The translations under genes and the position numbers were made by a program. A stretch of DNA of 64,000 nt, taken from contig WQSG01000007.1 of the NCBI GenBank assembly GCA_009788055.1, forward strand, positions 294 to 64,293, given 5' to 3'. Positions 1 to 64,000 of this stretch are shown here, in pieces. How positions within the stretch are numbered: position 1 is the first letter of the stretch; every line of letters starts with the position of its first letter. The notes beneath the pieces were generated by a model. The model was not told where the DNA came from, searched no databases, and saw only the letters and a program-made list of their open reading frames with translations. This DNA is from Defluviitaleaceae bacterium. Lineage in GTDB: Bacteria; Bacillota; Clostridia; Lachnospirales; WQUN01.

Positions 1-29
1 TGCAAAATAGCGAAAGGGGGATGGATATT

Positions 30-233
30 ATGTGGAGCAAAGGCGAAATTAACGGTTACAAATACGAAGTTAAGCACTATGGCGAGGGTTCGCATTACGG
101 CATAGACGGGGGCAAGGTTTCCAAGCTGGCGATATATAAAGACGGAAAATGGGTTTACAACTATGACAGAGGCTTGGATTTTGATAAACTTGACGGGGCT
201 GGCAAAGCCGCTTATGTTGAAATTCTTAATTGA
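30..233 (+). CDS. Small conserved hypothetical protein (67 aa)
   Basis: The start at 30 is preferred over an in-frame ATG at 21 because the AAAGGGGG ribosome binding site ends at 20, which suits 30 and is too close for 21. The protein is small, soluble and rich in Gly, Lys, Tyr and Asp, with a pattern WSKGEINGYKYEVKHY followed by GIDGGKVSKL. It resembles short uncharacterised proteins common in Clostridia, possibly a DUF7678-type family, but that link is from memory and unverified. No membrane segment or signal peptide is visible. The function is unknown. It lies upstream of a toxin-antitoxin pair that has its own promoter. Confidence 0.6.
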   Translation: MWSKGEINGYKYEVKHYGEGSHYGIDGGKVSKLAIYKDGKWVYNYDRGLDFDKLDGAGKAAYVEILN

Positions 234-262
234 TACAATTGAAAAATCCTCGCATATAAGGT

Positions 263-291
263 TTGCGGATTATAAAGAATGCATATATAAT
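263..291 (+). promoter_or_regulatory. Sigma-A promoter for the MNT/HEPN pair
   Basis: TTGCGG (263-268) and TATAAT (286-291) are separated by 17 bp. The promoter lies 20 bp upstream of the antitoxin start, with the ribosome binding site GGAGG between them. Confidence 0.6.
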
Positions 292-311
292 AGGAAGCGG
301 AGGTGACACTA

Positions 312-695
312 ATGACTCTTATGACATCTGACTCATCAAATACATTTACAGAAGAACAAGTCAATTTTATTTCTCAAAGTGTTGTAAATACAGCACAGCA
401 GATTTGTGGAGATAAATTGCGCGACGTCATCTTGTACGGCTCGTATGCCAGAGGTGATTATAAGGACTGGTCAGATATGGACATCATGGTGCTTGCCGAT
501 GCCAATGACATGGAATGCAAACAAATGGACAAACAAATAACGGAAAATCTTATGGATTTAATTTATCAAGCAAATCTCCTTTTATCTGTTATTGTTACGC
601 CATATACACACTTTGAACGCATGAAGAAAGACTATCCCCTGTATAGGAATGTAGAAAACGAGGGGAAGCGTTTATGCTCACCGATAACCGCATAG
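312..695 (+). CDS. MNT-type nucleotidyltransferase, antitoxin of an MNT/HEPN pair
   Basis: This is a 127-residue minimal nucleotidyltransferase. It contains the GSx10DxD signature: GSYARGDYKDWSDMD, with a third acidic region further on. In the MntA/HepT family such enzymes neutralise the partner HEPN toxin by transferring AMP to it; that is family knowledge and not shown here. GGAGG at 299-303 places the start at ATG 312, not at an upstream GTG at 303. The 3' end overlaps the downstream HEPN gene by 22 bp, so the two are translationally coupled, as expected for a toxin-antitoxin operon. Confidence 0.85.
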   Translation: MTLMTSDSSNTFTEEQVNFISQSVVNTAQQICGDKLRDVILYGSYARGDYKDWSDMDIMVLADANDMECKQMDKQITENLMDLIYQANLLLSVIVTPYTHFERMKKDYPLYRNVENEGKRLCSPITA

Positions 696-1099
696 CTTTG
701 GCGCAAGTACGCATTGACCACGCCAAAGAAGATTTGCTTACTGCAGAAGAGAATTACAAAAATAAACGATATAAAGCGGTAAACAACCGTGTGTATTACG
801 CTATATTCCACTCGATTCGTGCGATATTAGCCTTGGATGGCGTTGACTTCAAATCCCACAGCAGTGTTTTGGGGTACTTTAATAAAAATTATATTCATAC
901 AAACATTTTAGACCGCTCTTTAGGCAGTGCTGTGGTTTGGGCTTCGAAGGCTCGAAATGACAGCGATTACAATGATTTCTACACTATAATACCGGAAGAT
1001 GTCAAAAGCAACATTGAATCTGCGCGTGTTTTATTTTCTGCTGTTGAGGAATATATAGAAAAACGATTGAGTGCCGAGGGCGATAGTGACCCCATTTAA
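674..1099 (+). CDS. HEPN-domain protein, probable toxin partner
   Basis: The 141-residue all-helical protein matches the HEPN family: YKAVNNRVYYAIFHSIRAIL, then RNDSDYNDFY near the C-terminus. It starts inside the nucleotidyltransferase gene, with GAGGGGAAG as ribosome binding site. HEPN toxins of the HepT class cleave RNA through an Rx4-6H motif. The expected histidine is absent here: the arginine is followed by NDSDYNDFY. The protein may therefore belong to the PF05168 subgroup that keeps R..DY but lacks the RNase histidine. Pairing with the MNT gene supports a toxin-antitoxin role, but ribonuclease activity is uncertain. Confidence 0.75.
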   Translation: MLTDNRIALAQVRIDHAKEDLLTAEENYKNKRYKAVNNRVYYAIFHSIRAILALDGVDFKSHSSVLGYFNKNYIHTNILDRSLGSAVVWASKARNDSDYNDFYTIIPEDVKSNIESARVLFSAVEEYIEKRLSAEGDSDPI

Positions 1100-1112
1100 C
1101 TCCTGTGCGATA

Positions 1113-1343
1113 ATGAAGGTGTGTCTTGTGTTGAATGAAGCTGAAAAACGTGGATGGGATGCAGTAGATGATGCCGCTGAACGCGCCGGAGGGTATTTGG
1201 CAACGCCTAAACGTCCGCTTGTGATTGAGTATGATTACAGGGCTATGACTAAATACTGTGCTGAAAAAAATATCTCAAAAATGGAATTGACAGAAGATGA
1301 GTTGAAAATGTTTGAGTATGAAGAGCCTTTAGCTTACGCTTAA
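1113..1343 (+). CDS. Hypothetical protein (about 76 aa) downstream of the MNT/HEPN pair
   Basis: A short acidic ORF begins just after the HEPN stop. Candidate starts are ATG 1113 and GTG 1128; AAGGTG at 1116-1121 would serve the GTG. The sequence has a helical N-terminal part (NEAEKRGWDAVDDAAERAGG) and an acidic C-terminal part (MELTEDELKMFEYEE). I do not recognise the family. It ends before a strong terminator at 1365-1410, so it probably closes the same transcript. It could be a third component of the pair or an unrelated gene. Confidence 0.4.
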   Translation: MKVCLVLNEAEKRGWDAVDDAAERAGGYLATPKRPLVIEYDYRAMTKYCAEKNISKMELTEDELKMFEYEEPLAYA

Positions 1344-1364
1344 CATCAGCAGTTATGGACAATC

Positions 1365-1410
1365 TGCCCCACATATGCTTGTAAATAAGCTGTATGTGGG
1401 GCATTTTTGT
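1365..1410 (+). terminator. Rho-independent terminator
   Basis: An 11-bp perfect stem (TGCCCCACATA with TATGTGGGGCA) is followed by TTTTTG. It ends the 312-1343 transcription unit. Confidence 0.85.
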
Positions 1411-1480
1411 ATCAAGCATCCATAAATATGTTATAATTTACCAGTTGAAATGTTTTTATTGGCAGGAGATGTTTTTTACC

Positions 1481-2218
1481 GTGACAACCAAACTTGGAAA
1501 ATATATTCACTTTGAAGGCAACGAATACGAAGCCGCAAATGTTACCACTCATAGCGAAACACACGAAGAAAAAGTAAAATGTGGCGAATGCACCGAGCAA
1601 CGGTTTGTTCCCTTCGATGCTCAAGCGGTCGAGAAGCACTTGAAAGGGGAACTGACCATCGGCGTATACCCCATGTTCCCCGATGAAACGTGCCGCTTCC
1701 TTGCCTTCGACTTCGATGCGAAGGTATATGCCCCTGCGGAACTGCGCCGCGACGTTTCCGCTATTCGCGAGGTGTGCGCCGAATTGGATATTTGTATGGC
1801 AGTAGAACGCTCTCGTTCCGGCAAAGGCATTCATTTTTGGATTTTCTTTGCGGAAAATACCCCTGTAAATATTGCACGTAAATTTGGAAGTGGTATTATA
1901 ACCTACGCCATGAACAAGCACCATGAACTGCCATTCAAAACATATGACCGCCTCATTCCAACCCAAGATAGTCTACCAAAAGGCGGCTTTGGCAATTTAA
2001 TTGCCCTGCCATTGCAAAAATATCCGCGCAAGCATGGCAATAGCGTATTTGTAGATGATAATTTTAACCCATATGCCGACCAATGGAATTATCTGCACAA
2101 TGTCAAAAAGTACACGATTACGGAAATAGAAAAATTTATCAGACAATTAACGCCGGACGGAGAATTAGGCGAACTGCACAGGATGGAAACCTCTTATGCA
2201 AGCCTCGGAGCATTTTGA
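1481..2218 (+). CDS. Archaeo-eukaryotic primase core, TOTE conflict-system type (probable remnant)
   Basis: A start at GTG 1481 (245 aa) is chosen because AGGAGA lies at 1464-1469; an in-frame ATG at 1469 overlaps that site. The protein has a CxxC pair (VKCGEC), the catalytic FDFDAK motif (residues 76-81), RSRSGKGIHFWIFF (about 110-123) and GGFGNLIALPLQK. These match the archaeo-eukaryotic primase (AEP) domain of the TOTE system, as I recall the family. Full TOTE proteins also carry helicase and nuclease domains, which are absent. A -10 box TATAAT sits at 1432-1437. It is either a decayed TOTE gene or a stand-alone AEP; the intact catalytic motifs argue against long decay. Confidence 0.65.
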   Translation: MTTKLGKYIHFEGNEYEAANVTTHSETHEEKVKCGECTEQRFVPFDAQAVEKHLKGELTIGVYPMFPDETCRFLAFDFDAKVYAPAELRRDVSAIREVCAELDICMAVERSRSGKGIHFWIFFAENTPVNIARKFGSGIITYAMNKHHELPFKTYDRLIPTQDSLPKGGFGNLIALPLQKYPRKHGNSVFVDDNFNPYADQWNYLHNVKKYTITEIEKFIRQLTPDGELGELHRMETSYASLGAF

Positions 2219-2222
2219 CTCT

Positions 2223-2414
2223 ATGGAAACTTTGAAGCTGTGGTACGAAAAGAACAAACACGAATACATCTTTATAAATGAGTATGACGAAGAAAAATCG
2301 TTTGACGGATTTCTAGCCGATATTCACAAGCGCAAAGATGACCCAAATTTGAAAGAAGGAACACAGGGAAAATGTGCCGCCGGTTTCAGATGGGAGTACC
2401 GAAAATTTTCGTAA
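2223..2414 (+). CDS. Short hypothetical protein or gene fragment
   Basis: A 63-codon frame follows the primase gene; it can also be opened from ATG 2196, inside that gene. It contains KHEYIFINEYDEEKSF and ends with CAAGFRWEYRKFS. The ending resembles the GGFRWxYK element of NUMOD-type DNA-binding modules in homing endonucleases, but that is a loose resemblance. No good ribosome binding site is visible. It may be the remains of a longer gene from the same accessory patch. Confidence 0.25.
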   Translation: METLKLWYEKNKHEYIFINEYDEEKSFDGFLADIHKRKDDPNLKEGTQGKCAAGFRWEYRKFS

Positions 2415-2811
2415 ATTATAGGGAAAATATGCGGGATTTATCGTCTTAAAGAGGCTCAACCTTGCAACAGCTTGTATACGGACGCGGCTACAAATCGCAA
2501 ACACCGATATCTGTGATAAGTTTAACGCAACCATCGCAGATTCCTGCAAGTACGCCTGTGAAGCCGTTACCGGAAAGGCCGCCGGATTTTGTAAAAATTG
2601 TTACTGTTTGGCCGATATAGCGAGCCATGCTTTCGATTAAACATCCACTCATGGTTAATCCTCCTTTTTTTTCGATGATAGTACATACTGCCGCAGTTGC
2701 CGCCGGAAGGGGCGTTTACGTTCTTGCCCCCAATTTCTACCGGCGACTAATCTATGGCAAAGGAACAGTGCTTGTTCCTAGTTACATACTATGGCGGGGT
2801 GTTCGTTTGTG
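2415..2811 (+). other. Gene-free accessory stretch
   Basis: No convincing gene is seen between the short frame ending at 2414 and the radC promoter. One frame from about 2461 to 2641 has cysteine-rich coding-like character but no start codon. A 19-bp palindrome (AGGAACA gtgct TGTTCCT) lies at 2761-2779. Confidence 0.4.
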
Positions 2812-2840
2812 TTACAAGCTATGTAAAAATGTGCTATATT
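2812..2840 (+). promoter_or_regulatory. Probable promoter of radC
   Basis: TTACAA (2812-2817) and TATATT (2835-2840) are 17 bp apart. They lie 30 bp before the radC start and just after the 19-bp palindrome at 2761-2779. Confidence 0.5.
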
Positions 2841-2870
2841 TGTATCATTCAGAAAAAAGGAGGCGATAAA

Positions 2871-3563
2871 ATGGCGGACAACCCTCACAAAGGACATCGC
2901 GAAAGAATGCGCAACCGCTACCGCAGTGAAGGACTGGACGGCTTTGCCGACCACGAAGTGCTGGAGCTTTTGCTGTTTTATTGCTACCCGCAGTGCAACA
3001 CAAACACTCACGCGCACAGAATGCTAAAAGAATTCGGCTCGTTGCACAACTTATTTGAAACCGATGTTGAAACCCTCATGAGCACCCTAAAATGCACCGA
3101 GAACATAGCCGTTCTTCTAAACTTCATACCCGCGCTTGCAAACCGTTACGGCAAAAGCAAGTGGGCGAAAAAAACGCTAATCGAAAATGAAACCATCGCA
3201 GGCGAATACGCCCTAAACCTATTCCTTGGCGAAATAGACGAAAAATTTTACGTCCTCTGTCTTGGCAAACAATATCAACTAATCAACACCGTTCTCATCT
3301 CCGAAGGCACCGTTGACGAAGCCGCCGTTTACCTGCGCGAAATAATGTCTGCCGCCCTAAAAAACAACGCCACCGCAGTAATCCTCACACACAACCACCC
3401 CGGCGGCACAGCCAAACCATCCAACCCCGACATCTCCGCAACCCGCCAAATAATCGACAGCCTCGCCTCCGTAAACATAGACGTCCTCGACCACATAATA
3501 GCCGCCGGCGACACATACTACTCCTTCGCCGCACGGCGGAAACACGTACGGGGGTATTATTAA
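2871..3563 (+). CDS. radC: RadC-family JAB-domain protein
   Basis: The start at ATG 2871 follows AAAGGAGGCGATAAA. The 230-residue protein has an N-terminal helix-hairpin-helix-like region and a C-terminal JAB/MPN metalloprotease-like domain with LTHNHPGG and a downstream SATRQIIDS helix and DHIIA. The HNHPGG histidines and a downstream Asp would bind zinc. Despite the historical name, RadC proteins have no established repair role. The gene is convergent with recG, and the shared 3' region is occupied by a palindromic repeat. Confidence 0.85.
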   Translation: MADNPHKGHRERMRNRYRSEGLDGFADHEVLELLLFYCYPQCNTNTHAHRMLKEFGSLHNLFETDVETLMSTLKCTENIAVLLNFIPALANRYGKSKWAKKTLIENETIAGEYALNLFLGEIDEKFYVLCLGKQYQLINTVLISEGTVDEAAVYLREIMSAALKNNATAVILTHNHPGGTAKPSNPDISATRQIIDSLASVNIDVLDHIIAAGDTYYSFAARRKHVRGYY

Positions 3564-3566
3564 AAG

Positions 3567-3725
3567 AAAGACCTCGGGGGTTTCACACCCGAACCCCCAC
3601 AAGGGATTTCATCCCTTGACCCTATCTTTGAAAACCGCGTATGCGGTTTTCAGGTTAAAGTTTTTTGTCGAACTTTTTTTCAAAAAAGTTCGTGGGGGTG
3701 TGGGGGCAACGCCCCCACGATATCT
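3567..3725. repeat. Palindromic repeat family, copy 1 (forms the recG 3' end)
   Basis: This near-full-length copy (about 159 bp) starts AAGACCTCGGGGG and contains hairpins CAAGGGA...TCCCTTG, AAAACCGCGTATGCGGTTTT and GAACTTTTTTTC/AAAAAAGTTC. It ends in a GGGGGC...GCCCCC arm near 3718. It lies between convergent radC and recG and supplies the last codons and the stop codon of recG. Confidence 0.85.
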
Positions 3726-5749
3726 TTATTCGCAATAGCCTCCTCTTGTGCGATTTTTAGAATGTCCAAGTCGCGGTAGAGGTTGGCTATTTTGAATTCG
3801 GGGAGACCGTGCTGGCGCGTGCCGAAGAAATCGCCTGCGCCGCGCTGTTCCAGGTCTAGTTCGGCAAGGCGAAAACCGTCGGTGGTTTGGGTCATGGCGT
3901 TCATGCGGGAAGTGGTTTGTTCGTTTTTGGAATTGGTTATGAGAACGCAGTGGGATTGGGCAGTGCCGCGCCCAACGCGCCCGCGAAGCTGATGCAGTTG
4001 CGACAGTCCGAAACGCTCTGCGTTTTCTATTACGATTAGTGTCGCGTTGGGTACGTGTACGCCAACTTCGATTACGGTGGTGGAGATGATTACGTCTGTT
4101 TTTCCGGCTTTGAAGTCGTCCATGGTCTGCTGTTTTTCGGCGGGTTTCATGCGCCCGTGCAGATATGCTATTTGCAAGGAGGGCAGGGCTTCGCGCAGTT
4201 CGTTTGTGTACGCGGTTACGTTTTGCAATTCGGTTTTGGTGGGCGCAGTGTCTTGATTTTCTTGTATTGCGGGGCAAATTACATAGGCTTGTCGGTTTTG
4301 TGATGTCTCTTTTAATATGAAGTTGTTGATTCTTTCGCGGTATGAAGAATTGACGCAATATGTTTTTATCGCTTGCCGCCCCGGCGGATATTCGTCGATG
4401 ACGGAAATATCCAAATCACCATAGAGAATCAGCCCCAACGTGCGCGGAATGGGCGTTGCCGTCATAACCAAAACGTGCGGCGCATATTCGTCGGGCGAAC
4501 CTTTTTGCGTCAACGCCAACCGCTGGTTTACGCCGAAACGGTGCTGTTCGTCGGTGATGCACAGGCCAAGACAAGCGTATTCCACGCCGTCTTGGATAAG
4601 CGCGTGTGTGCCGATTATTATTTTCGCGCTACCGTCTTTTATCTTTGCCAACGCTTCGCGCTTTGCTTTTGCCGTAAGACTCCCCGTAAGAAGAACCGCC
4701 CCAATACCTCGCGGCGCGAAAAGTTTTTCGCATTGTACAAAATGCTGGGTCGCAAGAACATCTGTGGGTGCCATCAACGCCGTCTGATATCCGCTTTGCG
4801 CCGCAAGATACGCCGCCGCAAACGCAACCGCCGTTTTCCCGCTTCCCACGTCTCCCTGCACCAACCTGTTCATGCGTATTCCGCAGGAAATATCTTTCGC
4901 AATCTCCGCAAGAACACGCGCTTGCGCCCCTGTCGGCGCGAACTCCAGCCACTCCAAAAAAGGCGCGTAATCCGCACACGAAAACACAATCCCCTTCTGC
5001 GCCTTCACAACCTCCTTTATCTGCAAAAGCGCGACCTGCATGAAAAATAATTCCTCAAAAACCAATCTGCGCCGCGCATGGTGAAACATCTCATCCGTCT
5101 CCGGAAAATGAATATTGCGAATTGCCATCTCCCTATCGCACAAATCATATTTTTCCCTTAACTCCCGCGAAATGTTCTCCTCGAACAATCCCCCTGTTAA
5201 AGTTTTTGTCGAACTTTTTTCAAAAAGTTCGTTGGGGTTCGGGGACAAAGTCCCCGAGAACTTTAGTGCTTCATAAATCAATGCACGAAAAGTTTTCTGC
5301 GAATACAGCTTGGGAACGGTGTAAACGGGTACTATTCTCCCGCCGGAAAGTTCGGTTTCGCCTGCGGCCTCGTAGTCGGGCGATTGCATTTGCAGGATTG
5401 TTCCTTGTTCGCGAATCTTCCCCGTAAAAAGGTATTCGCCGCCCTTCTTGAAATTTTTTTTGAGATATGGTTGGTTGAACCAGATTATTTCTAAAGTGCC
5501 TGTGTGGTCTTTTATTTTCAGCTTGGTTACGGTGAAACGCTTTAGCGTGACACACTCCGGCTCAAACGCAACAATGCCGCGAATTGTATTCACGGCATCG
5601 GGAATAAGCTCCGCAATGGTTTTTACATTACTGCGGTCGTCGTAATCACGGGGGAAATGTTCCAGCAAATCTGCAACGGTAAATATCCCCGCAGATTGCA
5701 AAGCGTGGGCACGTTTCGCGCCCACGCCTGAAAGTTCTGTTATAAACAT
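3680..5749 (-). CDS. recG: ATP-dependent DNA helicase RecG with repeat-derived insert and tail
   Basis: RecG (689 aa) reverses stalled replication forks and processes recombination intermediates. Visible parts are an N-terminal wedge/OB region, Walker A GDVGSGKTAVA, TDEQHRFG (Walker B; DEQH box), MTATPIPRT and the C-terminal helicase motif LHGRMKPAEK with QLRGRVGRG. Residues about 163-186 are translated from an in-frame copy of the palindromic repeat, and the last dozen residues (GALPPHPHELF) come from another copy that also supplies the TGA. The helicase motifs are intact, so the protein is probably functional. It is last in an operon with asp23 and fakA (2 bp between fakA and recG). Confidence 0.95.
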   Translation of the reverse strand: MFITELSGVGAKRAHALQSAGIFTVADLLEHFPRDYDDRSNVKTIAELIPDAVNTIRGIVAFEPECVTLKRFTVTKLKIKDHTGTLEIIWFNQPYLKKNFKKGGEYLFTGKIREQGTILQMQSPDYEAAGETELSGGRIVPVYTVPKLYSQKTFRALIYEALKFSGTLSPNPNELFEKSSTKTLTGGLFEENISRELREKYDLCDREMAIRNIHFPETDEMFHHARRRLVFEELFFMQVALLQIKEVVKAQKGIVFSCADYAPFLEWLEFAPTGAQARVLAEIAKDISCGIRMNRLVQGDVGSGKTAVAFAAAYLAAQSGYQTALMAPTDVLATQHFVQCEKLFAPRGIGAVLLTGSLTAKAKREALAKIKDGSAKIIIGTHALIQDGVEYACLGLCITDEQHRFGVNQRLALTQKGSPDEYAPHVLVMTATPIPRTLGLILYGDLDISVIDEYPPGRQAIKTYCVNSSYRERINNFILKETSQNRQAYVICPAIQENQDTAPTKTELQNVTAYTNELREALPSLQIAYLHGRMKPAEKQQTMDDFKAGKTDVIISTTVIEVGVHVPNATLIVIENAERFGLSQLHQLRGRVGRGTAQSHCVLITNSKNEQTTSRMNAMTQTTDGFRLAELDLEQRGAGDFFGTRQHGLPEFKIANLYRDLDILKIAQEEAIANKDIVGALPPHPHELF
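5196..5263. repeat. Palindromic repeat family, copy 2 (in frame inside recG)
   Basis: This half-copy (about 68 bp) contains GTTAAAGTTTTTGTCGAAC, the GAAC/GTTC hairpin and GGGGAC...GTCCCC, ending GAGAACTTTA. It is translated on the minus strand as part of RecG (SGTLSPNPNELFEKSSTKTL) and keeps the frame open. Confidence 0.9.
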
Positions 5750-5751
5750 AT

Positions 5752-7395
5752 TTACTCCACAGACAAAATGAAACTGTAAATCGGTTGGCCGCCGTCGTAA
5801 AGTTCCAGTTCTACTTGCGGATATTTTTTTGTAACGTATTCGCCAAGTTCTTCGGCGTCTTTGGCTGTCGCGCCTTCGCCGTGGAAAATGGAAACAATGT
5901 CCCCGCCGTTTTTAAGCATATGGTCAACCAAGGCGCGGGCGGCAGTTTTCAGATTGCGTTTTACCAAAGCGATATCGCCGTCGTAAATGCACAGGAAATC
6001 GCCCTCTTTTATTTTTTTGTCGTCCAGAACGGTGTCGCGAACGGCTTGGGTAATTTGGCCGCAGTGGGCGACTTCCATGGCTTCGTTCATGGCTTCAAGA
6101 TTTTCCTCGGGGCTTGCGGTATTGTCGAACGCGACAAGACAGGCAACGCCCTGCGGAATATTTTTTGTGGCGGCAACGCCTGTTTTTTTGCCCTTAACAA
6201 GCTTGCCCGCCTGTGACGCCGTTAGGGTAATGTTTTTGTTATTTGGCAAAATTATTACATAGTCGGCGTTTACGCGCTCTGCGGCGCGGGCGATATCTTC
6301 CGCGCTGGGGTTCATGCTTTGACCGCCCTCTATTACAATGTCTGCGCCAAGGCCTTTAAAAAGCTCTGCCATTCCCTTGCCCGAAACTACAGCCACAATA
6401 CCGAGCGGTTTCGGCGGTTCGTTGCTGGTAGAAAAGTCCGTTGTAAGTTCGGCGTTTTGAGCCTTCATGTTGTCGATTTTTATGTTAATAAGCATTCCGA
6501 ATTTCAATGCCTTTTCCATCGCCTTGCCGGGGTTATTTGTGTGAACATGAACTTTAACCAGCCCCATATCTTCAATTACAACAACGGAATCGCCAATGGT
6601 AGGCAGATAATCACGCAAGACTTCTTCCGCGTTATGAGAATGTCCTGTCGGGTGGGTTTGCGAAAGTTCAACAAGAAATTCCGTGCAGTATGCAAACTTG
6701 ATATCATCGGGGTTTATCGTGCCCGCAGTCGTACCTTCCGCCGATTCCGAAGGTGCTTCCAGAAGTTCAATGTCCTCGTGAATAGAAAGAGACTTCAGCG
6801 CACCTTTGAAAAAACATACAATGCCCATTCCGCCCGAATCCACAACGCCCGCTTGTTTCAGCGCGGGAAGCATCGAGGGTGTACGCGCCAGCATTTGGTC
6901 GGATTTTTCCACTACGAATTTTAGGCACTCGTGTATATCTTTTTCATCGAAAGCGATTTCGTGGGCGGCTTCGGCGGCGGCTCGTCCAATCGTAAGCATT
7001 GTGCCTTCCTTGGGTTTCATTACCGCTTTGTATGCCATTTCCGCCGACTTTGCCAACGCAACCGCAAGGTCTTCGGAATTCGCAACCGTTTTGCCCTCCA
7101 GCCCTTTCGCAAAACCGCGAAAAAGCTGCGACAAAATCACACCCGAGTTGCCCCGCGCTCCACGTAACGCACCGTTAGACGCGGCTTTTGCCACGTCCGC
7201 AATATTGGGCGTTGCTTGCGCCATTGCTTCCTTCGCCGCCGCTCTCACCGTATGCCCCATATTGGTTCCCGTATCGCCGTCCGGCACGGGGAACACGTTA
7301 AGCGCGTTAAGCGACGGCGTGTTTTCCGTAATCTCATTCGCGCCGGCAACAAACATATTTTTTAATACTCTGCCGTCTATGCTAATCAATCCCAC
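5752..7395 (-). CDS. fakA: Fatty acid kinase catalytic subunit (DhaL/DAK2 domain)
   Basis: The 547-residue protein has an N-terminal DhaL (DAK2) kinase domain with LNVFPVPDGDTGTNM and GARGNSGVILSQL, followed by the middle and C-terminal FakA regions. FakA phosphorylates fatty acids carried by FakB proteins, feeding them into phospholipid synthesis. No fakB is visible in this window. The start is GTG 7395, preceded by AGGGGGT, 4 bp after the asp23 stop. The asp23-fakA-recG order is the usual Firmicutes neighbourhood. Confidence 0.9.
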   Translation of the reverse strand: MGLISIDGRVLKNMFVAGANEITENTPSLNALNVFPVPDGDTGTNMGHTVRAAAKEAMAQATPNIADVAKAASNGALRGARGNSGVILSQLFRGFAKGLEGKTVANSEDLAVALAKSAEMAYKAVMKPKEGTMLTIGRAAAEAAHEIAFDEKDIHECLKFVVEKSDQMLARTPSMLPALKQAGVVDSGGMGIVCFFKGALKSLSIHEDIELLEAPSESAEGTTAGTINPDDIKFAYCTEFLVELSQTHPTGHSHNAEEVLRDYLPTIGDSVVVIEDMGLVKVHVHTNNPGKAMEKALKFGMLINIKIDNMKAQNAELTTDFSTSNEPPKPLGIVAVVSGKGMAELFKGLGADIVIEGGQSMNPSAEDIARAAERVNADYVIILPNNKNITLTASQAGKLVKGKKTGVAATKNIPQGVACLVAFDNTASPEENLEAMNEAMEVAHCGQITQAVRDTVLDDKKIKEGDFLCIYDGDIALVKRNLKTAARALVDHMLKNGGDIVSIFHGEGATAKDAEELGEYVTKKYPQVELELYDGGQPIYSFILSVE

Positions 7396-7399
7396 GGTT

Positions 7400-7765
7400 T
7401 TATACCCCCTGCTCTGCGCGCACGCTTTCTATATATATATTCACTTCGCGCACCTTCATGCCAACACTCTCTTCCACTTTGTACCGCACATTGCTTTGCA
7501 AAGTGTCCGCTATCGCCACAAGGTTTGTTCCGTAGTCCACTATTATATGAAGCTGTATTACCAGCTCGCCGTTCTCCAGCGTTTTAAGCACCACGCCTTT
7601 GTTAAGGCTTTCAATCTTCAACAGGTTCACCAACCCGTCACGGATACTCTTCGCCGCCATTCCAACCACGCCGCAACATTCCATCGCCGCCAAACCCGCT
7701 ATCCGCGAAATAACTTCATTCTCAATCCCAATCGTTCCGTTCTCCGTCTTGATTTTTGATTGCAT
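7400..7765 (-). CDS. Asp23/Gls24 family envelope stress protein
   Basis: The 121-residue protein carries the Asp23 core: IGIENEVISRIAGLAAMECCGVVGM and a C-terminal VREVNIYIESV. Family members associate with the membrane and respond to envelope stress. ATG 7765 is chosen because GGGAGG lies 9 bp upstream; an in-frame start at 7813 lacks such a site. It is first in the operon with fakA and recG and diverges from the gene at 7858. Confidence 0.9.
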   Translation of the reverse strand: MQSKIKTENGTIGIENEVISRIAGLAAMECCGVVGMAAKSIRDGLVNLLKIESLNKGVVLKTLENGELVIQLHIIVDYGTNLVAIADTLQSNVRYKVEESVGMKVREVNIYIESVRAEQGV

Positions 7766-7804
7766 TGTCGTAACCTCCCTATTGCTTGCTTTGTTGTTGT
7801 GTAT

Positions 7805-7834
7805 ATTATACACTGTGTTACAGTTATATTACAA
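7805..7834 (-). promoter_or_regulatory. Promoter of asp23-fakA-recG
   Basis: On the minus strand, TTGTAA (7829-7834) and TATAAT (7805-7810) are 18 bp apart. They lie 40 bp upstream of asp23, in the short divergent gap with the gene at 7858. Confidence 0.6.
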
Positions 7835-7857
7835 TACTTTCCGAAAGAGGCTGACAT

Positions 7858-8793
7858 ATGCCCGGTTTTTTAACGCATTGCATAGCCGGAAAGGCGGCAT
7901 TACAGGCGGTTTCTGCGGAGATTCGCGAGAAGATTACAGCCGAAGAGCGGCTATATAATTTGGGAACGCAGGGGCCGGATATTTTTTTCTATTATCTGCC
8001 GGGGCAGGTGCGGAAGCGTTCGCGGGGGATAGCGCAAGAGATGCACGGGTGTGGGCTTGGGCTGTTTTTGGCGTACATGGCAAAGTTGGCGAAGCTTGCG
8101 CCGCCGCAGGAGCAAGACACGATTTTTGCATACACGGCGGGATTTTTGATGCACTACACGGTGGATTGTCATGCGCACCCGTATGTGTATGCGCGGGCGT
8201 TTGTTAAGGACGCGCCGAAAATAAAAAACAGTGCGTTGCACAGGAAATTTGAAACGGCAATAGATGTTTCTCTGTTAAAGTTGGTGAGCGGAAAAAAACC
8301 TGCGGGCATTAACCAGTGGGAGCTTATTAACGCACCGAAAAGCGGGCTTTGCATTGCGGCAGAAGCGTTAAGCCACGGCATTTGTGCAATTTATAACAGG
8401 AACGTACCGCCCAAAGTGACACGGCGGGCACTGCAATTTACCATAAACGCAACGCGGCTTTTGCAGTCTAAAAACGGGCGGCGCAAGCGTTTTATGGAGA
8501 TTGCGGAAAACTTGGTTGCGGGCGAAGCAATGGCGTCGTGCATCATTCATATGCAGGAAGTCCCCGACGAGGACGATTATCTGAACCTGAAAAAAACCGA
8601 GTGGCAAGCACCATGGTCTTCGGAAGAAGAAAAATACACAGACAGCTTTATGGAGCGTTACAGTGCCGCAGTGGAAGAAGGCGCGGAGCTAATCGAAACA
8701 ATGCACTCATACATTTACGGCGATTTGCCGTTTGAAGTTCTGACAGAAAAACTGGGCAATCGCTCATTGAAAACGGGGCTACAGTGTGCTTAG
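7858..8793 (+). CDS. Zinc-dependent phospholipase C family protein
   Basis: The 311-residue protein begins MPGFLTHCIAGKAAL and contains GTQGPDIFFYYLPGQ and LMHYTVDCHAHPYVYARA, the histidine- and aspartate-rich metal-binding pattern of PF00882 proteins. No signal peptide is visible, so it is probably cytoplasmic and may not be a true secreted phospholipase. AAGAGG precedes the ATG. The last 8 bp overlap the next gene, indicating coupled translation with the flavoprotein. Confidence 0.8.
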   Translation: MPGFLTHCIAGKAALQAVSAEIREKITAEERLYNLGTQGPDIFFYYLPGQVRKRSRGIAQEMHGCGLGLFLAYMAKLAKLAPPQEQDTIFAYTAGFLMHYTVDCHAHPYVYARAFVKDAPKIKNSALHRKFETAIDVSLLKLVSGKKPAGINQWELINAPKSGLCIAAEALSHGICAIYNRNVPPKVTRRALQFTINATRLLQSKNGRRKRFMEIAENLVAGEAMASCIIHMQEVPDEDDYLNLKKTEWQAPWSSEEEKYTDSFMERYSAAVEEGAELIETMHSYIYGDLPFEVLTEKLGNRSLKTGLQCA

Positions 8794-10015
8794 CGTAATT
8801 GTAATCGGCGGCGGGCCGGCGGGAATGCTTGCGGCGGGAACAGCCGCAGAGGGCGGCGCGAAGGTCACGCTGCTGGAGAAGAACGAAAAACTGGGAAAGA
8901 AACTGCACATCACGGGCAAAGGGCGTTGCAATATCACAAACGATACAGACGTTCGCGGCTTGCTTGACCACGTTGTAACAAATTCGCGGTTTTTAAACAG
9001 CGCGTTTTACACGTTCGACAGCCACGCACTTATGTCGTTTCCTGCATTTGCGGATGTGCCGTTTAAAACGGAACGCGGCGGGCGTGTCTTTCCGCAAAGC
9101 GACAAGGCAGACGACGTAAATCAAGCCCTTGCAAAATGGTTGGGCGAAGTTGGCGCAACCGTTCGGCTTAAAACCGAGGTGCAAAAAATTTTACATGAAA
9201 ACGATTCTTTCACCATAACCACGGCGGATAAAATATACACAGCCGATGCGGTAATCATCGCCACGGGCGGGCTAAGCTACCCGTCAACAGGCTCTACGGG
9301 CGACGGATACGCCTTTGCAAAAAAATTCGGGCATACCATTATCGAAACCGCACCCGCCCTTGTTCCCCTTATCACGGCAGAAAAATGGGTTTCTTCGCTG
9401 GAAGGTCTTAGCCTGAAAAATGTTTGCCTAACCGCAAAAAATTCTGAAACCCTATACGAAGAAACAGGCGAAATGCTTTTCACCGCGAAGGGCGTAACGG
9501 GGCCGCTTGTTCTGCGGGCAAGTTCGTACTTATGCAACGCGCTTGCAGGCGCGAAACTCCTCATAGACCTAAAACCCGCCCTCTCCCACGAGCAACTTGA
9601 CGCCCGCATTCTCCGCGATTTTTCCGAAACAAAAAACCGTAACTTCGCAAACTCGCTGGACAAGCTTCTCCCAAAACGGCTAATCGAAACCATAATCTCG
9701 CTCTCGGAAATTTCGCCCTTCACAAAAGTACACACCATCACCCGCGCACAACGCCAAACCCTAATCACGCTACTAAAATCCCTACCCCTCACACCCACCG
9801 CTACCGCAGGTTTCCGCGAAGCCGTTATAACTCGCGGCGGCGTCTCCACCCGCGAAATAAACCCCTCAACCCTAATGTCCAAACTTCAACCCGGCCTTTT
9901 TTTCGCCGGCGAACTCATAGATACAGACGCAAAAACAGGCGGCTACAATCTGCAAATCGCGTTTTCTACAGGGCGACTTGCAGGGCTGTCGGCAATCGAA
10001 TTTTTAGAAAGATAA
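8786..10015 (+). CDS. HI0933-family FAD-dependent oxidoreductase
   Basis: The 409-residue flavoprotein starts at GTG 8786. It has an N-terminal Rossmann FAD site (VIVIGGGPAGMLAAGTAAEGG), the family signature KLHITGKGRCNITN, ATGGLSYPSTGSTGDGY, and the C-terminal GGVSTREINPSTL and GELIDTDAKTGGYNLQIAFSTG. Related proteins are annotated as aminoacetone oxidase family or BaiN-like; the substrate is not predictable. In Firmicutes this gene commonly precedes cmk and plsC, as it does here. The TAA stop (10013-10015) is the first three bases of a palindromic repeat end (TAAGACC). Confidence 0.9.
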   Translation: MLSVIVIGGGPAGMLAAGTAAEGGAKVTLLEKNEKLGKKLHITGKGRCNITNDTDVRGLLDHVVTNSRFLNSAFYTFDSHALMSFPAFADVPFKTERGGRVFPQSDKADDVNQALAKWLGEVGATVRLKTEVQKILHENDSFTITTADKIYTADAVIIATGGLSYPSTGSTGDGYAFAKKFGHTIIETAPALVPLITAEKWVSSLEGLSLKNVCLTAKNSETLYEETGEMLFTAKGVTGPLVLRASSYLCNALAGAKLLIDLKPALSHEQLDARILRDFSETKNRNFANSLDKLLPKRLIETIISLSEISPFTKVHTITRAQRQTLITLLKSLPLTPTATAGFREAVITRGGVSTREINPSTLMSKLQPGLFFAGELIDTDAKTGGYNLQIAFSTGRLAGLSAIEFLER

Positions 10016-10170
10016 GACCGTGGGGGCTCCGCCCCCACACCCCCGCAAGGGACTTCGTCCCTTGACCCTATCTCGAAAACCGCGTACGCGGTTTTCAGGT
10101 CAAAGTTTTTTGTCGAACTTTTTTTCAAAAAAGTTCGTAGGGGTTCGGGGGCAACGCCCCCGAGGTCTTA
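10013..10170. repeat. Palindromic repeat family, copy 3 (complete reference copy)
   Basis: This full copy (158 bp) runs from TAAGACC to GGTCTTA. Hairpins in order are GTGGGGGCTCCGCCCCCAC, CAAGGGACTTCGTCCCTTG, AAAACCGCGTACGCGGTTTT, GAACTTTTTTTC/AAAAAAGTTC, and CGGGGGCAACGCCCCCG. It separates the HI0933-type gene from cmk on the same strand and contributes the upstream gene's stop codon. Confidence 0.9.
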
Positions 10171-10188
10171 AAAAGGAGTGAATTAATT

Positions 10189-10866
10189 ATGAAAAAAGGA
10201 TTCGCAATTGCAATTGACGGGCCGGGCGGCGTTGGAAAAAGCACGGCGGCGCGGCTTGTTGCGCAGGAATTGGGCATGGCGTATATCGACACGGGCGCGA
10301 TGTACAGGGCGGTCGCGCTGTACCAGATTGAAAACGGGATTAATATGTATAATGACGAAAAGCTGGAACGGTCGTTGAAGGATATCGCGCTGGAGATTGT
10401 AAATGACGGCGGTGTGCAAAAAATATTGCTTAACGGGCGCGACGTTACGGATTTGATTCGCACGCAGGAGGTTTCGGAAGGGGCATCTGTGGTGGCGGCT
10501 AATTTGCGTGTGCGGGAAAAATTGGTTGCACAGCAAAAGCAAATGGCGGCGGCGGGGCGCGTTGTGATGGACGGACGCGACATAGGTACGCACGTTTTGC
10601 CGTGGGCGCAAATAAAAATCTACTTAGACGCACCGCCCGAAATTCGCGCCCAACGCCGCGTTCTGGAACTTGAAGAAAAAGGCCAACCCGAAGACTACAA
10701 ACACATTTACGCGGGCATAGTGGCTCGCGACAAACGCGACAGAAGCCGCAAGCACAACCCGCTTATTCAAGCCGAGGACGCGGTATATCTAAGCACCGCA
10801 CAAAACGAGTCGCCCAAGGACACCGCACGGGATATCGTAAATATCTACGAAGAGAGAGGGTATTAG
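10189..10866 (+). CDS. cmk: Cytidylate kinase
   Basis: Cmk (225 aa) phosphorylates CMP and dCMP. The P-loop is GPGGVGKSTAARLVAQELG, followed by YIDTGAMYRAVAL, the substrate-site VMDGRDIGTHVLP, and a lid region ending RDKRDRSRKHNPLIQAEDA. Length and motif order are those of bacterial Cmk. AAAGGAG lies before the ATG. plsC follows after 3 bp, a standard cmk-plsC pair. Confidence 0.97.
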   Translation: MKKGFAIAIDGPGGVGKSTAARLVAQELGMAYIDTGAMYRAVALYQIENGINMYNDEKLERSLKDIALEIVNDGGVQKILLNGRDVTDLIRTQEVSEGASVVAANLRVREKLVAQQKQMAAAGRVVMDGRDIGTHVLPWAQIKIYLDAPPEIRAQRRVLELEEKGQPEDYKHIYAGIVARDKRDRSRKHNPLIQAEDAVYLSTAQNESPKDTARDIVNIYEERGY

Positions 10867-10869
10867 AGG

Positions 10870-11454
10870 ATGTTTTACAAAACGTGCAGGGTAATCGCAT
10901 GGATTATAGGTCACATAATATATCGGTTTGAAGTAACGGGGCGCGAAAACATACCAAAAGACGGCGCGTTTCTGATATGCGCAAACCATATCCACGCCTT
11001 CGACCCAATTGTTCTGGGGATTTTCACCAAGCGCATACCGCGATTTATGGCGAAGAAAGAACTCTTCAAAACGCGGCTGTCCAACTGGTTTTTCCGCAAT
11101 TACGGCGCGTACCCCATAGACCGCCAAGCCGCCGCAGACATGACCGCTTTCCGCACAACCATGGACATACTAAAAAGCGGCGACGGTCTTATCATCTTCT
11201 CCCAAGGCACACGCATGAAAGACTTTGATAACGCCAAAAGCGGCGTTGCCGTATTCGCACTAAAAAGCGGCGCACCAATAATCCCAACAGGCATACGCGC
11301 AAGTTACAAACTTTTCTCCAAAGTCCATGTCCACTACGGCGAACCCATCACCATGGACGAATACGCGGGCGAAAAAGTAAAAACAGAACTGGTAGAAAAA
11401 GTCATGTCGAAAGTCATAGGTAGCGTTACAAAACTTGCCGCAGAGCCGAGTTGA
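10870..11454 (+). CDS. plsC: 1-acyl-sn-glycerol-3-phosphate acyltransferase
   Basis: PlsC (194 aa) acylates lysophosphatidic acid at the membrane. The catalytic HX4D motif is NHIHAFDP, with an FRNYGAYPIDR block after it and IIPTGI near the end. The usual EGTR motif reads QGTR (FSQGTRMKDF), a substitution in the glycerophosphate-binding site. A hydrophobic N-terminal stretch could anchor it to the membrane. It is cotranscribed with cmk and ends before a repeat that includes a terminator hairpin. Confidence 0.92.
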   Translation: MFYKTCRVIAWIIGHIIYRFEVTGRENIPKDGAFLICANHIHAFDPIVLGIFTKRIPRFMAKKELFKTRLSNWFFRNYGAYPIDRQAAADMTAFRTTMDILKSGDGLIIFSQGTRMKDFDNAKSGVAVFALKSGAPIIPTGIRASYKLFSKVHVHYGEPITMDEYAGEKVKTELVEKVMSKVIGSVTKLAAEPS

Positions 11455-11463
11455 TGGCGTAGA

Positions 11464-11560
11464 AAACCTCGGGGGCGTTGCCCCCGAACCCCCACAAGGG
11501 GGACATTGCCCCCCTTGACCCCCAAAATAAAAACCGCGCATTTGCGCGGTTTTTGATTTC
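11464..11560. repeat. Palindromic repeat family, copy 4 (left half, terminator-like)
   Basis: This partial copy has AACCTCGGGGGCGTTGCCCCC, CAAGGGGGACATTGCCCCCCTTG and AAAAACCGCGCATTTGCGCGGTTTTT. The last hairpin with its T-run (about 11527-11553) could stop transcripts from both convergent genes, plsC and the FecR/GLUG gene. Confidence 0.8.
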
Positions 11561-11577
11561 ACTATAGCGTTTAGATT

Positions 11578-14490
11578 TTACTCCTCTGCATATTCACACA
11601 AAACCTCCGGGATTTCACCGATGTGAATGGCGAACGTCACGAGGTATGGCGCGGGTGAAGCGGGTGCGTTCGGGACGGAGGGGGATTGCGGTGCATAGAT
11701 TTGTACGAGGATTGGCATTTCGCCTGTGATGTCCCAGTATTCCGCGCTCCAACCAAGGTATTCGAGGATGTAGCGCAGATCTCCTATATGGAAGCATATG
11801 CCGTTTGTGCTGTCATATCCGAGGGTGTAATCGCCGCCGTTGTCGTCTGTGTCGTCGGTATCATCGGAGTCGTCTGTTCCGTCGCCGTTATCTGCGGGCG
11901 GTACGGGGCTTCCGTTATCGTAATCGTCATCGAGTGAGGGAACGAAGGGCAACAATGATGCAGGGAATTCCATATCAGCGCGGGCGTGGTTGTTGATTAG
12001 TGTGCCTATGCCAAACCCGCCTGAAAGTCCTACGTTCATGCCAACAATTCTTGAAACGGTCGCGCCTGAAAGAATCGGGTTTAACGCAACGCTGTGGCGA
12101 ATTTCGCCCGTGTTAAGACCTGCAATGCCGCCTGTCGCACCAACGGTTGCAAATGCTGCGCCGCTTGCAAAGCTGTAGCTTATTGCAGAACCCGCGCCGT
12201 TGAAACCGACCAAGCCGCCCAAACCACCTTCGGTTAGGTTGATTGCGTAACGCGTAACCGTGCCTGTTGCGTAGGTGTTGGTGATTGTTGCGTATTGCGT
12301 TGTGTAGGTGTCGTCGTACGGTACTTGCGCGCCGTCGCTGAAGCCTATCAACCCGCCAACTGCCGCACTGCCTGTTACGTGACCCGTGGCAAAGCTTGAA
12401 GATATTGCACCGCCAAGGTTTGCGCCAACAAGCCCGCCAACGCGAGAGCCTGTGCCCAGTACGTTGCCTGTTGCAAAGCTGTTTACGATAACGCCTAGGC
12501 TGTTTGCACCTACCAAACCGCCTACGCTTCCGTTTCCGCTAATGTTTCCTGTTGCGTGGCTTGCTTCTATTTTACCGCTGTTTTCGCCGGCAATGCCGCC
12601 CACGCCGTTGCTTGCGCCTGTTGTTACATTGCCTGTTGCAAAGCTGTTTACGATTTCTCCGCCAAAACAGTTATTTCCAACCAAACCGCCAACTTGGCTA
12701 CGAACGCCCATTCCGAATACGTTGCCGCTTGCAGAACTGTCTGCAATAACACCGAAACGATTTTCTCCAACCAGTCCGCCAACGGATTGGTCGCCGATTA
12801 CATATGACGATGTTGCGCTGTTGCTAACCGTTGCACGACGGAATTTGTATGCTTCATATTCGTCATCAAAAGCGTAGAATCCGCTGTTTACACCCGCGAT
12901 ACCACCGACAAAAACCATGCCGTTTATATCGCCGCCGGCGTAACTGTCTTTAATTATCCCTGCGTTTATCCCTGCAATTCCGCCCACTGCACCGGCGTAT
13001 TTACCTCCTGTGCGCATATAATATCCATAAAAATACAGTTCTGCTTGGGTCACATTTACCAAGGACGTAACATTTTCAATCAGTCCCATATTAAATGCAG
13101 TCAACCCGCCCGCGTCTATGCTGAACGCGAAATACCTATAATGAACATAGTCACTGCGGAGTTCTTGATACCATTCGGGAAAACTTGCAAATAATTCCAG
13201 ATAGGGATACACCGTAATGTTTCCGTCAACGTTAAGGTCGCGTACAACCGCGTCAATGCCAATATGACCGAACAACCCCGCACCTGCCCCCGGGCCTGTT
13301 ACTTCCCACTCGTAAGGGCAGTATGGTGCAGATGCTGTCATGGAAAAATCCACCGTGATAGTGTAATCCGCGCCGTCGAACACGCCGCCGAGTTCGCCGA
13401 GGCTTGTCGCAGGAACGCCCTCGATTTCGATATCCGCGCCCAACACGAAATGCCTTTCTGCGCAGTACATATATGCCGCCATCCAGTTAATGCACTCTTG
13501 CGTCAAAAGCACGAACGGGTCTTCTTCCGTTCCCGTGCCGTAACCTGAGGGCGGGGCTATTTCGTCGTTGTCGCAGGTGCAGTCGTCACATTCATCAGTA
13601 GGAGGCGGTGTTGGGGATGGCGTAGGTCTTGGGCCTGTGAAACCGCTTCCGCCGCCTCGGCTTCCACCGCCACCCGCAGGTGCTGAAGGCGCAGAGGGTG
13701 CGGACGGTGCCGCCGCAGGTGTGCCCGGCATTGGAACAACCGCCGCCGCCACTTGGGCTTGCACCGCCGCGATTGCCGCGTCTGCCACTTGGCGTTGCGC
13801 TTGCGCTTCGGTGGTACGCGCTTCAATCAGCGCGGGCAGTGCTTCAACCACTGCCGTCTCCAAAACGCCCGCGTCCATCAAATATGCCATGTTATCTTGA
13901 ATCGCAACCAGCGTGAACAAATTTAACGCGCCAACATCAATCGCGCCAACCGCAGGTGCCGCGCCGCTCGCGCTTACGCTCATCTGCGAACCCGCAGGAA
14001 GCGGTTGCCCGTTCACTTCGCCCGCGCCTGAAAGCATTACGATTTCCACATTGCCTGCGCCCGCCGCGCTCATGGTATACAGCGTACCGCGTACCGTAAG
14101 CCCGACATTGCCAACGCGTGTTTCCAGCGTAGTGCCTTGGTCTTGCGTATCTGCCTTCACAAGCGCGCTTCCGCTTTGCACAGACAGTTGCAATCTGCGG
14201 CGCGTAGCACTTACCGCAACTCTACTATTCTGGTCCATTTTCAAAACAGAGATGGCATCCATCTGCAAATACAGATACGAATCCCGCCCCGTTGTAATCG
14301 TATTTCCCCTACTCAACCGTTGCCCGACACGCGGCGTCGCGCTTCTGCCGTTGCCCCTTGCCACGGTAACATTGTCGCCCTCCACGCGGTGAACGGTAAT
14401 CACCCTTGCAGAATTTTCCGACGCGTACACATTCGCTGTAAGACCCAGCACCATACACGCCACCATAATCCATGCCACAACTTTTTTCAT
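11578..14490 (-). CDS. Secreted FecR-domain protein with GLUG repeats
   Basis: The start is ATG 14490 (970 aa), preceded by GGGGGA; an upstream in-frame ATG (14505) overlaps that site. In order: signal peptide (MKKVVAWIMVACMVLGLTA), a FecR domain (about residues 25-200), a Gln/Ala-rich helix, a Gly/Ser/Pro linker ending in a short Cys/Asp cluster (DECDDCTCDNDE), then about ten GLUG-type repeats (GGLVGAN, SFATGNV) and a Thr/Asp-rich segment (DDSDDTDDTDDNGG). GLUG repeats form beta-helical surface folds. No sortase motif, SLH domain or dockerin is seen, so attachment is unexplained. There is no FecI-type sigma factor nearby. Confidence 0.8.
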   Translation of the reverse strand: MKKVVAWIMVACMVLGLTANVYASENSARVITVHRVEGDNVTVARGNGRSATPRVGQRLSRGNTITTGRDSYLYLQMDAISVLKMDQNSRVAVSATRRRLQLSVQSGSALVKADTQDQGTTLETRVGNVGLTVRGTLYTMSAAGAGNVEIVMLSGAGEVNGQPLPAGSQMSVSASGAAPAVGAIDVGALNLFTLVAIQDNMAYLMDAGVLETAVVEALPALIEARTTEAQAQRQVADAAIAAVQAQVAAAVVPMPGTPAAAPSAPSAPSAPAGGGGSRGGGSGFTGPRPTPSPTPPPTDECDDCTCDNDEIAPPSGYGTGTEEDPFVLLTQECINWMAAYMYCAERHFVLGADIEIEGVPATSLGELGGVFDGADYTITVDFSMTASAPYCPYEWEVTGPGAGAGLFGHIGIDAVVRDLNVDGNITVYPYLELFASFPEWYQELRSDYVHYRYFAFSIDAGGLTAFNMGLIENVTSLVNVTQAELYFYGYYMRTGGKYAGAVGGIAGINAGIIKDSYAGGDINGMVFVGGIAGVNSGFYAFDDEYEAYKFRRATVSNSATSSYVIGDQSVGGLVGENRFGVIADSSASGNVFGMGVRSQVGGLVGNNCFGGEIVNSFATGNVTTGASNGVGGIAGENSGKIEASHATGNISGNGSVGGLVGANSLGVIVNSFATGNVLGTGSRVGGLVGANLGGAISSSFATGHVTGSAAVGGLIGFSDGAQVPYDDTYTTQYATITNTYATGTVTRYAINLTEGGLGGLVGFNGAGSAISYSFASGAAFATVGATGGIAGLNTGEIRHSVALNPILSGATVSRIVGMNVGLSGGFGIGTLINNHARADMEFPASLLPFVPSLDDDYDNGSPVPPADNGDGTDDSDDTDDTDDNGGDYTLGYDSTNGICFHIGDLRYILEYLGWSAEYWDITGEMPILVQIYAPQSPSVPNAPASPAPYLVTFAIHIGEIPEVLCEYAEE

Positions 14491-14519
14491 TTTCTTTTCC
14501 CCCATCTATTTATAAGTTT

Positions 14520-14690
14520 TAAGACCGCGGGGCTTTGCCCCGCACCCCACAAACTTTTTGAAAAAAGTTTGAACAAAAACTTTAAAATGGACTAGGAATT
14601 AAGCTGTGTCGCAATTCCAAGTTAAAGTTTTTGCCCCGCTTTTTTCAAAAAGCGGGTGGGGGTTCGGGGGAGACCCCCCCGAGAACTTAA
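14520..14690. repeat. Palindromic repeat family, copy 5
   Basis: About 171 bp, running from AAGACCGCGGGGC through CAAACTTTTTGAAAAAAGTTTG and GGAATT...AATTCC to GTTAAAGTTTTTGCCCCGC and GAGAACTTAA. It lies between the NHL gene and the FecR/GLUG gene, both on the minus strand. The central hairpin differs from copies 1 and 3. Confidence 0.85.
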
Positions 14691-14693
14691 CCG

Positions 14694-16145
14694 CTAAAGC
14701 CGAATAATACGAATTACATTGTTGCCTGTGTCTGCGATATATAAATTCATGCCGCGAACTAAAACGCCGCGTGGCAGATGAAATTCGGATTGTGCGAGAG
14801 TACCGTCTGTGTGGTCGGCGTAGTGAGTACCCGCGAGGGTTGTGGAAACGCCGTCAATTGTTAGTGTGCGGATAAGATTGTTACCGCTGTCTGCAATGAT
14901 GAGGGTATCGCCGAAAAGGGATAACCCAACGGGTATGCTGAACGCCGCGCTGTAGCTGTACGGCAAGAAGCTTTCTGCGAACCAGCCTATCGGCACTTCG
15001 TCGAAGTCGTATGTTTCGTACCACTCAACTTGGGAGGGAAGAAGAACTTGCCCGCCGATTGTGCGAACCTCACCGTTTTCTATTACGCGAATTAAATGGT
15101 TGCCCGTGTCTGCCACGAAGATTCTGCCGTCGGGGCAAACGGTGATACCCATTGGCGCGTTAAATAACGCCGCATCTGACGCACCGTCATAAAAACCGTA
15201 CTCGCCCAATTGCCCTGCAATTGTTGTAACTTCGCCCGTGGGCGAAACCGCACGAATTGCATGGTTTAGCGTATCCGCAACAAAAAGATTTCCGCAAGGC
15301 GCGTACACAATCGCCGTGGGTTTGTTAAAGCCTTGCGCAAATGTGAAAACATTTCCGTCCGTTATTACACGAATTACGTCGTTGCCGCTGTCGGTGATAA
15401 AAATGCGACCTTCGCTGTCAATCGCGCCGTCGGTGGGGCGGTTGAACAGTGCGTCTGCAACTGCGCCGTCGGCGTGTGCGCCGTATGGAAAACCGTAATC
15501 ATCATCGGGAAGAACCGTCCCCGCAAGGGTCGTGACTTCTCCCGTGGGCTGAATCACGCGGATTAAATTATTGTACGTATCTGCAATATACAAACGAACA
15601 CTGTTTTCATTGCCGAAAATGCCGCTAGGCAGATTAAACTGCGCGTGAAAACCGTCTGCGTATCCCGGTATGCCCATGCCCGCGATTGTTCCGACCGCGT
15701 ACACATTGCTTGGGCGCGTCACCATAACGGTGCGCGTTGCGGCATCCCAGTCTATTTCGTGGCCAACGCCTTCAACCACGGCACGAAGAGGAATCATTAT
15801 TCTGCCGTTAAAGTTTTGCGCGGGAACTTCCAATGCATAAACCGCGCCGTTTACACTAAAGTCACCGCTGTCTTGTGTTACCACAACCGTTGCGTCATAG
15901 CGGGTTAGTGTTACCGACCGCGCAACCGCGTCCCATGTAACGGTAAAGCCCATTGCTTCAAAAACCCCGCGCACAGGCACAAGGGTTCTGCCGCTTACAA
16001 AAATCGGCTCTTGGTCTTGAAAAACAACGGGTTCGCCGTTAACCAGCACGGTTGCCGCGTTCATTATAATTGAGTCACTTGCAAACACAGCCGTTGGCGC
16101 AACAAGCAACAACGCCGCAACCACAAGAATTTTAACGAATTTCAT
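14694..16145 (-). CDS. Secreted protein: copper amine oxidase-like N-terminal domain plus NHL repeats
   Basis: The 483-residue protein has a signal peptide (VKILVVAALLLVAPTAVFA). Residues about 25-145 carry a copper-amine-oxidase N-terminal-like stalk domain (GRTLVPVRGVFEAMGF, IMIPLRAVVEGVGHEIDWD). From about 150 to the end there are roughly six NHL repeats (LYIADTYNNLIRVI, IFVADTGNHLIRVI, LIIADSGNNLIRTL), which form a beta-propeller. No oxidase catalytic domain is present; the stalk domain is often a surface module in Clostridia. It lies 15 bp downstream of the aquaporin gene and is probably cotranscribed. Ligand unknown. Confidence 0.85.
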   Translation of the reverse strand: MKFVKILVVAALLLVAPTAVFASDSIIMNAATVLVNGEPVVFQDQEPIFVSGRTLVPVRGVFEAMGFTVTWDAVARSVTLTRYDATVVVTQDSGDFSVNGAVYALEVPAQNFNGRIMIPLRAVVEGVGHEIDWDAATRTVMVTRPSNVYAVGTIAGMGIPGYADGFHAQFNLPSGIFGNENSVRLYIADTYNNLIRVIQPTGEVTTLAGTVLPDDDYGFPYGAHADGAVADALFNRPTDGAIDSEGRIFITDSGNDVIRVITDGNVFTFAQGFNKPTAIVYAPCGNLFVADTLNHAIRAVSPTGEVTTIAGQLGEYGFYDGASDAALFNAPMGITVCPDGRIFVADTGNHLIRVIENGEVRTIGGQVLLPSQVEWYETYDFDEVPIGWFAESFLPYSYSAAFSIPVGLSLFGDTLIIADSGNNLIRTLTIDGVSTTLAGTHYADHTDGTLAQSEFHLPRGVLVRGMNLYIADTGNNVIRIIRL

Positions 16146-16160
16146 TGGTAAACCAACTTC

Positions 16161-16832
16161 CTATTTTTTAATAATGAAGCGGTATACCAGAACCGCCAAC
16201 GCCGCACCGATTAACGGCCCTAAGATGAAAACCCAAACGTCTGCAAGTGGCGCACCGCCCGCCAAAAGCGCAGGCCCGATACTTCTTGCAGGGTTCACGG
16301 AAGTTCCCGTAAGCGGAATACCCACAATATGCACAAATGTAAGCGTAAGACCGATTACAATACCTGCAACGCTTGCCATTTTTTCATTCGCCGTAACACA
16401 TAAAATTGTGAGAAGAAAGATAAACGTAAGCACTACTTCAATTATAATGCCGCCCGTAATGCCGCCCGCGTTTGCCACGCCGTTAGAGCCTAACGCACCC
16501 GTCATGTCTTCAATTCCGAAAGAAACAAAAAGCGCGAGCAATGCCGCGGCAACAAGCGCACCAATAACCTGCGCTATCACATATCCTGCAAAATCCACTA
16601 CGGAAAGCCGCTTGTCAAGCAACATCGCAAACGAAACCGCAGGGTTAATATGGCAACCGGAAACACTGCCGATAGCATACGCCATTGCCACAATCGAAAG
16701 ACCAAACGCAAACGCCACAGCCAAATGCCCGCCGCCCGCTGCCGCGCCAAGAAAAACAGCACTTCCGCAGCCCATAAACGTAAGCACAAATGTACCCAAG
16801 CACTCTGCCGAATATTTTTTCACATTACTCAT
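16161..16832 (-). CDS. aqpZ: Aquaporin Z-like water channel
   Basis: The 223-residue MIP-family protein has six membrane segments and the two NPA boxes (GCHINPAVS and TSVNPARS). The histidine before IPLTGTSVNPARS and the arginine after NPA match the narrow, water-selective filter of AqpZ and argue against a glycerol facilitator. AGGAGG precedes the ATG. A promoter lies upstream on the same strand. The downstream partner is an exported NHL protein, an unusual pairing. Confidence 0.92.
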   Translation of the reverse strand: MSNVKKYSAECLGTFVLTFMGCGSAVFLGAAAGGGHLAVAFAFGLSIVAMAYAIGSVSGCHINPAVSFAMLLDKRLSVVDFAGYVIAQVIGALVAAALLALFVSFGIEDMTGALGSNGVANAGGITGGIIIEVVLTFIFLLTILCVTANEKMASVAGIVIGLTLTFVHIVGIPLTGTSVNPARSIGPALLAGGAPLADVWVFILGPLIGAALAVLVYRFIIKK

Positions 16833-16883
16833 TTCCTACTACCTCCTGTGCTTTGAAGGGAAACACGCCCTTATATGGCATGA

Positions 16884-16912
16884 ATTGTAACACTTATGCC
16901 GATAGTTTACAA
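16884..16912 (-). promoter_or_regulatory. Promoter of aqpZ and the NHL gene
   Basis: On the minus strand, TTGTAA (16907-16912) and TACAAT (16884-16889) are 17 bp apart. They lie about 50 bp upstream of aqpZ. Confidence 0.55.
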
Positions 16913-16927
16913 GAGGGGAAAAAGTAA

Positions 16928-16963
16928 AAACCGCGCAAAATGCACGGCTTTGATTGCGGTAAA
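16928..16963 (-). terminator. Possible terminator of the cohesin/dockerin gene
   Basis: On the minus strand an ACCGC...GCGGT stem with imperfect inner pairing is followed by a TTTTT run, about 45 bp downstream of the stop codon. Confidence 0.4.
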
Positions 16964-17009
16964 GAAACTTGGGCGGTATTGAACACAGGTTCTTAGAGGG
17001 AGCGTGGCA

Positions 17010-20000
17010 TTAACGGCAACGGTCGCAGACGTCGTGCGGGCAGAGTGTTGGGAAGTGACCCGCCAACGCCCGTGCAAGACGGATAAGGTCGAGCGTATTC
17101 ACAACGCCGTCGCAGTTTATATCTGCGGCGCGGCGGTCGAAGGTTACATACTGCCCCACCAAATACCGCGCAAGGAGCGTCGCGCTTGCGGAAGTTACGC
17201 GCCCGCTTCCGCCTGTATCGCCGATTCTTGCGGGCTGAACGCGCACTTCGCCGTTTATGGTGGAAATTTGCAGTTCTTCGTAATCTGTGTTTCGGGGGTA
17301 TTCCTCACCTGTAAGCGCGTTTTCAAAAGTGACGGTTATTGGCAATCTGCGGTTGGTTTCCATATCATCACAAACGGAAAATGTTAAGGTTAGCAATGTG
17401 CCGTTGTGGGTGATGTTTGCCGTGCGCCCTGCCCAGCCCATGTATACATAATTGCCCACAGTGGATAAATCTTCCGGAGTTTCAAAGTTTTCGTACAGGC
17501 TGTGGTGGGATAAAGCGTAGCCCGTTAAGGTAAGTTCCGCAGGGAAATCCAAACGCATAAACATGGATGCAAAACCGGGATTGTTAGAAATGCGAACATG
17601 AACTTCCACCTCGTCACCCTGGTCTGCAAACGTCGTAGAGATGGTGAGAGCAGGCGCGGTTAGGTCAACGGGCGGCGCGGGAGCTTGTGAAATTTCAACG
17701 GTAATTTGCCTTTCTTCATAACCCTCAACATTGTATGCTCTAACCGTGAAGGTGAAATTTCCGCTTTGTGTTGGCGTACCTGATAACAACCCCTGTGCGT
17801 TAAGCGTCAGCCCCGTCGGCAAATCTCCCGTGTACGACCATGAGGGGGCGGGGTTGCCCGTTGCGGCAAAACGGAAGCTGTAATCTGTGTTTACCGCGCC
17901 GCTTGGTGCATTTGCATTTGTTATCACGGGGATGTTTTCATTTACGGGATACGAAACAATAAGAATTTCCGCACTGTAGGGCATTCCGTAAAACCTTCCG
18001 CGTAATGCGTAATCGGAAAGCCAGTATTCTTCGGGTAGGTTTATGCGGGTGTCACCGCCGATAAAATCCGTGCTTCCCATGATATGATGACTGTTTGCGG
18101 AAATTCCCGGGCCATACACAACAACCTGCCATTCAATGCCCGGAAGGGTTGGCCCCATAACACGCGCATTGTCGAATGAAATTTCTCCCGCAACCCTGTA
18201 AGATGGGGCTGTGATTCTAAAGCCTGTTGCGCCTGCGGCTGTCAGCGGCGCAATTGTCAAAAAGCTTTCGGATGTATTTACCGTGGGTTCTCCCAAGTAC
18301 AAACTCATACCGGATATCGCGCCATAGTTTACGGGAACACCGTTTCGTGTGGCTTGCAGTCTGAATCTGATTTCATCGTTGAAGTTGAAGGTGTGCGGAG
18401 ACGCTTCTGTTACGCTGAAACTGCCCACAGGTGTAACGGAAAGTGTGGTTAGCGTTTCGCGGGTGATTTCAACGGGATTGCTTTGTATGATTATAGGGTC
18501 GGTTGCATTTGCTACGATTGCCGTACCCACATACTCATTGTTGCGGTATACCCGCATTGCAATTTCATTTCCGAAACGTGCTTCAAATCCCGCTTCAACA
18601 CTTAAAAGTACGCCTATATCCAGTCTGCGCAAACGGAATTGTGCGTCCGGATTAAGTGGGCGCGTTGCAAAGGAAAGCGAGCCGTCATTGTTAAATTCGT
18701 ACATAGCGGGAACAAAAAAGTCATTGCGCCAATACATACCACCCCAGCCGAAAATATCGGTGTTTGCACCCTCACGCCCGGCTCTTGCCCTTGCGTTAAC
18801 AATGCGCACACCCTCGGCGGGTACAATGCGGAAATTATCTGTAGAACTGAACATAGTCCCCGCAACCTGTTCGGAAATACGGATGGTGTGTTCCGCGCCG
18901 TTTAGCCAGCGGTTACTGTCTGAAAAATCTAACCCTGAGCTCCAATATTCCATGGGCAAATCATTTACGGCAACAGACCAACCGCCGGAGCGTATTGTTT
19001 GAAGCGCGACAGGGCCGGAAACTGCCAACCCGCTGTCCAAATCAAGGGACGCGACCACAAGCCCGCGTTCGCGCCATTCGCTTGCTTCATTGGTGCGTTC
19101 TGTCCAGTACGAGCCGGGCTGTGAAATGCGCACTTGTCTGCCGGGGTCGCGGTCTAAAACTCCCAGCGTACCGCTACCATGTGCATCCGGACCGGGAGGG
19201 GCTTGCCACGCCATGTTGCCGGAAACCGCACCAACATATACATCAATTGCCATATCCCCCGTAGTGGGCGAAAGTGCGGCGGGCATAAGCGATAACCCGT
19301 GGATGGTAACTTCCGCAGGGGTTGTTCTTGCGGTAAACGATGTACCTCTGGGGGGCATCGAAATGTAAAGGATAAGTTCATTTCTGTCGGTAAACGAGTT
19401 TGCAAACGGGTTGGATGTTGGCGCATTCCAGTGCCTGTTTGCCGGAACGTGCCAGAAAGAAGTGTCTACAACCGCAATGCCCCCAAAGGCATTAAAAGAC
19501 TCGCGCCTATTGTTATTACCAAATGCTATATTACCTGTTGCAAAAACATCTTGCATATCCCAGTTAAACCCTCGGGGTGCAACCAACCGCACATGAAAGC
19601 CGTTGTTTGTGTGTACAGGGTCAGGGGAAAGAAACCTTCCAACAACGGCTTCTTCAATTTTTATGCCTGAAAGCCGTGCCGTGCTGGCTACGGGAACAAT
19701 ACTTTCCGTTCGTATATTCACACCGCTTCCCCAGCCTAGGAACATTTGCGCGTTTTCTACCAATGCAGTATTGGTAGGGAGCATACTCCCGCCGCCCTGC
19801 CGCAAAACAATGGACATTTCCGCATCAGATTGGCTTGCTCGTACTCCGCCAATGGTTACATCAATCCAGCCTTCAAGTGCGGGGAACTCACCTGAGATAG
19901 AACCATTTATGCTTGGCCACGCTGCCGCACGTTCTGCCCACGTTTGCGCACCGGCAAACAAGTCCAGCTGAATTTGCCGCCAAAATGTTTGATGTTGATA

Positions 20001-20657
20001 TCCCATAGGAAAGTCCCAGTCACTTGGGGTTGCCCTCCAATTCCATCCATTTCGCCCGGGAGCGTTATAGTCCAAATATTCCCTATTATTTGGGTTGTTT
20101 GCAAGATTATTCATTTGAGAGAGGAAAATGGCAACACTACTGCCCGATTCCCCTTCCACGCGAAAGTTCGGACCGGCAGAAAAAGTTAATGTAACTGCCG
20201 AATTGCGGGTAAACCTAAATGTCTCAATTCCACCCCACGGAGACCGTTGAGTCCATTCCGCATCAGGGTCAAGACCGGGCGCAATAGGCCCGGCAAAACC
20301 AACCTCATGCGCACTCGTGCCGCCTGCAATCGTAAAGTCCAGCACTGCCATTGTGCCGTGGTCAACAACCAAGTTCGACAATGCTTGTGCGTCAATTCTA
20401 AATGTATAGCTGTCTACACCCCAAACAGGAGCGTTTCTTGGGTCACGCATTTCACCGGGGCGTGCCGCAATGCTCATTGCTTCAACTTCAATACACTCAA
20501 AATTTACCGCCGAGGGCGTGGTAACGGCAAAGCCTGTAAAGTTATCGTCCGCAATCGGATGGTAATAATCTGTCGGTTCTGCCGAAACAGGCATCCCTCC
20601 AACTACCATTACAAATGCCATAAGTACACACAAAACTTTTTTAAAGCCCTTGTACAT
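17010..20657 (-). CDS. Large exported protein with Ig-like, cohesin and dockerin modules
   Basis: The 1215-residue protein has a signal peptide (KKVLCVLMAFVMVVGGMPVSA) and a long beta-rich region without recognised enzymatic motifs. Then come a He_PIG-type Ig module (about 925-1010; LPTGLTLNAQGLLSGTPTQSG), a cohesin-like domain (about 1020-1145; GDEVEVHVRISNNPGFASM) and a C-terminal dockerin-like pair. The second calcium loop is canonical (DINCDGVVNTLD). The first (DTGGSGRVTSAS) has lost acidic ligands. Having both cohesin and dockerin suggests an adaptor in a surface assembly. GGGAGC lies before the ATG. No scaffoldin or glycosidase is seen in the window. Confidence 0.8.
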   Translation of the reverse strand: MYKGFKKVLCVLMAFVMVVGGMPVSAEPTDYYHPIADDNFTGFAVTTPSAVNFECIEVEAMSIAARPGEMRDPRNAPVWGVDSYTFRIDAQALSNLVVDHGTMAVLDFTIAGGTSAHEVGFAGPIAPGLDPDAEWTQRSPWGGIETFRFTRNSAVTLTFSAGPNFRVEGESGSSVAIFLSQMNNLANNPNNREYLDYNAPGRNGWNWRATPSDWDFPMGYQHQTFWRQIQLDLFAGAQTWAERAAAWPSINGSISGEFPALEGWIDVTIGGVRASQSDAEMSIVLRQGGGSMLPTNTALVENAQMFLGWGSGVNIRTESIVPVASTARLSGIKIEEAVVGRFLSPDPVHTNNGFHVRLVAPRGFNWDMQDVFATGNIAFGNNNRRESFNAFGGIAVVDTSFWHVPANRHWNAPTSNPFANSFTDRNELILYISMPPRGTSFTARTTPAEVTIHGLSLMPAALSPTTGDMAIDVYVGAVSGNMAWQAPPGPDAHGSGTLGVLDRDPGRQVRISQPGSYWTERTNEASEWRERGLVVASLDLDSGLAVSGPVALQTIRSGGWSVAVNDLPMEYWSSGLDFSDSNRWLNGAEHTIRISEQVAGTMFSSTDNFRIVPAEGVRIVNARARAGREGANTDIFGWGGMYWRNDFFVPAMYEFNNDGSLSFATRPLNPDAQFRLRRLDIGVLLSVEAGFEARFGNEIAMRVYRNNEYVGTAIVANATDPIIIQSNPVEITRETLTTLSVTPVGSFSVTEASPHTFNFNDEIRFRLQATRNGVPVNYGAISGMSLYLGEPTVNTSESFLTIAPLTAAGATGFRITAPSYRVAGEISFDNARVMGPTLPGIEWQVVVYGPGISANSHHIMGSTDFIGGDTRINLPEEYWLSDYALRGRFYGMPYSAEILIVSYPVNENIPVITNANAPSGAVNTDYSFRFAATGNPAPSWSYTGDLPTGLTLNAQGLLSGTPTQSGNFTFTVRAYNVEGYEERQITVEISQAPAPPVDLTAPALTISTTFADQGDEVEVHVRISNNPGFASMFMRLDFPAELTLTGYALSHHSLYENFETPEDLSTVGNYVYMGWAGRTANITHNGTLLTLTFSVCDDMETNRRLPITVTFENALTGEEYPRNTDYEELQISTINGEVRVQPARIGDTGGSGRVTSASATLLARYLVGQYVTFDRRAADINCDGVVNTLDLIRLARALAGHFPTLCPHDVCDRCR

Positions 20658-20749
20658 TTTCTTGCTCCCTTCATTTTTTCGGCAAAAAATTACCGTATTT
20701 TATATTTAACGGCTCGTGAGTTACCCCAAAAACCGACACTGCCCACATA

Positions 20750-20778
20750 TTGCAACCTTCACACAAAAGTTTTATATT
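20750..20778 (+). promoter_or_regulatory. Promoter of the 93-aa gene
   Basis: TTGCAA (20750-20755) and TATATT (20773-20778) are 17 bp apart. They are followed by ACAGGAGGCGG and the ATG at 20817. Confidence 0.6.
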
Positions 20779-20816
20779 AGTACAAAACCACCACACCATT
20801 ACAGGAGGCGGAAATT

Positions 20817-21098
20817 ATGGTAAGAAAAATTGAAAACAGGGAAATTATTACACTTGGCGAAGCAAGCGAAAAATATAACAACTGCCGTTTTGTATTTGTT
20901 TACACAGAGGATATCAACTACGGCGGCGAAGAAAGCAAGGGTTACGTAGCTTACACTTATGACAAGGAAAGTGAAATGCGGCAAATACCCAAAGATGATA
21001 TAGGTGATAAAAGTTATGGTCATGACTGGGGCAGAAACTACGACCCGGAGCCTTATCCTGTTATAGGGGGCATTATTTATGGCAACGAGGGCTACTAG
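20817..21098 (+). CDS. Hypothetical protein (93 aa) upstream of the recombinase locus
   Basis: An AGGAGG site and a promoter make this a credible gene. The product is hydrophilic, with many Tyr, Asp and Glu (FVFVYTEDINYGGEES, YDKESEMRQIPKDD) and a C-terminal PVIGGIIYGNEGY. There is no membrane segment or known motif. It sits between the cohesin/dockerin gene (divergent) and the inverted-site/recombinase region. It is followed by a terminator-like hairpin at 21189-21225. The function is unknown. Confidence 0.65.
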   Translation: MVRKIENREIITLGEASEKYNNCRFVFVYTEDINYGGEESKGYVAYTYDKESEMRQIPKDDIGDKSYGHDWGRNYDPEPYPVIGGIIYGNEGY

Positions 21099-21188
21099 GC
21101 TTAGTGAAGACGGAAGGGCTATTTGTCGGATAGCGTTTAAACCGTATGAAAAATTGGTTAAACAATTAAAACCCCGCCCTCCAATTTT

Positions 21189-21225
21189 GCCGCCAATGTT
21201 TGCGAAAAGCACAGGCGGTTTTTTC
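21189..21225 (+). terminator. Probable terminator of the 93-aa gene
   Basis: A GCCGCC...GGCGG stem is followed by TTTTTTC. It lies about 90 bp downstream of the gene. Confidence 0.5.
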
Positions 21226-21310
21226 ATGCAAAATTTTTCAAAAGTCTTAGAATTGTTCATAGTGATTTTTCACCATTTTTTGCTATGCTTTTTATCAAGC
21301 ACGGCGCGTG

Positions 21311-21338
21311 ATGTAACAGAATATCCATTGTGTTACAT
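21311..21338 (+). repeat. 28-bp dif-like inverted site, left copy
   Basis: Two 11-bp arms (ATGTAACAGAA and TTGTGTTACAT) flank the 6-bp centre TATCCA. The site is 27/28 identical to the reverse complement of the copy at 21452-21479. The 11-6-11 layout is that of Xer/dif recombination sites. Confidence 0.85.
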
Positions 21339-21365
21339 TCGCGCAAACGCAGTAAAAATGGGCAT

Positions 21366-21396
21366 TAAAAAAGCGAAGACGGTTTTCATCTTCGCA
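21366..21396 (-). terminator. One-directional terminator inside the candidate invertible segment
   Basis: The stem GCGAAGA/TCTTCGC (21373-21379 and 21389-21395) has a T-run only when read on the minus strand (CTTCGCTTTTTTAAT). On the plus strand it is followed by AAAAG, so it should not stop transcription toward the recombinase as the DNA now lies. Confidence 0.6.
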
Positions 21397-21451
21397 AAAG
21401 TTCAAATTATGTACAGCTACAACCCCGATTTTATGCGGGCAAATTCAACCC

Positions 21452-21479
21452 ATGTAACACAATGGATATTATGTTACAT
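21452..21479 (-). repeat. 28-bp dif-like inverted site, right copy
   Basis: The arms ATGTAACACAA and TTATGTTACAT flank TGGATA. The right arm differs from the XerD arm of E. coli dif (TTATGTTAAAT) by one base. The similarity to the left copy stops exactly at the 28-bp boundaries. Confidence 0.85.
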
Positions 21480-21525
21480 GAAAAAAACTAATCTAAAAAA
21501 TCCAATTCCGTAGGAGGAAAAAACC

Positions 21526-22092
21526 ATGGCACTCACAGAACCAATCCGCGACCCAAAACAAGTAAGGGAATTTCTTGCGTACTACCGCAAGCTTGGGCAA
21601 ACCCGCAACCAAGTTTTAGTAACCATTGCGCTACACACGGCCTTGCGCATTTCGGATATCTTACGCCTGCGCACCTGTGATGTGTACGACTTCGCAAACC
21701 GCCGCGCCCGTACATCCATCACTATAACAGAGCGGAAAACAGGCAAAAGCAAAATCATTGCACTGCATAAAAACATCATCCGCGCACTGGAAGCCCACTT
21801 CCCGCAAGCCGCGTCAAACGCGCCGCTTATTCTGAACCTAAGTACAAACAAACCAATCAGCCGTGTACACGCATATCGTCTAATAAGTGAAGCCGCAAAC
21901 GCAATCGGCGTTATCCACAAAGTTGGCTGTCACTCACTGCGCAAAACTTTCGGCTACCATTCTTGGACAAGCGGAACTTCGCCCGTTGTCATTATGGAAA
22001 TTTACAACCATAATTCATACGCCGTCACAAAACGCTATCTTGGCGTGTCACAAGACGACAAAAACGCCGTGTACGAAAAACTGGATTTCTAA
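21526..22092 (+). CDS. Small tyrosine recombinase (FimB/RecV size class)
   Basis: The 188-residue protein consists essentially of the catalytic domain. The active-site set is complete: R41 (TALRISDIL), Lys in ERKTGKSK (71/74), H136-x-x-R139 (CHSLRKTFG), H162 (NHNS) and nucleophile Y171 (TKRYLGV). It lacks most of the N-terminal arm/core-binding domain of XerC/D or phage integrases. Its length matches FimB/FimE-type invertases and small clostridial recombinases that flip promoter segments. GGAGG lies 10 bp before ATG 21526. The neighbouring inverted 28-bp sites are likely targets (inference). No phage or integrative-element genes adjoin it. Confidence 0.88.
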   Translation: MALTEPIRDPKQVREFLAYYRKLGQTRNQVLVTIALHTALRISDILRLRTCDVYDFANRRARTSITITERKTGKSKIIALHKNIIRALEAHFPQAASNAPLILNLSTNKPISRVHAYRLISEAANAIGVIHKVGCHSLRKTFGYHSWTSGTSPVVIMEIYNHNSYAVTKRYLGVSQDDKNAVYEKLDF

Positions 22093-22188
22093 AATTTTCT
22101 AAGAAAAATTCCAAATTAATTTTAGCACCCTAATTCTCTATGTCAACAAATTTTTCCAACGTGTGTTGCTTGCCGGAAAACTTAATTA

Positions 22189-23988
22189 TCAATCCTCATC
22201 CAGCTTCAGCACATTCATGAAAGCCTGTTGGGGAACTTCTACAGAGCCTATACTGCGCATACGCTTTTTGCCCTCTTTTTGTTTTTCTAGGAGCTTTTTC
22301 TTGCGGGTGATGTCGCCGCCGTAACACTTTGAAAGAACATCTTTGCGCATTGCGCCTATTGTTTCGCGGGCAACTATTTTACTACCGATTGCGGCTTGAA
22401 TGGGGATTTCAAATTGGTGTTTCGGAATTTCTTTTTTCAACTTTTCTGCCATACGGCGGCCGCGTTCGGCGGCGGTTTTGGCGTAGACGATGAAGGAGAG
22501 CGCGTCAACGGGTTCGTGGTGGACTAAGATGTCCAGTTTAACAAGGTCGGATTGCTGATAGCCGATTAGTTCGTAATCGAAGGAAGCGTATCCGCGAGAG
22601 CGGGATTTTAGCGTGTCGAAAAAGTCATAAATAATTTCGTTAAGGGGGAGTTCGTAGCGCAGGATTGCGCGGTTTGCGTCCATGTATTCCATGCCGATGT
22701 AAACGCCGCGACGCTCTTGGCACAGTTCCATTACAGGGCCGATATACTCTGTGGGAAGCATTATTTCTGCCTTTACAATGGGTTCTTCCATGAAGTTTAT
22801 GCGTGACGGGTCGGGCATATCTGCGGGGTTGGAAAGTTCCAGTATCTCGTTGTTTGTTTTGTGAACTTTGTAAATTACGCTGGGGGCGGTGGTGATTAGG
22901 TCAAGATTATATTCGCGCTCCAGACGCTCTTGGATAATTTCGAGGTGTAGCAAACCCAGAAATCCGCAACGGAAACCGAAACCCAACGCAACAGACGTTT
23001 CGGGTTCAAATTGCAAAGCGGCGTCATTTAAGCGAAGCTTCTCCAGCGAATCGCGGAGGTCTGTGTATCTCGCGCCGTCGGACGGGAAAATTCCGCAGTA
23101 AACCATGGGGTTTACCTGCTTGTATCCGGGGAACGGTTCGGGAGTTTTTCGGCTTATTTCGGTAACGGTGTCGCCAATGCTTGTGTCGCGCACGTTTTTG
23201 ATGCTTGCGGTGATATATCCTACTTCGCCCGCAGAAAGTTTGTCGCTTGCGATAAATTTGCCGGGGCCGAAATAGCCCGTTTCCACTATTTCAAATTGCT
23301 TATCTGTTGCCATAAAATACGCCTGTGTTCCTTTTTTAATAACGCCGTCGATTACCCGAATGAAAACTATTACGCCCTTGTAAGCGTCGTACAACGAGTC
23401 GAAAATAAGGGCTTTAAGCGGCGCGGAAGGGTCGCCCGTGGGCGCGGGAATCGCGCTTACCACGCGGTCGAAAACGTGCTGTATGTTAAGCGAATTTTTT
23501 GCGGAAATAAGCGGCGCGTCTGTTGTGTCCAGCCCGATTACATTTTCTATGTCTTCCTTTACTTTGTCGGGGTCTGCGGATGGCAGGTCTATTTTGTTGA
23601 TTACAGGCACGATTTCCAAGTTGTTGTCCAGCGCCAGATACACATTTGCAAGGGTTTGCGCTTCTATGCCCTGCGCCGCGTCCACGATTAAAACCGCGCC
23701 TTCGCAAGCGGCAAGCGACCGCGAAACTTCATACGTAAAATCCACATGGCCGGGGGTGTCTATCAAATTTAAAACATATTCTTCGCCGCTTGGCGCGTGA
23801 TACACCAGCCGCACAGACTGCGCCTTTATGGTTATCCCGCGCTCGCGCTCCAAGTCCATATTATCCAGCACTTGCGATTGCATTTCGCGTTTGGTTAAAA
23901 CCCCCGCGAGTTCGATTAGCCTGTCTGCCAGCGTGGATTTTCCGTGGTCGATGTGTGCTATTATGCAAAAATTTCTTATGTTTTTCAT
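22189..23988 (-). CDS. lepA: Elongation factor 4 (LepA) GTPase
   Basis: LepA (599 aa) is a ribosome-associated GTPase. G motifs are [34 protein letters not shown] and [10 protein letters not shown]. The C-terminal EF4-specific domain includes [22 protein letters not shown]. Length and motif spacing are normal. It is the last gene of the lspA-rluD-propeller-lepA run, 16 bp after its upstream neighbour. It is convergent with the recombinase gene. Confidence 0.97.
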
Positions 23989-24004
23989 AGATAAAATCTC
24001 CCGT

Positions 24005-25141
24005 TTAGGTTAGTTTTACGGCAAAATGCGCTTTAACCGTTTCGTTTTCGGATATGATATATTTTCCGTTGGAGTAAATCACGCCGTTTTTTGTGACGCA
24101 ATAGCTTATCACGGATTTGTGCAGAACTGTCTCCTCGCCGCTTGATGAGCGTTTCACAAGCTCCCAGCTTCGCGGTGCGTAGCCCGCGTTTTTGTCGCCC
24201 GCGGCGATATTAAGTTTCAGATTTTTTTCGGATTCAATTAAGTTGCCGTCAACAAAAATTTCTTGTGCGGATTTTTGGGCAAGCTTCGCGGGGTTCGCGC
24301 CCGCCGTGTTTAGCGATTCGCCCGTGTAACTGCGCGTGAAAAAGCTTAACCATCCGCCAATGGCGCGTAAAATTTTAAAGGGCGCGGTTAGAAAATCTAT
24401 TATCGAAATTCCGCGCCGCGTGGGCGGCTTAAACGGGCGTCGTATGAAATACAAATTGCCGTTTTCGTCTTCAAACGGGCTGATATATTCCGTCTCGCCG
24501 CCGCTTAAAACTTCGTCAAGTTCGCCCGTTTTTGTGTTAAGTCGGTAGATGCTTCTCGGCCCCAAGCCGCCGAAATATCCGCCGCTGTCGTAGCCTATTC
24601 CCGCGCTGTCGTAGTATAAAATATTTTCGTTTTTCCGCGACCATTTCGGGTTGCAATCGGAACACTCGCCGTCGGTTAGACCGTTAAAATTATTTTCGGA
24701 GATGTCGAACAGGGAGATATGCCGCTCCATATGACCGTGTGCGCATGATACCGCAATTATGCCCGCAGAATTTACATCCAATTCGTAAAATCCGATACCC
24801 GTGTGGACAAAAACGTGCGTGTCGGGTGCGCCCGTTTCCGAGAAATACATTCCGCCGCCCTGCTGATAATTCAGCGAGTAAACCATCTTGTTTTCGTGGC
24901 GCGAAACGCCCGCAACTTGCAGTTTTAACGTTTGGTCGAACGCTTCTTCCGACCCACCATACATAGACATAGAGCCGCCCATGAATTTCGCGCCTGTGCC
25001 GCTGTTTTTCCACTCGTTTTTGCGGCGTATTTCGCGAGCGCGTTCGCGGTATTTTTCCGCAATTTCGCACTCCACTACGCTTATTTTCGAGTCTTGCAAA
25101 ATATTAATGCGACCTTCGGATAAAAATGCTGTCTGCTCCAT
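24005..25141 (-). CDS. Hypothetical beta-propeller-like protein
   Basis: The 378-residue protein starts with ATG overlapping the rluD stop (TAATG), so it is translated with rluD. Repeated blade-like patterns ([70 protein letters not shown]) resemble TolB/DUF5050-type propellers. A central segment ([22 protein letters not shown]) is hydrophobic and may be membrane-peripheral. No signal peptide is visible. I do not recognise a specific family. The conserved-operon position suggests a cytoplasmic or membrane-associated role. Confidence 0.65.
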
Positions 25142-26115
25142 TAATTTCCCCCGATAGCTAAAATTGCTTTTTGAAAATAATCCGGTAGTGGCGAAGTAAA
25201 TTCCATTTCCGCGCCGCTTGACGGGTGCGAAAACCGCAAGCCAACCGCGTGAAGAATTTGCCCCTCCAGCCCAAACGGTTGACGCGCCGTACCATACACG
25301 GTATCGCCAAGAACCGGATTGCCGATATGCGCCATATGCACACGTATTTGGTGCGTGCGCCCTGTTTCCAGCCGCGCCGCAATTAGCGTGAAGCCCTTGA
25401 ATTTTTCCAGTATTTCTATATTTGTAACGGCATTCCGCGCCCGCGTTTTTTCAAGAGTATGCGGCGGAATTACCGCCATTTTTTTGCGGTCGCGGGGGTG
25501 CCGCCCGATAGGCAAATCAATGCGCAGATTCTTTTTTACATTGCCCAAACAAACTGCGTTGTAAGTACGCCCCATGGTTCGTTTTTCAAGCTGTGCCGCC
25601 AGCGCGATATGCGCCGTGTCATTTTTTGCAACAACCATCAAGCCCGAAGTATCCTTATCCAACCTATGCACAATCCCCGGACGCAGTTCGCCGCCAATTT
25701 CGGAAAGGCTACAGTGATGCAACAACGCATTCACCAGCGTTCCGCTGTGATGCCCCGCCGCAGGGTGTACAACAAGCCCGCGCGGTTTGTCCACCACAAG
25801 CAAATCGCTATCTTCATAAATAATGTTAAGCGGAATTTCCTCCGCCATTGCTTCAAGCGGGACAGGCGCGGGGATTTCTACCGTGATTAAAAGATTTTCT
25901 TGAACAATAGAATTCTTTAAGACCTTGGGGGTTTCACCCCCAATACCCCCACAAGGGGACATTGTCCCCTTGACCCCTAAAATTTGCACGCGATTATCGG
26001 ACAGCATTTTTTGTGCCGCACTGCGGGAAGATATTTCTTCGCAGTATTCGGCAAGGAATGTGTCTATGCGTTTGCCGTCGGCTTCGGGGGGGACTATTAA
26101 TTCGATGATTTTCAT
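25141..26115 (-). CDS. rluD: RluD-family pseudouridine synthase with repeat-derived insert in the S4 domain
   Basis: The 324-residue enzyme isomerises uridines in rRNA. It has an N-terminal S4 domain and the catalytic block PGIVHRLDKDTSGLMVVAKN (catalytic Asp in RLDKDT), followed by GRTHQIRVHMAHIGNPVLGD. Residues about 46-68 are translated from an in-frame palindromic repeat (GTMSPCGGIGGETPKVLK) inserted in the S4 beta-hairpin; the family has only a short loop here. The catalytic domain is intact. Start ATG 26115 overlaps the lspA stop by 4 bp (ATGA). The exact rRNA target (RluD-like or RluB/C-like) is not determined. Confidence 0.92.
   Translation of the reverse strand: MKIIELIVPPEADGKRIDTFLAEYCEEISSRSAAQKMLSDNRVQILGVKGTMSPCGGIGGETPKVLKNSIVQENLLITVEIPAPVPLEAMAEEIPLNIIYEDSDLLVVDKPRGLVVHPAAGHHSGTLVNALLHHCSLSEIGGELRPGIVHRLDKDTSGLMVVAKNDTAHIALAAQLEKRTMGRTYNAVCLGNVKKNLRIDLPIGRHPRDRKKMAVIPPHTLEKTRARNAVTNIEILEKFKGFTLIAARLETGRTHQIRVHMAHIGNPVLGDTVYGTARQPFGLEGQILHAVGLRFSHPSSGAEMEFTSPLPDYFQKAILAIGGN
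25916..25982. repeat. Palindromic repeat family, copy 6 (in frame inside rluD)
   Basis: This left-half copy (about 67 bp) has TTTAAGACCTTGGGGG, the TTGGGGGTTTCACCCCCAA hairpin and CAAGGGGACATTGTCCCCTTG, ending at ACCCCTAAA. It is read on the minus strand as part of the RluD S4 domain without a stop. Confidence 0.92.
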
Positions 26116-26603
26116 GGGAATGGGAAATCCTTTACAATAAACAGAGTCACAAACATTAGGGCGAAAACGCCCGCTGTTACATACACGTCGGCAAGGTTGA
26201 AAATGGCGAAGTTCATAAATAAGAAGTCCAGCATATCGCGCACAAAACCAAAGGCGATTCGGTCAAACAAGTTGCCCAACCCGCCCGCAAAAATCAAAAG
26301 AATAGGCACACGCATAAACCAAAACCGTTTCTCAAGCGGCAAGCGGCCATAGTACCACACCAGCCCGCCCAAAATCACAATCTTCAGCACCGCAAGAATC
26401 CATCTTGCGCCGTCTACCCCTCCCAAAAAACCAAAAAAAGCCCCGGGGTTTTCATGATACGTCAACCCCAGAACCCCCGGCACAAGCACCCTCGCCGCCT
26501 GTCCCTGCAAATTTTCAACCGCCCACGCCTTCAGCCACAAATCCAACGCCAAAAGCACAACGGTTGTTGCAACAAAAATTATCCAGATGTTTTTCTTTTG
26601 CAC
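26112..26603 (-). CDS. lspA: Lipoprotein signal peptidase
   Basis: LspA (163 aa) removes signal peptides from prolipoproteins. Four membrane segments are visible. The catalytic aspartates lie in GNLFDRIAFGFVRDMLDF and IFNLADVYVTAG. GTG 26603 is chosen because GGAGG (26613-26617) is 9 bp away; the TTG at 26612 is immediately next to that site. The stop overlaps the rluD start (ATGA). lspA-rluD is a classical bacterial pair. Confidence 0.93.
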   Translation of the reverse strand: MQKKNIWIIFVATTVVLLALDLWLKAWAVENLQGQAARVLVPGVLGLTYHENPGAFFGFLGGVDGARWILAVLKIVILGGLVWYYGRLPLEKRFWFMRVPILLIFAGGLGNLFDRIAFGFVRDMLDFLFMNFAIFNLADVYVTAGVFALMFVTLFIVKDFPFP

Positions 26604-26630
26604 AAAACACAACCTCCACGGGCGAGCGTC

Positions 26631-26819
26631 TTACGAAACAGCAACTTTTTTATCGCACCTTGTTTTTTTTACCGTTATGATTTCATCATAGTCTGGGTGT
26701 TCGGCTATGACTGTGTATCCGTCCCTAAACATTCCGGCAAATGGGTTTCTGCGCCCTCTTGAAAAGTCTGTGATTTCGGGAATATCGCTAAGGTCTATAT
26801 CTTCATCGTGTTTTTGCAT
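26631..26819 (-). CDS. Putative antitoxin partner of BrnT (62 aa)
   Basis: ATG 26819 overlaps the BrnT stop (TAATG), so the two are coupled. The product has an acidic N-terminus (DEDIDLSDIPEITDF) and a basic RGRRNPF segment. It is shorter than typical BrnA (about 90-110 aa) and shows no clear ribbon-helix-helix C-terminus. It may be an atypical antitoxin. Downstream lies lspA (27 bp), so the pair appears to head the lspA operon. Confidence 0.6.
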   Translation of the reverse strand: MQKHDEDIDLSDIPEITDFSRGRRNPFAGMFRDGYTVIAEHPDYDEIITVKKTRCDKKVAVS

Positions 26820-27112
26820 TATTCGCCTCCATACAATTCGGACTCTGCTTGTGTCGCCTTTCTTGCAGAGATAATTCGTATAACCGTATCATTCTCTCTG
26901 TAACAATGGCACACCAAAAGCAACCTGTCAAATCTGCTCATTCCAATAATAATAAACCTATCTTCATCTTGAGAATGCGATTCGTCATCAAAGTACACGG
27001 CAAAATCATCATCAAAAACGGAACTGGCCTCTTCAAATGAAATCTTGTGTTTGCGCTTGTTTGCGGCGTGTTTAACTTCATCCCACGCAAATTTCTTCTT
27101 CTGCAAATTCAC
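26819..27112 (-). CDS. brnT: BrnT-family toxin
   Basis: The 97-residue protein has the BrnT pattern: FAWDEVKHAANKRKHKISF, EEASSVFDDDFAV, LLLVCHCYRENDTVIRIISA, then RKATQAESELYGG. BrnT toxins are RelE-fold ribonucleases held by BrnA. The start is GTG 27112 with AAGAAGG close upstream. It is followed directly by a coupled 62-codon gene. Confidence 0.8.
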   Translation of the reverse strand: MNLQKKKFAWDEVKHAANKRKHKISFEEASSVFDDDFAVYFDDESHSQDEDRFIIIGMSRFDRLLLVCHCYRENDTVIRIISARKATQAESELYGGE

Positions 27113-27134
27113 GCGCCTTCTTTCGACAACTCCA

Positions 27135-27270
27135 AAAAATTAAAGTTTTTTTGGAGAGGGGGTTTGGGGGAGAACCTTTTATAGCCCGGCGTATGCCGGC
27201 GGCTCGCAGAGCCGTTCCCGCCGAAGGCGGGAAGCTTTCCCTTAAAAAGGTTCTCCCCCAAGGTCTTACT
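27135..27270. repeat. Palindromic repeat family, copy 7 (divergent variant)
   Basis: The ends match the family (TTAAAGTTTTTTTGG at one side, CCCCCAAGGTCTTA at the other). The interior carries different hairpins: CCGGCGTATGCCGG, GGCTCGCAGAGCC and CCCGCCGAAGGCGGG, enclosed by GGGGGAGAACCTTTT/AAAAAGGTTCTCCCCC. It lies between pfkA and brnT, both on the minus strand. Confidence 0.75.
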
Positions 27271-27284
27271 CTTTATATTATCGA

Positions 27285-28403
27285 CTAATCCGCAAAAGAT
27301 ATGCCCATGGCTTTTGCAACGCTTACGAGTTCGCCGTTGGGGTCAACGGTTTTCGCGCCGCCTGCGGAGGTTTCGCCCATTGCTCCGCGACCAAGTACGT
27401 CCTCGAGGGCGATGGATTCCATTTTGCCGTTGCGAAGGCAAACCATGTTTCCGAACTCGCCGTTTTTGATTAGTTCTGCGGCTTTTACGCCATAACGGGC
27501 GGAGAGAATGCGGTCTGCGGGGGAAGTGTCGCCGCCGCGCTGAATGTGACCGAGTACGCAGTGACGCACTTCGTAGTCGATGAGGGGCTCAAGTTTGTTT
27601 GCAATTTGAGCGGCAACTCCGCCGAAACGAACGGAGTCGGGGCTGTCTGCAACAACTTTGCCGATTACGGCAGAGCCGTCTTTTTCAATCGCGCCTTCTG
27701 TTACGGCAACAATGGAGAACGGACGGCCTGCCGCACCGCGCTCTTTTATTTTTTTCACAATGCCGTCCATTGTGTAGGGGATTTCGGGGATAAGGATAAC
27801 GTCCGCGCTTCCTGCAATGCCTGCGTGAAGACAAATCCAACCTGCGGAACGCCCCATAACTTCCACCACAAGAACGCGGTGATGGCTTTCTGCGGTGGTA
27901 TGCAAACGACCGAGATTGTCGGTAACGATATTCACCGCCGTGTCGAAGCCGTAGGTTGCATCTGTGGAGGGCAGGTCGTTGTCTATTGTTTTCGGCACAC
28001 CAACTACGTTAATGCCTTTGCGGGCGAAATCCCGCGCAGAGGTGAGTGTTCCGTCACCGCCCAGCACAACGAGGGTGTCAACGCCTTCCTTTTTCATGTT
28101 TGCAATTGCGACGTCGGAAACGTCTTTTTTAACGGTTTTGCCGTTTTCAACCACGTCGTAATTAAAAAGGTTGTCTTTGTTTGAATTGTAAAGAATTGAA
28201 CCGCCCCTGTGTAAAATTCCGCTTGTTGTGTCGCGGGTAAGCGGCATGAAATCGTTATTGTAAAGCCCGCGATATCCGAATTTGTAGCCCACCAATTCGC
28301 AATCCATCATGCTGTGGCAAGCGCGCACAAGCGAGTGAATTACAGCGTTAAGACCGGGTGCATCTCCGCCGCCGGTTAAAACTCCAATTTTTTTCTTAGC
28401 CAT
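27285..28403 (-). CDS. pfkA: 6-phosphofructokinase (G104/K124 type)
   Basis: The 372-residue enzyme phosphorylates fructose 6-phosphate. N-terminal GVLTGGGDAPGLNAVI, VVLGGDGTLTSA, the active-site GVPKTIDNDLP and MGRSAGWI are present. Gly in GGDGT favours ATP as donor, whereas Lys in PKTIDND is typical of pyrophosphate-type or group III enzymes. The combination marks an atypical family member whose phosphoryl donor cannot be fixed from sequence. AAGGAGG lies upstream of the ATG. It is divergent from rplM; a TTCTAAG-type palindrome lies in its leader. Confidence 0.93.
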   Translation of the reverse strand: MAKKKIGVLTGGGDAPGLNAVIHSLVRACHSMMDCELVGYKFGYRGLYNNDFMPLTRDTTSGILHRGGSILYNSNKDNLFNYDVVENGKTVKKDVSDVAIANMKKEGVDTLVVLGGDGTLTSARDFARKGINVVGVPKTIDNDLPSTDATYGFDTAVNIVTDNLGRLHTTAESHHRVLVVEVMGRSAGWICLHAGIAGSADVILIPEIPYTMDGIVKKIKERGAAGRPFSIVAVTEGAIEKDGSAVIGKVVADSPDSVRFGGVAAQIANKLEPLIDYEVRHCVLGHIQRGGDTSPADRILSARYGVKAAELIKNGEFGNMVCLRNGKMESIALEDVLGRGAMGETSAGGAKTVDPNGELVSVAKAMGISFAD

Positions 28404-28483
28404 TTTTTATCATTTCCTCCTTGTAAGAAATTTTCTAAGTAAAAACGTACACGCCTATTAAAACACAAAAAAGCAAATTTGTC

Positions 28484-28512
28484 TTGACTTTTTCTTAGAA
28501 TTATTCTAAGAT
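28484..28512 (+). promoter_or_regulatory. Promoter of rplM-rpsI
   Basis: TTGACT (28484-28489) and TAAGAT (28507-28512) are 17 bp apart. The spacer carries TTTTTCTTAGAATTATTCTAAG, so two half-sites of a TTTCT/AGAAA palindrome sit between the boxes. Confidence 0.75.
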
Positions 28513-28556
28513 GACGATGAAATTTTAGCCCCGATTAAAATTTTGGAGGAATTACA

Positions 28557-28994
28557 ATGCGTTCAACGCACATTACAAAACCCCAAGAGGTTCAGCGCAA
28601 ATGGTTTGTTATTGACGCGGATGGTCAAAACTTGGGTCGTATTTCATCACAAATTGCCCACATTTTAAGAGGTAAGCACAAACCCACTTTCAGCCCCTCT
28701 GTAGACACAGGCGACTATGTGATTGTTATTAATGCGGAAAAAGTTGCGGTAACAGGCCGCAAATTAGACCAAAAAACTTATGTACGACATTCGGGTCATA
28801 TCGGCCGCAGAAAAGAAACAAAAATGAAAGATATGCTTGCTAAAAAACCCGAATTTATCCTTTGGCACTCCGTTAAGGGTATGTTGCCAAAAAACAATCT
28901 TGGGCGCGAAATGTTCAAGAAGTTCCACGTTTACGCAGGCAGCGAACATAAGCATCAGGCGCAACAGCCCGAAGTGCTTAAATTGGATATTTAA
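28557..28994 (+). CDS. rplM: 50S ribosomal protein L13
   Basis: L13 (145 aa) begins [20 protein letters not shown] and includes [35 protein letters not shown] and [20 protein letters not shown], all standard. TGGAGGAATTACA precedes the ATG. It is cotranscribed with rpsI (11 bp). Confidence 0.98.
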
Positions 28995-29005
28995 AGGAGA
29001 TATAT

Positions 29006-29398
29006 ATGGCAGCGGTTTCTTATTATGGCACAGGCAGAAGAAAAAGCGCGGTTGCGCGTGTGTATCTTCTTCCCGGCAAGGGCAACATTATCATCAACAA
29101 GCGCGGCATAGACGATTACTTTGGGCTTGATACCCTCAAATTAATTGTGCGCCAACCGCTTGAACTTACCGGCACAACAGCAAAATTTGACGTAAAAGTA
29201 AATGTTGTGGGCGGCGGTTACACCGGTCAGGCCGGCGCGATTCGCCACGGTATATCACGCGCTTTGCTTACTGCAGACGACGATTTTCGCGCTCCGCTTA
29301 AAAAAGCGGGCTTCCTTACACGCGACCCTCGCATGAAAGAGCGCAAAAAATACGGACTCAAAGGTGCGCGTCGTGCGCCGCAGTTCTCAAAACGCTAA
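29006..29398 (+). CDS. rpsI: 30S ribosomal protein S9
   Basis: S9 (130 aa) has [34 protein letters not shown] and the basic C-terminal tail ending APQFSKR. AAAGGAGA precedes the ATG. Its 3' end appears to contain the start of ispE in another frame. Confidence 0.98.
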
Positions 29399-30299
29399 TC
29401 AATCGACCCCTTTCTTTGAAAACCCCCGGCCACCCGCCGGGGGTTTTGTAAAAGTACAGGCTTTTGCCAAAATTAACCTTTTCTTGGACGTTACGGGCAA
29501 ACGCACGGACGGGTATCACAACATAGTTTCCGTAATGCAATCCGTGAGTTTATGCGACGATTTGACTATTACCATTGCGCCAAACACGCGGGAAGTACAG
29601 CTTTTTTGCGATACGCAGGGGCTTCCCACGGACGACAGCAATCTGATTGTGAAAGCGGCAAATGTTTTAATCCGCGAGTTTGATATCCCCCACGGCTTCA
29701 AGATTGAATTAACAAAACGCATTCCCGTTGGCGCGGGGCTTGCGGGGGGAAGTAGCAATTGCGCCGCAACCCTTCGCGGCATAAACCGGCTTTGCAACTT
29801 GAACATTCCGCTCCCGCGCTTGTTGGAAATCGGGAAAGCCCTTGGCGCAGATGTACCCTTTTGCCTTACGGGCGGCACCGCCCTAACCGAAGGCATTGGC
29901 GAAAAAATCACACCGCTAACGCCGCACCCGCCCTGTTTTATTGTGATAGCCAACCCCAATATCCACATTTCCACCGCAGAAATTTTTTCGCGGCTGGGGG
30001 GGGCTTTCGGTGACGGGGATGAGAAATCCACCGCGCAAATTCTTTCCGCAATATTAAAAAAAGATTTGCAACAAATAGCTACATCGTTCTATAATATTTT
30101 TACGCCCTTTACATCTGCAATTCATCCCGCAATTCACGCACTTATTTCGCAATTAAAATCCATTGGCGCGTTAAACGCAGAAATGACAGGTACAGGTTCT
30201 TCCGTTTTCGCCTATTTCAGCAACGAAGATTCCGCCCAAAAGGCGTTCACTATAATGAAACAACAGAACACGGCTTTTTTATGCAAGCCAAAAAATTAA
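29373..30299 (+). CDS. ispE: 4-diphosphocytidyl-2-C-methyl-D-erythritol kinase
   Basis: IspE is the GHMP kinase of the non-mevalonate isoprenoid pathway. Conserved parts are [34 protein letters not shown] and a C-terminal [12 protein letters not shown]. No ATG, GTG or TTG lies between the rpsI stop and the AKINL motif in this frame. The best start is GTG 29373 inside rpsI, preceded by AAAGGTG (308 aa), adding about 26 residues before the normal N-terminus. That extension is encoded partly by a terminator-like hairpin. The true start remains uncertain. Confidence 0.88.
29418..29448 (+). terminator. Terminator-like hairpin after rpsI, inside the ispE frame
   Basis: GAAAACCCCCGGC pairs with GCCGGGGGTTTT around the loop CACCC. 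It is shaped like a rho-independent terminator, but the T-run is only TTTT. It may attenuate transcription into ispE. Confidence 0.55.
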
Positions 30300-30314
30300 A
30301 AAGGGTTGATTAAA

Positions 30315-32258
30315 ATGAAATTAAAAATTTGCTCGTTTGTACTTATTGCAATTTTATTGGTTACGCCTGTGATGGCGCAGACACAAACTTTTGGGGACGT
30401 GCCCACTACGCACTTTGCGTTTTCGGCGATTAACTGGGTGTCCAACCCCGCAAACGGTGCGTTTATGGTGGGTGATGCGGGGAATAATTTTCACCCGGCA
30501 CGGCATTTAAACAAATTTGAAGCGGCGCAAATTTATGCGATGGCGGCGGGCTTTAGGCACGTAACGCATGGTTTGCCCGAGGAAGAACGTGCGGTTTTTG
30601 CGCGTTCTATGGAGCAGTGGCGGCCGTTTTTGGACACAATGGCTAATGACTTTTCAAGCTGGAACAGAACTGTTGACAGAGAAATTGCGTTTTTGCTTTA
30701 TCGCGGAATCCTTACTATGGCGGAAGTGCAGGGCTTTGTAACGCGGCAAGGAACGGTTGAAGCCCGCCCGCTTCTAACGCGTCAGCAAGCCGTTGCTTGG
30801 ATGGTGCGTTTGGTTGGGCAAGCCGCGCAAGCGGGCGCGGTAACGCTTCCACACCCGACGCCTTTCCGCGACGATGCGCAAATAGCGGAGGGTTTCCTCC
30901 GCTACGTTTATCATGCGCGTGAGCTTGGCATTATCCAAGGCACGGGCGGGTACATGAACCCCGTCGCGCATTTCACCCGTGCGGAAATGGCAACGGTTTT
31001 CCACAACGCACTCAACCAAGACGCAACGCCGACAGCAGAAACCCCTGCGGCAGTTCCGCTTGTTTCGGCGGGTACGCCTTCGACAATTTCGGGTACAATT
31101 TCAAACGTACACCACGACACATACGTTAGCATAACCACGACGGCGGGCACGGAAACATTTTCCATTGCAAACAACGCCGTAATTATGATAGATAACACAC
31201 AGAGTATTGTAACCGCTTTGCAAAACGGAATGAGCGCGACCGCCCTTGTGAACCCGTCAAGGCAGGTAATAAGCCTTGTTGCGCGTACACAAACGCCGGG
31301 GCAAGCCGCGTCTGCCGCGCCCGCGCCCACACTTTACGCCGACGAAGGTTTTGTTACGGCGGTGACTGCCGCACCCGCGCAAAGCGTTACAATTCGTACA
31401 CAGCGCGTTAGAATCACAGGGCAAATTATAGATGAAGAAAGGGTATTCAGTTTCGCGCCGAATGCCGTAATCACTCGCGGCGGCACGGTTGTAAACTTTG
31501 AAAATATCCAAGTTGGCGATATCGCGTTTTTCGGTTTCAGTCAAACCGCGATTCACACAATCGAACTGATGGAACGCGAGCGCACCCTTGTTGGAACTTT
31601 AACAGAAGTTCGCCCGCCGGAAGCAAACAACCCGCTTATTCTCACGCTGGAAGAGGACGGAGGACGCGTGTATGAACTTCGCGCACTACCCGCAACAGAA
31701 TTTTCTCGCGGCACATCCACAGACCTTAACTGGGACGACCTTCGCATTGGCGACACGCTAACCGCCGAGGTAGAATTTGACCGCATAGTGCGCGTACACG
31801 CCGTAGGCGAACGCAGTAATGTAGACGGAAGACTAAACGAACTCCGCATAACCGAACGCAACACAGAAATCACGGTAGCGCAGGAAAACGGCGCGGTTTC
31901 GACATTTATAATCCGTCCCGGCGTTACGGATGTATACACCCTGCGCATTGGTATGCAATTGCGCATAGCACTGGACTCCCGCGAGGTAACAAGCTTGCAG
32001 GTACGCAACCTTGCGCAAACCCAGCCTTCCATCGTTTTGGGCTTCATACAATCCATCCGCGCAGACGGCTCTATCGTAGTGGCAGAAAGCACCGCCGCCG
32101 CCGCCCGCACCCACACCCTAACAATTCCCGCAAATACAACCATTACCCGTGGCGGCGCAACAATATCTGCCAACAACCTACGCGCAAACATGAATGTTTA
32201 CGTTGTACTAACCTCCCCGGGCGCAACCTCTGCAAGTTCCATAACGGTTCTGCCGTAA
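30315..32258 (+). CDS. S-layer homology (SLH) domain surface protein
   Basis: The start is ATG 30315 (647 aa); a TTG 9 bp upstream is less likely. A signal peptide (KICSFVLIAILLVTPVMA) is followed by SLH modules: the first about residues 25-80 (FGDVPTTHFAFSAINWV), a degenerate middle one, and the third about 190-240 (ARELGIIQGTGGYMNPVAHF, TRAEMATVFHNAL). SLH domains bind pyruvylated secondary cell-wall polymer. The rest is beta-rich with repeats such as VITRGGTVVNFENIQVGDIA, suggesting several similar small domains. It follows ispE by 15 bp and may be read through from that unit. Confidence 0.88.
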   Translation: MKLKICSFVLIAILLVTPVMAQTQTFGDVPTTHFAFSAINWVSNPANGAFMVGDAGNNFHPARHLNKFEAAQIYAMAAGFRHVTHGLPEEERAVFARSMEQWRPFLDTMANDFSSWNRTVDREIAFLLYRGILTMAEVQGFVTRQGTVEARPLLTRQQAVAWMVRLVGQAAQAGAVTLPHPTPFRDDAQIAEGFLRYVYHARELGIIQGTGGYMNPVAHFTRAEMATVFHNALNQDATPTAETPAAVPLVSAGTPSTISGTISNVHHDTYVSITTTAGTETFSIANNAVIMIDNTQSIVTALQNGMSATALVNPSRQVISLVARTQTPGQAASAAPAPTLYADEGFVTAVTAAPAQSVTIRTQRVRITGQIIDEERVFSFAPNAVITRGGTVVNFENIQVGDIAFFGFSQTAIHTIELMERERTLVGTLTEVRPPEANNPLILTLEEDGGRVYELRALPATEFSRGTSTDLNWDDLRIGDTLTAEVEFDRIVRVHAVGERSNVDGRLNELRITERNTEITVAQENGAVSTFIIRPGVTDVYTLRIGMQLRIALDSREVTSLQVRNLAQTQPSIVLGFIQSIRADGSIVVAESTAAAARTHTLTIPANTTITRGGATISANNLRANMNVYVVLTSPGATSASSITVLP

Positions 32259-32291
32259 AGGAATAAAAAATCCACGAAAAGGGGCATTGCA

Positions 32292-33632
32292 ATGGACGAT
32301 AACAAAAAAAAATATGCGTCACTGCCAACGCCCGTTAAATTGGATGCGCCGGAGCATCCGGAAGGGTACGAGCCGCCCAAAAGATTAAGAGAGCGGGCAA
32401 CAATGCCCGAGTTTGATAATGTGCCTATCGGGATGCCGGGGCGCGAAAGCAAAGCCCCTGACGACAAGGGGCTTGAAGTGTTTAGGGCGGCGCAAAGGGA
32501 TTATGCCGCAAAGATGCCGCCCCCGCCGCCGCAGGTTAGGCCGGGCGATATTCCGCGCAGAAAAGGAAAACACAGCGGCACACCCCCGCGCAATGCGAGG
32601 GGCAAAAGCCCGCGCCGCAAGCCGTTCGGCAATTTCTTTGGCATTCGGCTTAACCCGCATTATGTGAATATCGCGAGTTGGTGCGTGGCGGGCATTGCCA
32701 CAATTGGAATAGCCGCGTGGTTCATAATGAATTTGATTGTTTACAATGCCTTTGCCGTTTATTTGGACGGCGAACTTATCGGGCATATCCCGTACAGCGA
32801 TACGCTTACTTCGGAGAGTTTTCATGAGTACGCGGTGCTAAGCCTTCAGGCAACGCGGGGCGGCGTTAGGGTTGATGTTGCGCAAACGGTTACTATCGCG
32901 CCTGCGCGTGTGCCCGGAAATCAGCGGGGTACTCGCGGCGAAGTAGTGGGCGTTTTAACGCGGCGGTTCAATTACACGATTGCCGCCACCCAAGTTCTGG
33001 TGCATGGCAATCCCGAAGCGTTGATGCGAACGCAGTCCGACCTTAACCATCTAAAAGATTTGCTACAGGAAAGATGGTTCGACCCGAACGGATACACCGT
33101 TCGCGCAACCTTTGCAGAGGGCTGGGAGGAAATCACAGTTCACGTTTGCCCCGATGAAACCGAGTTCGACACCGCAGTAGATGCCTTTAGGCGTCTGGAC
33201 CGCACACGAATGCAAATGTATCCGTACACGGTGCAAAGCGGCGACAATCTGGGGCTTATTTCCGTGCGCTTCGGCACAGATATCAACCGCATTATGCGCG
33301 ACAACGGCCTTACAAGCACAAATATTTTCCCCGGAAACACTTTGTATATCTACACAAGCCGCCCGCTTCTTACCGTGCGCACTTACGACGAAATCCCCAC
33401 CGAAGAGCCAATCACAATGCCCATCGAAACCATATATCGCGACGACTGGCCAAGTCACGTTTCCAATGTGATTCAGTACGGCATGGCGGGGCTACAGGAA
33501 ACACGCGAACTTATCATCCGCGAAAACGGTGCCGAACGTCACCGCGAAACCCTTGAAGCCGAAATCATTGTAGAACCGCAGACCCATATCATAGAAATGG
33601 GAACCGGCACGGGCACGCTGGAGATACGATAG
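32292..33632 (+). CDS. Membrane protein with LysM and G5 domains
   Basis: The 446-residue protein has a disordered Pro/Arg/Lys-rich cytoplasmic N-terminus (about 1-115), one membrane segment (about 122-150; WCVAGIATIGIAAWFIMNLI), an extracytoplasmic region, a LysM domain (about 310-355; YTVQSGDNLGLISVRFG) and a C-terminal G5 domain (about 365-440). LysM binds peptidoglycan; G5 is common in cell-wall hydrolases and surface proteins. No peptidase motif follows. AAAAGGGGCATTGCA precedes the ATG. walR follows after 11 bp, suggesting a link between this envelope protein and the WalRK regulon. Confidence 0.85.
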   Translation: MDDNKKKYASLPTPVKLDAPEHPEGYEPPKRLRERATMPEFDNVPIGMPGRESKAPDDKGLEVFRAAQRDYAAKMPPPPPQVRPGDIPRRKGKHSGTPPRNARGKSPRRKPFGNFFGIRLNPHYVNIASWCVAGIATIGIAAWFIMNLIVYNAFAVYLDGELIGHIPYSDTLTSESFHEYAVLSLQATRGGVRVDVAQTVTIAPARVPGNQRGTRGEVVGVLTRRFNYTIAATQVLVHGNPEALMRTQSDLNHLKDLLQERWFDPNGYTVRATFAEGWEEITVHVCPDETEFDTAVDAFRRLDRTRMQMYPYTVQSGDNLGLISVRFGTDINRIMRDNGLTSTNIFPGNTLYIYTSRPLLTVRTYDEIPTEEPITMPIETIYRDDWPSHVSNVIQYGMAGLQETRELIIRENGAERHRETLEAEIIVEPQTHIIEMGTGTGTLEIR

Positions 33633-33643
33633 GAGGGACTTTA

Positions 33644-34348
33644 ATGTCCGCAAAAATTTTGATAGTTGATGACGAAAAGCCGATTGTTGACATATTGGCA
33701 TATAATTTGCGCAAGGAAGGGTATCAGATTATTGAAGCGCATGACGGCAAAACGGGGCTGGAACTCGCGCTTTCGGAGAATCCGGACTTGGTTATTTTGG
33801 ATATCATGATGCCGGGGCTGGACGGATATGAGGTTTGCACGCGCTTGCGCAAAGTGTCGCAAGTGCCTGTTATCATGCTTACGGCTAAGGCGGAGGAATC
33901 GGACAAGGTGCTTAGTTTCGAGTTGGGCGCAGACGACTATATCACAAAGCCCTTCGGCATACGCGAAATGCTTGCGCGGGTTATGGCTAACTTGCGGCGC
34001 GGAATGGGGCAACCCGTCTCCGGCGGGTCTAACAAAATGATTTTCGGAGAATTAAGCATCGACCTTGATATGTTTGAGGTGAAACGCGGCAATGATGTAA
34101 TTGACCTTACTCGCCGCGAATTTGAACTGGTAAAATTTCTTGCGACCCAAAACAAGCAAGTTTTCACACGCGAAGCCCTCCTTGAAAAAGTATGGGGCTA
34201 CGAATACTTTGGCGACGTGCGCACCGTAGACGTCACAATCCGACGCTTGCGTACAAAACTTGAACACACATCCGACAACCCTACCTACATCCTAACAAAG
34301 CGCGGCGTAGGTTATCACTTCACACAGGAATTTGGGGACGGATTCTAA
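33644..34348 (+). CDS. walR: Response regulator WalR (YycF)
   Basis: The 234-residue OmpR-family regulator has a receiver domain (ILIVDDEKPIVDIL, phosphoacceptor Asp in LVILDIMMPGLDGYEV, Lys in DYITKPFGIRE) and a C-terminal winged helix (RREFELVKFLATQNKQVFTR, VDVTIRRLRTKLE, TKRGVGYHF). With WalK it controls cell-wall turnover in Firmicutes. AGGAGGGAC lies before the ATG. The next gene encodes its kinase, and YycH/YycI homologues follow, which supports the assignment. Confidence 0.94.
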   Translation: MSAKILIVDDEKPIVDILAYNLRKEGYQIIEAHDGKTGLELALSENPDLVILDIMMPGLDGYEVCTRLRKVSQVPVIMLTAKAEESDKVLSFELGADDYITKPFGIREMLARVMANLRRGMGQPVSGGSNKMIFGELSIDLDMFEVKRGNDVIDLTRREFELVKFLATQNKQVFTREALLEKVWGYEYFGDVRTVDVTIRRLRTKLEHTSDNPTYILTKRGVGYHFTQEFGDGF

Positions 34349-34361
34349 GGGGTTTTTCCCT

Positions 34362-36119
34362 ATGCACAGTTTAAAAAGCAAATTGATTGCGATTTATGCC
34401 GCAGTGGTTCTGGTTGTAATGACTGTTAGCGGTACGTTTATGTTGCTCACGGTTAGGACGCTGGAAATTGACCAAGCGCGGGAGTCGCTTTTTATCCATG
34501 CGGTGATGATTTACGAGCAAGTGGTGCAAAGGTATGACAGGACAGATTTTTTGGACGCCCACGCATGGATTTCTATTGGAGCATATGAAATCGAGGGCGT
34601 TCTTTTGACGGACATTGGGCAACCGCTTGCGCCGTTGCAGTTTGTACACGCGGGCACTCTTTTCAACGACAGCACGCTTGCGGAAGCAATGACGGGTTCG
34701 GAAGCATTTAGCGTGGGCAATTTGGGGCTGGATATTCACGGTGCGGAACAGCGGTGGTTTACTTTTGCCATGCCCGTTTCCGACGGCGGTGACGATTTTA
34801 TTATCTTCACGCGGCTTAATACGCGCTTCATGAACGAACGCTTGGCGGGGCTAACGCTCACATTTGTTGTAACGGTTTTGGTTGCGCTGGTTGTTACATT
34901 TATTTTCTGGATATTCTTGGGCAACACAATAACGCGGCCTATTGTCGCCCTTACCAAACACGCAAAAGCAATTGCAAACGGCGATTTTTCGGGGAAACTT
35001 AAAGTGGTTGGCAAAGACGAAATTGGTCAGCTAACCGCAAATTTCGATAATATGTCCAAAGAGCTTCGTGCTACACTTGGCAGAATTGTAAGCGAAAAAA
35101 ATAAGGTTGAAGCGTTTATGCAAAACACTTCCCACGGGGTGCTTGCATACGATGTGGGCGGGCGGTTGCTTCACGCGAATATAGCAAGCAGCGAGCTTTT
35201 GCAGGGCATGGACATAAACAATGTGGACATGGAGCGCACGTTAAGATTTTTTGGCTTCGAACCGTACCGCGTTTTGCAAATTCGGCCGGGCGAGGTGCTG
35301 GAGTCCGTTTACGAGGACGAGGACTACTACCTGTACGCCTGTATCACAACCTACACGTCGGAAACGGATGACGTTGACGGTTTCGTAATCGTTTTGCAAG
35401 ATATCACGCGGCAGAGCAAGCTGGAAAATATGCGCAAAGAATTTGTTGCGAATGTTTCCCACGAATTACGAACACCCCTTACAAACGTAAAAACCTATGC
35501 CGAAACCCTCTTAGACGGCGCGTTGGAAGACCCCGAAACGGCTCGCTCCTTCCTGAAAGTAATCAACGACGAAGCCGAGCGGATGTCCCTTCTCGTTTCC
35601 GACCTCTTAGAACTTTCCCGAATCGACTCCAAACACGCCGCCCTTGAGATGGACGTTGTAGACCTTGTGGCGTTACTTCGCCTTGCCATTCGGCAGGCAC
35701 AAATTCTTGCAGACAAAAAGGATCAGAAAATCAAATTTCTGCCGCCGCCGTCCGTGTGTTTCATAGAAGCAAACGCCGCCCGCATAAATCAAGTCGTTTC
35801 AAACATCCTGTCCAATTCCGTAAAATACAGTTCCGAAAACACCACCATAGAAATCACCATGGAATTAACCGAAAAATACTACCGCGTTTACATCAAGGAT
35901 AATGGCATGGGCATCCCGCCCGAGAGCCTTAACCGCATTTTTGAACGCTTCTACCGCGTAGACAAAGCCCGCGCCCGCGCCCTTGGCGGCACAGGTCTTG
36001 GCCTTGCCATCGTAAAAGAAATAATGGAAGAACACGGCGGCAGGGTAAGCGTTTCAAGCCAACCCGGCGTAGGCACAACCATGGTGCTGAGATTTAACCG
36101 CATGGGCGACGAGGTTTAA
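34362..36119 (+). CDS. walK: Sensor histidine kinase WalK (YycG)
   Basis: The start is ATG 34362 (585 aa); AAGGGG lies 9-14 bp upstream and a TTG at 34332 lies inside walR. The protein has a first membrane segment (about 8-28), an extracellular sensor region, a second membrane segment (about 168-192), HAMP (TRPIVALTKHAKAIANGDFS), a PAS-like region, HisKA (ANVSHELRTPLTNVKTYAE) and HATPase (GGTGLGLAIVKEIMEEHGG). It phosphorylates WalR in response to cell-wall state. The stop is followed immediately by a palindromic repeat that separates it from yycH. Confidence 0.94.
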   Translation: MHSLKSKLIAIYAAVVLVVMTVSGTFMLLTVRTLEIDQARESLFIHAVMIYEQVVQRYDRTDFLDAHAWISIGAYEIEGVLLTDIGQPLAPLQFVHAGTLFNDSTLAEAMTGSEAFSVGNLGLDIHGAEQRWFTFAMPVSDGGDDFIIFTRLNTRFMNERLAGLTLTFVVTVLVALVVTFIFWIFLGNTITRPIVALTKHAKAIANGDFSGKLKVVGKDEIGQLTANFDNMSKELRATLGRIVSEKNKVEAFMQNTSHGVLAYDVGGRLLHANIASSELLQGMDINNVDMERTLRFFGFEPYRVLQIRPGEVLESVYEDEDYYLYACITTYTSETDDVDGFVIVLQDITRQSKLENMRKEFVANVSHELRTPLTNVKTYAETLLDGALEDPETARSFLKVINDEAERMSLLVSDLLELSRIDSKHAALEMDVVDLVALLRLAIRQAQILADKKDQKIKFLPPPSVCFIEANAARINQVVSNILSNSVKYSSENTTIEITMELTEKYYRVYIKDNGMGIPPESLNRIFERFYRVDKARARALGGTGLGLAIVKEIMEEHGGRVSVSSQPGVGTTMVLRFNRMGDEV

Positions 36120-36121
36120 AG

Positions 36122-36310
36122 AAAAGTTCTCGGGGCTCTGCCCCGAACCCCGGAAACTTTTGAAAAAGTTTCATCAAAACTTTAACTTGAATCGCGCATA
36201 CGCGCGATTCGGGAAATACGAGTTTGATTATCGCTAGTCAAAATTTAAAGTTTTTGTTCAAACTTTTTTCAAAAAGTTTGCGGGGTGCGGGGCAGAGCCC
36301 CGCGGTCTTA
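36122..36310. repeat. Palindromic repeat family, copy 8 (inside the wal operon)
   Basis: This copy (about 189 bp) starts AAAAGTTCTCGGGGCTCTGCCCCG. It continues with GAAACTTTTGAAAAAGTTTC, AATCGCGCATACGCGCGATT and CAAACTTTTTTCAAAAAGTTTG, and ends GGGGCAGAGCCCCGCGGTCTTA. It separates walK from yycH on the same strand. Confidence 0.9.
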
Positions 36311-36327
36311 GAAAGTGCGTGATTTGA

Positions 36328-37650
36328 ATGAGAGAAAAAATAATCCCGACAATAAAATCGTTTTTGATTATTGCGCTGGCAGTGCTTGCGGTGTATCAGG
36401 TTGGGCAGTTGTGGCTGGTTAATTTGACCAATGGGAATTTTGGGCTGTATTTGCAGGCTAGGTTTCCGCCGTCTGCGCCTGATGGGCAGAGTGCGTTTGC
36501 GCAACCGTTTCGTATTGTGAGTGGTGCGGGGGACGGACTTTTTGTTATTCGATATGGCGGGATTGCGGCATCGGAGGAGTGGGCGTTTGGCGAAGAAGCG
36601 ATTAACGCGGCGTTGCGTAACGGCGAATTTGTAGCGGGCGAAGATTTTTATTTTGGGGATGTAATTTCGCAACGGGTTCTAATTTACGAATACGCTTTTG
36701 ATATGTGCGCGAAAACTTTTGCGCGGGCAATGGGACACAGAAACAGCGCGATTATTACCGACGCGGGCATTGAAAATTTCACAAGCATTGTGGTGCAACC
36801 TACTTTTTTTAATCCGTTCGACAGGAACGATGCAATGCGAAACCGTCACCTGCGCGTGTTTTTCGTAAACGGTACGCAGGTTTTGGGGGCTTTTGAGTAC
36901 GAGTATGCGCGATTGGATATTATGAGTCCGCCGCCGTTTGATTTTCCCATCCCTGCCGCCGACCCGACAGAGCTTCATTTTATCGCAACGGAAAACGGAT
37001 TCGTGCCGCGTGTGCAGGGCGAAGGATTTTCCTATGCCGCCATTACGGTAGAAAATCCGTTCCGCGATGCGAGGGGGATGTTCACGCTTTCCCATATAAG
37101 AAGCCGCGTGGAACATCTTTTCGACAACCCTGCATCTATTTTCCCAAGCGTTAGTGTGGATAATGTGTACACATTTTCCAACCGAAACACGATGGTTCGG
37201 TACTTGGAGAACGCGGTGCTGGAATACACCAGCTACCGCACGATTGGACGCGCCGTGCAAGAAAATTTCATGACAGATTTTTCTGCCGCGCTTGCCTTTG
37301 TCAATGCCGACCCATTCGTAAAAAATGAGTTCTATCTGAAAAATCACGACACACGCGGCAGGGCGCATATCTTCCGCTTTAATTATGTAATCGAAAATCA
37401 TCCGCTTGTGCTAACCCAACCGTGGCACACCCGCCCATACCCCCGCTGCAACGACCCGCTGTTTGCCCCAATCGAAATCACAGTAGACCAAGGGCGCGTA
37501 ATCCGTTACCGCCGCATTGTATACACATTCCACGCCGACGGCATAATGTGGAAACCCTACTACGAACTCGAACACGCCGAACCATTCACGCTGGGCTTCC
37601 CCATACAAAGCGACGGCACAATCGAATTAACAGCATTGCTGGAGGAGTAA
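36328..37650 (+). CDS. yycH: YycH-like regulator of WalRK
   Basis: The 440-residue protein has an N-terminal membrane anchor (SFLIIALAVLAVYQVGQLWL) and a large extracytoplasmic region, as in YycH. In Bacillus, YycH and YycI restrain WalK through their membrane helices; in other species they activate it. Sequence similarity is weak, so the name rests mainly on position after walK, topology and the adjoining YycI-like gene. No strong ribosome binding site is visible before ATG 36328, perhaps because the repeat inserted just upstream. Confidence 0.75.
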   Translation: MREKIIPTIKSFLIIALAVLAVYQVGQLWLVNLTNGNFGLYLQARFPPSAPDGQSAFAQPFRIVSGAGDGLFVIRYGGIAASEEWAFGEEAINAALRNGEFVAGEDFYFGDVISQRVLIYEYAFDMCAKTFARAMGHRNSAIITDAGIENFTSIVVQPTFFNPFDRNDAMRNRHLRVFFVNGTQVLGAFEYEYARLDIMSPPPFDFPIPAADPTELHFIATENGFVPRVQGEGFSYAAITVENPFRDARGMFTLSHIRSRVEHLFDNPASIFPSVSVDNVYTFSNRNTMVRYLENAVLEYTSYRTIGRAVQENFMTDFSAALAFVNADPFVKNEFYLKNHDTRGRAHIFRFNYVIENHPLVLTQPWHTRPYPRCNDPLFAPIEITVDQGRVIRYRRIVYTFHADGIMWKPYYELEHAEPFTLGFPIQSDGTIELTALLEE

Positions 37651-37653
37651 AAT

Positions 37654-38523
37654 ATGGAATGGGAACGTGCAAAAAATATAATTTTAGTCGCGTTTATTTT
37701 GTTAAACCTTGGGCTGGCGGGTTTGCTTTTTATGGAGCATAACCGCTACACGCTTACAACCGACAGGATTAGTACAATTCACACGGTACTTTCGGAGAAC
37801 AATATTAATTTGTACACCGCGCCAATGCGGCGGTTTGCGCCAATGCGGCACTTAGAGCTTTCCGGGTTTTATTACGACATTCCCGCCTTGCTTGAAATTT
37901 TTTTCTACGGCGCGGAAAATGTTATTCAAGAAGAAACAGAAGAACGGCATTACAGATTCAAAACGGATTATTCTTTGCTGGAAATATCTAACGGATTTAT
38001 TTTCTTTGACAACAGCCTTGGTTTGTGCGAAAGTAGAAATAGTTTCTATGAACAAATTTCGCAGGCGGACGCCGTTAAAATATCGGATGAATTTATCGAA
38101 ACGCATTTCCCCGACTTTGTTCGCGAAATTGTGCTGGACGCATATGGCGGCGACGGTGTTCAGGTTGTTTACAGGCAAAAATACCGCGGGCAAATCATTC
38201 TTTCAAACGAAATCGAGTTTTTAATTACCGCGCACGGCATACAATGGGTAGAGCTGCAATTTGGGCGAGTGATAGGCCATTCTGCGGAATCGCGCATGAT
38301 TTTTGCCCCTGACGAGATTTTGATTACCTTTATGCAAAGAATGCGCCACCGAGCAATGGAAAACCCTATTTTCATTACCGGCATGGATATGGTATACTTG
38401 ATTGAGTATGCATCCGACCATGCGGGGCAAGTTTACCCCGCAGTTCCGTTTTACAGAATTTTTATCATGGGAGACGACTCCGAATTTTTAATAAATGCGT
38501 ACACTAACGCCGCCAGCTTTTAA
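37654..38523 (+). CDS. yycI: YycI-like regulator of WalRK
   Basis: The 289-residue protein begins MEWERAKNIILVAFILLNLG, the typical YycI start (membrane helix immediately after a short cytoplasmic end). The remainder is an extracytoplasmic beta-rich domain resembling the YycH/YycI fold. CTGGAGGAG lies before the ATG, 3 bp after yycH. It would act with YycH on WalK at the membrane. Confidence 0.82.
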   Translation: MEWERAKNIILVAFILLNLGLAGLLFMEHNRYTLTTDRISTIHTVLSENNINLYTAPMRRFAPMRHLELSGFYYDIPALLEIFFYGAENVIQEETEERHYRFKTDYSLLEISNGFIFFDNSLGLCESRNSFYEQISQADAVKISDEFIETHFPDFVREIVLDAYGGDGVQVVYRQKYRGQIILSNEIEFLITAHGIQWVELQFGRVIGHSAESRMIFAPDEILITFMQRMRHRAMENPIFITGMDMVYLIEYASDHAGQVYPAVPFYRIFIMGDDSEFLINAYTNAASF

Positions 38524-38546
38524 GCTGTTGCGGGAGGGAGAATTTT

Positions 38547-39668
38547 ATGCGTCATACTGTAATGGCTGTGGACGATGTACAAACCAATCTTGATATGCTG
38601 GAAGGTATCCTTGAAGATACCTACGATGTAATTTTGGCAGAAAGCGGTGCAGATGCTCTTATCAAGCTTGCCAATGGCGCAGCACCGGATTTAATCTTAT
38701 TAGACCTTTCCATGCCGGGCATGGACGGTTTTGAACTTTTGGAGAAAATTTATCAAAACGATAATTACTCGATGATACCCGTTATTTTTGTAACGGGCGA
38801 AAATGATGTCTATCAAGAAGAAAAGGGGCTGAGGTTGGGCGCGGTGGATTATATCAGAAAGCCGTATTCACCCAATATTATCAGCGCGAAAATACGAAAC
38901 CATATAGAACTTAAAACCTACCGCGACGGTCTTTCCAAAGCCGTTGCCGCCCGTACAAAAGAGCTTGAGGCAAAGCAAAACGAACTTTTCCTTACACACC
39001 GTGCGGTAATTTTGGGTATGTCCATGCTGGCGGAAAGCCGTGACCGCGTAACAGGTGCGCACCTTATCCGCATAGAGCAACTTGCCCGCGCCCTCACCAC
39101 CAAACTTACCGAAACCCACCCGCACATTTTAAGCAAAGAAGATGCCGAACTTATAACGGTTTATTCCCCCTTGCACGATTTGGGCAAAGTGGGCGTTTCC
39201 GATGCCATTTTAAAAAAGGCAGGCAAATTAACCGCTACCGAATTTGAACATATGCAAAGGCACACCACCGAGGGCGGCAAACTTTTGCGCCAAATATCCG
39301 AATTTTTACCCAGCGAACTTAACAAGCAAGATAAAGGCGAAACAGGGCAAAATCAACTGCATATTGCTATCGAAATTTCAGAATGCCATCACGAACGCTA
39401 TGACGGCACGGGCTACCCAAAAGGTCTTGAGGGCGACCAAATCCCCCTTTCTGCAAGAATCATAACCATTGTGGATATCTATGACGCGTTGCGCAGTCCG
39501 CGCCCATACAAAGACGGCTTTTCCCACGAGCAAGCCATAAAAATTATCACAAAGGGCGACCGCCGCACTTTGCCCTCGCATTTCGACCCCGTGATATTAA
39601 AGGCCTTTACCGAAATACAGCACGAACTTTGCGAAATTTATGACGCCAACCCCGACCCGCGCTTTTAA
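38547..39668 (+). CDS. Response regulator with HD-GYP domain (probable c-di-GMP phosphodiesterase)
   Basis: The 373-residue protein has a receiver domain (about 1-125; Asp in LILLDLSMPGMDGFELL, KPYSPN), a coiled-coil linker (VAARTKELEAKQNEL) and an HD-GYP domain (about 150-360; SPLHDLGKVGVSDAILKK, HHERYDGTGYPKGLEGDQIP). HD and GYP-type motifs are intact, so cyclic di-GMP hydrolysis is likely. GGGAGGGAG lies before the ATG. No partner kinase adjoins it; it follows yycI by 23 bp and may be cotranscribed with the wal operon. Confidence 0.9.
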   Translation: MRHTVMAVDDVQTNLDMLEGILEDTYDVILAESGADALIKLANGAAPDLILLDLSMPGMDGFELLEKIYQNDNYSMIPVIFVTGENDVYQEEKGLRLGAVDYIRKPYSPNIISAKIRNHIELKTYRDGLSKAVAARTKELEAKQNELFLTHRAVILGMSMLAESRDRVTGAHLIRIEQLARALTTKLTETHPHILSKEDAELITVYSPLHDLGKVGVSDAILKKAGKLTATEFEHMQRHTTEGGKLLRQISEFLPSELNKQDKGETGQNQLHIAIEISECHHERYDGTGYPKGLEGDQIPLSARIITIVDIYDALRSPRPYKDGFSHEQAIKIITKGDRRTLPSHFDPVILKAFTEIQHELCEIYDANPDPRF

Positions 39669-39697
39669 TTCCGCATACACATAAAGAGGGGGAATAA

Positions 39698-39724
39698 ATG
39701 GAAGGGAGATATGTACCGCCATGA
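39698..39724 (+). CDS. Eight-codon mini-ORF coupled to the DUF1883 gene
   Basis: ATG 39698 follows AGAGGGGGA with 4-bp spacing and encodes MEGRYVPP. Its TGA overlaps the ATG of the next gene (ATGA). The downstream ATG has a poorly spaced ribosome binding site, so translation could depend on termination of this mini-ORF. It may instead be chance. Confidence 0.35.
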   Translation: MEGRYVPP

Positions 39725-40323
39725 ACTTTACGCATTATGACTTGGGCGGACTTGCCAAAGGCAGAACCGTTGAGGTAACACTGCAAGGCAACTCTGCAAA
39801 TGTTTACTTATTAGACCACCCCAATATGGTAAAGTACGTAAAGGGTCAACCGTTTGCCGCAATGGGCGGACTAATGAAATCTTCACCTATTCGACTGCAA
39901 ACAACGGCTGTGGGACATTGGCACGTTGTGATTGATTTGCCCAACGGGTACGGCACGGTTAAAACAGGACACCGCTTGCTTGCCGGCTCAGTTCCGCCAA
40001 CCGTAAGCACCAAGGCTGTCATGTTTAAAGCAACAGAAGCCCAGATGCGTGCCGTTGCCGCAGAAAATGCCGCAAACGTAAGCGCGGGCAGACCTGCACC
40101 CCGCCCCGAAAAACCACTTACCTCTGCAACACCCGCACCTTTGCCGCAATCAGCCGACGACCAAATTTCTTGCAATGCCTGCGGCATCCTTACCCGCCCT
40201 GGCAAATTTTGCACAGACTGCGGTGCCCCAATGTCCGCAGAAAGAATCTGCCCCACCTGCTCCACCGCCAATACCTTCGACTGCAAATTTTGCTCCGAAT
40301 GCGGACTTAAACTTGCGGGGTAG
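39721..40323 (+). CDS. DUF1883-like protein with double zinc ribbon
   Basis: The 200-residue protein has an N-terminal DUF1883-like domain (about 1-95; FTHYDLGGLAKGRTVEVTL, GNSANVYLLD, GHWHVVIDLPNGYGTVKTG). A linker rich in Ala and Pro follows, then two C-terminal zinc ribbons (CNAC/CTDC and CPTC/CSEC). DUF1883 proteins occur beside TIR or other signalling modules in some bacteria, but their role is unknown. Here the partner is a zinc ribbon, not an enzyme. It is the last gene of the plus-strand cluster, convergent with gyrA. Confidence 0.75.
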   Translation: MNFTHYDLGGLAKGRTVEVTLQGNSANVYLLDHPNMVKYVKGQPFAAMGGLMKSSPIRLQTTAVGHWHVVIDLPNGYGTVKTGHRLLAGSVPPTVSTKAVMFKATEAQMRAVAAENAANVSAGRPAPRPEKPLTSATPAPLPQSADDQISCNACGILTRPGKFCTDCGAPMSAERICPTCSTANTFDCKFCSECGLKLAG

Positions 40324-40349
40324 ACTAGCGGGTACATATTTTTCAATGG

Positions 40350-40542
40350 AAGTTCTCGGGGCTCTGCCCCGAACCCCGCAAACTTTTTGAAAAAAGTTTG
40401 AACAAAAACTTTAAATTTTGACTAGCGGGAAACTATGTCGAAATCCTAAAATCGCCGCGAAAGCGGCGATTTTAAGTTAAAGTTTTTGGTTGAACTTTTT
40501 TCAAAAAGTTCATGGGGTTTGGGGCAACGCCCCAAGGTCTTA
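40350..40542. repeat. Palindromic repeat family, copy 9 (supplies the gyrA stop codon)
   Basis: This copy (about 193 bp) starts AAGTTCTCGGGGCTCTGCCCCG. It includes CAAACTTTTTGAAAAAAGTTTG, AAATCGCCGCGAAAGCGGCGATTT and GAACTTTTTTCAAAAAGTTC, and ends GGGGCAACGCCCCAAGGTCTTA. On the minus strand the terminal TAAGACC gives gyrA its TAA. Confidence 0.9.
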
Positions 40543-43032
40543 TTCTTGCGTTTGTTCCGTTGTCTCTGTTGTTTCAATTTCCTCGGCTTCGTCTTCGCCG
40601 CCGTCGGGGATTTTGGCTATGGAGACGATGGTGGTGTCTTCGTTCATGTTGATGAGTTTTACGCCGGAAGCGTAGCGGCCTTGGACGGAAATATCTGCGA
40701 CACGGATGCGAATTATTACGCCGTCGGAGTTGATGATTATTAGGCCGTCGTTTTCGGAAACGGCTTCGATGCCTATTAGGTTGCCCGTTTTTGGGGAGGG
40801 CTTGTAAGCAATTGTGCCGTATCCGCCGCGATTTTGCCCGCGGAAAGATTCTACGGGGGTTACTTTGCCGTAACCGTTTGTGGAGGCAAGAAGGACTTGC
40901 CCGTCCGCAACGGTTGCGCCGATTATTTCGTCATTTTCGCGTAGCTTCATGCCGCGTACGCCCATTGCGGTGCGTCCGACGGCGCGGGCTTGGGCTTCTT
41001 CAAAGCGGATTCCGCGCCCCTGCTGGGTTGCTAGGAACAGTTCGCGTTCGCCGTCTGAGCGCAGAACTTCTATTAGCGTATCGTCTTCGCGGAAGGTGAT
41101 GGCGTTTAGACCGCCCTTGCGTATGCGCGAATAGAGTTCCAGCGCGGTGCGTTTTACAAGACCTTTTTTCGTGACCATTATAAGGAATCCGTCCCAGTCG
41201 TTTTTAGTGACGGGTATCATTGCAGCGATTTTTTCCGTGGAGGAAAGATTTAGAAGGTTTACCAGCGGCATTCCTTTGGCTTGCCGCCCTGCCTCGGGGA
41301 TTTCAAATGCCCGCAGGCTGAACGCCCGCCCAAGGGACGTGAAGAACAAAACATTGTCGTGGGTGTTTGCCACGAAGAGGTCTGTTACCCAGTCTTCTTC
41401 GCGGGTTGGCGCGCCTATTATGCCGCGCCCGCCGCGCCCTTGGTTGCGGTACGCATCCAGCGGAATGCGCTTGATATAATTGAGGTGCGACAGCGTTATT
41501 ACGCTCTGCGCGTCGTCAATGAGGTCTTCGATATTTATTTCGCTTGGGTCGAACACTATTTGCGAACGGCGTGCGTCCCCGAATTTGTCGCGGATTTTCG
41601 TGAGTTCTTCGGTTAGAACTTCCAGCAAATAATTGCCGTCTGCAAGAATTTTCCGCAGTTCTGCAATAAGTTCCATCAGGGCTTTATGCTCGTCCTCCAG
41701 CTTTGCGCGGGCAAGGCGCAACAATGCCCGCCAACGCAAGTCTAAAATGGCTTTTACTTGAATTTCCGTTAGCCCGAATTTTTCCATTAGTATGGGCGCA
41801 ACATCGGTTTCGTCGTTGTGGGAGCGCAGGATTTTTATGATTTCGTCTACGTGGTCAAGGGCTTTCAGCAAGCCTTCAACGATATGCGCACGACGTTCTG
41901 CCTTCGCCAAATCGAACTGCGTGCGGCGCGTGATTACCTCTTGCTGATGCTCGATGTAATAGTTAATCATCTCCGCAAGATTTAAAATTTTCGGCTCGTT
42001 TTTCACCAGCGCGAGCATGATAATGCCGTGGCTTTCTTGCAGCGGCGACAGCTTGTACAGCTTGTTTAGCACCACGTTTGCGTTGGCATCTTTGCGAAGT
42101 TCGATTATAATGCGAACGCCGTTGCGGTTGGATTCGTCACGGATATCTGTGATGCCGTCGATTTTTTTATCTTTAACAAGCTCCGCCATTTTGATAACCA
42201 AATTCGCCTTATTAACCTGATACGGAATGGCGGTAACGCGAATTTGCTCGCGTCCGCTTTGCCCCGGAAGCGGCTCTATTGTTGCGTCGGCGCGCAAAAT
42301 AACCTTGCCGCGCCCTGTGCGATAGGCTTCGCGGATGCTTTCCGTACCAAGAATCGCGCCGCCCGTTGGATAGTCGGGGGCTTTTACAATATCAATAAGC
42401 GTTCTGATTTCCGTTTCCACGCCCTCGCGCATATCCGCAATACGGTGCAAAACGGCGTTTACAACATCCGTTAAATTGTGCGGCGGAATACTCGTACTCA
42501 TTCCCACCGCAATACCCATCGCGCCGTTTACAAGCAAATTCGGGAACCGCGCCGGTAAAACCGTAGGCTCCATAAATTGCTCGTCATAGTTTGGCGCGAA
42601 GTCCACGGTTTCTTTTTCAATATCCGTTAGCATTTCCATGGACAATTTCGACAATCGCGCCTCGGTATAACGGTGCGCCGCCGCCGCGTCCCCGTCCATA
42701 GAGCCGAAGTTTCCGTGCCCGTCCACCAATACATACCGCATAGACCAATCCTGCGCCATGCGAACCATCGCGTCATAAATTGAAGAGTCGCCGTGCGGGT
42801 GATACTTACCCATTGTATCGCCCACGATACGCGCAGACTTCTTGTACCCGCTGGACGGCGTAAGATTCAGCTCGCTCATCGCATACAAAATGCGGCGGTG
42901 AACAGGTTTCAGTCCGTCACGCACATCCGGCAACGCCCGCGCTACAATTACGCTCATCGCATAGTCCAGATACGACTTCTGCATCTCCTCTGTTATATCA
43001 ATACCTTTGATTCTCTCTTGAATATCACTCAT
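40540..43032 (-). CDS. gyrA: DNA gyrase subunit A
   Basis: GyrA (830 aa) forms the cleavage/ligation core of gyrase. The catalytic tyrosine is Y122 (AHRYTEAR). The quinolone-resistance region reads [17 protein letters not shown] with S83 and D87 (E. coli numbering), the susceptible state. A GyrA-box-like QGRGGRG begins the C-terminal wrapping domain, which ends in an acidic Glu/Thr tail. AGGAGACAA precedes the ATG. gyrB does not adjoin it, unlike the common gyrB-gyrA arrangement. The stop codon comes from a repeat end. Confidence 0.97.
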
Positions 43033-43081
43033 TATTTGTCTCCTGTTTTCCCTCTAAGATTTTTTCCGAGACTTCTGAATG

Positions 43082-43110
43082 ATTATACCAAAAATTTAAC
43101 AAAAATACAA
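43082..43110 (-). promoter_or_regulatory. Promoter of gyrA
   Basis: On the minus strand, TTGTAT (43105-43110) and TATAAT (43082-43087) are 17 bp apart. They lie 50 bp upstream of gyrA. Confidence 0.65.
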
Positions 43111-43137
43111 AAATCAATTGATAAAACTTGAGCATAA

Positions 43138-43170
43138 TGAAAAAAGAGACTCGGCATTTATGAGTCTCTT
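43138..43170 (-). terminator. Terminator of the MazF-like gene
   Basis: The stem GAGACTC/GAGTCTC has a TTTTTTC run on the minus strand. It lies about 105 bp after the MazF-like stop and before the gyrA promoter. Confidence 0.75.
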
Positions 43171-43277
43171 CTTTGCTCTAATGAAAGTTCTCGCAGAAGA
43201 CCTGCGGATACTAATGTGAACACAGTATAGTATCTGCTTTAGTGTATGTCAAGATGTCAACTTTGATACTCTGCGCC

Positions 43278-43778
43278 CTACTGTTTTAGCGGTTTAAGTT
43301 CGTATACCGCGATTATTTGAGCATTTATGCTTGTCCAATCCTTTTGAGATATGGTTAGAACCTTGCCGTTTTTTCTCTTGGGGCGGTCTATTCTTCGTTT
43401 ATCAATTATCCGCATTTGCTCAACCAGCGCAGTTGAATCCATTTTTTCCAAATCTACATGATACCAGTATCCGTCATTAAGCCTTTGCGTTGTTAATGGA
43501 ATTATCGTACATATTGGCGATTTAAAAGACGTTCGCGTTACCAAAACAGGCCTGTGTTTCCCCTCTTCACTGCCAATATTGTAACCAAGATGCGCCCAGT
43601 AAATGCAATTGTTTATGATTGAAAAATTCTTTGCCGCATTTCTGCCAAATGTCAACTGCGCCTTGGTGTCAAGCCATTTTGTATAGTCGTCCACAGTTTG
43701 AATACTCTCACAAGCAACCAATTCCATAATATTACAGAACCGCTTAAAAACGGTGGATATCAACTTTGTCTCATCCAA
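43278..43778 (-). CDS. PemK/MazF-like toxin, apparently without adjacent antitoxin
   Basis: The C-terminal part has the MazF/PemK fold pattern: IYWAHLGYNIGSEEGKHRPV (loop binding RNA in relatives), SPICTIIPLTTQRL and ALVEQMRIIDKRRI. About 60 residues precede it. Starts considered are TTG 43778 (GGGGGT 9 bp upstream, 166 aa), TTG 43799 and ATG 43727; none has a perfect site. A consensus promoter lies directly upstream. No small antitoxin gene is seen on either side, so it is solitary or its antidote is encoded elsewhere. Confidence 0.7.
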   Translation of the reverse strand: MDETKLISTVFKRFCNIMELVACESIQTVDDYTKWLDTKAQLTFGRNAAKNFSIINNCIYWAHLGYNIGSEEGKHRPVLVTRTSFKSPICTIIPLTTQRLNDGYWYHVDLEKMDSTALVEQMRIIDKRRIDRPKRKNGKVLTISQKDWTSINAQIIAVYELKPLKQ

Positions 43779-43806
43779 TGTACACGTACCCCCAGTCAAT
43801 ATAATT

Positions 43807-43835
43807 ATTATACGTGCGCAGGATTATCATGTCAA
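43807..43835 (-). promoter_or_regulatory. Consensus sigma-A promoter of the MazF-like gene
   Basis: On the minus strand, TTGACA (43830-43835) and TATAAT (43807-43812) are exactly 17 bp apart. Transcription would start near 43800, leaving a very short leader before TTG 43778. Confidence 0.85.
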
Positions 43836-43841
43836 AAACAG

Positions 43842-43877
43842 AAACCCCGTCGCGAAATTTTCGCGGCGGGGTTTTTG
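43842..43877 (-). terminator. Terminator of the giant InlB-repeat gene
   Basis: AACCCCG-CGCGA pairs with TCGCG-CGGGGTT, with T-runs on both sides. It stops the 11-kb gene (stop at 43893) and insulates the MazF-like promoter that follows at once. Confidence 0.8.
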
Positions 43878-43892
43878 TTATGGTTATCGGAT

Positions 43893-46800
43893 TTAATTCC
43901 CGTGCATGAGTGCGCTAACATTGTGGCCGGCAAGCCAGCGTGCGAGGAGGATTACATCGAAGGGGGAGGGGTTGCCGTTGCCGCTTATGTCTGCGGCTAG
44001 TACGCAGAAGTTTTGGAGGAGGGGATGAGCGGCGCGCAGGTGTTCGGGGGTTGTTACCCATCGGGCAAGGCGGGTAGCGTCTGCGGAGGTAACGCGGTCG
44101 TCGCCGTCCACGTCGCCGATTAGAATGTCGTCGCCCAGTGTGGGTACGGATATTTGGCCGTTGCTTCCGTCACTGCCTGTTGGGGTGTAGCCTGTTTCGT
44201 ATTCGTATCTGCCGAGGATTTGGTCAAGGCTTATGAATACGGATTCGCTTCCCGCGCCGTCTGCGTTGGTTCTTACGGGGACGTTTACGGGGAAGTTTAC
44301 ACTGCCCGTCGGGTTGCGGCGGATGGCGAAACCTACAGATGTTTCGATTTGTACAATTGTGTTTGTGGGTGCGTTTTCAACCTCCACCGTGACGGTAGAG
44401 CCGATGAACGCAAATGTGTTGTCAAATTCGTTTACAACGGTAACGCGCACTGTCATTTCGCCGCCGCCGATTGGGGGTACTGTTGATTCAAAACGGCAAC
44501 AACCCAAAACCATACAGCCGGGGAACACGAAGCCGCAGTCTGCACAGCAAGCGTTTTCGGCGCAACAGGTGTCTTCGTTCCACTGCGCGGTGAAGGTTCT
44601 GTTTTCGGTTACGTTTATCACATTCACGGCAGGTTGCCAGCCTGTGAATGTGTAACCTTCACGGGTTGGGTTTGCGGTAAGGGCGATTGCGTTTGCGCCG
44701 TGATTTACGGTTTGAACAAGCAAAGCTTGATTGCCCGCGTACACGCCGCCCGCAAGGTCAAATGTTACCGTGCGTTCCTGAATTTGTGACCACTGCGCGG
44801 CTAATGTCAAGGCTTGTGTGACGTTGGTAAGGTTGGGTTGCATGGTTGCCGCGCCGCCGTTTACGCTCCAGCCTGTGAAGGTGTAGCCTGTGCGGACAGG
44901 GTTTGAAGTAAGCGGGTAAGCGTCGTCGCCGTGGCGTACTACTTGCCATAGCAAATTATTATCGCCGACATAAACGCCGCCCGCCAGCAAGAAGGTAATT
45001 TCGTGAACTATATGCGTCCAGTTGCCGGAAACGTAAACGGGGCTGTTTGGCATTTCAAATCGGGTATTCGGGTTTGTCGGGTTAAACGGCGGGCCGATAT
45101 GCAAACCTGCGGGCGATGTTGTTCGGATAGTCCAGTATTGGAAATCGAAGCCGTACCGTGGCGCGGCAACAAGGTCTACCATATCGCCGGGATATGCGGA
45201 CGCCGCAACGATTATATATGCCGCACCCGCACCTTCCACAACAATTGGAAGTTGCTCCGGCGGGATGTCTTCCCAGTTTGCCGTTAGGGTAACATCTCCG
45301 TTGGGCATTTCAAAGGATGTTGCCGCATTGGTGTAAACCATTCCTTCCAAGGTTAGACCTGCGGGGGAGGTTGTAAATACCCAGTACGCAAACCTTTGCC
45401 CAAATGGCGGCGTTCCTGCGGTCACGTAAACGGTATCGCCTACCTGCGCGTATGCAACGGCTGTTCCGCCGTGTACCGTTATGGTAAATGTGGGAACGTA
45501 CACCCAGTTTGCAACAACGTCCACGGGGAAATCTTGCATTTCAAAATATGCTTCCGTCGCGCTTAGCGGGTTGTAAATTGTAATGTTCAGCGCGGCGGGT
45601 GATGTTGTCCAGCCTGTGAAGCGGTATCCGCTTTCGGGTGTACCCGCGTTCAAGTAAACTGTGTCGCCCTCGAATGCGGGGGCGGGGTTCGCGCTTGCGC
45701 CCGTGCCGCCGCCATGAATTACGGTTGCAAACGAAGGACGCCATGTTGTTGTAAGGTTTAGGCTAATGGGCAGAGACGTCCATGTCTCACCGCCATAGAA
45801 GCCGTTGCGGCTTACGAACATCCAAAACTCGCCTGTTACTACGGGCGGGACATCCGTGTCGGGGCGGATTGCAACAAGATTTATTTGCGAACCGTCCAGC
45901 GTTGCGGTAAACACGGGAATTGCATTGCGCATTATTGTAAGAACATTGCCCGTAATTTGTTGCGTGTATCCGAGCGGCAGAACACTGGTGATTTCCAGTG
46001 CAAAGCCGTTTGGTGCCGCACCGTCTATGTCAACGGTTTGGGTAAGGTTGTTGTCGGTCAGTTCAACCGCGGGCATTTCAAATGCCGTCAAATGCACATT
46101 TACATCGAAATATTCCGTTACGTCCTGGCGGGTAACATATATGCGGAATGTGCCTGTTATCGGGTCGCCCGTGTATGGGCGTTCGCCGCGCACATTCAAG
46201 CGGTAGCCGCTTGCAGCGTTACCCAAAGACACCACTTCAACACCGTTCGGCAAGCTTGTTTGGTCGAACGTTACCATACCCAATGCAGAGCCGCTTACAA
46301 ACACCAACTGCGATTGCAGTACATCTGAAAGGGTAATTTCGCTGATGTTCCTGTGGTCGTCGTTGGTTGCAAAGTTTGGCAAATGGAAGTCCACTGTTGC
46401 AAGTTCCCAGTTGGTGCGCACCACTACTTCTTCCGTAGGCATTGTAAACCATGCGGTTTGCGGACAGGTTGCGTTGTTTATTACCAACGTGTCAACCAAT
46501 TCAGCGGGAGACACAACCGACCAGTATACAAAGTGGTGTGCCGAACGCGTCCCCGCCCTAAGCTGAACAGGCTGATTGGGGCGTTGCGCGGCAGGGTCTG
46601 CAAAGCTGCCGCCGCTTGCGCATTCCACGGTAACGTACAAACCGTCTGCGTAACGCCACGTTGCCGTTAGGGTTCTGTGGCTTGTTATATTGTAGTAAGA
46701 CCCGGGTTCGCCCGTTATCCATGCCACAAACAGCATCTCGTACCGTTCGGGTACGGGCACAAGATTAAGGGCGTAAAGGTTTGAACCGTCGGGAATATCA

Positions 46801-49800
46801 TGCAGAACAATCGGGGCTTCGTTGTAGTTCACATGGCCGCCGTTTAGGTTAAAGGTTACGGTAAACAACGCCGTCCACTGCGCAACAATGTTCATATCCG
46901 CCGTGACATTTGTAAGGTACGGCGCAAGGTCGCTTGTAACCGCGCCGTCGTTTACGCGCCAGCCGTCAAATCTGAATGCCGCACGGCTTGGGAATTGCGT
47001 AAGGGGCATCGCGTCCGCGCCGTGTTCAACTACTTGCACAAGCAAAGTTTGGTCTCCCGCGTAAGTTCCGCCCGCAAGGTTGAAAACTACATCGTATTCG
47101 TAAATTTCCCAGATGGGGGTGAAGGTTACGGTGTTTGTAATTTCATCCGTTTCCATTGCGGGGGAAGAAGCCCACCCCATAAAGTGATGGAACGGACGCG
47201 TAATAATAGGCTCATACGCGGCACTTTCGTGCAAGACATACTGCGTTAATGCGCCGCCGCCCACACGTGTGCCAAGATTTTCTTCAAACGTTACAGTCCA
47301 GCCGTGACGCGCCCATTGCGCCGTAAAGGTTGTGTTATCAGTAATCACGCCGGGGGTAACATCCCATCCCGCAAAGTTGAAACCGTGACGGGTTACAACA
47401 GGCAAATCTATTACCGCACTACCGTGATAAATTGTTTGCGTCAAATCACCGCCGCTGTACCACGCGCCGCCCGACGGGTTGAAGGTTACCGTCCACGGCA
47501 TGGGGTTCCAGATTGCGGTGAATGTTACGGTATCGGTGATATCGTCCAAGTACATATCTGCGGGGACGGAAGCCCAGCCGCCGAAGGTGTAACCGTGCGG
47601 ATAATCAAACTCGGGTTCTTCCGCTTCGCCCTCGTGTTCAACGGTTTGGATTAACGCACCGCCGCCTGTGCGAACACCGCCGCCCAGAGCAAATGTTACA
47701 ACCCATGTTCCCCGTTGCCATTGCGCCACAAAGGTTACGTTATCGGTAATGCTTGCGGGAGTCATTTGCGGGAACGCCGCGCTGTACCAGCCCGCGAAAA
47801 CCCAGCCGTGCCGCGAAACCGCAGGTTGCGCCGCGCCTTGGGTGTGGGTGATGGTTTGCGTAAGCTGAACAGTACAGTCTGCGCCTTGCACACCGCCGCC
47901 AAGGTCGAATGTTACTTCCCATGTGTCATATTCCCACTGTGCGGTAAATGTCACATTGTTTGTGATATCACTGCTTATCGCGGGGATATCGTCGCGGCTG
48001 CTTTCCCAAGTCACAAATGTGAAACCGTGACGGGTTGGCTCTTCGGGGAAGAATTGTACAAAACTGTTGTGATAAACGGTTTGCTCAAGGGGGGCTATAC
48101 ACCCTACCGCTTGCACACCTCCGTTTAGGTTGAAAATTACTGTCCACGGTACGGGGTTCCACTGCACGGTAAAGGTTACATCTGCAGTGATGTTATTCGG
48201 TTGCATATCCGCAGGCGTACTTACCCAGCCGCCGAATGTGTAACCGTGCGGTGCGGTAAACTCGGGAACAGTCGCCGCTTGCGTGTCTATAACGCGCTGT
48301 AATAAATCTACGTCACAGGTTTGTGTTGCACTGCCGATATTAAATGTGACGGAATGGCGCAGAGTTGGGGTTACGTTGTGGGTGAAGGTAATGCGTTCCT
48401 CTACGGCATCGTATCCATCAAACGCCGTCCAGTCGAAGTTATCCCTGTGAAGTTCGTCCAGCAACACGCGTGTAAGCACGGTATTTGTGTTGCGCGTTAC
48501 CACATACGCAGGGTTTACCCAAACCCATTGCCCAACGGGCGAGCCGCCTGTTAGTGCAACTTCGCTGAGAACATCGTCTTCAACCAACTGCGGGAATGTT
48601 GCTTGCTGGAAGTTCGCAAACACTGCCCTGTTTACGATAAAGCTTACCGTCCCTGTCATACTGCGGTAGGTTACGTTGTCTGTCGGACGGAAGGTAACGG
48701 TGTGTACGCGCCTTTCGTCGCCCGTGGTTGCGTTACCCACCACTGCGGTTGGCGCGCTCCATTCAAAAATACCCGGTGTCGCGCCTGTATTTGAAAGTGT
48801 AAATTCATTCAGCGTTTGCCCAAAGACCGCAACAACGTCTTGCGGGAATATAACATCAGGCACTTCAAGAATACGGTACCAGTGCGCCGTTACGGAAACG
48901 GCTTCCGCAGGCATGGTAAACCATGTGATTGCTTGACCGGGGCTGTTATGCGACTCTATAATTTCGCCGCCAAATTGCTGGTGCTGTTGCCCTGCGTGGG
49001 CAATGGTTGCGTCTCCGCTTTCCACTATCCAGTGCGAGAAGAAATATCCCGTGCGTTCGCCCGCGTTTAAGCCAACCACACGCCCCTCGGGGAAGTTGCC
49101 TTCGCCGCGCAAGTTTGGATGAATTGAAGCTTCACCAAACGCACCGTTCACGGTTACGCCAAAGGTGGGAGCGGGAACAGGGAACGCATACGGTACAAGA
49201 TTACTATCCACACCGCCCGAACCATATGAAACAAATACAACAGTGCGGTCTGTCGGGTCTTGCCATAATCTGGCGTTACCTGATGACGGATTAGCCGCGC
49301 CCCAGCCCGACCACGCAACTGTAATTTCGGAAGAAGGTGCAATATTAAGCTGAATAATTCGCGTATTACTTGCCTCACCCTGCCATCTGTTGCGTGACAT
49401 GATAACGGTACGTTGCCCGCCTGCCGCAGGGATAGCGTGTGATACAGGCATATTTGGAATAGCAGATACCGCACCGCCTGTAGGATGTGTATGACCTGTA
49501 TCCCATCTTGCACCTGCCGCCAGCGCCGCATCTTGTGTGCTGGAGAAGAAATCCAAAATCCCCGAAGCGGGTATGGCAGTTAGTGTAGTGGGACGTATAT
49601 CGGCTATAGTCCATGTTGCGGTAAGCGTTACATTGCTTGCGGGCATATAGAAGTACGTGATGTGTGCGTTGGGGTTGGCAAGCAAACCTGCAGGTGCGCC
49701 TTGCCATCCTGCAAAGAAGAACCCTGCCGCGCCTGTTCCCGCATACAGTATCACGCGTGTGTCTGTGGTGTAGTGTCCGGACACAGTACCGCCTGTGCCG

Positions 49801-52800
49801 CCTTCCAAAATAGTAAGGGCGTACAATCCCGCATAATCCCATTTTGCCTTTGCGTTAATGTTTCCCGTTACGTTTGCGAAATCGGCGGCAGAAATTTCCG
49901 CACCACAATACATATCGTCGCAACCTGCGGCACATGAGAACCATCCTACAAGGCTGTAGCCGTAAAATACTACGGCGGGCAAAACTGCCGCGCTTTCGTG
50001 CGGTACGTTTTGGGAAAGCTCTCCGCCGCCCATATGCGTGCCGCCGTTAAGGTTAAAGTTTACGGTATGAACCGCACGCACGCTGATGGTTACGGAACGC
50101 GTTATTGTGCCGTAAACGCTGTCATAGTCCGCACCAAGGGAAGCCCAGTCGAAGTTACGTGCGTAGTGTTCGTAAAGTGTAAGCACAACATTTGCGGTAG
50201 TTGCATAGCGGTTTGGCGTATCCGTTGGATTCTGCCAAGCCCAAATACCGATATTTGAACCGCCTGTAAGGGTAAAGTCTTCCATCGGCTCGCCCTCAAG
50301 AATTTCTTGCGGCGTCGGCAAAGTAAGCGGAAGCAAATTAAACGGCGGCAATGACGGGTTTGCCCTAGCCACTATAAATGACACGTTTCTGGTTATGGGG
50401 CGGTAAGTTGCAATGTCTGACGGAACAAACCGCACGGCATGAAGCCGTCTTTCGTCACCCGTGGTAACATCACCAACGGTAACGCTTTCCGCAACAGTGC
50501 CATCTGCCAAAACCCATGCGAAAGTACCCGATGTAACCGCATATGACGGCAACAGCGCGGTAAACTCTGCAAGTGTTTGCCCAAAGGTTGCGTTAAATGT
50601 CGGCCAGTTTACTTGAGGCTCTTCCAAAAGGGTTGGATGCCAGTGTGCCGTAATGGTAACGGGCGCGGCGGGCATTTCAAAATAAGTTACCACGCGCCCG
50701 GGATTTTCGTGATGGTCGTTAAGTTCGCCGGGGAGGTCTTGGTGCTGTGTTCCCGCATTTACAATTTCAACCGTATCGGGTGTAACCGTCCAGTGCGAGA
50801 ATGTATAACCCGTGCGTTCGCCCGCGTTGATACCAACCACTGCACCTGCGGGGAAATTGCCTTCGCCGCGCAAATTGGGCAGTGCCGCAACGTCACCAAA
50901 CGCACCGTTTACAGTTACGGGGAAGGTCGCCAGCGGTGGAACAACAGGCGCAGAACCTGCAACGTGGTCGGAAGTCGGCAACGCTGTACCGTATGATATG
51001 AAGGTAAGCCTTTCACCCTCGGAGCCGTACAATCCCGGAATATGGGACACACGCCCACCGCCAAACAGTTGGAAACCACTCGCATTGGAAGCTCCGCCAA
51101 TGCCTGTCATCATCATATCGTTTACCCCACCCCAGCTTGCGCCGCCTGTGAAGGTACGTGTTATTCTAACATCTCCTGCAGAGTCTACAGCTACCCACAC
51201 CCACCTGCCGCTGTCTACTTGGACACCGCCCGTACCATCAAACGCGGTGGCGGTGTTACGCAACATAAGTGTTCTTGCATGAGTGTTTGCCGGAATCGGC
51301 GGGTTTGGAGCCCACCCTGCAACAGGCGGCTGTGTTCCCGCCGAAACATTCGCACTGTTAAATCTTACCTCGATACCTGCAACAAGGCTTGGCTCAAGAT
51401 AGTCCGCAGTGGTGGGGAGTGCAGTAAATGCGTCCCCGCCTGTTACGGCAGAATGCCCTTGCGCTTCCGTTCCCCACCGTGCAAATGCATGGTTGGACGC
51501 AGGTACAGCCGCCATGTTTCCGCCCGCACTTTGGCGGCCGCTTTGGAAACCGGGTACGTTGTTAGTGTTGCGCACCGCCGCCACAATCATTGGGAACTCA
51601 GGTATAACGGGGAACTCTTCCCAAGTTGCGGTAAGGGTCACATCCCTGTTTGGCATTGTAATTTGCGTTAGTGCGGCATCGGGGTTTACCAAAAGAGCCA
51701 AGTCTTCCGGCTGACCGTGCCAGCCCGCAAAAAATGTGTTGTTGGGGCGCGTTCCTGCAAAAACCATTCTGTAGTCACCTGTGTATACTGTTCCCGCGCC
51801 GCTTACGCCGTCACCGCCATACATTATGGTTAGGGTATACAATCCCGTGTAATACCATTTTGCACGTGCGTCAAAGCCCGCTGTTATGCCGATAAAGTCT
51901 GCGGCGGTAAGACGGTTGCCGCAGTTTACGTCATCACAAGGGTAAGCACAGGTGAACCAGTCAATAAAGTCAAAACCGGTGCGCACAGTTTCGGGCGGGG
52001 TTGCGTTATTCCCATGTATAACGCCTTGGCTAATTGCGCCGCCGCCCGTCCATGTTCCGCCGTTAAGGTCAAAATTTACGGTTAGTGCGGGGGTAACGGT
52101 AACGGGCAACGTGTGCCGTATTGTTCTTCCCACACGGTTATAGTCTGCGGGGAAGGCAATGCTCCAGTCGTAGTTGTTTGCGTAGTGCTGGTTAAGGCGT
52201 AACACAATGTTTACCGTGGTATCTGTGGGCATTAGGTAGCCAAGGGAGTATTCCCAGTCCCAAACGCCAAAGGGCGAAGTACCAACCAGCGGCACTTGAG
52301 AAAGCAATACGCCCTGCATTACCTCTGCCCCGATTGTGGGCAACACAAACGGCAGATAACCAAAGTCTGCGGGGTTTGCCCTGTTTACGGTAAGAGATAC
52401 ATATCCGTTTATAGGTTGATATTGCAGTATGTGTGAAGTTGCCGGCGTAAATGTAACCGGAAACAGTCGCGGTTCATTGTCGGGAGTAACAGTCCCTACG
52501 CTAACAGCTTGCGCAGAGTCTATATCGTCCGGCAAAATCCATGTGAAAGTACCCGGCGGGTTTGCGTGGTCTGTTGGCAAAGTTATATTAGAGAGGTTTT
52601 GACGGAATGTAGCGTCAAGCTGTGGCCATTCCACATTAGGCACAACACGAAAATCATTCCAGTGTGCCGTTACTGTAACGGGTACAGGCCCTGCGGACAT
52701 AACAAAAGAAGTTAATGCATTATAAGGATTGTGAATGGTTACAGTATTTGGCGTTACCGTCCAGTGTGAAAAACTGTGTCCCAGACGCGCACCTGCGTCT

Positions 52801-54851
52801 ATGGTAACAGTGCGCCCAACGGGAAAAGTACCTGCACCCGATACGGCAGCATCAGAATCTTCTACGGTTACGGTGTTAAATGCCGTAAAACTGTATGGAA
52901 GGTGCCCACCCGGCAAATTGGTGCTGTACGAAACAAACACAATACCGGGGTAGTCCGGATGGACAGACAACATCCCGTTATCCGTGCGCCCAAGGGTTAC
53001 GCCCCATCCATGCGTACCCGACCAAGGAATAGTAATTTCCCCCGCAGAAGAAACAGTTAAGTGTATCAATCTACCGCTGTTTTGCTGAACCTCTGTTGCA
53101 TTGTTTGCAAGAATAAGCGTAAGATTTTCCCCGCCTACGGGCATTACACGATCTACGGGAAGTGGCGTTGCAGAAATAGCTCCGGCAATCTCTCCATGCC
53201 CGGTACGCCATTCGCCATGGCTTACAGATGAAGGGTTTTGGAAACTGCCTGTTGCAGGAAATGCACCTGTATTTGCAATACCTCTTAACGTAGTAGACGG
53301 AACACCAAAATTTTGCCAAGTGGCTATCAATGTAACATCATTTTCGGGCATTATAAAATACGTTGTTGCGGCATTTTGGCTGCCACCGGTTGCAAGACCC
53401 CAGTCTACATCCGTACCCTGCCAGCCCGTGAAGAAAAACCCACCCGTGCGCGCACCGGCAGAAACCACGACACGCTCACCGGCATAAAACACACCCGCGC
53501 CGGTTTCATTTGCGGCGGCGTGGCTTTCGGCTACAATCAGAGAGAACCTGTTGGTAAATATCCACCGTGCCATTACCCTAATATCATCGTTTACTTCGGT
53601 ATGTTCATCAAATTCGTCTGCACCGTCTATCCAATCACCGTTTTCGTCAACGGGAAACCACCCGTCAAAGTCGTGACCGGGTCGCCTTACGGTTGGCAAA
53701 CTTACGGTTTCACCCGGCATCGCAAATTCCGTAAGATTACCGCCGGTGAGAATGCCATCGTTTAACAGGAATGTGACTTCTGCCATAGCGGCGGCTTCCA
53801 CCCATTCTGCCGTTATGTTTACGGGAACGCCCGGCATTGTAAAGGTGGTCATCGGCACGTTCGCAAGTGTTACAATATCACCTTCCACAATCCAACGTGA
53901 AAACACATACCCATCACGCACACCTGCGTTAATTCCGACTGTGTGCCCTGCAGGGAAAGCTGTTCCCCCGCCGGATTCGTTCGGGTTTTCCAAACCATAT
54001 GCATCGTTTACTGTCACGGCAAAAGAGGGCAAGGCCTGAAATGGTGCCGCGCCTTCGGTATGTCCGGACGGCACAGAGTCACCATAGGAAACAAATGTAA
54101 TGCCCGGAAATGCATCCGTATGCGATAACCGCCCGTTGCCTGTGTCAAAGTTTTGAGACGGAGCCCAGCCCCAGTCGCCCCTAATTCCGGCAATAGTAAC
54201 GACACCGGTTGCGGTAACGGTTACATACAGCATTCTTCCCCCGCCCGCACCATCGCCATTGCCCCATTGCGCACCGGAACGACCGGCTGCCAACGTGAAA
54301 TTTTGTGCAGTGGTAACAATTCTATCCGGCAACGTAGACATATAAGGTACACCTGCAGAATTGTTTACGTGACCATCATGCCATTGTCCACGAACAAAGT
54401 CGCCATTTTCAATAGCACGGAACGTCCTTACCCACGGAGTAACAACAGGCCGCACCCAAGTAGCGGTAAGAGTTATGGGGGATGAGGGTGCTGTATGGAA
54501 ATACGTTACTGCGGCAGCAGGGTTGGCAAGTTGCCCGGGAAGCGCACCTGTCCAGCCATTGAAAACATATCCCCCGGGGCGGTTTCCGGCAAACACCACC
54601 GTGCGTACCCCCTGTTGAAAAGCTCTTGCGCCCGCGCCGCCGTTGGCAACTATAGTTACCAGCGCGGCATTCATCGGCGCAATCCCTACGGTTGCCGTTT
54701 CTGCCAACTCAAAGGTATCAAAATAAGTCCCCTCAATTTCAGAAACATCCACCTCTTCGCCAAGCACCACAGTTGGTGTCACAGCGAATGAAGAAACCGT
54801 CATCAAAACCGCCATCATCAGCGCAAGAAAACGTTTATGTTGTCCCTTCAT
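43893..54851 (-). CDS. Giant secreted protein with InlB-type repeats and C-terminal dockerin
   Basis: ATG 54851 (3652 aa) follows AAGGGTGG. Numbering here runs from an in-frame ATG at 54878 (add 9). After a signal peptide (KRFLALMMAVLMTVSSFAV) come four large blocks (about 65-430, 440-1000, 1010-1680, 1690-2170). Each block has a GWxG.../MP...TLTATW repeat and a 120-residue WxxGH...VSYG module; blocks 2-4 also have an MBG-like strand domain. Residues about 2175-2680 are a run of InlB-type repeats. Three GG...FEMP repeats (about 3050-3290), two more InlB repeats, a cysteine cluster (3438-3461), a beta domain and a dockerin (about 3587-3655; DVDGDDRVTSAD, DISGNGNPSPFD) follow. No enzyme motif is seen. 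An adhesin or surface role is inferred. Confidence 0.9.
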   Translation of the reverse strand: MKGQHKRFLALMMAVLMTVSSFAVTPTVVLGEEVDVSEIEGTYFDTFELAETATVGIAPMNAALVTIVANGGAGARAFQQGVRTVVFAGNRPGGYVFNGWTGALPGQLANPAAAVTYFHTAPSSPITLTATWVRPVVTPWVRTFRAIENGDFVRGQWHDGHVNNSAGVPYMSTLPDRIVTTAQNFTLAAGRSGAQWGNGDGAGGGRMLYVTVTATGVVTIAGIRGDWGWAPSQNFDTGNGRLSHTDAFPGITFVSYGDSVPSGHTEGAAPFQALPSFAVTVNDAYGLENPNESGGGTAFPAGHTVGINAGVRDGYVFSRWIVEGDIVTLANVPMTTFTMPGVPVNITAEWVEAAAMAEVTFLLNDGILTGGNLTEFAMPGETVSLPTVRRPGHDFDGWFPVDENGDWIDGADEFDEHTEVNDDIRVMARWIFTNRFSLIVAESHAAANETGAGVFYAGERVVVSAGARTGGFFFTGWQGTDVDWGLATGGSQNAATTYFIMPENDVTLIATWQNFGVPSTTLRGIANTGAFPATGSFQNPSSVSHGEWRTGHGEIAGAISATPLPVDRVMPVGGENLTLILANNATEVQQNSGRLIHLTVSSAGEITIPWSGTHGWGVTLGRTDNGMLSVHPDYPGIVFVSYSTNLPGGHLPYSFTAFNTVTVEDSDAAVSGAGTFPVGRTVTIDAGARLGHSFSHWTVTPNTVTIHNPYNALTSFVMSAGPVPVTVTAHWNDFRVVPNVEWPQLDATFRQNLSNITLPTDHANPPGTFTWILPDDIDSAQAVSVGTVTPDNEPRLFPVTFTPATSHILQYQPINGYVSLTVNRANPADFGYLPFVLPTIGAEVMQGVLLSQVPLVGTSPFGVWDWEYSLGYLMPTDTTVNIVLRLNQHYANNYDWSIAFPADYNRVGRTIRHTLPVTVTPALTVNFDLNGGTWTGGGAISQGVIHGNNATPPETVRTGFDFIDWFTCAYPCDDVNCGNRLTAADFIGITAGFDARAKWYYTGLYTLTIMYGGDGVSGAGTVYTGDYRMVFAGTRPNNTFFAGWHGQPEDLALLVNPDAALTQITMPNRDVTLTATWEEFPVIPEFPMIVAAVRNTNNVPGFQSGRQSAGGNMAAVPASNHAFARWGTEAQGHSAVTGGDAFTALPTTADYLEPSLVAGIEVRFNSANVSAGTQPPVAGWAPNPPIPANTHARTLMLRNTATAFDGTGGVQVDSGRWVWVAVDSAGDVRITRTFTGGASWGGVNDMMMTGIGGASNASGFQLFGGGRVSHIPGLYGSEGERLTFISYGTALPTSDHVAGSAPVVPPLATFPVTVNGAFGDVAALPNLRGEGNFPAGAVVGINAGERTGYTFSHWTVTPDTVEIVNAGTQHQDLPGELNDHHENPGRVVTYFEMPAAPVTITAHWHPTLLEEPQVNWPTFNATFGQTLAEFTALLPSYAVTSGTFAWVLADGTVAESVTVGDVTTGDERRLHAVRFVPSDIATYRPITRNVSFIVARANPSLPPFNLLPLTLPTPQEILEGEPMEDFTLTGGSNIGIWAWQNPTDTPNRYATTANVVLTLYEHYARNFDWASLGADYDSVYGTITRSVTISVRAVHTVNFNLNGGTHMGGGELSQNVPHESAAVLPAVVFYGYSLVGWFSCAAGCDDMYCGAEISAADFANVTGNINAKAKWDYAGLYALTILEGGTGGTVSGHYTTDTRVILYAGTGAAGFFFAGWQGAPAGLLANPNAHITYFYMPASNVTLTATWTIADIRPTTLTAIPASGILDFFSSTQDAALAAGARWDTGHTHPTGGAVSAIPNMPVSHAIPAAGGQRTVIMSRNRWQGEASNTRIIQLNIAPSSEITVAWSGWGAANPSSGNARLWQDPTDRTVVFVSYGSGGVDSNLVPYAFPVPAPTFGVTVNGAFGEASIHPNLRGEGNFPEGRVVGLNAGERTGYFFSHWIVESGDATIAHAGQQHQQFGGEIIESHNSPGQAITWFTMPAEAVSVTAHWYRILEVPDVIFPQDVVAVFGQTLNEFTLSNTGATPGIFEWSAPTAVVGNATTGDERRVHTVTFRPTDNVTYRSMTGTVSFIVNRAVFANFQQATFPQLVEDDVLSEVALTGGSPVGQWVWVNPAYVVTRNTNTVLTRVLLDELHRDNFDWTAFDGYDAVEERITFTHNVTPTLRHSVTFNIGSATQTCDVDLLQRVIDTQAATVPEFTAPHGYTFGGWVSTPADMQPNNITADVTFTVQWNPVPWTVIFNLNGGVQAVGCIAPLEQTVYHNSFVQFFPEEPTRHGFTFVTWESSRDDIPAISSDITNNVTFTAQWEYDTWEVTFDLGGGVQGADCTVQLTQTITHTQGAAQPAVSRHGWVFAGWYSAAFPQMTPASITDNVTFVAQWQRGTWVVTFALGGGVRTGGGALIQTVEHEGEAEEPEFDYPHGYTFGGWASVPADMYLDDITDTVTFTAIWNPMPWTVTFNPSGGAWYSGGDLTQTIYHGSAVIDLPVVTRHGFNFAGWDVTPGVITDNTTFTAQWARHGWTVTFEENLGTRVGGGALTQYVLHESAAYEPIITRPFHHFMGWASSPAMETDEITNTVTFTPIWEIYEYDVVFNLAGGTYAGDQTLLVQVVEHGADAMPLTQFPSRAAFRFDGWRVNDGAVTSDLAPYLTNVTADMNIVAQWTALFTVTFNLNGGHVNYNEAPIVLHDIPDGSNLYALNLVPVPERYEMLFVAWITGEPGSYYNITSHRTLTATWRYADGLYVTVECASGGSFADPAAQRPNQPVQLRAGTRSAHHFVYWSVVSPAELVDTLVINNATCPQTAWFTMPTEEVVVRTNWELATVDFHLPNFATNDDHRNISEITLSDVLQSQLVFVSGSALGMVTFDQTSLPNGVEVVSLGNAASGYRLNVRGERPYTGDPITGTFRIYVTRQDVTEYFDVNVHLTAFEMPAVELTDNNLTQTVDIDGAAPNGFALEITSVLPLGYTQQITGNVLTIMRNAIPVFTATLDGSQINLVAIRPDTDVPPVVTGEFWMFVSRNGFYGGETWTSLPISLNLTTTWRPSFATVIHGGGTGASANPAPAFEGDTVYLNAGTPESGYRFTGWTTSPAALNITIYNPLSATEAYFEMQDFPVDVVANWVYVPTFTITVHGGTAVAYAQVGDTVYVTAGTPPFGQRFAYWVFTTSPAGLTLEGMVYTNAATSFEMPNGDVTLTANWEDIPPEQLPIVVEGAGAAYIIVAASAYPGDMVDLVAAPRYGFDFQYWTIRTTSPAGLHIGPPFNPTNPNTRFEMPNSPVYVSGNWTHIVHEITFLLAGGVYVGDNNLLWQVVRHGDDAYPLTSNPVRTGYTFTGWSVNGGAATMQPNLTNVTQALTLAAQWSQIQERTVTFDLAGGVYAGNQALLVQTVNHGANAIALTANPTREGYTFTGWQPAVNVINVTENRTFTAQWNEDTCCAENACCADCGFVFPGCMVLGCCRFESTVPPIGGGEMTVRVTVVNEFDNTFAFIGSTVTVEVENAPTNTIVQIETSVGFAIRRNPTGSVNFPVNVPVRTNADGAGSESVFISLDQILGRYEYETGYTPTGSDGSNGQISVPTLGDDILIGDVDGDDRVTSADATRLARWVTTPEHLRAAHPLLQNFCVLAADISGNGNPSPFDVILLARWLAGHNVSALMHGN

Positions 54852-54935
54852 AATAATACCACCCTTCTTTTCTCCCATATTCCATGGCGGTATCTATGTA
54901 CCGCCTAATTTACTTTGCAACAGCGAAAATCCATC

Positions 54936-55148
54936 CTATTTTATATTCTGCGCCTTATAGGCTTCTTCGGCTCTCTTGTTTACCGCATCAATTTCATCTG
55001 CGGTCATTCCGCTCATCATCTTATAGCTTGTTGTTTTAAGATAGTATCCCAATTCATCAGGTTTTCCATTTTCCAAATAAATTTGTGATAAGCGGTTATC
55101 AAAATAACTTTCCTCTTTGAATGTTCTTATCTCGCGTTCGTTGGACAT
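54936..55148 (-). CDS. Hypothetical protein (70 aa)
   Basis: ATG 55148 has AAGGTGG upstream and a promoter on the same strand. The charged helical product (MSNEREIRTFKEESYFDNRL, GMTADEIDAVNKRAEEAYKA) has no membrane segment or known motif. It is 84 bp upstream of the giant gene on the same strand. Function unknown. Confidence 0.6.
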   Translation of the reverse strand: MSNEREIRTFKEESYFDNRLSQIYLENGKPDELGYYLKTTSYKMMSGMTADEIDAVNKRAEEAYKAQNIK

Positions 55149-55214
55149 ATCTTCACCACCTTCCTATGTACATGGCATGGGCACTTTTTCTTTATAACAT
55201 TTATATGTTTTTTA

Positions 55215-55243
55215 ATTCTACATGGTTTTCACTCATTACACAA
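55215..55243 (-). promoter_or_regulatory. Promoter of the 70-aa gene (and perhaps the giant gene)
   Basis: On the minus strand, TTGTGT (55238-55243) and TAGAAT (55215-55220) are 17 bp apart. A TTTCTTAGGAAA palindrome lies just upstream of the -35 box. Confidence 0.55.
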
Positions 55244-55271
55244 GGAATTTTTCTTAGGAAATTAAGGCACA

Positions 55272-55308
55272 TAAAAAAAACCCCAAACCGTAAAAGTTCG
55301 GGGGTTTC
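55272..55308 (-). terminator. Terminator of tRNA-Glu
   Basis: On the minus strand, AAACCCC pairs with GGGGTTT and is followed by TTTTT, about 10 bp after the tRNA 3' end. Confidence 0.75.
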
Positions 55309-55316
55309 TTATTTGC

Positions 55317-55388
55317 TGACCCGACGGGGAATCGAACCCCGATCTCAGCCGTGAAAGGGCCGTGTCTTAACCGTTTGACCATCGGGCC
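55317..55388 (-). tRNA. tRNA-Glu (anticodon TTC)
   Basis: The 72-nt cloverleaf starts GGCCCGATGGTCAAACGG. The acceptor pairs GGCCCGA/TCGGGTC, the anticodon stem-loop contains CCCTTTCACGG (anticodon TTC), and the T arm is GGGGTTCGATTCCCC. CCA is not encoded. Confidence 0.97.
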
Positions 55389-55410
55389 ATGCTGTGTTTC
55401 AGCGAGAGTG

Positions 55411-55439
55411 ATTATATCGGTTGTGCCGCACCGTGTCAA
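55411..55439 (-). promoter_or_regulatory. Consensus promoter of tRNA-Glu
   Basis: On the minus strand, TTGACA (55434-55439) and TATAAT (55411-55416) are exactly 17 bp apart. They lie 22 bp upstream of the tRNA. Confidence 0.85.
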
Positions 55440-55485
55440 GGAAAAAATTTTGAAACAGAGAAACACGCCGCAAGCGAAATAAACC

Positions 55486-55514
55486 TTGCATTTTGCATAC
55501 GGCTTTGATAAAAT
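55486..55514 (+). promoter_or_regulatory. Promoter of tRNA-Leu and tRNA-Pro
   Basis: TTGCAT (55486-55491) and TAAAAT (55509-55514) are 17 bp apart, just upstream of tRNA-Leu. Confidence 0.65.
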
Positions 55515-55527
55515 TGCAAAGCCATTC

Positions 55528-55611
55528 GCCCGAATGGCGGAATTGGTAGACGCAAGGGACTTAAAATCCCTCGGTAGCAATACCGTGCCGGTTCGAGTCC
55601 GGCTTCGGGCA
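55528..55611 (+). tRNA. tRNA-Leu (anticodon TAA)
   Basis: The 84-nt class II tRNA has acceptor GCCCGAA/TTCGGGC, anticodon loop CTTAAAA (TAA), a long variable arm (CTCGGTAGCAATACCGT) and T arm CCGGTTCGAGTCCGG. CCA is not encoded. Confidence 0.97.
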
Positions 55612-55662
55612 GTCCTTGCGGACGGCAAAATGTTTTTATACAGCGCGGGTATCCGCACTGTT

Positions 55663-55737
<75 letters not shown>

Positions 55738-55743
55738 TTATGT

Positions 55744-55782
55744 AAAACCCTTGCAACCATCACGGTTGCAGGGGTTTTTTAT
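55744..55782 (+). terminator. Terminator of the tRNA-Leu/Pro unit
   Basis: AAAACCCTTGCAACC pairs with GGTTGCAGGGGTTTT and is followed by TTATT. It is convergent with the ThuA-like gene and probably serves both directions. Confidence 0.85.
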
Positions 55783-55791
55783 TTCCGTCTG

Positions 55792-56478
55792 TCACAACCC
55801 CGCGCACCAGCGCACGGCATTTTCCAGCATCTTGGCGAAGTTGGGATTAAGCCATACTTCAAGGGCGTGGCCGGGGGTTAGTACGCATATTTTGCCTTTG
55901 CCTTGGGTGCGGGTGTATGCGGCGGGGGCGATGTGTGCGGGGGCATTGAAGTATGGTTCGGATTGATATTTTGCGGGGTCGCCTTGGGCGAGGGAATAGG
56001 ATGCGGCTATGATTTCTATGTCTTGTGCGAGGATTTCCAAGTGGTAATGCTCGTCCGTTTCGGTAAAGATTTCCACGCCGTCTGTTACGGGATGGGGTCG
56101 CACTGCGCCGACGGTTACGGGGCAATTGTTCGGGTGCGTTGCGAAGCGGCAACCGATTAATCTGTCCAAAATGTCGGTTGCGTTATTGTCTCCCGCTACT
56201 GTTCCGCTGTGGGTTACAAGAAGCCCGCCACCGTTTTCTACATATTTCACAAATTCGGTTTGTATTTCTGCCGTCTTCCACGGGGCGTTGTTTGCTTGGG
56301 AAATATGGTCGCACTTGCTCATTATCACCACATCGTACCCCGCAAGCATTGACGGCTTGAATTCGGTTGCGTCGGTGATTATGTCAATCGCGTGTCCTTT
56401 TTTCGCAAGCGATTTTGTTCCGTCTGCGGGAATTTGCCCGGGATGATAGTGGTCGTCACAAAATAATAAAATTTTCAT
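55792..56478 (-). CDS. ThuA-like (class I glutamine amidotransferase-fold) protein
   Basis: The 228-residue protein has the ThuA fold pattern: KILLFCDDHYHPG, YDVVIMSKCDHIS, FVKYVENGGGLLVTHSGT, HPVTDGVEIFTETDEHYHLE and GKGKICVLTPGHALEVWLN. ThuA proteins are linked to trehalose and other sugar use. The classical amidotransferase triad is not evident, so catalysis is uncertain. AAGGAGGTTATCCC precedes the ATG. It is divergent from deoD. Confidence 0.82.
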   Translation of the reverse strand: MKILLFCDDHYHPGQIPADGTKSLAKKGHAIDIITDATEFKPSMLAGYDVVIMSKCDHISQANNAPWKTAEIQTEFVKYVENGGGLLVTHSGTVAGDNNATDILDRLIGCRFATHPNNCPVTVGAVRPHPVTDGVEIFTETDEHYHLEILAQDIEIIAASYSLAQGDPAKYQSEPYFNAPAHIAPAAYTRTQGKGKICVLTPGHALEVWLNPNFAKMLENAVRWCAGL

Positions 56479-56507
56479 GGGATAACCTCCTTATATTGCA
56501 TAATTGC

Positions 56508-56562
56508 TTTACACATATTATACTGTGATTTAATAGTATACAAGAATTTTTCTAAGAAATTT
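56508..56562 (+). promoter_or_regulatory. deoD promoter region with TTTCTAAGAAA palindrome
   Basis: TTTACA (56508-56513) and TAATAG (56531-56536) are 17 bp apart. A palindromic AATTTTTCTAAGAAATTT follows directly at 56545-56562, close to the expected transcription start, where a repressor could act. Confidence 0.4.
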
Positions 56563-56585
56563 AAACAGAGAAGGGGCGATGGGAA

Positions 56586-57299
56586 ATGTCACTACCTACA
56601 CCGCATATCGACGCGAATGCAGGTGCATTTGCAAAAACGGTTTTGATGCCGGGCGACCCGCTTAGGGCAAAATTTATCGCAGAAAATTTTTTGGAAACAC
56701 CAAAGAAGGTAAACGAAATACGCGGGATGTTGGGCTACACGGGTACGTACAACGGCACCCCCGTCTCTGTAATGGGAAGCGGGATGGGTTGCCCGTCTAT
56801 GGGGATTTATTCCTACGAGCTTTTCAATTTCTACAAAGTAGATAATATAATCCGCGTGGGTTCGGCAGGTGCAATTAGCATGGGGCTGGAACTGGGCGAC
56901 GTTGTAATGGGCGTGGGCGCGTGTACGGAGGGCGGCTATACAAATACGTTTGCGCGTTGCCCCGGGGGCTTTGCGCCAACGGCATCGTTTGACCTAATGC
57001 TTAAAGCATGGGACGCGGCAAAGATGAACGACGTTAAACTACACGCGGGCAATTTGCTTACAACCGACGTTTTTTACAACGACGACAACGTAGGGCTTAA
57101 CGCGTGGATGCGCATGGGCATTTTGGCGGTTGAAATGGAAGCTGCCGCGCTGTATTCAAATGCCGCCCGCGCAGGCAAAAACGCGCTGTGCATCTGCACC
57201 ATATCCGACAAAGTGTTTGACCGCGACAAAAAAATGAGCGCGAAAGAACGCGAAACTTCTTTTACAAATATGATTAACATGGCATTATCCATGTTGTAA
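56586..57299 (+). CDS. deoD: Purine-nucleoside phosphorylase DeoD
   Basis: DeoD (237 aa) splits purine nucleosides with phosphate. Conserved parts are VLMPGDPLRAKFIAENFLE, GSGMGCPSMGIYSYEL, RVGSAGAISMGLELGDVV and the substrate-site VEMEAAALYSNAA, followed by ICTISDKVF. Length is standard for hexameric PNP. The TPR gene begins 4 bp downstream, so the two are probably cotranscribed. Confidence 0.96.
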   Translation: MSLPTPHIDANAGAFAKTVLMPGDPLRAKFIAENFLETPKKVNEIRGMLGYTGTYNGTPVSVMGSGMGCPSMGIYSYELFNFYKVDNIIRVGSAGAISMGLELGDVVMGVGACTEGGYTNTFARCPGGFAPTASFDLMLKAWDAAKMNDVKLHAGNLLTTDVFYNDDNVGLNAWMRMGILAVEMEAAALYSNAARAGKNALCICTISDKVFDRDKKMSAKERETSFTNMINMALSML

Positions 57300-57303
57300 A
57301 CCT

Positions 57304-58545
57304 ATGACAAAGATAAACTACCTGCGCAAATGCGCGGCAGAAAAATACAACGCGCAAGACCTTGCCGCCGCAGTTGAAATCGGTGAGGTCTTGTTGCGTG
57401 AGCATGAGCATAATCAAAATATATTCTCAAGCGGTTACGCCAACGACTTGTTTTATTTGGGTGGCATTTACGAAGAACTCGGCAATTTGGAACGCGCCGC
57501 AATGTTATATTCGGATTCTGCCGCGCAGGTTTCCGCAAGCGAGAGCGAACAGCTAACCTTCGCAGAGCGTATAGACAGCCTTGCAACCGTGTTAATCCGC
57601 CTTGGCGTTGCAGAGGCGGCGTTTTTCATGCTTGGCAACGCCACTGCGATAAGGCGCAAAAAGCTGGGCACAGCCAGCCCTGTTTATGCCGACAGCCTTT
57701 ATAATTTAGCAAATGCCGCGGCTGAAATAGGACGAAGAAGCGATGCCCTTCGCTATCACTTGGAGGCACTTCAAATACGCAAAAGCGCGGGCATCATAGA
57801 AGATATTATCAATAGTCTGCACAGCCTTGCCTTTCTGCACGAAGCCGCGGAAGAGTACGACAAGGCGATTTTGTATGCGGAAATGTCGATGAAATTTATA
57901 GGCAAGACCGATAAAAATTACGCAAGCGCGTGCAATTATCTTGCGGAACTTTACGACAACAACAAACGCTACGAAGACGCGCTTTTATACTACGACCACG
58001 TAATAGAAATAGTAGGCGAAGAAGCGGGCCGCGAACACAGCGCGTATTTAAACGTGGCACTGCGACGCGCAAACCTGCTTGCAAAACTGGAACGCTCGCA
58101 AGAATCCTTGGTTGCCCACGAAGAAATTTGCGAAATTTTTGCCCGCGTAACAGGCACAAAACACGTTTTTTACGCCAACTGTCTGCGCGGAATTTCCATG
58201 CTTTACAGGCGTTTGGGTGAACCCGTCCGCGCAGAAGAATTTATACTTGAAGCCATGAAAATTCGGCGCGCATTGTTCGAGGATATCACGCTGGATATCA
58301 CATTTCTTGTGCGCCTGCACCTTGGCGAAAACAATACGGAAAAAGCATTGGACGCCCTAATCTACGCGTTAATGTGTTCAAGCGCGGACTCGCCTGATTT
58401 CCCGGAGCTTCTTCACGCGCTTGTCTCATCCTTCAAAGGGCAGGACGAACTGAAAACAGAATTTCTTAACACAATACAACATTTGGATAATAGGGAAAAA
58501 CTGCGTCCGATTATAAATAAATGGGAACAGTGGGAAAGCGAATAA
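57304..58545 (+). CDS. Tetratricopeptide-repeat protein
   Basis: The 413-residue protein is built of helical TPR-type repeats (LFYLGGIYEELGNLERAAML, SLYNLANAAAEIGRRSDALR, NYLAELYDNNKRYEDALLYY, GISMLYRRLGEPVRAEEFIL). No signal peptide or catalytic domain is present, so it is a cytoplasmic scaffold of unknown partner. It is coupled to deoD by a 4-bp gap, and the polysaccharide deacetylase gene follows after 35 bp. Confidence 0.85.
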   Translation: MTKINYLRKCAAEKYNAQDLAAAVEIGEVLLREHEHNQNIFSSGYANDLFYLGGIYEELGNLERAAMLYSDSAAQVSASESEQLTFAERIDSLATVLIRLGVAEAAFFMLGNATAIRRKKLGTASPVYADSLYNLANAAAEIGRRSDALRYHLEALQIRKSAGIIEDIINSLHSLAFLHEAAEEYDKAILYAEMSMKFIGKTDKNYASACNYLAELYDNNKRYEDALLYYDHVIEIVGEEAGREHSAYLNVALRRANLLAKLERSQESLVAHEEICEIFARVTGTKHVFYANCLRGISMLYRRLGEPVRAEEFILEAMKIRRALFEDITLDITFLVRLHLGENNTEKALDALIYALMCSSADSPDFPELLHALVSSFKGQDELKTEFLNTIQHLDNREKLRPIINKWEQWESE

Positions 58546-58580
58546 CTTTGTGATAGAATAGAATTATTGGGGGTGGCATA

Positions 58581-59495
58581 ATGTTTAATCAAAAACGATA
58601 CAAGCATAAAATTTACAGAGCCAAAGCCGGGTGGACTATGGTGATACTTTTGGCGTTTGTTGTGCTTGGCGCGACGGCAGTATTTTTGGGTGCGGACGGC
58701 ACGGAAAATGTACTTATGCCCGTCACGGGAGACTTTGGTTTTACTTCGCCGTCGGCGTTAAATGTTATCCCGCTACCGCAAAATACATACAGCGGGCAAG
58801 CCCCGCCCGAACCCACTCCGCACGAAACTGCGGAGGTTATTCCCGTTTACAGAATCCCCACAAGAACCCCGGGCGAATACCGTCCGAAAATCATATCCCT
58901 AACCTTTGACGACGGCCCAAGCTGGCTTACCGAATATCTTTTGGATACCCTGTACCGCTACAATGCCCGCGTTACATTTTGCGTAATCGGCGACCTTGTG
59001 GAAGAAGGGGCTGAAACCGTCATCCGCGCCTTTGAAGCCGGCCACGAAATCATCGGCCATTCTTGGGACCATCAAATGCTTACCCGCCTTTCCGCCGAAG
59101 AAATATCAGAGCAAATAACCAAAACCAGCGCGATAATCGAATATGTAACAGGCGAAACACCACCGCCCATTTTCCGCGCACCCTTCGGGCAAATTAATAA
59201 CCGCGTTACAACCGCCGCCTACGAACTGGGCTACAGCATCCTAAACTGGTCCATCGACCCCGAAGACTGGCGCGAACGCTGCGAATACCACATCTACGAA
59301 CACATCATGGAATACGCCCGCGATGGCGCAATCGTAATCCTTCACGATATCCACCCCACAACAATTTATGCAATGGAAAAAGTTATACCCTCCCTCATTT
59401 CTCAAGGCTTCCATTTAGTCACTGCAACGGAACTTATCTATCATATCTATGGCGACCTCGAACCCGCTTACGAATTTACGGGGGTACGGCGGTAA
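58581..59495 (+). CDS. Membrane-anchored polysaccharide deacetylase
   Basis: The 304-residue protein has an N-terminal membrane anchor (TMVILLAFVVLGATAVFLGA), a Pro-rich linker and a NodB homology domain. Motifs are LTFDDGPSW (catalytic Asp), GHSWDHQML (metal histidines), RAPFGQ, DPEDW and IVILHDIH. Such enzymes remove acetyl groups from peptidoglycan or chitin-like polymers outside the cell. GGGGGTGGC precedes the ATG. The substrate is not resolved. Confidence 0.92.
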   Translation: MFNQKRYKHKIYRAKAGWTMVILLAFVVLGATAVFLGADGTENVLMPVTGDFGFTSPSALNVIPLPQNTYSGQAPPEPTPHETAEVIPVYRIPTRTPGEYRPKIISLTFDDGPSWLTEYLLDTLYRYNARVTFCVIGDLVEEGAETVIRAFEAGHEIIGHSWDHQMLTRLSAEEISEQITKTSAIIEYVTGETPPPIFRAPFGQINNRVTTAAYELGYSILNWSIDPEDWRERCEYHIYEHIMEYARDGAIVILHDIHPTTIYAMEKVIPSLISQGFHLVTATELIYHIYGDLEPAYEFTGVRR

Positions 59496-59558
59496 TTTTG
59501 GGCGGGATTAAAAAAAACTGAAAAAGAGAACCCTACTCTATATGAAGGAGGGCAAAAT

Positions 59559-59798
59559 ATGTATGCTGTAAAGGCAATTTATGACGGTGTAAATTTCAAA
59601 CCACAGCAACCGATTTCTGTAAGCGGGAAATATGAAGTAGTTATTACGTTCATAGAACCCGTGAAGGACGATATCGCCGATGATGAACGGCAGAAAAAAC
59701 GCCCGCTTTCAGAACTGCGGGGTTTTTTGAAAGACAAGGTTTGGATGGCGGATGATTTCAACGCGCCGTTAGAGGAAATGAAGGAGTATATGGAATGA
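59559..59798 (+). CDS. DUF2281-like antitoxin of a VapBC-type pair
   Basis: The 79-residue protein ends in VWMADDFNAPLEEMKEYME, the pattern of antitoxins paired with PIN toxins (DUF2281 type), after a short AbrB/DUF104-like N-terminus (AVKAIYDGVNFKPQQPISV). GAAGGAGGGC lies before the ATG. Its end overlaps the toxin start by 4 bp (ATGA). Confidence 0.8.
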   Translation: MYAVKAIYDGVNFKPQQPISVSGKYEVVITFIEPVKDDIADDERQKKRPLSELRGFLKDKVWMADDFNAPLEEMKEYME

Positions 59799-60181
59799 GT
59801 AGTTATTTGCTGGATACCCACGCTTTGATATGGTATTTTGAAGATTCGGCAAACCTTCCGCAAAAAATAGCTCGCATTATTGATAACCCGATATTCCCCA
59901 AATTTATTTGCGTTGCATCTTTGTGGGAAATTGCGATTAAATCAAACATAGGCAAGTTGGATATGCGTTTGTCTTTTGATGAACTTACGGATATCATTGA
60001 GGGCAGTGAATTGTCTGTAATTCCGATAGAGAACACCTATCTTAAAGGGCTTTCAAAATTGCCGATTATTCACAAAGACCCATTCGACAGATTAATTATA
60101 TCAACAGCTTTGGTAGAGAGCCTAACCATAATAACGGTGGATGAAAACATCCAAAAATATGATGTGTCTTGTATTTGGTGA
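59795..60181 (+). CDS. PIN-domain toxin (VapC family)
   Basis: The 128-residue PIN protein has the acidic residues of the family: YLLDTHALIWYF (Asp), SLWEIAIKSNIGKL (Glu), KDPFDRLIISTALVE (Asp) and ITVDENIQKY. PIN toxins are Mg-dependent ribonucleases, often cutting tRNA. It is overlapped by the antitoxin gene upstream, a standard arrangement. Confidence 0.88.
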   Translation: MSSYLLDTHALIWYFEDSANLPQKIARIIDNPIFPKFICVASLWEIAIKSNIGKLDMRLSFDELTDIIEGSELSVIPIENTYLKGLSKLPIIHKDPFDRLIISTALVESLTIITVDENIQKYDVSCIW

Positions 60182-60270
60182 ACGTAGCCCCCAATCCTTG
60201 CCCTGCATACCGTAAATGTGGTACAATCACTCAAAGTTGCCGTGAGCGACTTGTGAGAGGGTCGTTTGTT

Positions 60271-60741
60271 ATGTACGCAAAAGGGGATAAAATTGTTTAC
60301 CCACTGTACGGCGCGGGCGTTATTGAGGATATTGAGAAAAAGGAAATAGACGGCGAGTTACAAATTTACTATGTGCTAACCATTCCTGTTGGGAATTTGA
60401 AGATAATGATTTCTGCGGCAAAGGCAGAGAGTTTGCACGTGCGATATATACATTCCTGCGACGAAATTCGCGGGCTTATATCCTGCGCGGCAGAGATTGA
60501 AATGCCTGACAACTGGAATCAGCGGTATAAAGAAAATATGGAACGCATGAAAACGGGGGAGCTTCCGCAGGTTGCACTCGTTTTTTTCAACCTTCTTTTG
60601 CGGGAGAGGGAGCGCGGGCTTTCCACTGCGGAAAAGAAGATGATGACCACTACAAAGCAAATTATTTTATCCGAGTTGATTTTGTCGCTGGACATTGACA
60701 AGGACGCGGCAGAACAATTTTTGGACGATACATTTAAGTAG
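60271..60741 (+). CDS. CarD-family transcription factor
   Basis: The start is ATG 60271 (156 aa), preceded by GAGAGGGTCG; the frame is open further upstream but without a family match. The N-terminal RNA polymerase-interacting domain (KGDKIVYPLYGAGVIEDIEK, YYVLTIPVGNLKIMI) is followed by a helical DNA-binding region (LLLRERERGLSTAEKKMM, SELILSLDID). CarD proteins bind RNAP beta and stabilise open promoters. The PHP phosphatase gene begins 8 bp downstream. Confidence 0.9.
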   Translation: MYAKGDKIVYPLYGAGVIEDIEKKEIDGELQIYYVLTIPVGNLKIMISAAKAESLHVRYIHSCDEIRGLISCAAEIEMPDNWNQRYKENMERMKTGELPQVALVFFNLLLRERERGLSTAEKKMMTTTKQIILSELILSLDIDKDAAEQFLDDTFK

Positions 60742-60749
60742 GCGAAGGT

Positions 60750-61586
60750 ATGTTTTTTGATTCACACGTTCACAGTGCGGCGTCGCCGGATTCTGAAATG
60801 ATGCCGCAGGAAGCCATAGCCGCGCTAAAAAAAGCGGGGCTTGGTATTGCGTTCACGGAACACGTAGACTTTGTTAGCCACCCAAGCAGAAACCCCAATG
60901 CGACGGACGTACCCCGTGGCGTTGGGGATTTTATTTGCGATTTTGAAATTTATCCGTCGCAGTATAAACAGTTCAGGGGCGAAGGGGTTATGCTTGGGCT
61001 GGAACTTGGGCTTACGAAAGCATTTTCGCCCGCCAACAAGGAACTTGCGGACGGCGATTACGATTTTATTCTCGGCTCGGTTCACATTGTAGATGGCGTG
61101 GAGTTGTACTTCGCGTGCAACGGAACTCTACCGCAGGAGCCGTTTTCGCATACCCTGCAACACGCACCCCATGAGGCAATTAGCCGCTATTTGCGATACG
61201 CTGCGGAAGTTGTAGAGCAAGACGATTTTTTTGATTCATTCGGACACATAGATTACATTTCGAGGTACTTGCCACAACTTGCACAAGAATTTTCATACGC
61301 AAATTTCACAGCGGAATTTGACGCGCTTTTTCGCACCCTAGCACAGCAAGAAATCGCGCTGGAGATTAACACTTGCCTTCTGGGCGAAGACCTCGCCGCG
61401 CAAAAAATGTTTGATATCTGCCGCCGCTTTGCGCAACTCGGCGGGCGGCTTTGCACAATAGGCTCGGACGCGCATAATGTTTCCGCATTGGGGAGAAACT
61501 TCAAATGCGCGAGAAAAATTGCCGAAGAATCCGGATTGGCTGTCGTGTACTTCAAGGAAAGGAAGCCTGTGCGCTGTGGAAAATAA
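60750..61586 (+). CDS. PHP-domain phosphatase (HisJ-like)
   Basis: The 278-residue protein has the PHP metal-binding pattern DSHVHSAASPDSEM, AFTEHVDFV, LGLELGL, LGSVHIVDG, GHIDYISRY and TIGSDAHNVS. It resembles histidinol-phosphatase HisJ, but no other histidine gene is nearby, so the substrate is open. It lies between carD and the flippase; its 3' end overlaps the flippase start by 11 bp. Confidence 0.8.
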   Translation: MFFDSHVHSAASPDSEMMPQEAIAALKKAGLGIAFTEHVDFVSHPSRNPNATDVPRGVGDFICDFEIYPSQYKQFRGEGVMLGLELGLTKAFSPANKELADGDYDFILGSVHIVDGVELYFACNGTLPQEPFSHTLQHAPHEAISRYLRYAAEVVEQDDFFDSFGHIDYISRYLPQLAQEFSYANFTAEFDALFRTLAQQEIALEINTCLLGEDLAAQKMFDICRRFAQLGGRLCTIGSDAHNVSALGRNFKCARKIAEESGLAVVYFKERKPVRCGK

Positions 61587-63180
61587 AGGTGGATTTGTAC
61601 GGCAAGCGGCGGTTCTTGGCGGGGCTTCTTTGTTTGTGCGCTTGCTGGGCTTTTTTTATCGTGTGCCGCTCACAAATTTGATTGGCGACAGGGGCAACGC
61701 GCTGTATGGGCTTTCGTATCAGGTTTATATTGTGGTTTTGAACCTTACATCTGTTTTTATGATTGCGACAATTTCGCGTTTAACCAGCGAAAGAATCGCG
61801 CTGAAACGATATCGTGACGCGCACACGCTGTTTAAAACCGCTATGATTTTTTCTGTGGTGCTGGGCGCGGTGGGGTCGCTTGTGATGTTTTTTGGCGCGG
61901 ATATCATTTCGCAGTTCCTTCGCCCGCTGGAACAAGACGCGTCTGCAAATGCGGCATATGCAATCCGTGCAATTTCCCCCGCAATTTTTATTGTGTCCAT
62001 GTTGACGGTGCTTCGCGGATATTTTCAGGGAATGAAAACAACCACGCCAACCGCGCTTTCGCAAATGGTAGAGCAAATTTTTAACATATCATTTAGTTTG
62101 TGGCTGGCGTTTTTGTTTTTCGACGCGGCAAATCCCGCCGCCACGGTGCATCTTTCCACGGCGGGCGCAACGGCAGGAACGGCGGTTGCCGCTTTTGCCG
62201 CACTGTGCGTGGTGGCTTTCATTTACGTCCGCCGCTCTGCCGAATTAAAAATCCGCGCCGCCGCAGACCCCACCCAAACCCGCGAAACCCGTTTTTCGCA
62301 ACTATCCGCAATAATCCGAACGGGTGCGCCAATTGCCGTTGGGCTGATTGTTTTTTCCGTCATCGGACTTTTGGATATACGAATGGCTAACAACAGGCTC
62401 GCCGCTTCCTCCGCGTTTTCCGCAGAAGAAATTGACGTTCTAGTGGGGCAATTTACGGGCAAATTCGTGCTTCTTACCACCTTGCCCATTTCACTTTCGA
62501 TGGCACTTTCTGCCGCCGTTATCCCCGAAATAACCGCCGCCCATGTCACAAACGACAAAGACGCCGTGCGTCAAAAAACCAACCTTGCACTGCGCCTTTC
62601 CATGATGTTAAGTTTTCCCGCCGCCGTTGGGCTGGGCGTTCTTGCCGACCCGATTATCGCAATGCTTTTTCCGCGTCACCCCGACGGCGGATGGCTGTTG
62701 CGTTACGGCGCGGCAAGCATTGTTTTTCTCGCCATTGTTCATGTAATCACGGGCGTTTTGCAGGGCATAGGCCACATGAAAATCCCCGTAATAGGCGTAA
62801 TAATCGGCGTTTGCGTGAAAATTCCGCTCAACTATATCTTGCTTGCCGTTCCGCAAATAAATATCCTTGGCGCGGTAATAAGCACAATCGCCTGTTTTGC
62901 CGTTGCCGCCGCTGTAAATCTCTTTTTCCTACGCAAAATTACAGGCATTTTCCCAAATATTATCGGCACTTTTGTAAAGCCTTTCGCGGCCTCCGTCGGT
63001 ATGGGCATTGTATGCTTTGCCGTCTACAACATTATGTATCTGTTCACCTCAAACCTAATCGCCACCCTATCCGCGCTGGGCATTTCCGTTTTCGCTTACG
63101 GCGGAATAATGCTCCTCATAAAAGGATTCGGCGAACGCGAATTAGCATTACTCCCATTTACTCGCCACAAAACTCCTTGA
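61576..63180 (+). CDS. MOP-superfamily flippase (SpoVB/MurJ-like)
   Basis: The start is GTG 61576 (534 aa), overlapping the previous gene by 11 bp; AAGGAAG lies upstream. About 14 membrane segments are visible. The N-terminus has [28 protein letters not shown] cut by [16 protein letters not shown], as in SpoVB/YtgP polysaccharide transporters, which export lipid-linked precursors. A precise role (peptidoglycan, spore cortex or capsule) cannot be told from sequence. The rpsU promoter overlaps its stop codon. Confidence 0.85.
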
Positions 63181-63205
63181 CGATGTATCAGATGTGTTGT
63201 AAAAT
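63177..63205 (+). promoter_or_regulatory. Promoter of rpsU
   Basis: TTGACG (63177-63182) and TAAAAT (63200-63205) are 17 bp apart. The -35 box overlaps the flippase stop codon. Confidence 0.75.
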
Positions 63206-63281
63206 TGTAATACTATATCCGCAAGCGAATTTTTCGGCGCATCACTCCGGAAAAACGCACCGCCGGAGGGAGGGAAGTCCA

Positions 63282-63455
63282 ATGTCAGAGGTTGTTATAA
63301 AAGATAACGAAACTCTTGACAACGCGCTTCGGCGTTTTAAGCGTAGCTGCCAAAAAGCCGGTATCATGGGTGAGATTCGCAAGAGAGAACATTATGATAA
63401 ACCCAGCGTAAAACGCAAAAAGAAATCCGAAGCCGCACGCAAGCGTAAGTTTTAA
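63282..63455 (+). CDS. rpsU: 30S ribosomal protein S21
   Basis: S21 (57 aa) starts [20 protein letters not shown] and continues [18 protein letters not shown], ending in a lysine/arginine-rich tail ([14 protein letters not shown]). GGAGGGAGGG lies before ATG 63282. It has its own promoter and is followed by a palindromic repeat. Confidence 0.96.
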
Positions 63456-63459
63456 TAAA

Positions 63460-63644
63460 AAAACCTTGGGGCAATGAAGTGAGCGGTTTACCGCGAACGG
63501 CACCACCCCGAACCCCGCAAGCCTTTAAAAAGGCTTGACCCAAACTTTGACTTAAAAATCGCGCGAATGCGCGATTTTTTGTTAGGGGTCAAGGGGACAA
63601 TGTCCCCTTGCAGGGGTGTGGGGACGGAGTCCCCACGAACTTAT
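63460..63644. repeat. Palindromic repeat family, copy 10
   Basis: About 185 bp, with CCTTGGGGC near the start, GGTTTACCGCGAACGG, AAATCGCGCGAATGCGCGATTTTTT, CAAGGGGACAATGTCCCCTTG and GTGGGGACGGAGTCCCCAC. Module order is rearranged relative to copy 3. It separates rpsU from the MFS gene; the AAATCGCGC hairpin plus T-run may terminate rpsU. Confidence 0.8.
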
Positions 63645-63665
63645 CTTTGAGTTACAGAGGTTGAT

Positions 63666-64000
63666 ATGAAGAAAAATACTCCGTTTTTGATTTTTGCAGT
63701 GTATGCGTCGTTTTTGGCTTTGGGAATGCCCGATGGGGCGTTTGGTGTGGCGTGGCCTAGTATAAGGTATGAAATGGGTCTGGAGTTGGAGCGGGCGGCG
63801 TTTCTTATTATAGTGCATTCTATTTTTTATTCGCTGTGCGCGTCGCAAACGGGGCGGCTGGCGAAGAAAATTCCGCTGGGGAATATAAGCGGGGTTGGGT
63901 TTGTGTTGCTTATGCTTGGGATTTTGGGCTTTTCGTTGGCGGGGGATATTTATGAGTTGGCGGCGGCAACGGCGGTGTTGGGTTGCGGAATGGGCTTGGT
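63666..64000 (+). CDS. MFS transporter, N-terminal part (runs off the window)
   Basis: From ATG 63666 an open frame continues to the window edge (111 codons). It begins MKKNTPFLIFAVYASFLALG and contains MPDGAFGVAWPSIR, then further membrane segments (FLIIVHSIFYSLCASQTGRL, GVGFVLLMLGILGFSLAG), typical of major facilitator proteins in which D/G residues follow helix 1. The substrate is unknown. The gene is incomplete only because of the window edge. Confidence 0.82.
   Translation, partial: MKKNTPFLIFAVYASFLALGMPDGAFGVAWPSIRYEMGLELERAAFLIIVHSIFYSLCASQTGRLAKKIPLGNISGVGFVLLMLGILGFSLAGDIYELAAATAVLGCGMGL

Follow-up and report, generated by a model that had tools for sequence, protein, structure and literature searches.

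A Small Tyrosine Recombinase beside Two Inverted Sites

The stretch analyzed here (hereafter the window) comprises 64,000 nucleotides of contig WQSG01000007.1 from a Defluviitaleaceae bacterium and contains two short, nearly identical sequences that face each other just upstream of a gene for a small tyrosine recombinase. This arrangement raises the question of whether the recombinase inverts the DNA between the two sites and, if so, which gene the inversion controls. The two 28-bp sites described in the initial annotation were readily confirmed: S1 (ATGTAACAGAATATCCATTGTGTTACAT; positions 21311–21338, + strand), which has an 11-6-11 layout, and S2 (ATGTAACACAATGGATATTATGTTACAT; 21452–21479, + strand) match each other as inverted repeats at 27 of 28 positions. 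They lie 113 bp apart, and the DNA exactly between them (21339–21451, assigned to neither strand) is the putative invertible segment, so that the locus displays the inverted sites flanking a regulatory segment by which invertons are recognized. A degenerate pattern for the whole site occurs twice in the 64 kb, at S1 and S2, for an expectation of 0.00 (0 in 100 shuffles), unlike the pattern of a lone arm, ATGTAACANAA, which is ordinary by itself (8 matches vs. 5.6 expected).

Each site is also an imperfect palindrome on its own, and the genome of origin displays the segment in a single orientation, two features that would suit operators of a DNA-binding regulator that never recombine. We give this explanation hardly any credence: the asymmetric 6-bp centers of S1 and S2 match in inverted order, the segment of two paralogous loci described below (L025 and L026) is inverted exactly at the sites, and the exact site pair was found solely in recombinase-bearing genomes in the family search.

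The recombinase gene (21526–22092, + strand) starts 46 bp past S2 and is preceded by a ribosome-binding site, AGGAGG, read directly in the sequence (21512–21517, + strand). Its intact ORF encodes a protein of 188 aa reduced to the catalytic domain, over the full length of which extends the Pfam match (PF00589, Phage_integrase; 3e-21). The catalytic residues R-K-H-R-H-Y are invariant across 36 relatives, and with the fold they supply what characterizes tyrosine recombinases (R-K-H-R-H/W-Y), in agreement with the complete active site originally annotated. XerC and XerD models match the protein with their C-terminal part only. The AlphaFold model (pLDDT 93) finds its best solved structural match in XerA, with a TM-score of up to 0.78 by query length. 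The NCBIfam models for tyrosine-type DNA invertases (FimB/FimE) give 31–36 bits, below their curated cut-offs of 221–222.

A One-Way Terminator in the Segment

The segment carries a predicted intrinsic terminator (21367–21395, − strand), in which GCGAAGATGAAAACCGTCTTCGC is followed by TTTTTT (−12.2 kcal/mol) and which, as assembled, would act on leftward transcription; the plus strand of the window segment has no intrinsic terminator. At this locus alone, the energy is just past the 5% point of shuffled sequences (−10.5), and conservation in relatives gives, at the sequence level, stronger evidence for the terminator than this single value. At 15 loci (the window included, four being own-genome copies), a one-way terminator faces left, with the recombinase behind it; in L026 it faces right. 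An apparent right-facing terminator (−10.9) is also seen in L101, whose recombinase frame lacks an ATG start. Five loci (L058, L061, L062, L068, and L108) have the sites and no clear terminator. A short ORF across the segment and S2 (MYSYNPDF...) is present in near copies only, loses its frame in L014 and L025, and was treated as due to chance.

Taken together with the comparisons presented below, these features make it probable that the locus is an inverton for phase variation, comparable in its operation to the cwpV switch of Clostridioides difficile but carrying its recombinase in cis. The recombinase would bind the four 11-bp arms of S1 and S2 and exchange strands within the 6-bp centers, and the 113 bp would then be inverted. 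In the assembled orientation, the terminator would stop leftward transcription coming from the recombinase side from reaching the divergent surface gene (target OFF), and read-through toward the recombinase would be possible; after inversion, the terminator would be turned around, leaving the leftward gene open to transcription (target ON). The window locus is very probably one among about a dozen copies of a small switch in which a recombinase flips a segment, and the most likely effect of inversion is to turn adjacent surface-protein genes of this gut bacterium on and off.

Copies in the Same Genome

The search of the own genome (2.8 Mb in 87 contigs) yielded at least 10 recombinase copies, 93–98% identical, several of them broken off at contig ends. 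Six site pairs (12 sites) are complete, all at a spacing of 141 bp, and the orientation of the segment relative to its flanks is identical in the six; no inverted segment copy was seen among them. Contig ends near S2 would be compatible with mixed orientations, although the presence of repeat copies accounts for them just as well. With dS of 0.27–0.45 and dN/dS of 0.05–0.08, the own-genome copies are old and under strong purifying selection; the dN/dS value of L018/L020 is a frame artifact from an insertion and was left aside. Their right ends agree near position 22154, their left ends vary, and no shared left end was found.

At all six complete switches, the left neighbor is a leftward gene. 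These genes encode a dockerin/cohesin-like protein (window), an M23-peptidase/fn3 protein, a WG-repeat lipoprotein, a zinc-ribbon protein, a lipoprotein-like product (gene start 128 bp from S1), and a membrane-type protein. The copies C7, C24, and C71 have different switch-side surface proteins with a similar signal-peptide start (MYRSFKKVLCIFM type), a likeness which suggests that one 5′ end was reused with different mature domains. The C51 copy (L084:1–346) has no sites, and part of its upstream sequence resembles the C-terminus of a serine recombinase, possibly from an inserted element. In L020 (∼4780–4815), the outer half of S1 is replaced, as if swapped with unrelated sequence near the crossover center; S2 and the recombinase are intact.

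Site Pairs and Inversion in Related Genomes

At an E-value of 1e-40, 71 of the 393 genomes that represent the order have a member of the recombinase family. Counting as a pair an inverted match of at least 20/26 over 26 bp within 260 bp upstream, and considering only loci with at least 260 bp of upstream sequence, we found a matched inverted pair at 24 of 46 non-redundant loci and at 0 of 138 shuffled controls. Three further loci (L014, L021, and L066) have their site pair farther upstream. Clostridium relatives and relatives in order-family f5 are mostly devoid of such a pair. Site sequences diverge widely across loci and match within each of them, as expected if each recombinase has its own sites. 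In L068 and L101, the recombinase frames start at ATA instead of ATG, and that of L068 also contains an internal stop; these two switches may be locked.

The strongest available evidence for inversion, read directly from sequence alignment, comes from L025 and L026, which both belong to a single related genome (MAG Th196P3bin142). The two loci are collinear to the left of the segment (89% over 252 bp) and again across the right flank and the recombinase (94.5% over 804 bp), and the segment aligns only as a reverse complement, exactly at the sites (108/114 identical; score 102 vs. −10). The L026 segment is also inverted relative to that of the window. Because the two loci are paralogs, the inversion could be old and is no proof of current switching. 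A single orientation throughout, named in the initial annotation as a finding against a switch, is partly what was seen: the own genome has a single orientation (6/6), and it is in a relative that L026 is opposite to L025. L026, the one clearly inverted copy, also has a leftward RelB/RelE-like toxin–antitoxin pair (from sequence reading) between S2 and the recombinase (L026:4452–4906), which is absent from its paralog L025.

Since the same architecture recurs with different sites, both orientations exist in paralogs, and the recombinases are under purifying selection, the proposal of a self-contained inversion switch, with a terminator segment and a small cis-encoded recombinase, gains support, and the inverton family is real and probably functional.

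In a sister clade (L067, L076, L115–L118, L122, and L126), the segment carries a consensus-like leftward promoter in place of the terminator, with TTGACA-17-TATAAT in six of eight segments. Seven of the eight recombinases form one clade (support 100/98). The gene that follows the recombinase is chain-length-determinant-like in L117 and L122 (polysaccharide-type, from sequence reading), surface-type in L116, and a helix-turn-helix regulator in L076 and L126.

Promoters and Candidate Target Genes

The promoter scoring matrix is an approximate one written for this analysis, and its scores are supporting evidence only. At terminator-type loci, leftward candidates in the interval from S2 to the start of the recombinase score 7.68 on average versus 5.18 in shuffled sequences (0/60 permutations), the strongest ones being TTGACA-18-TATAAT in L060 and TTGACA-17-TATACT in L075. 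The own-genome candidate at this place, TTTAGA-18-CATAAT, is weak (20/60 shuffles as good). A leftward promoter inside terminator-type segments (conserved TAAAAT, −35 in the inner arm of S2) was rejected, as it is not above chance (41/60 shuffles). Left of S1, a consensus scan points weakly to a candidate rightward promoter with an extended −10, GTGATT-16-TATGCT (21262–21289, + strand), which scores 6.1 in the window and 8.2 in copy L007, and whose −10 region is conserved in own-genome copies.

Judging from its divergent position, the probable regulated gene of the window is the one transcribed away from the switch (17010–20657, − strand), which encodes a 1215-aa secreted protein with Ig-like, cohesin-like, and dockerin domains (Pfam; the cohesin match is just below cut-off). 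Transcription of this gene from an outside promoter is the least certain step of the model in the window, because the promoter is weak and the gene starts 653 bp from S1, with an opposing 93-aa ORF in between. Within this interval, at 20817–21160, the 93-aa ORF is followed by the beginning of a gene for a retropepsin-like aspartyl protease, which lacks ∼410 bp here and is intact in the C24 copy (L080:4715–5215; Pfam gag-asp_proteas, just below cut-off). Leftward genes begin 27–69 bp from S1 in L025, L026, L060, L061, L063, L075, L099, and L100. The leftward neighbors in relatives include secreted proteins and pilus-like genes (named from N-terminal sequence, with no Pfam match), and a csrA–flagellin run (Pfam) follows in L062. 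Switch neighbors hence include classic phase-variable functions, namely csrA–flagellin, pilus-like genes, and surface proteins.

The inversion might be real and yet control the recombinase itself in a self-limiting manner, the surface gene being a bystander or both being controlled reciprocally. In the self-control version, a fixed promoter left of S1 would read rightward through the segment, and the inverted terminator would shut the recombinase off. Such a scenario would fit the extended −10 candidates found left of S1 in own-genome copies (GTGACT/GTGATT-16-TATGCT), the strong candidates for rightward promoters seen in L064 (TTGCCA-17-TATTAT) and L075 (TTGACA-18-CAGAAT), and the narrow space that most loci leave between S2 and the recombinase gene for a promoter of that gene. 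However, the enrichment of rightward promoters left of S1 is weak when the loci are taken together (5/60 shuffles score as high), a strong promoter candidate for the recombinase of L062 itself lies right of S2, and self-shut-off would leave most copies in that state, whereas nearly all terminators point the other way. We regard control of the recombinase as unlikely and retain the control of the divergent surface gene. With convergent outside promoters, the terminator might also act as a valve, the surface gene or the recombinase being transcribed but not both; this idea is part of a broader reading, discussed below, which we put forward only tentatively.

Relatives on Plasmids and Phages

Each of two viral contigs has a related small recombinase with one site ∼150 bp in front of its gene (L132:6292–6319 and L134:6165–6192), and these sites are identical to S1 of the relatives L014/L018 and L025/L026. 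L134 also has ParM-like and amidase-like genes. In two Macrococcus plasmids, a Virgibacillus plasmid, and a Geobacillus phage, a close variant of the site precedes the recombinase by 128–182 bp. The scoring matrix included three of these four strong sites, which a palindrome scan had detected first, L149 being independent of it; the other 12 plasmid/phage loci examined gave three weak candidates only and nine none. The orientation of S2 relative to the recombinase is that of the single site in the plasmid/phage relatives. Macrococcus plasmid pMP8659_3 (L136) has two sites upstream of its recombinase that point the same way at a distance of 439 bp, an arrangement suited to deletion and not to inversion.

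These relatives, together with the many dispersed recombinase copies and the replaced outer half of S1 in L020, could indicate that the sites are crossover sites of a mobile element or of a plasmid-style resolution system, and that the pair serves movement or dimer resolution instead of regulation. Against this, chromosomal copies keep two inverted sites, a constant spacing, a one-way terminator, and a divergent gene, and they are old, under strong purifying selection, and without a shared left end, so that we deem such a role very improbable. For the regulatory switch, a single-site phage/plasmid recombinase module is a plausible origin, and an inverted duplication of the site would turn it into an inverter. 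The broader reading, possible but well short of established, is that of a modular switch family with one chassis and interchangeable payloads (terminator or promoter), which arose from phage/plasmid modules by such duplications.

Recognizing phase-variation switches in sequence data is difficult, since the recombinase can be encoded at any place in the genome (PMC5903667). In the present family, the recombinase stays next to its site pair, which allows an assembly to reveal both the switches and the genes they probably control: surface proteins, pilus-like genes, and flagellin operons in relatives, and polysaccharide-type genes in the sister clade. The interest of the family lies in its cis-encoded recombinase, its many copies, the divergence of sites matched to that of recombinases, its two payloads on one chassis, and its plausible phage/plasmid ancestor. 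The design of genetic circuits would also profit from such components, given the short segment, the small recombinases with their single domain, and the many sites that differ from one another.

Comparison with Known Systems

Xer/dif sites are 28 bp long with an 11-6-11 layout. The dif-likeness noted initially is one of layout only, and the nearest solved fold is XerA; the system is another one: instead of one dif per chromosome resolving dimers, the genome has several inverted pairs (12 sites in six pairs), with one small recombinase per locus, whose 188 aa leave out the N-terminal DNA-binding domain of full-length Xer proteins.

The fim switch of Escherichia coli, in which 314 bp with a promoter are inverted (PMC5903667), resembles the present one by its small tyrosine recombinases (FimB/FimE), which are the size of a catalytic domain and adjoin an invertible segment that governs a surface structure. 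The payload differs, being a terminator in the clade of the window, whereas the sister clade does carry a promoter. The Cdi7 site of C. difficile R20291 also has a neighboring recombinase, CDR20291_3416, and inverts independently of RecV (PMC5903667); by its description, the Cdi7 segment differs in containing a small ORF.

The cwpV switch, inverted by RecV, has 21-bp repeats 195 bp apart, a promoter outside the invertible segment, and a proposed intrinsic terminator in the OFF transcript, and recV lies elsewhere (Emerson 2009; PMC2784873). A terminator-bearing segment, which had been thought undescribed under dif-like sites, is thus known in this system, and switches of such a kind are known; it is the self-contained, widely dispersed form that seems new, no description having been found in the literature searched, whose coverage is incomplete. 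Both systems share inverted repeats upstream of a surface-protein gene, a proposed intrinsic terminator (here one-way and inside the segment), and an XerC/D-type tyrosine recombinase; the outside promoter of cwpV has candidate counterparts here, strong in L060 and L075 and weak in the own genome. Unlike cwpV, the switches described here have 28-bp sites, segments of ∼100–145 bp, many copies per genome, and a recombinase beside each of them, in the window 46 bp from S2.
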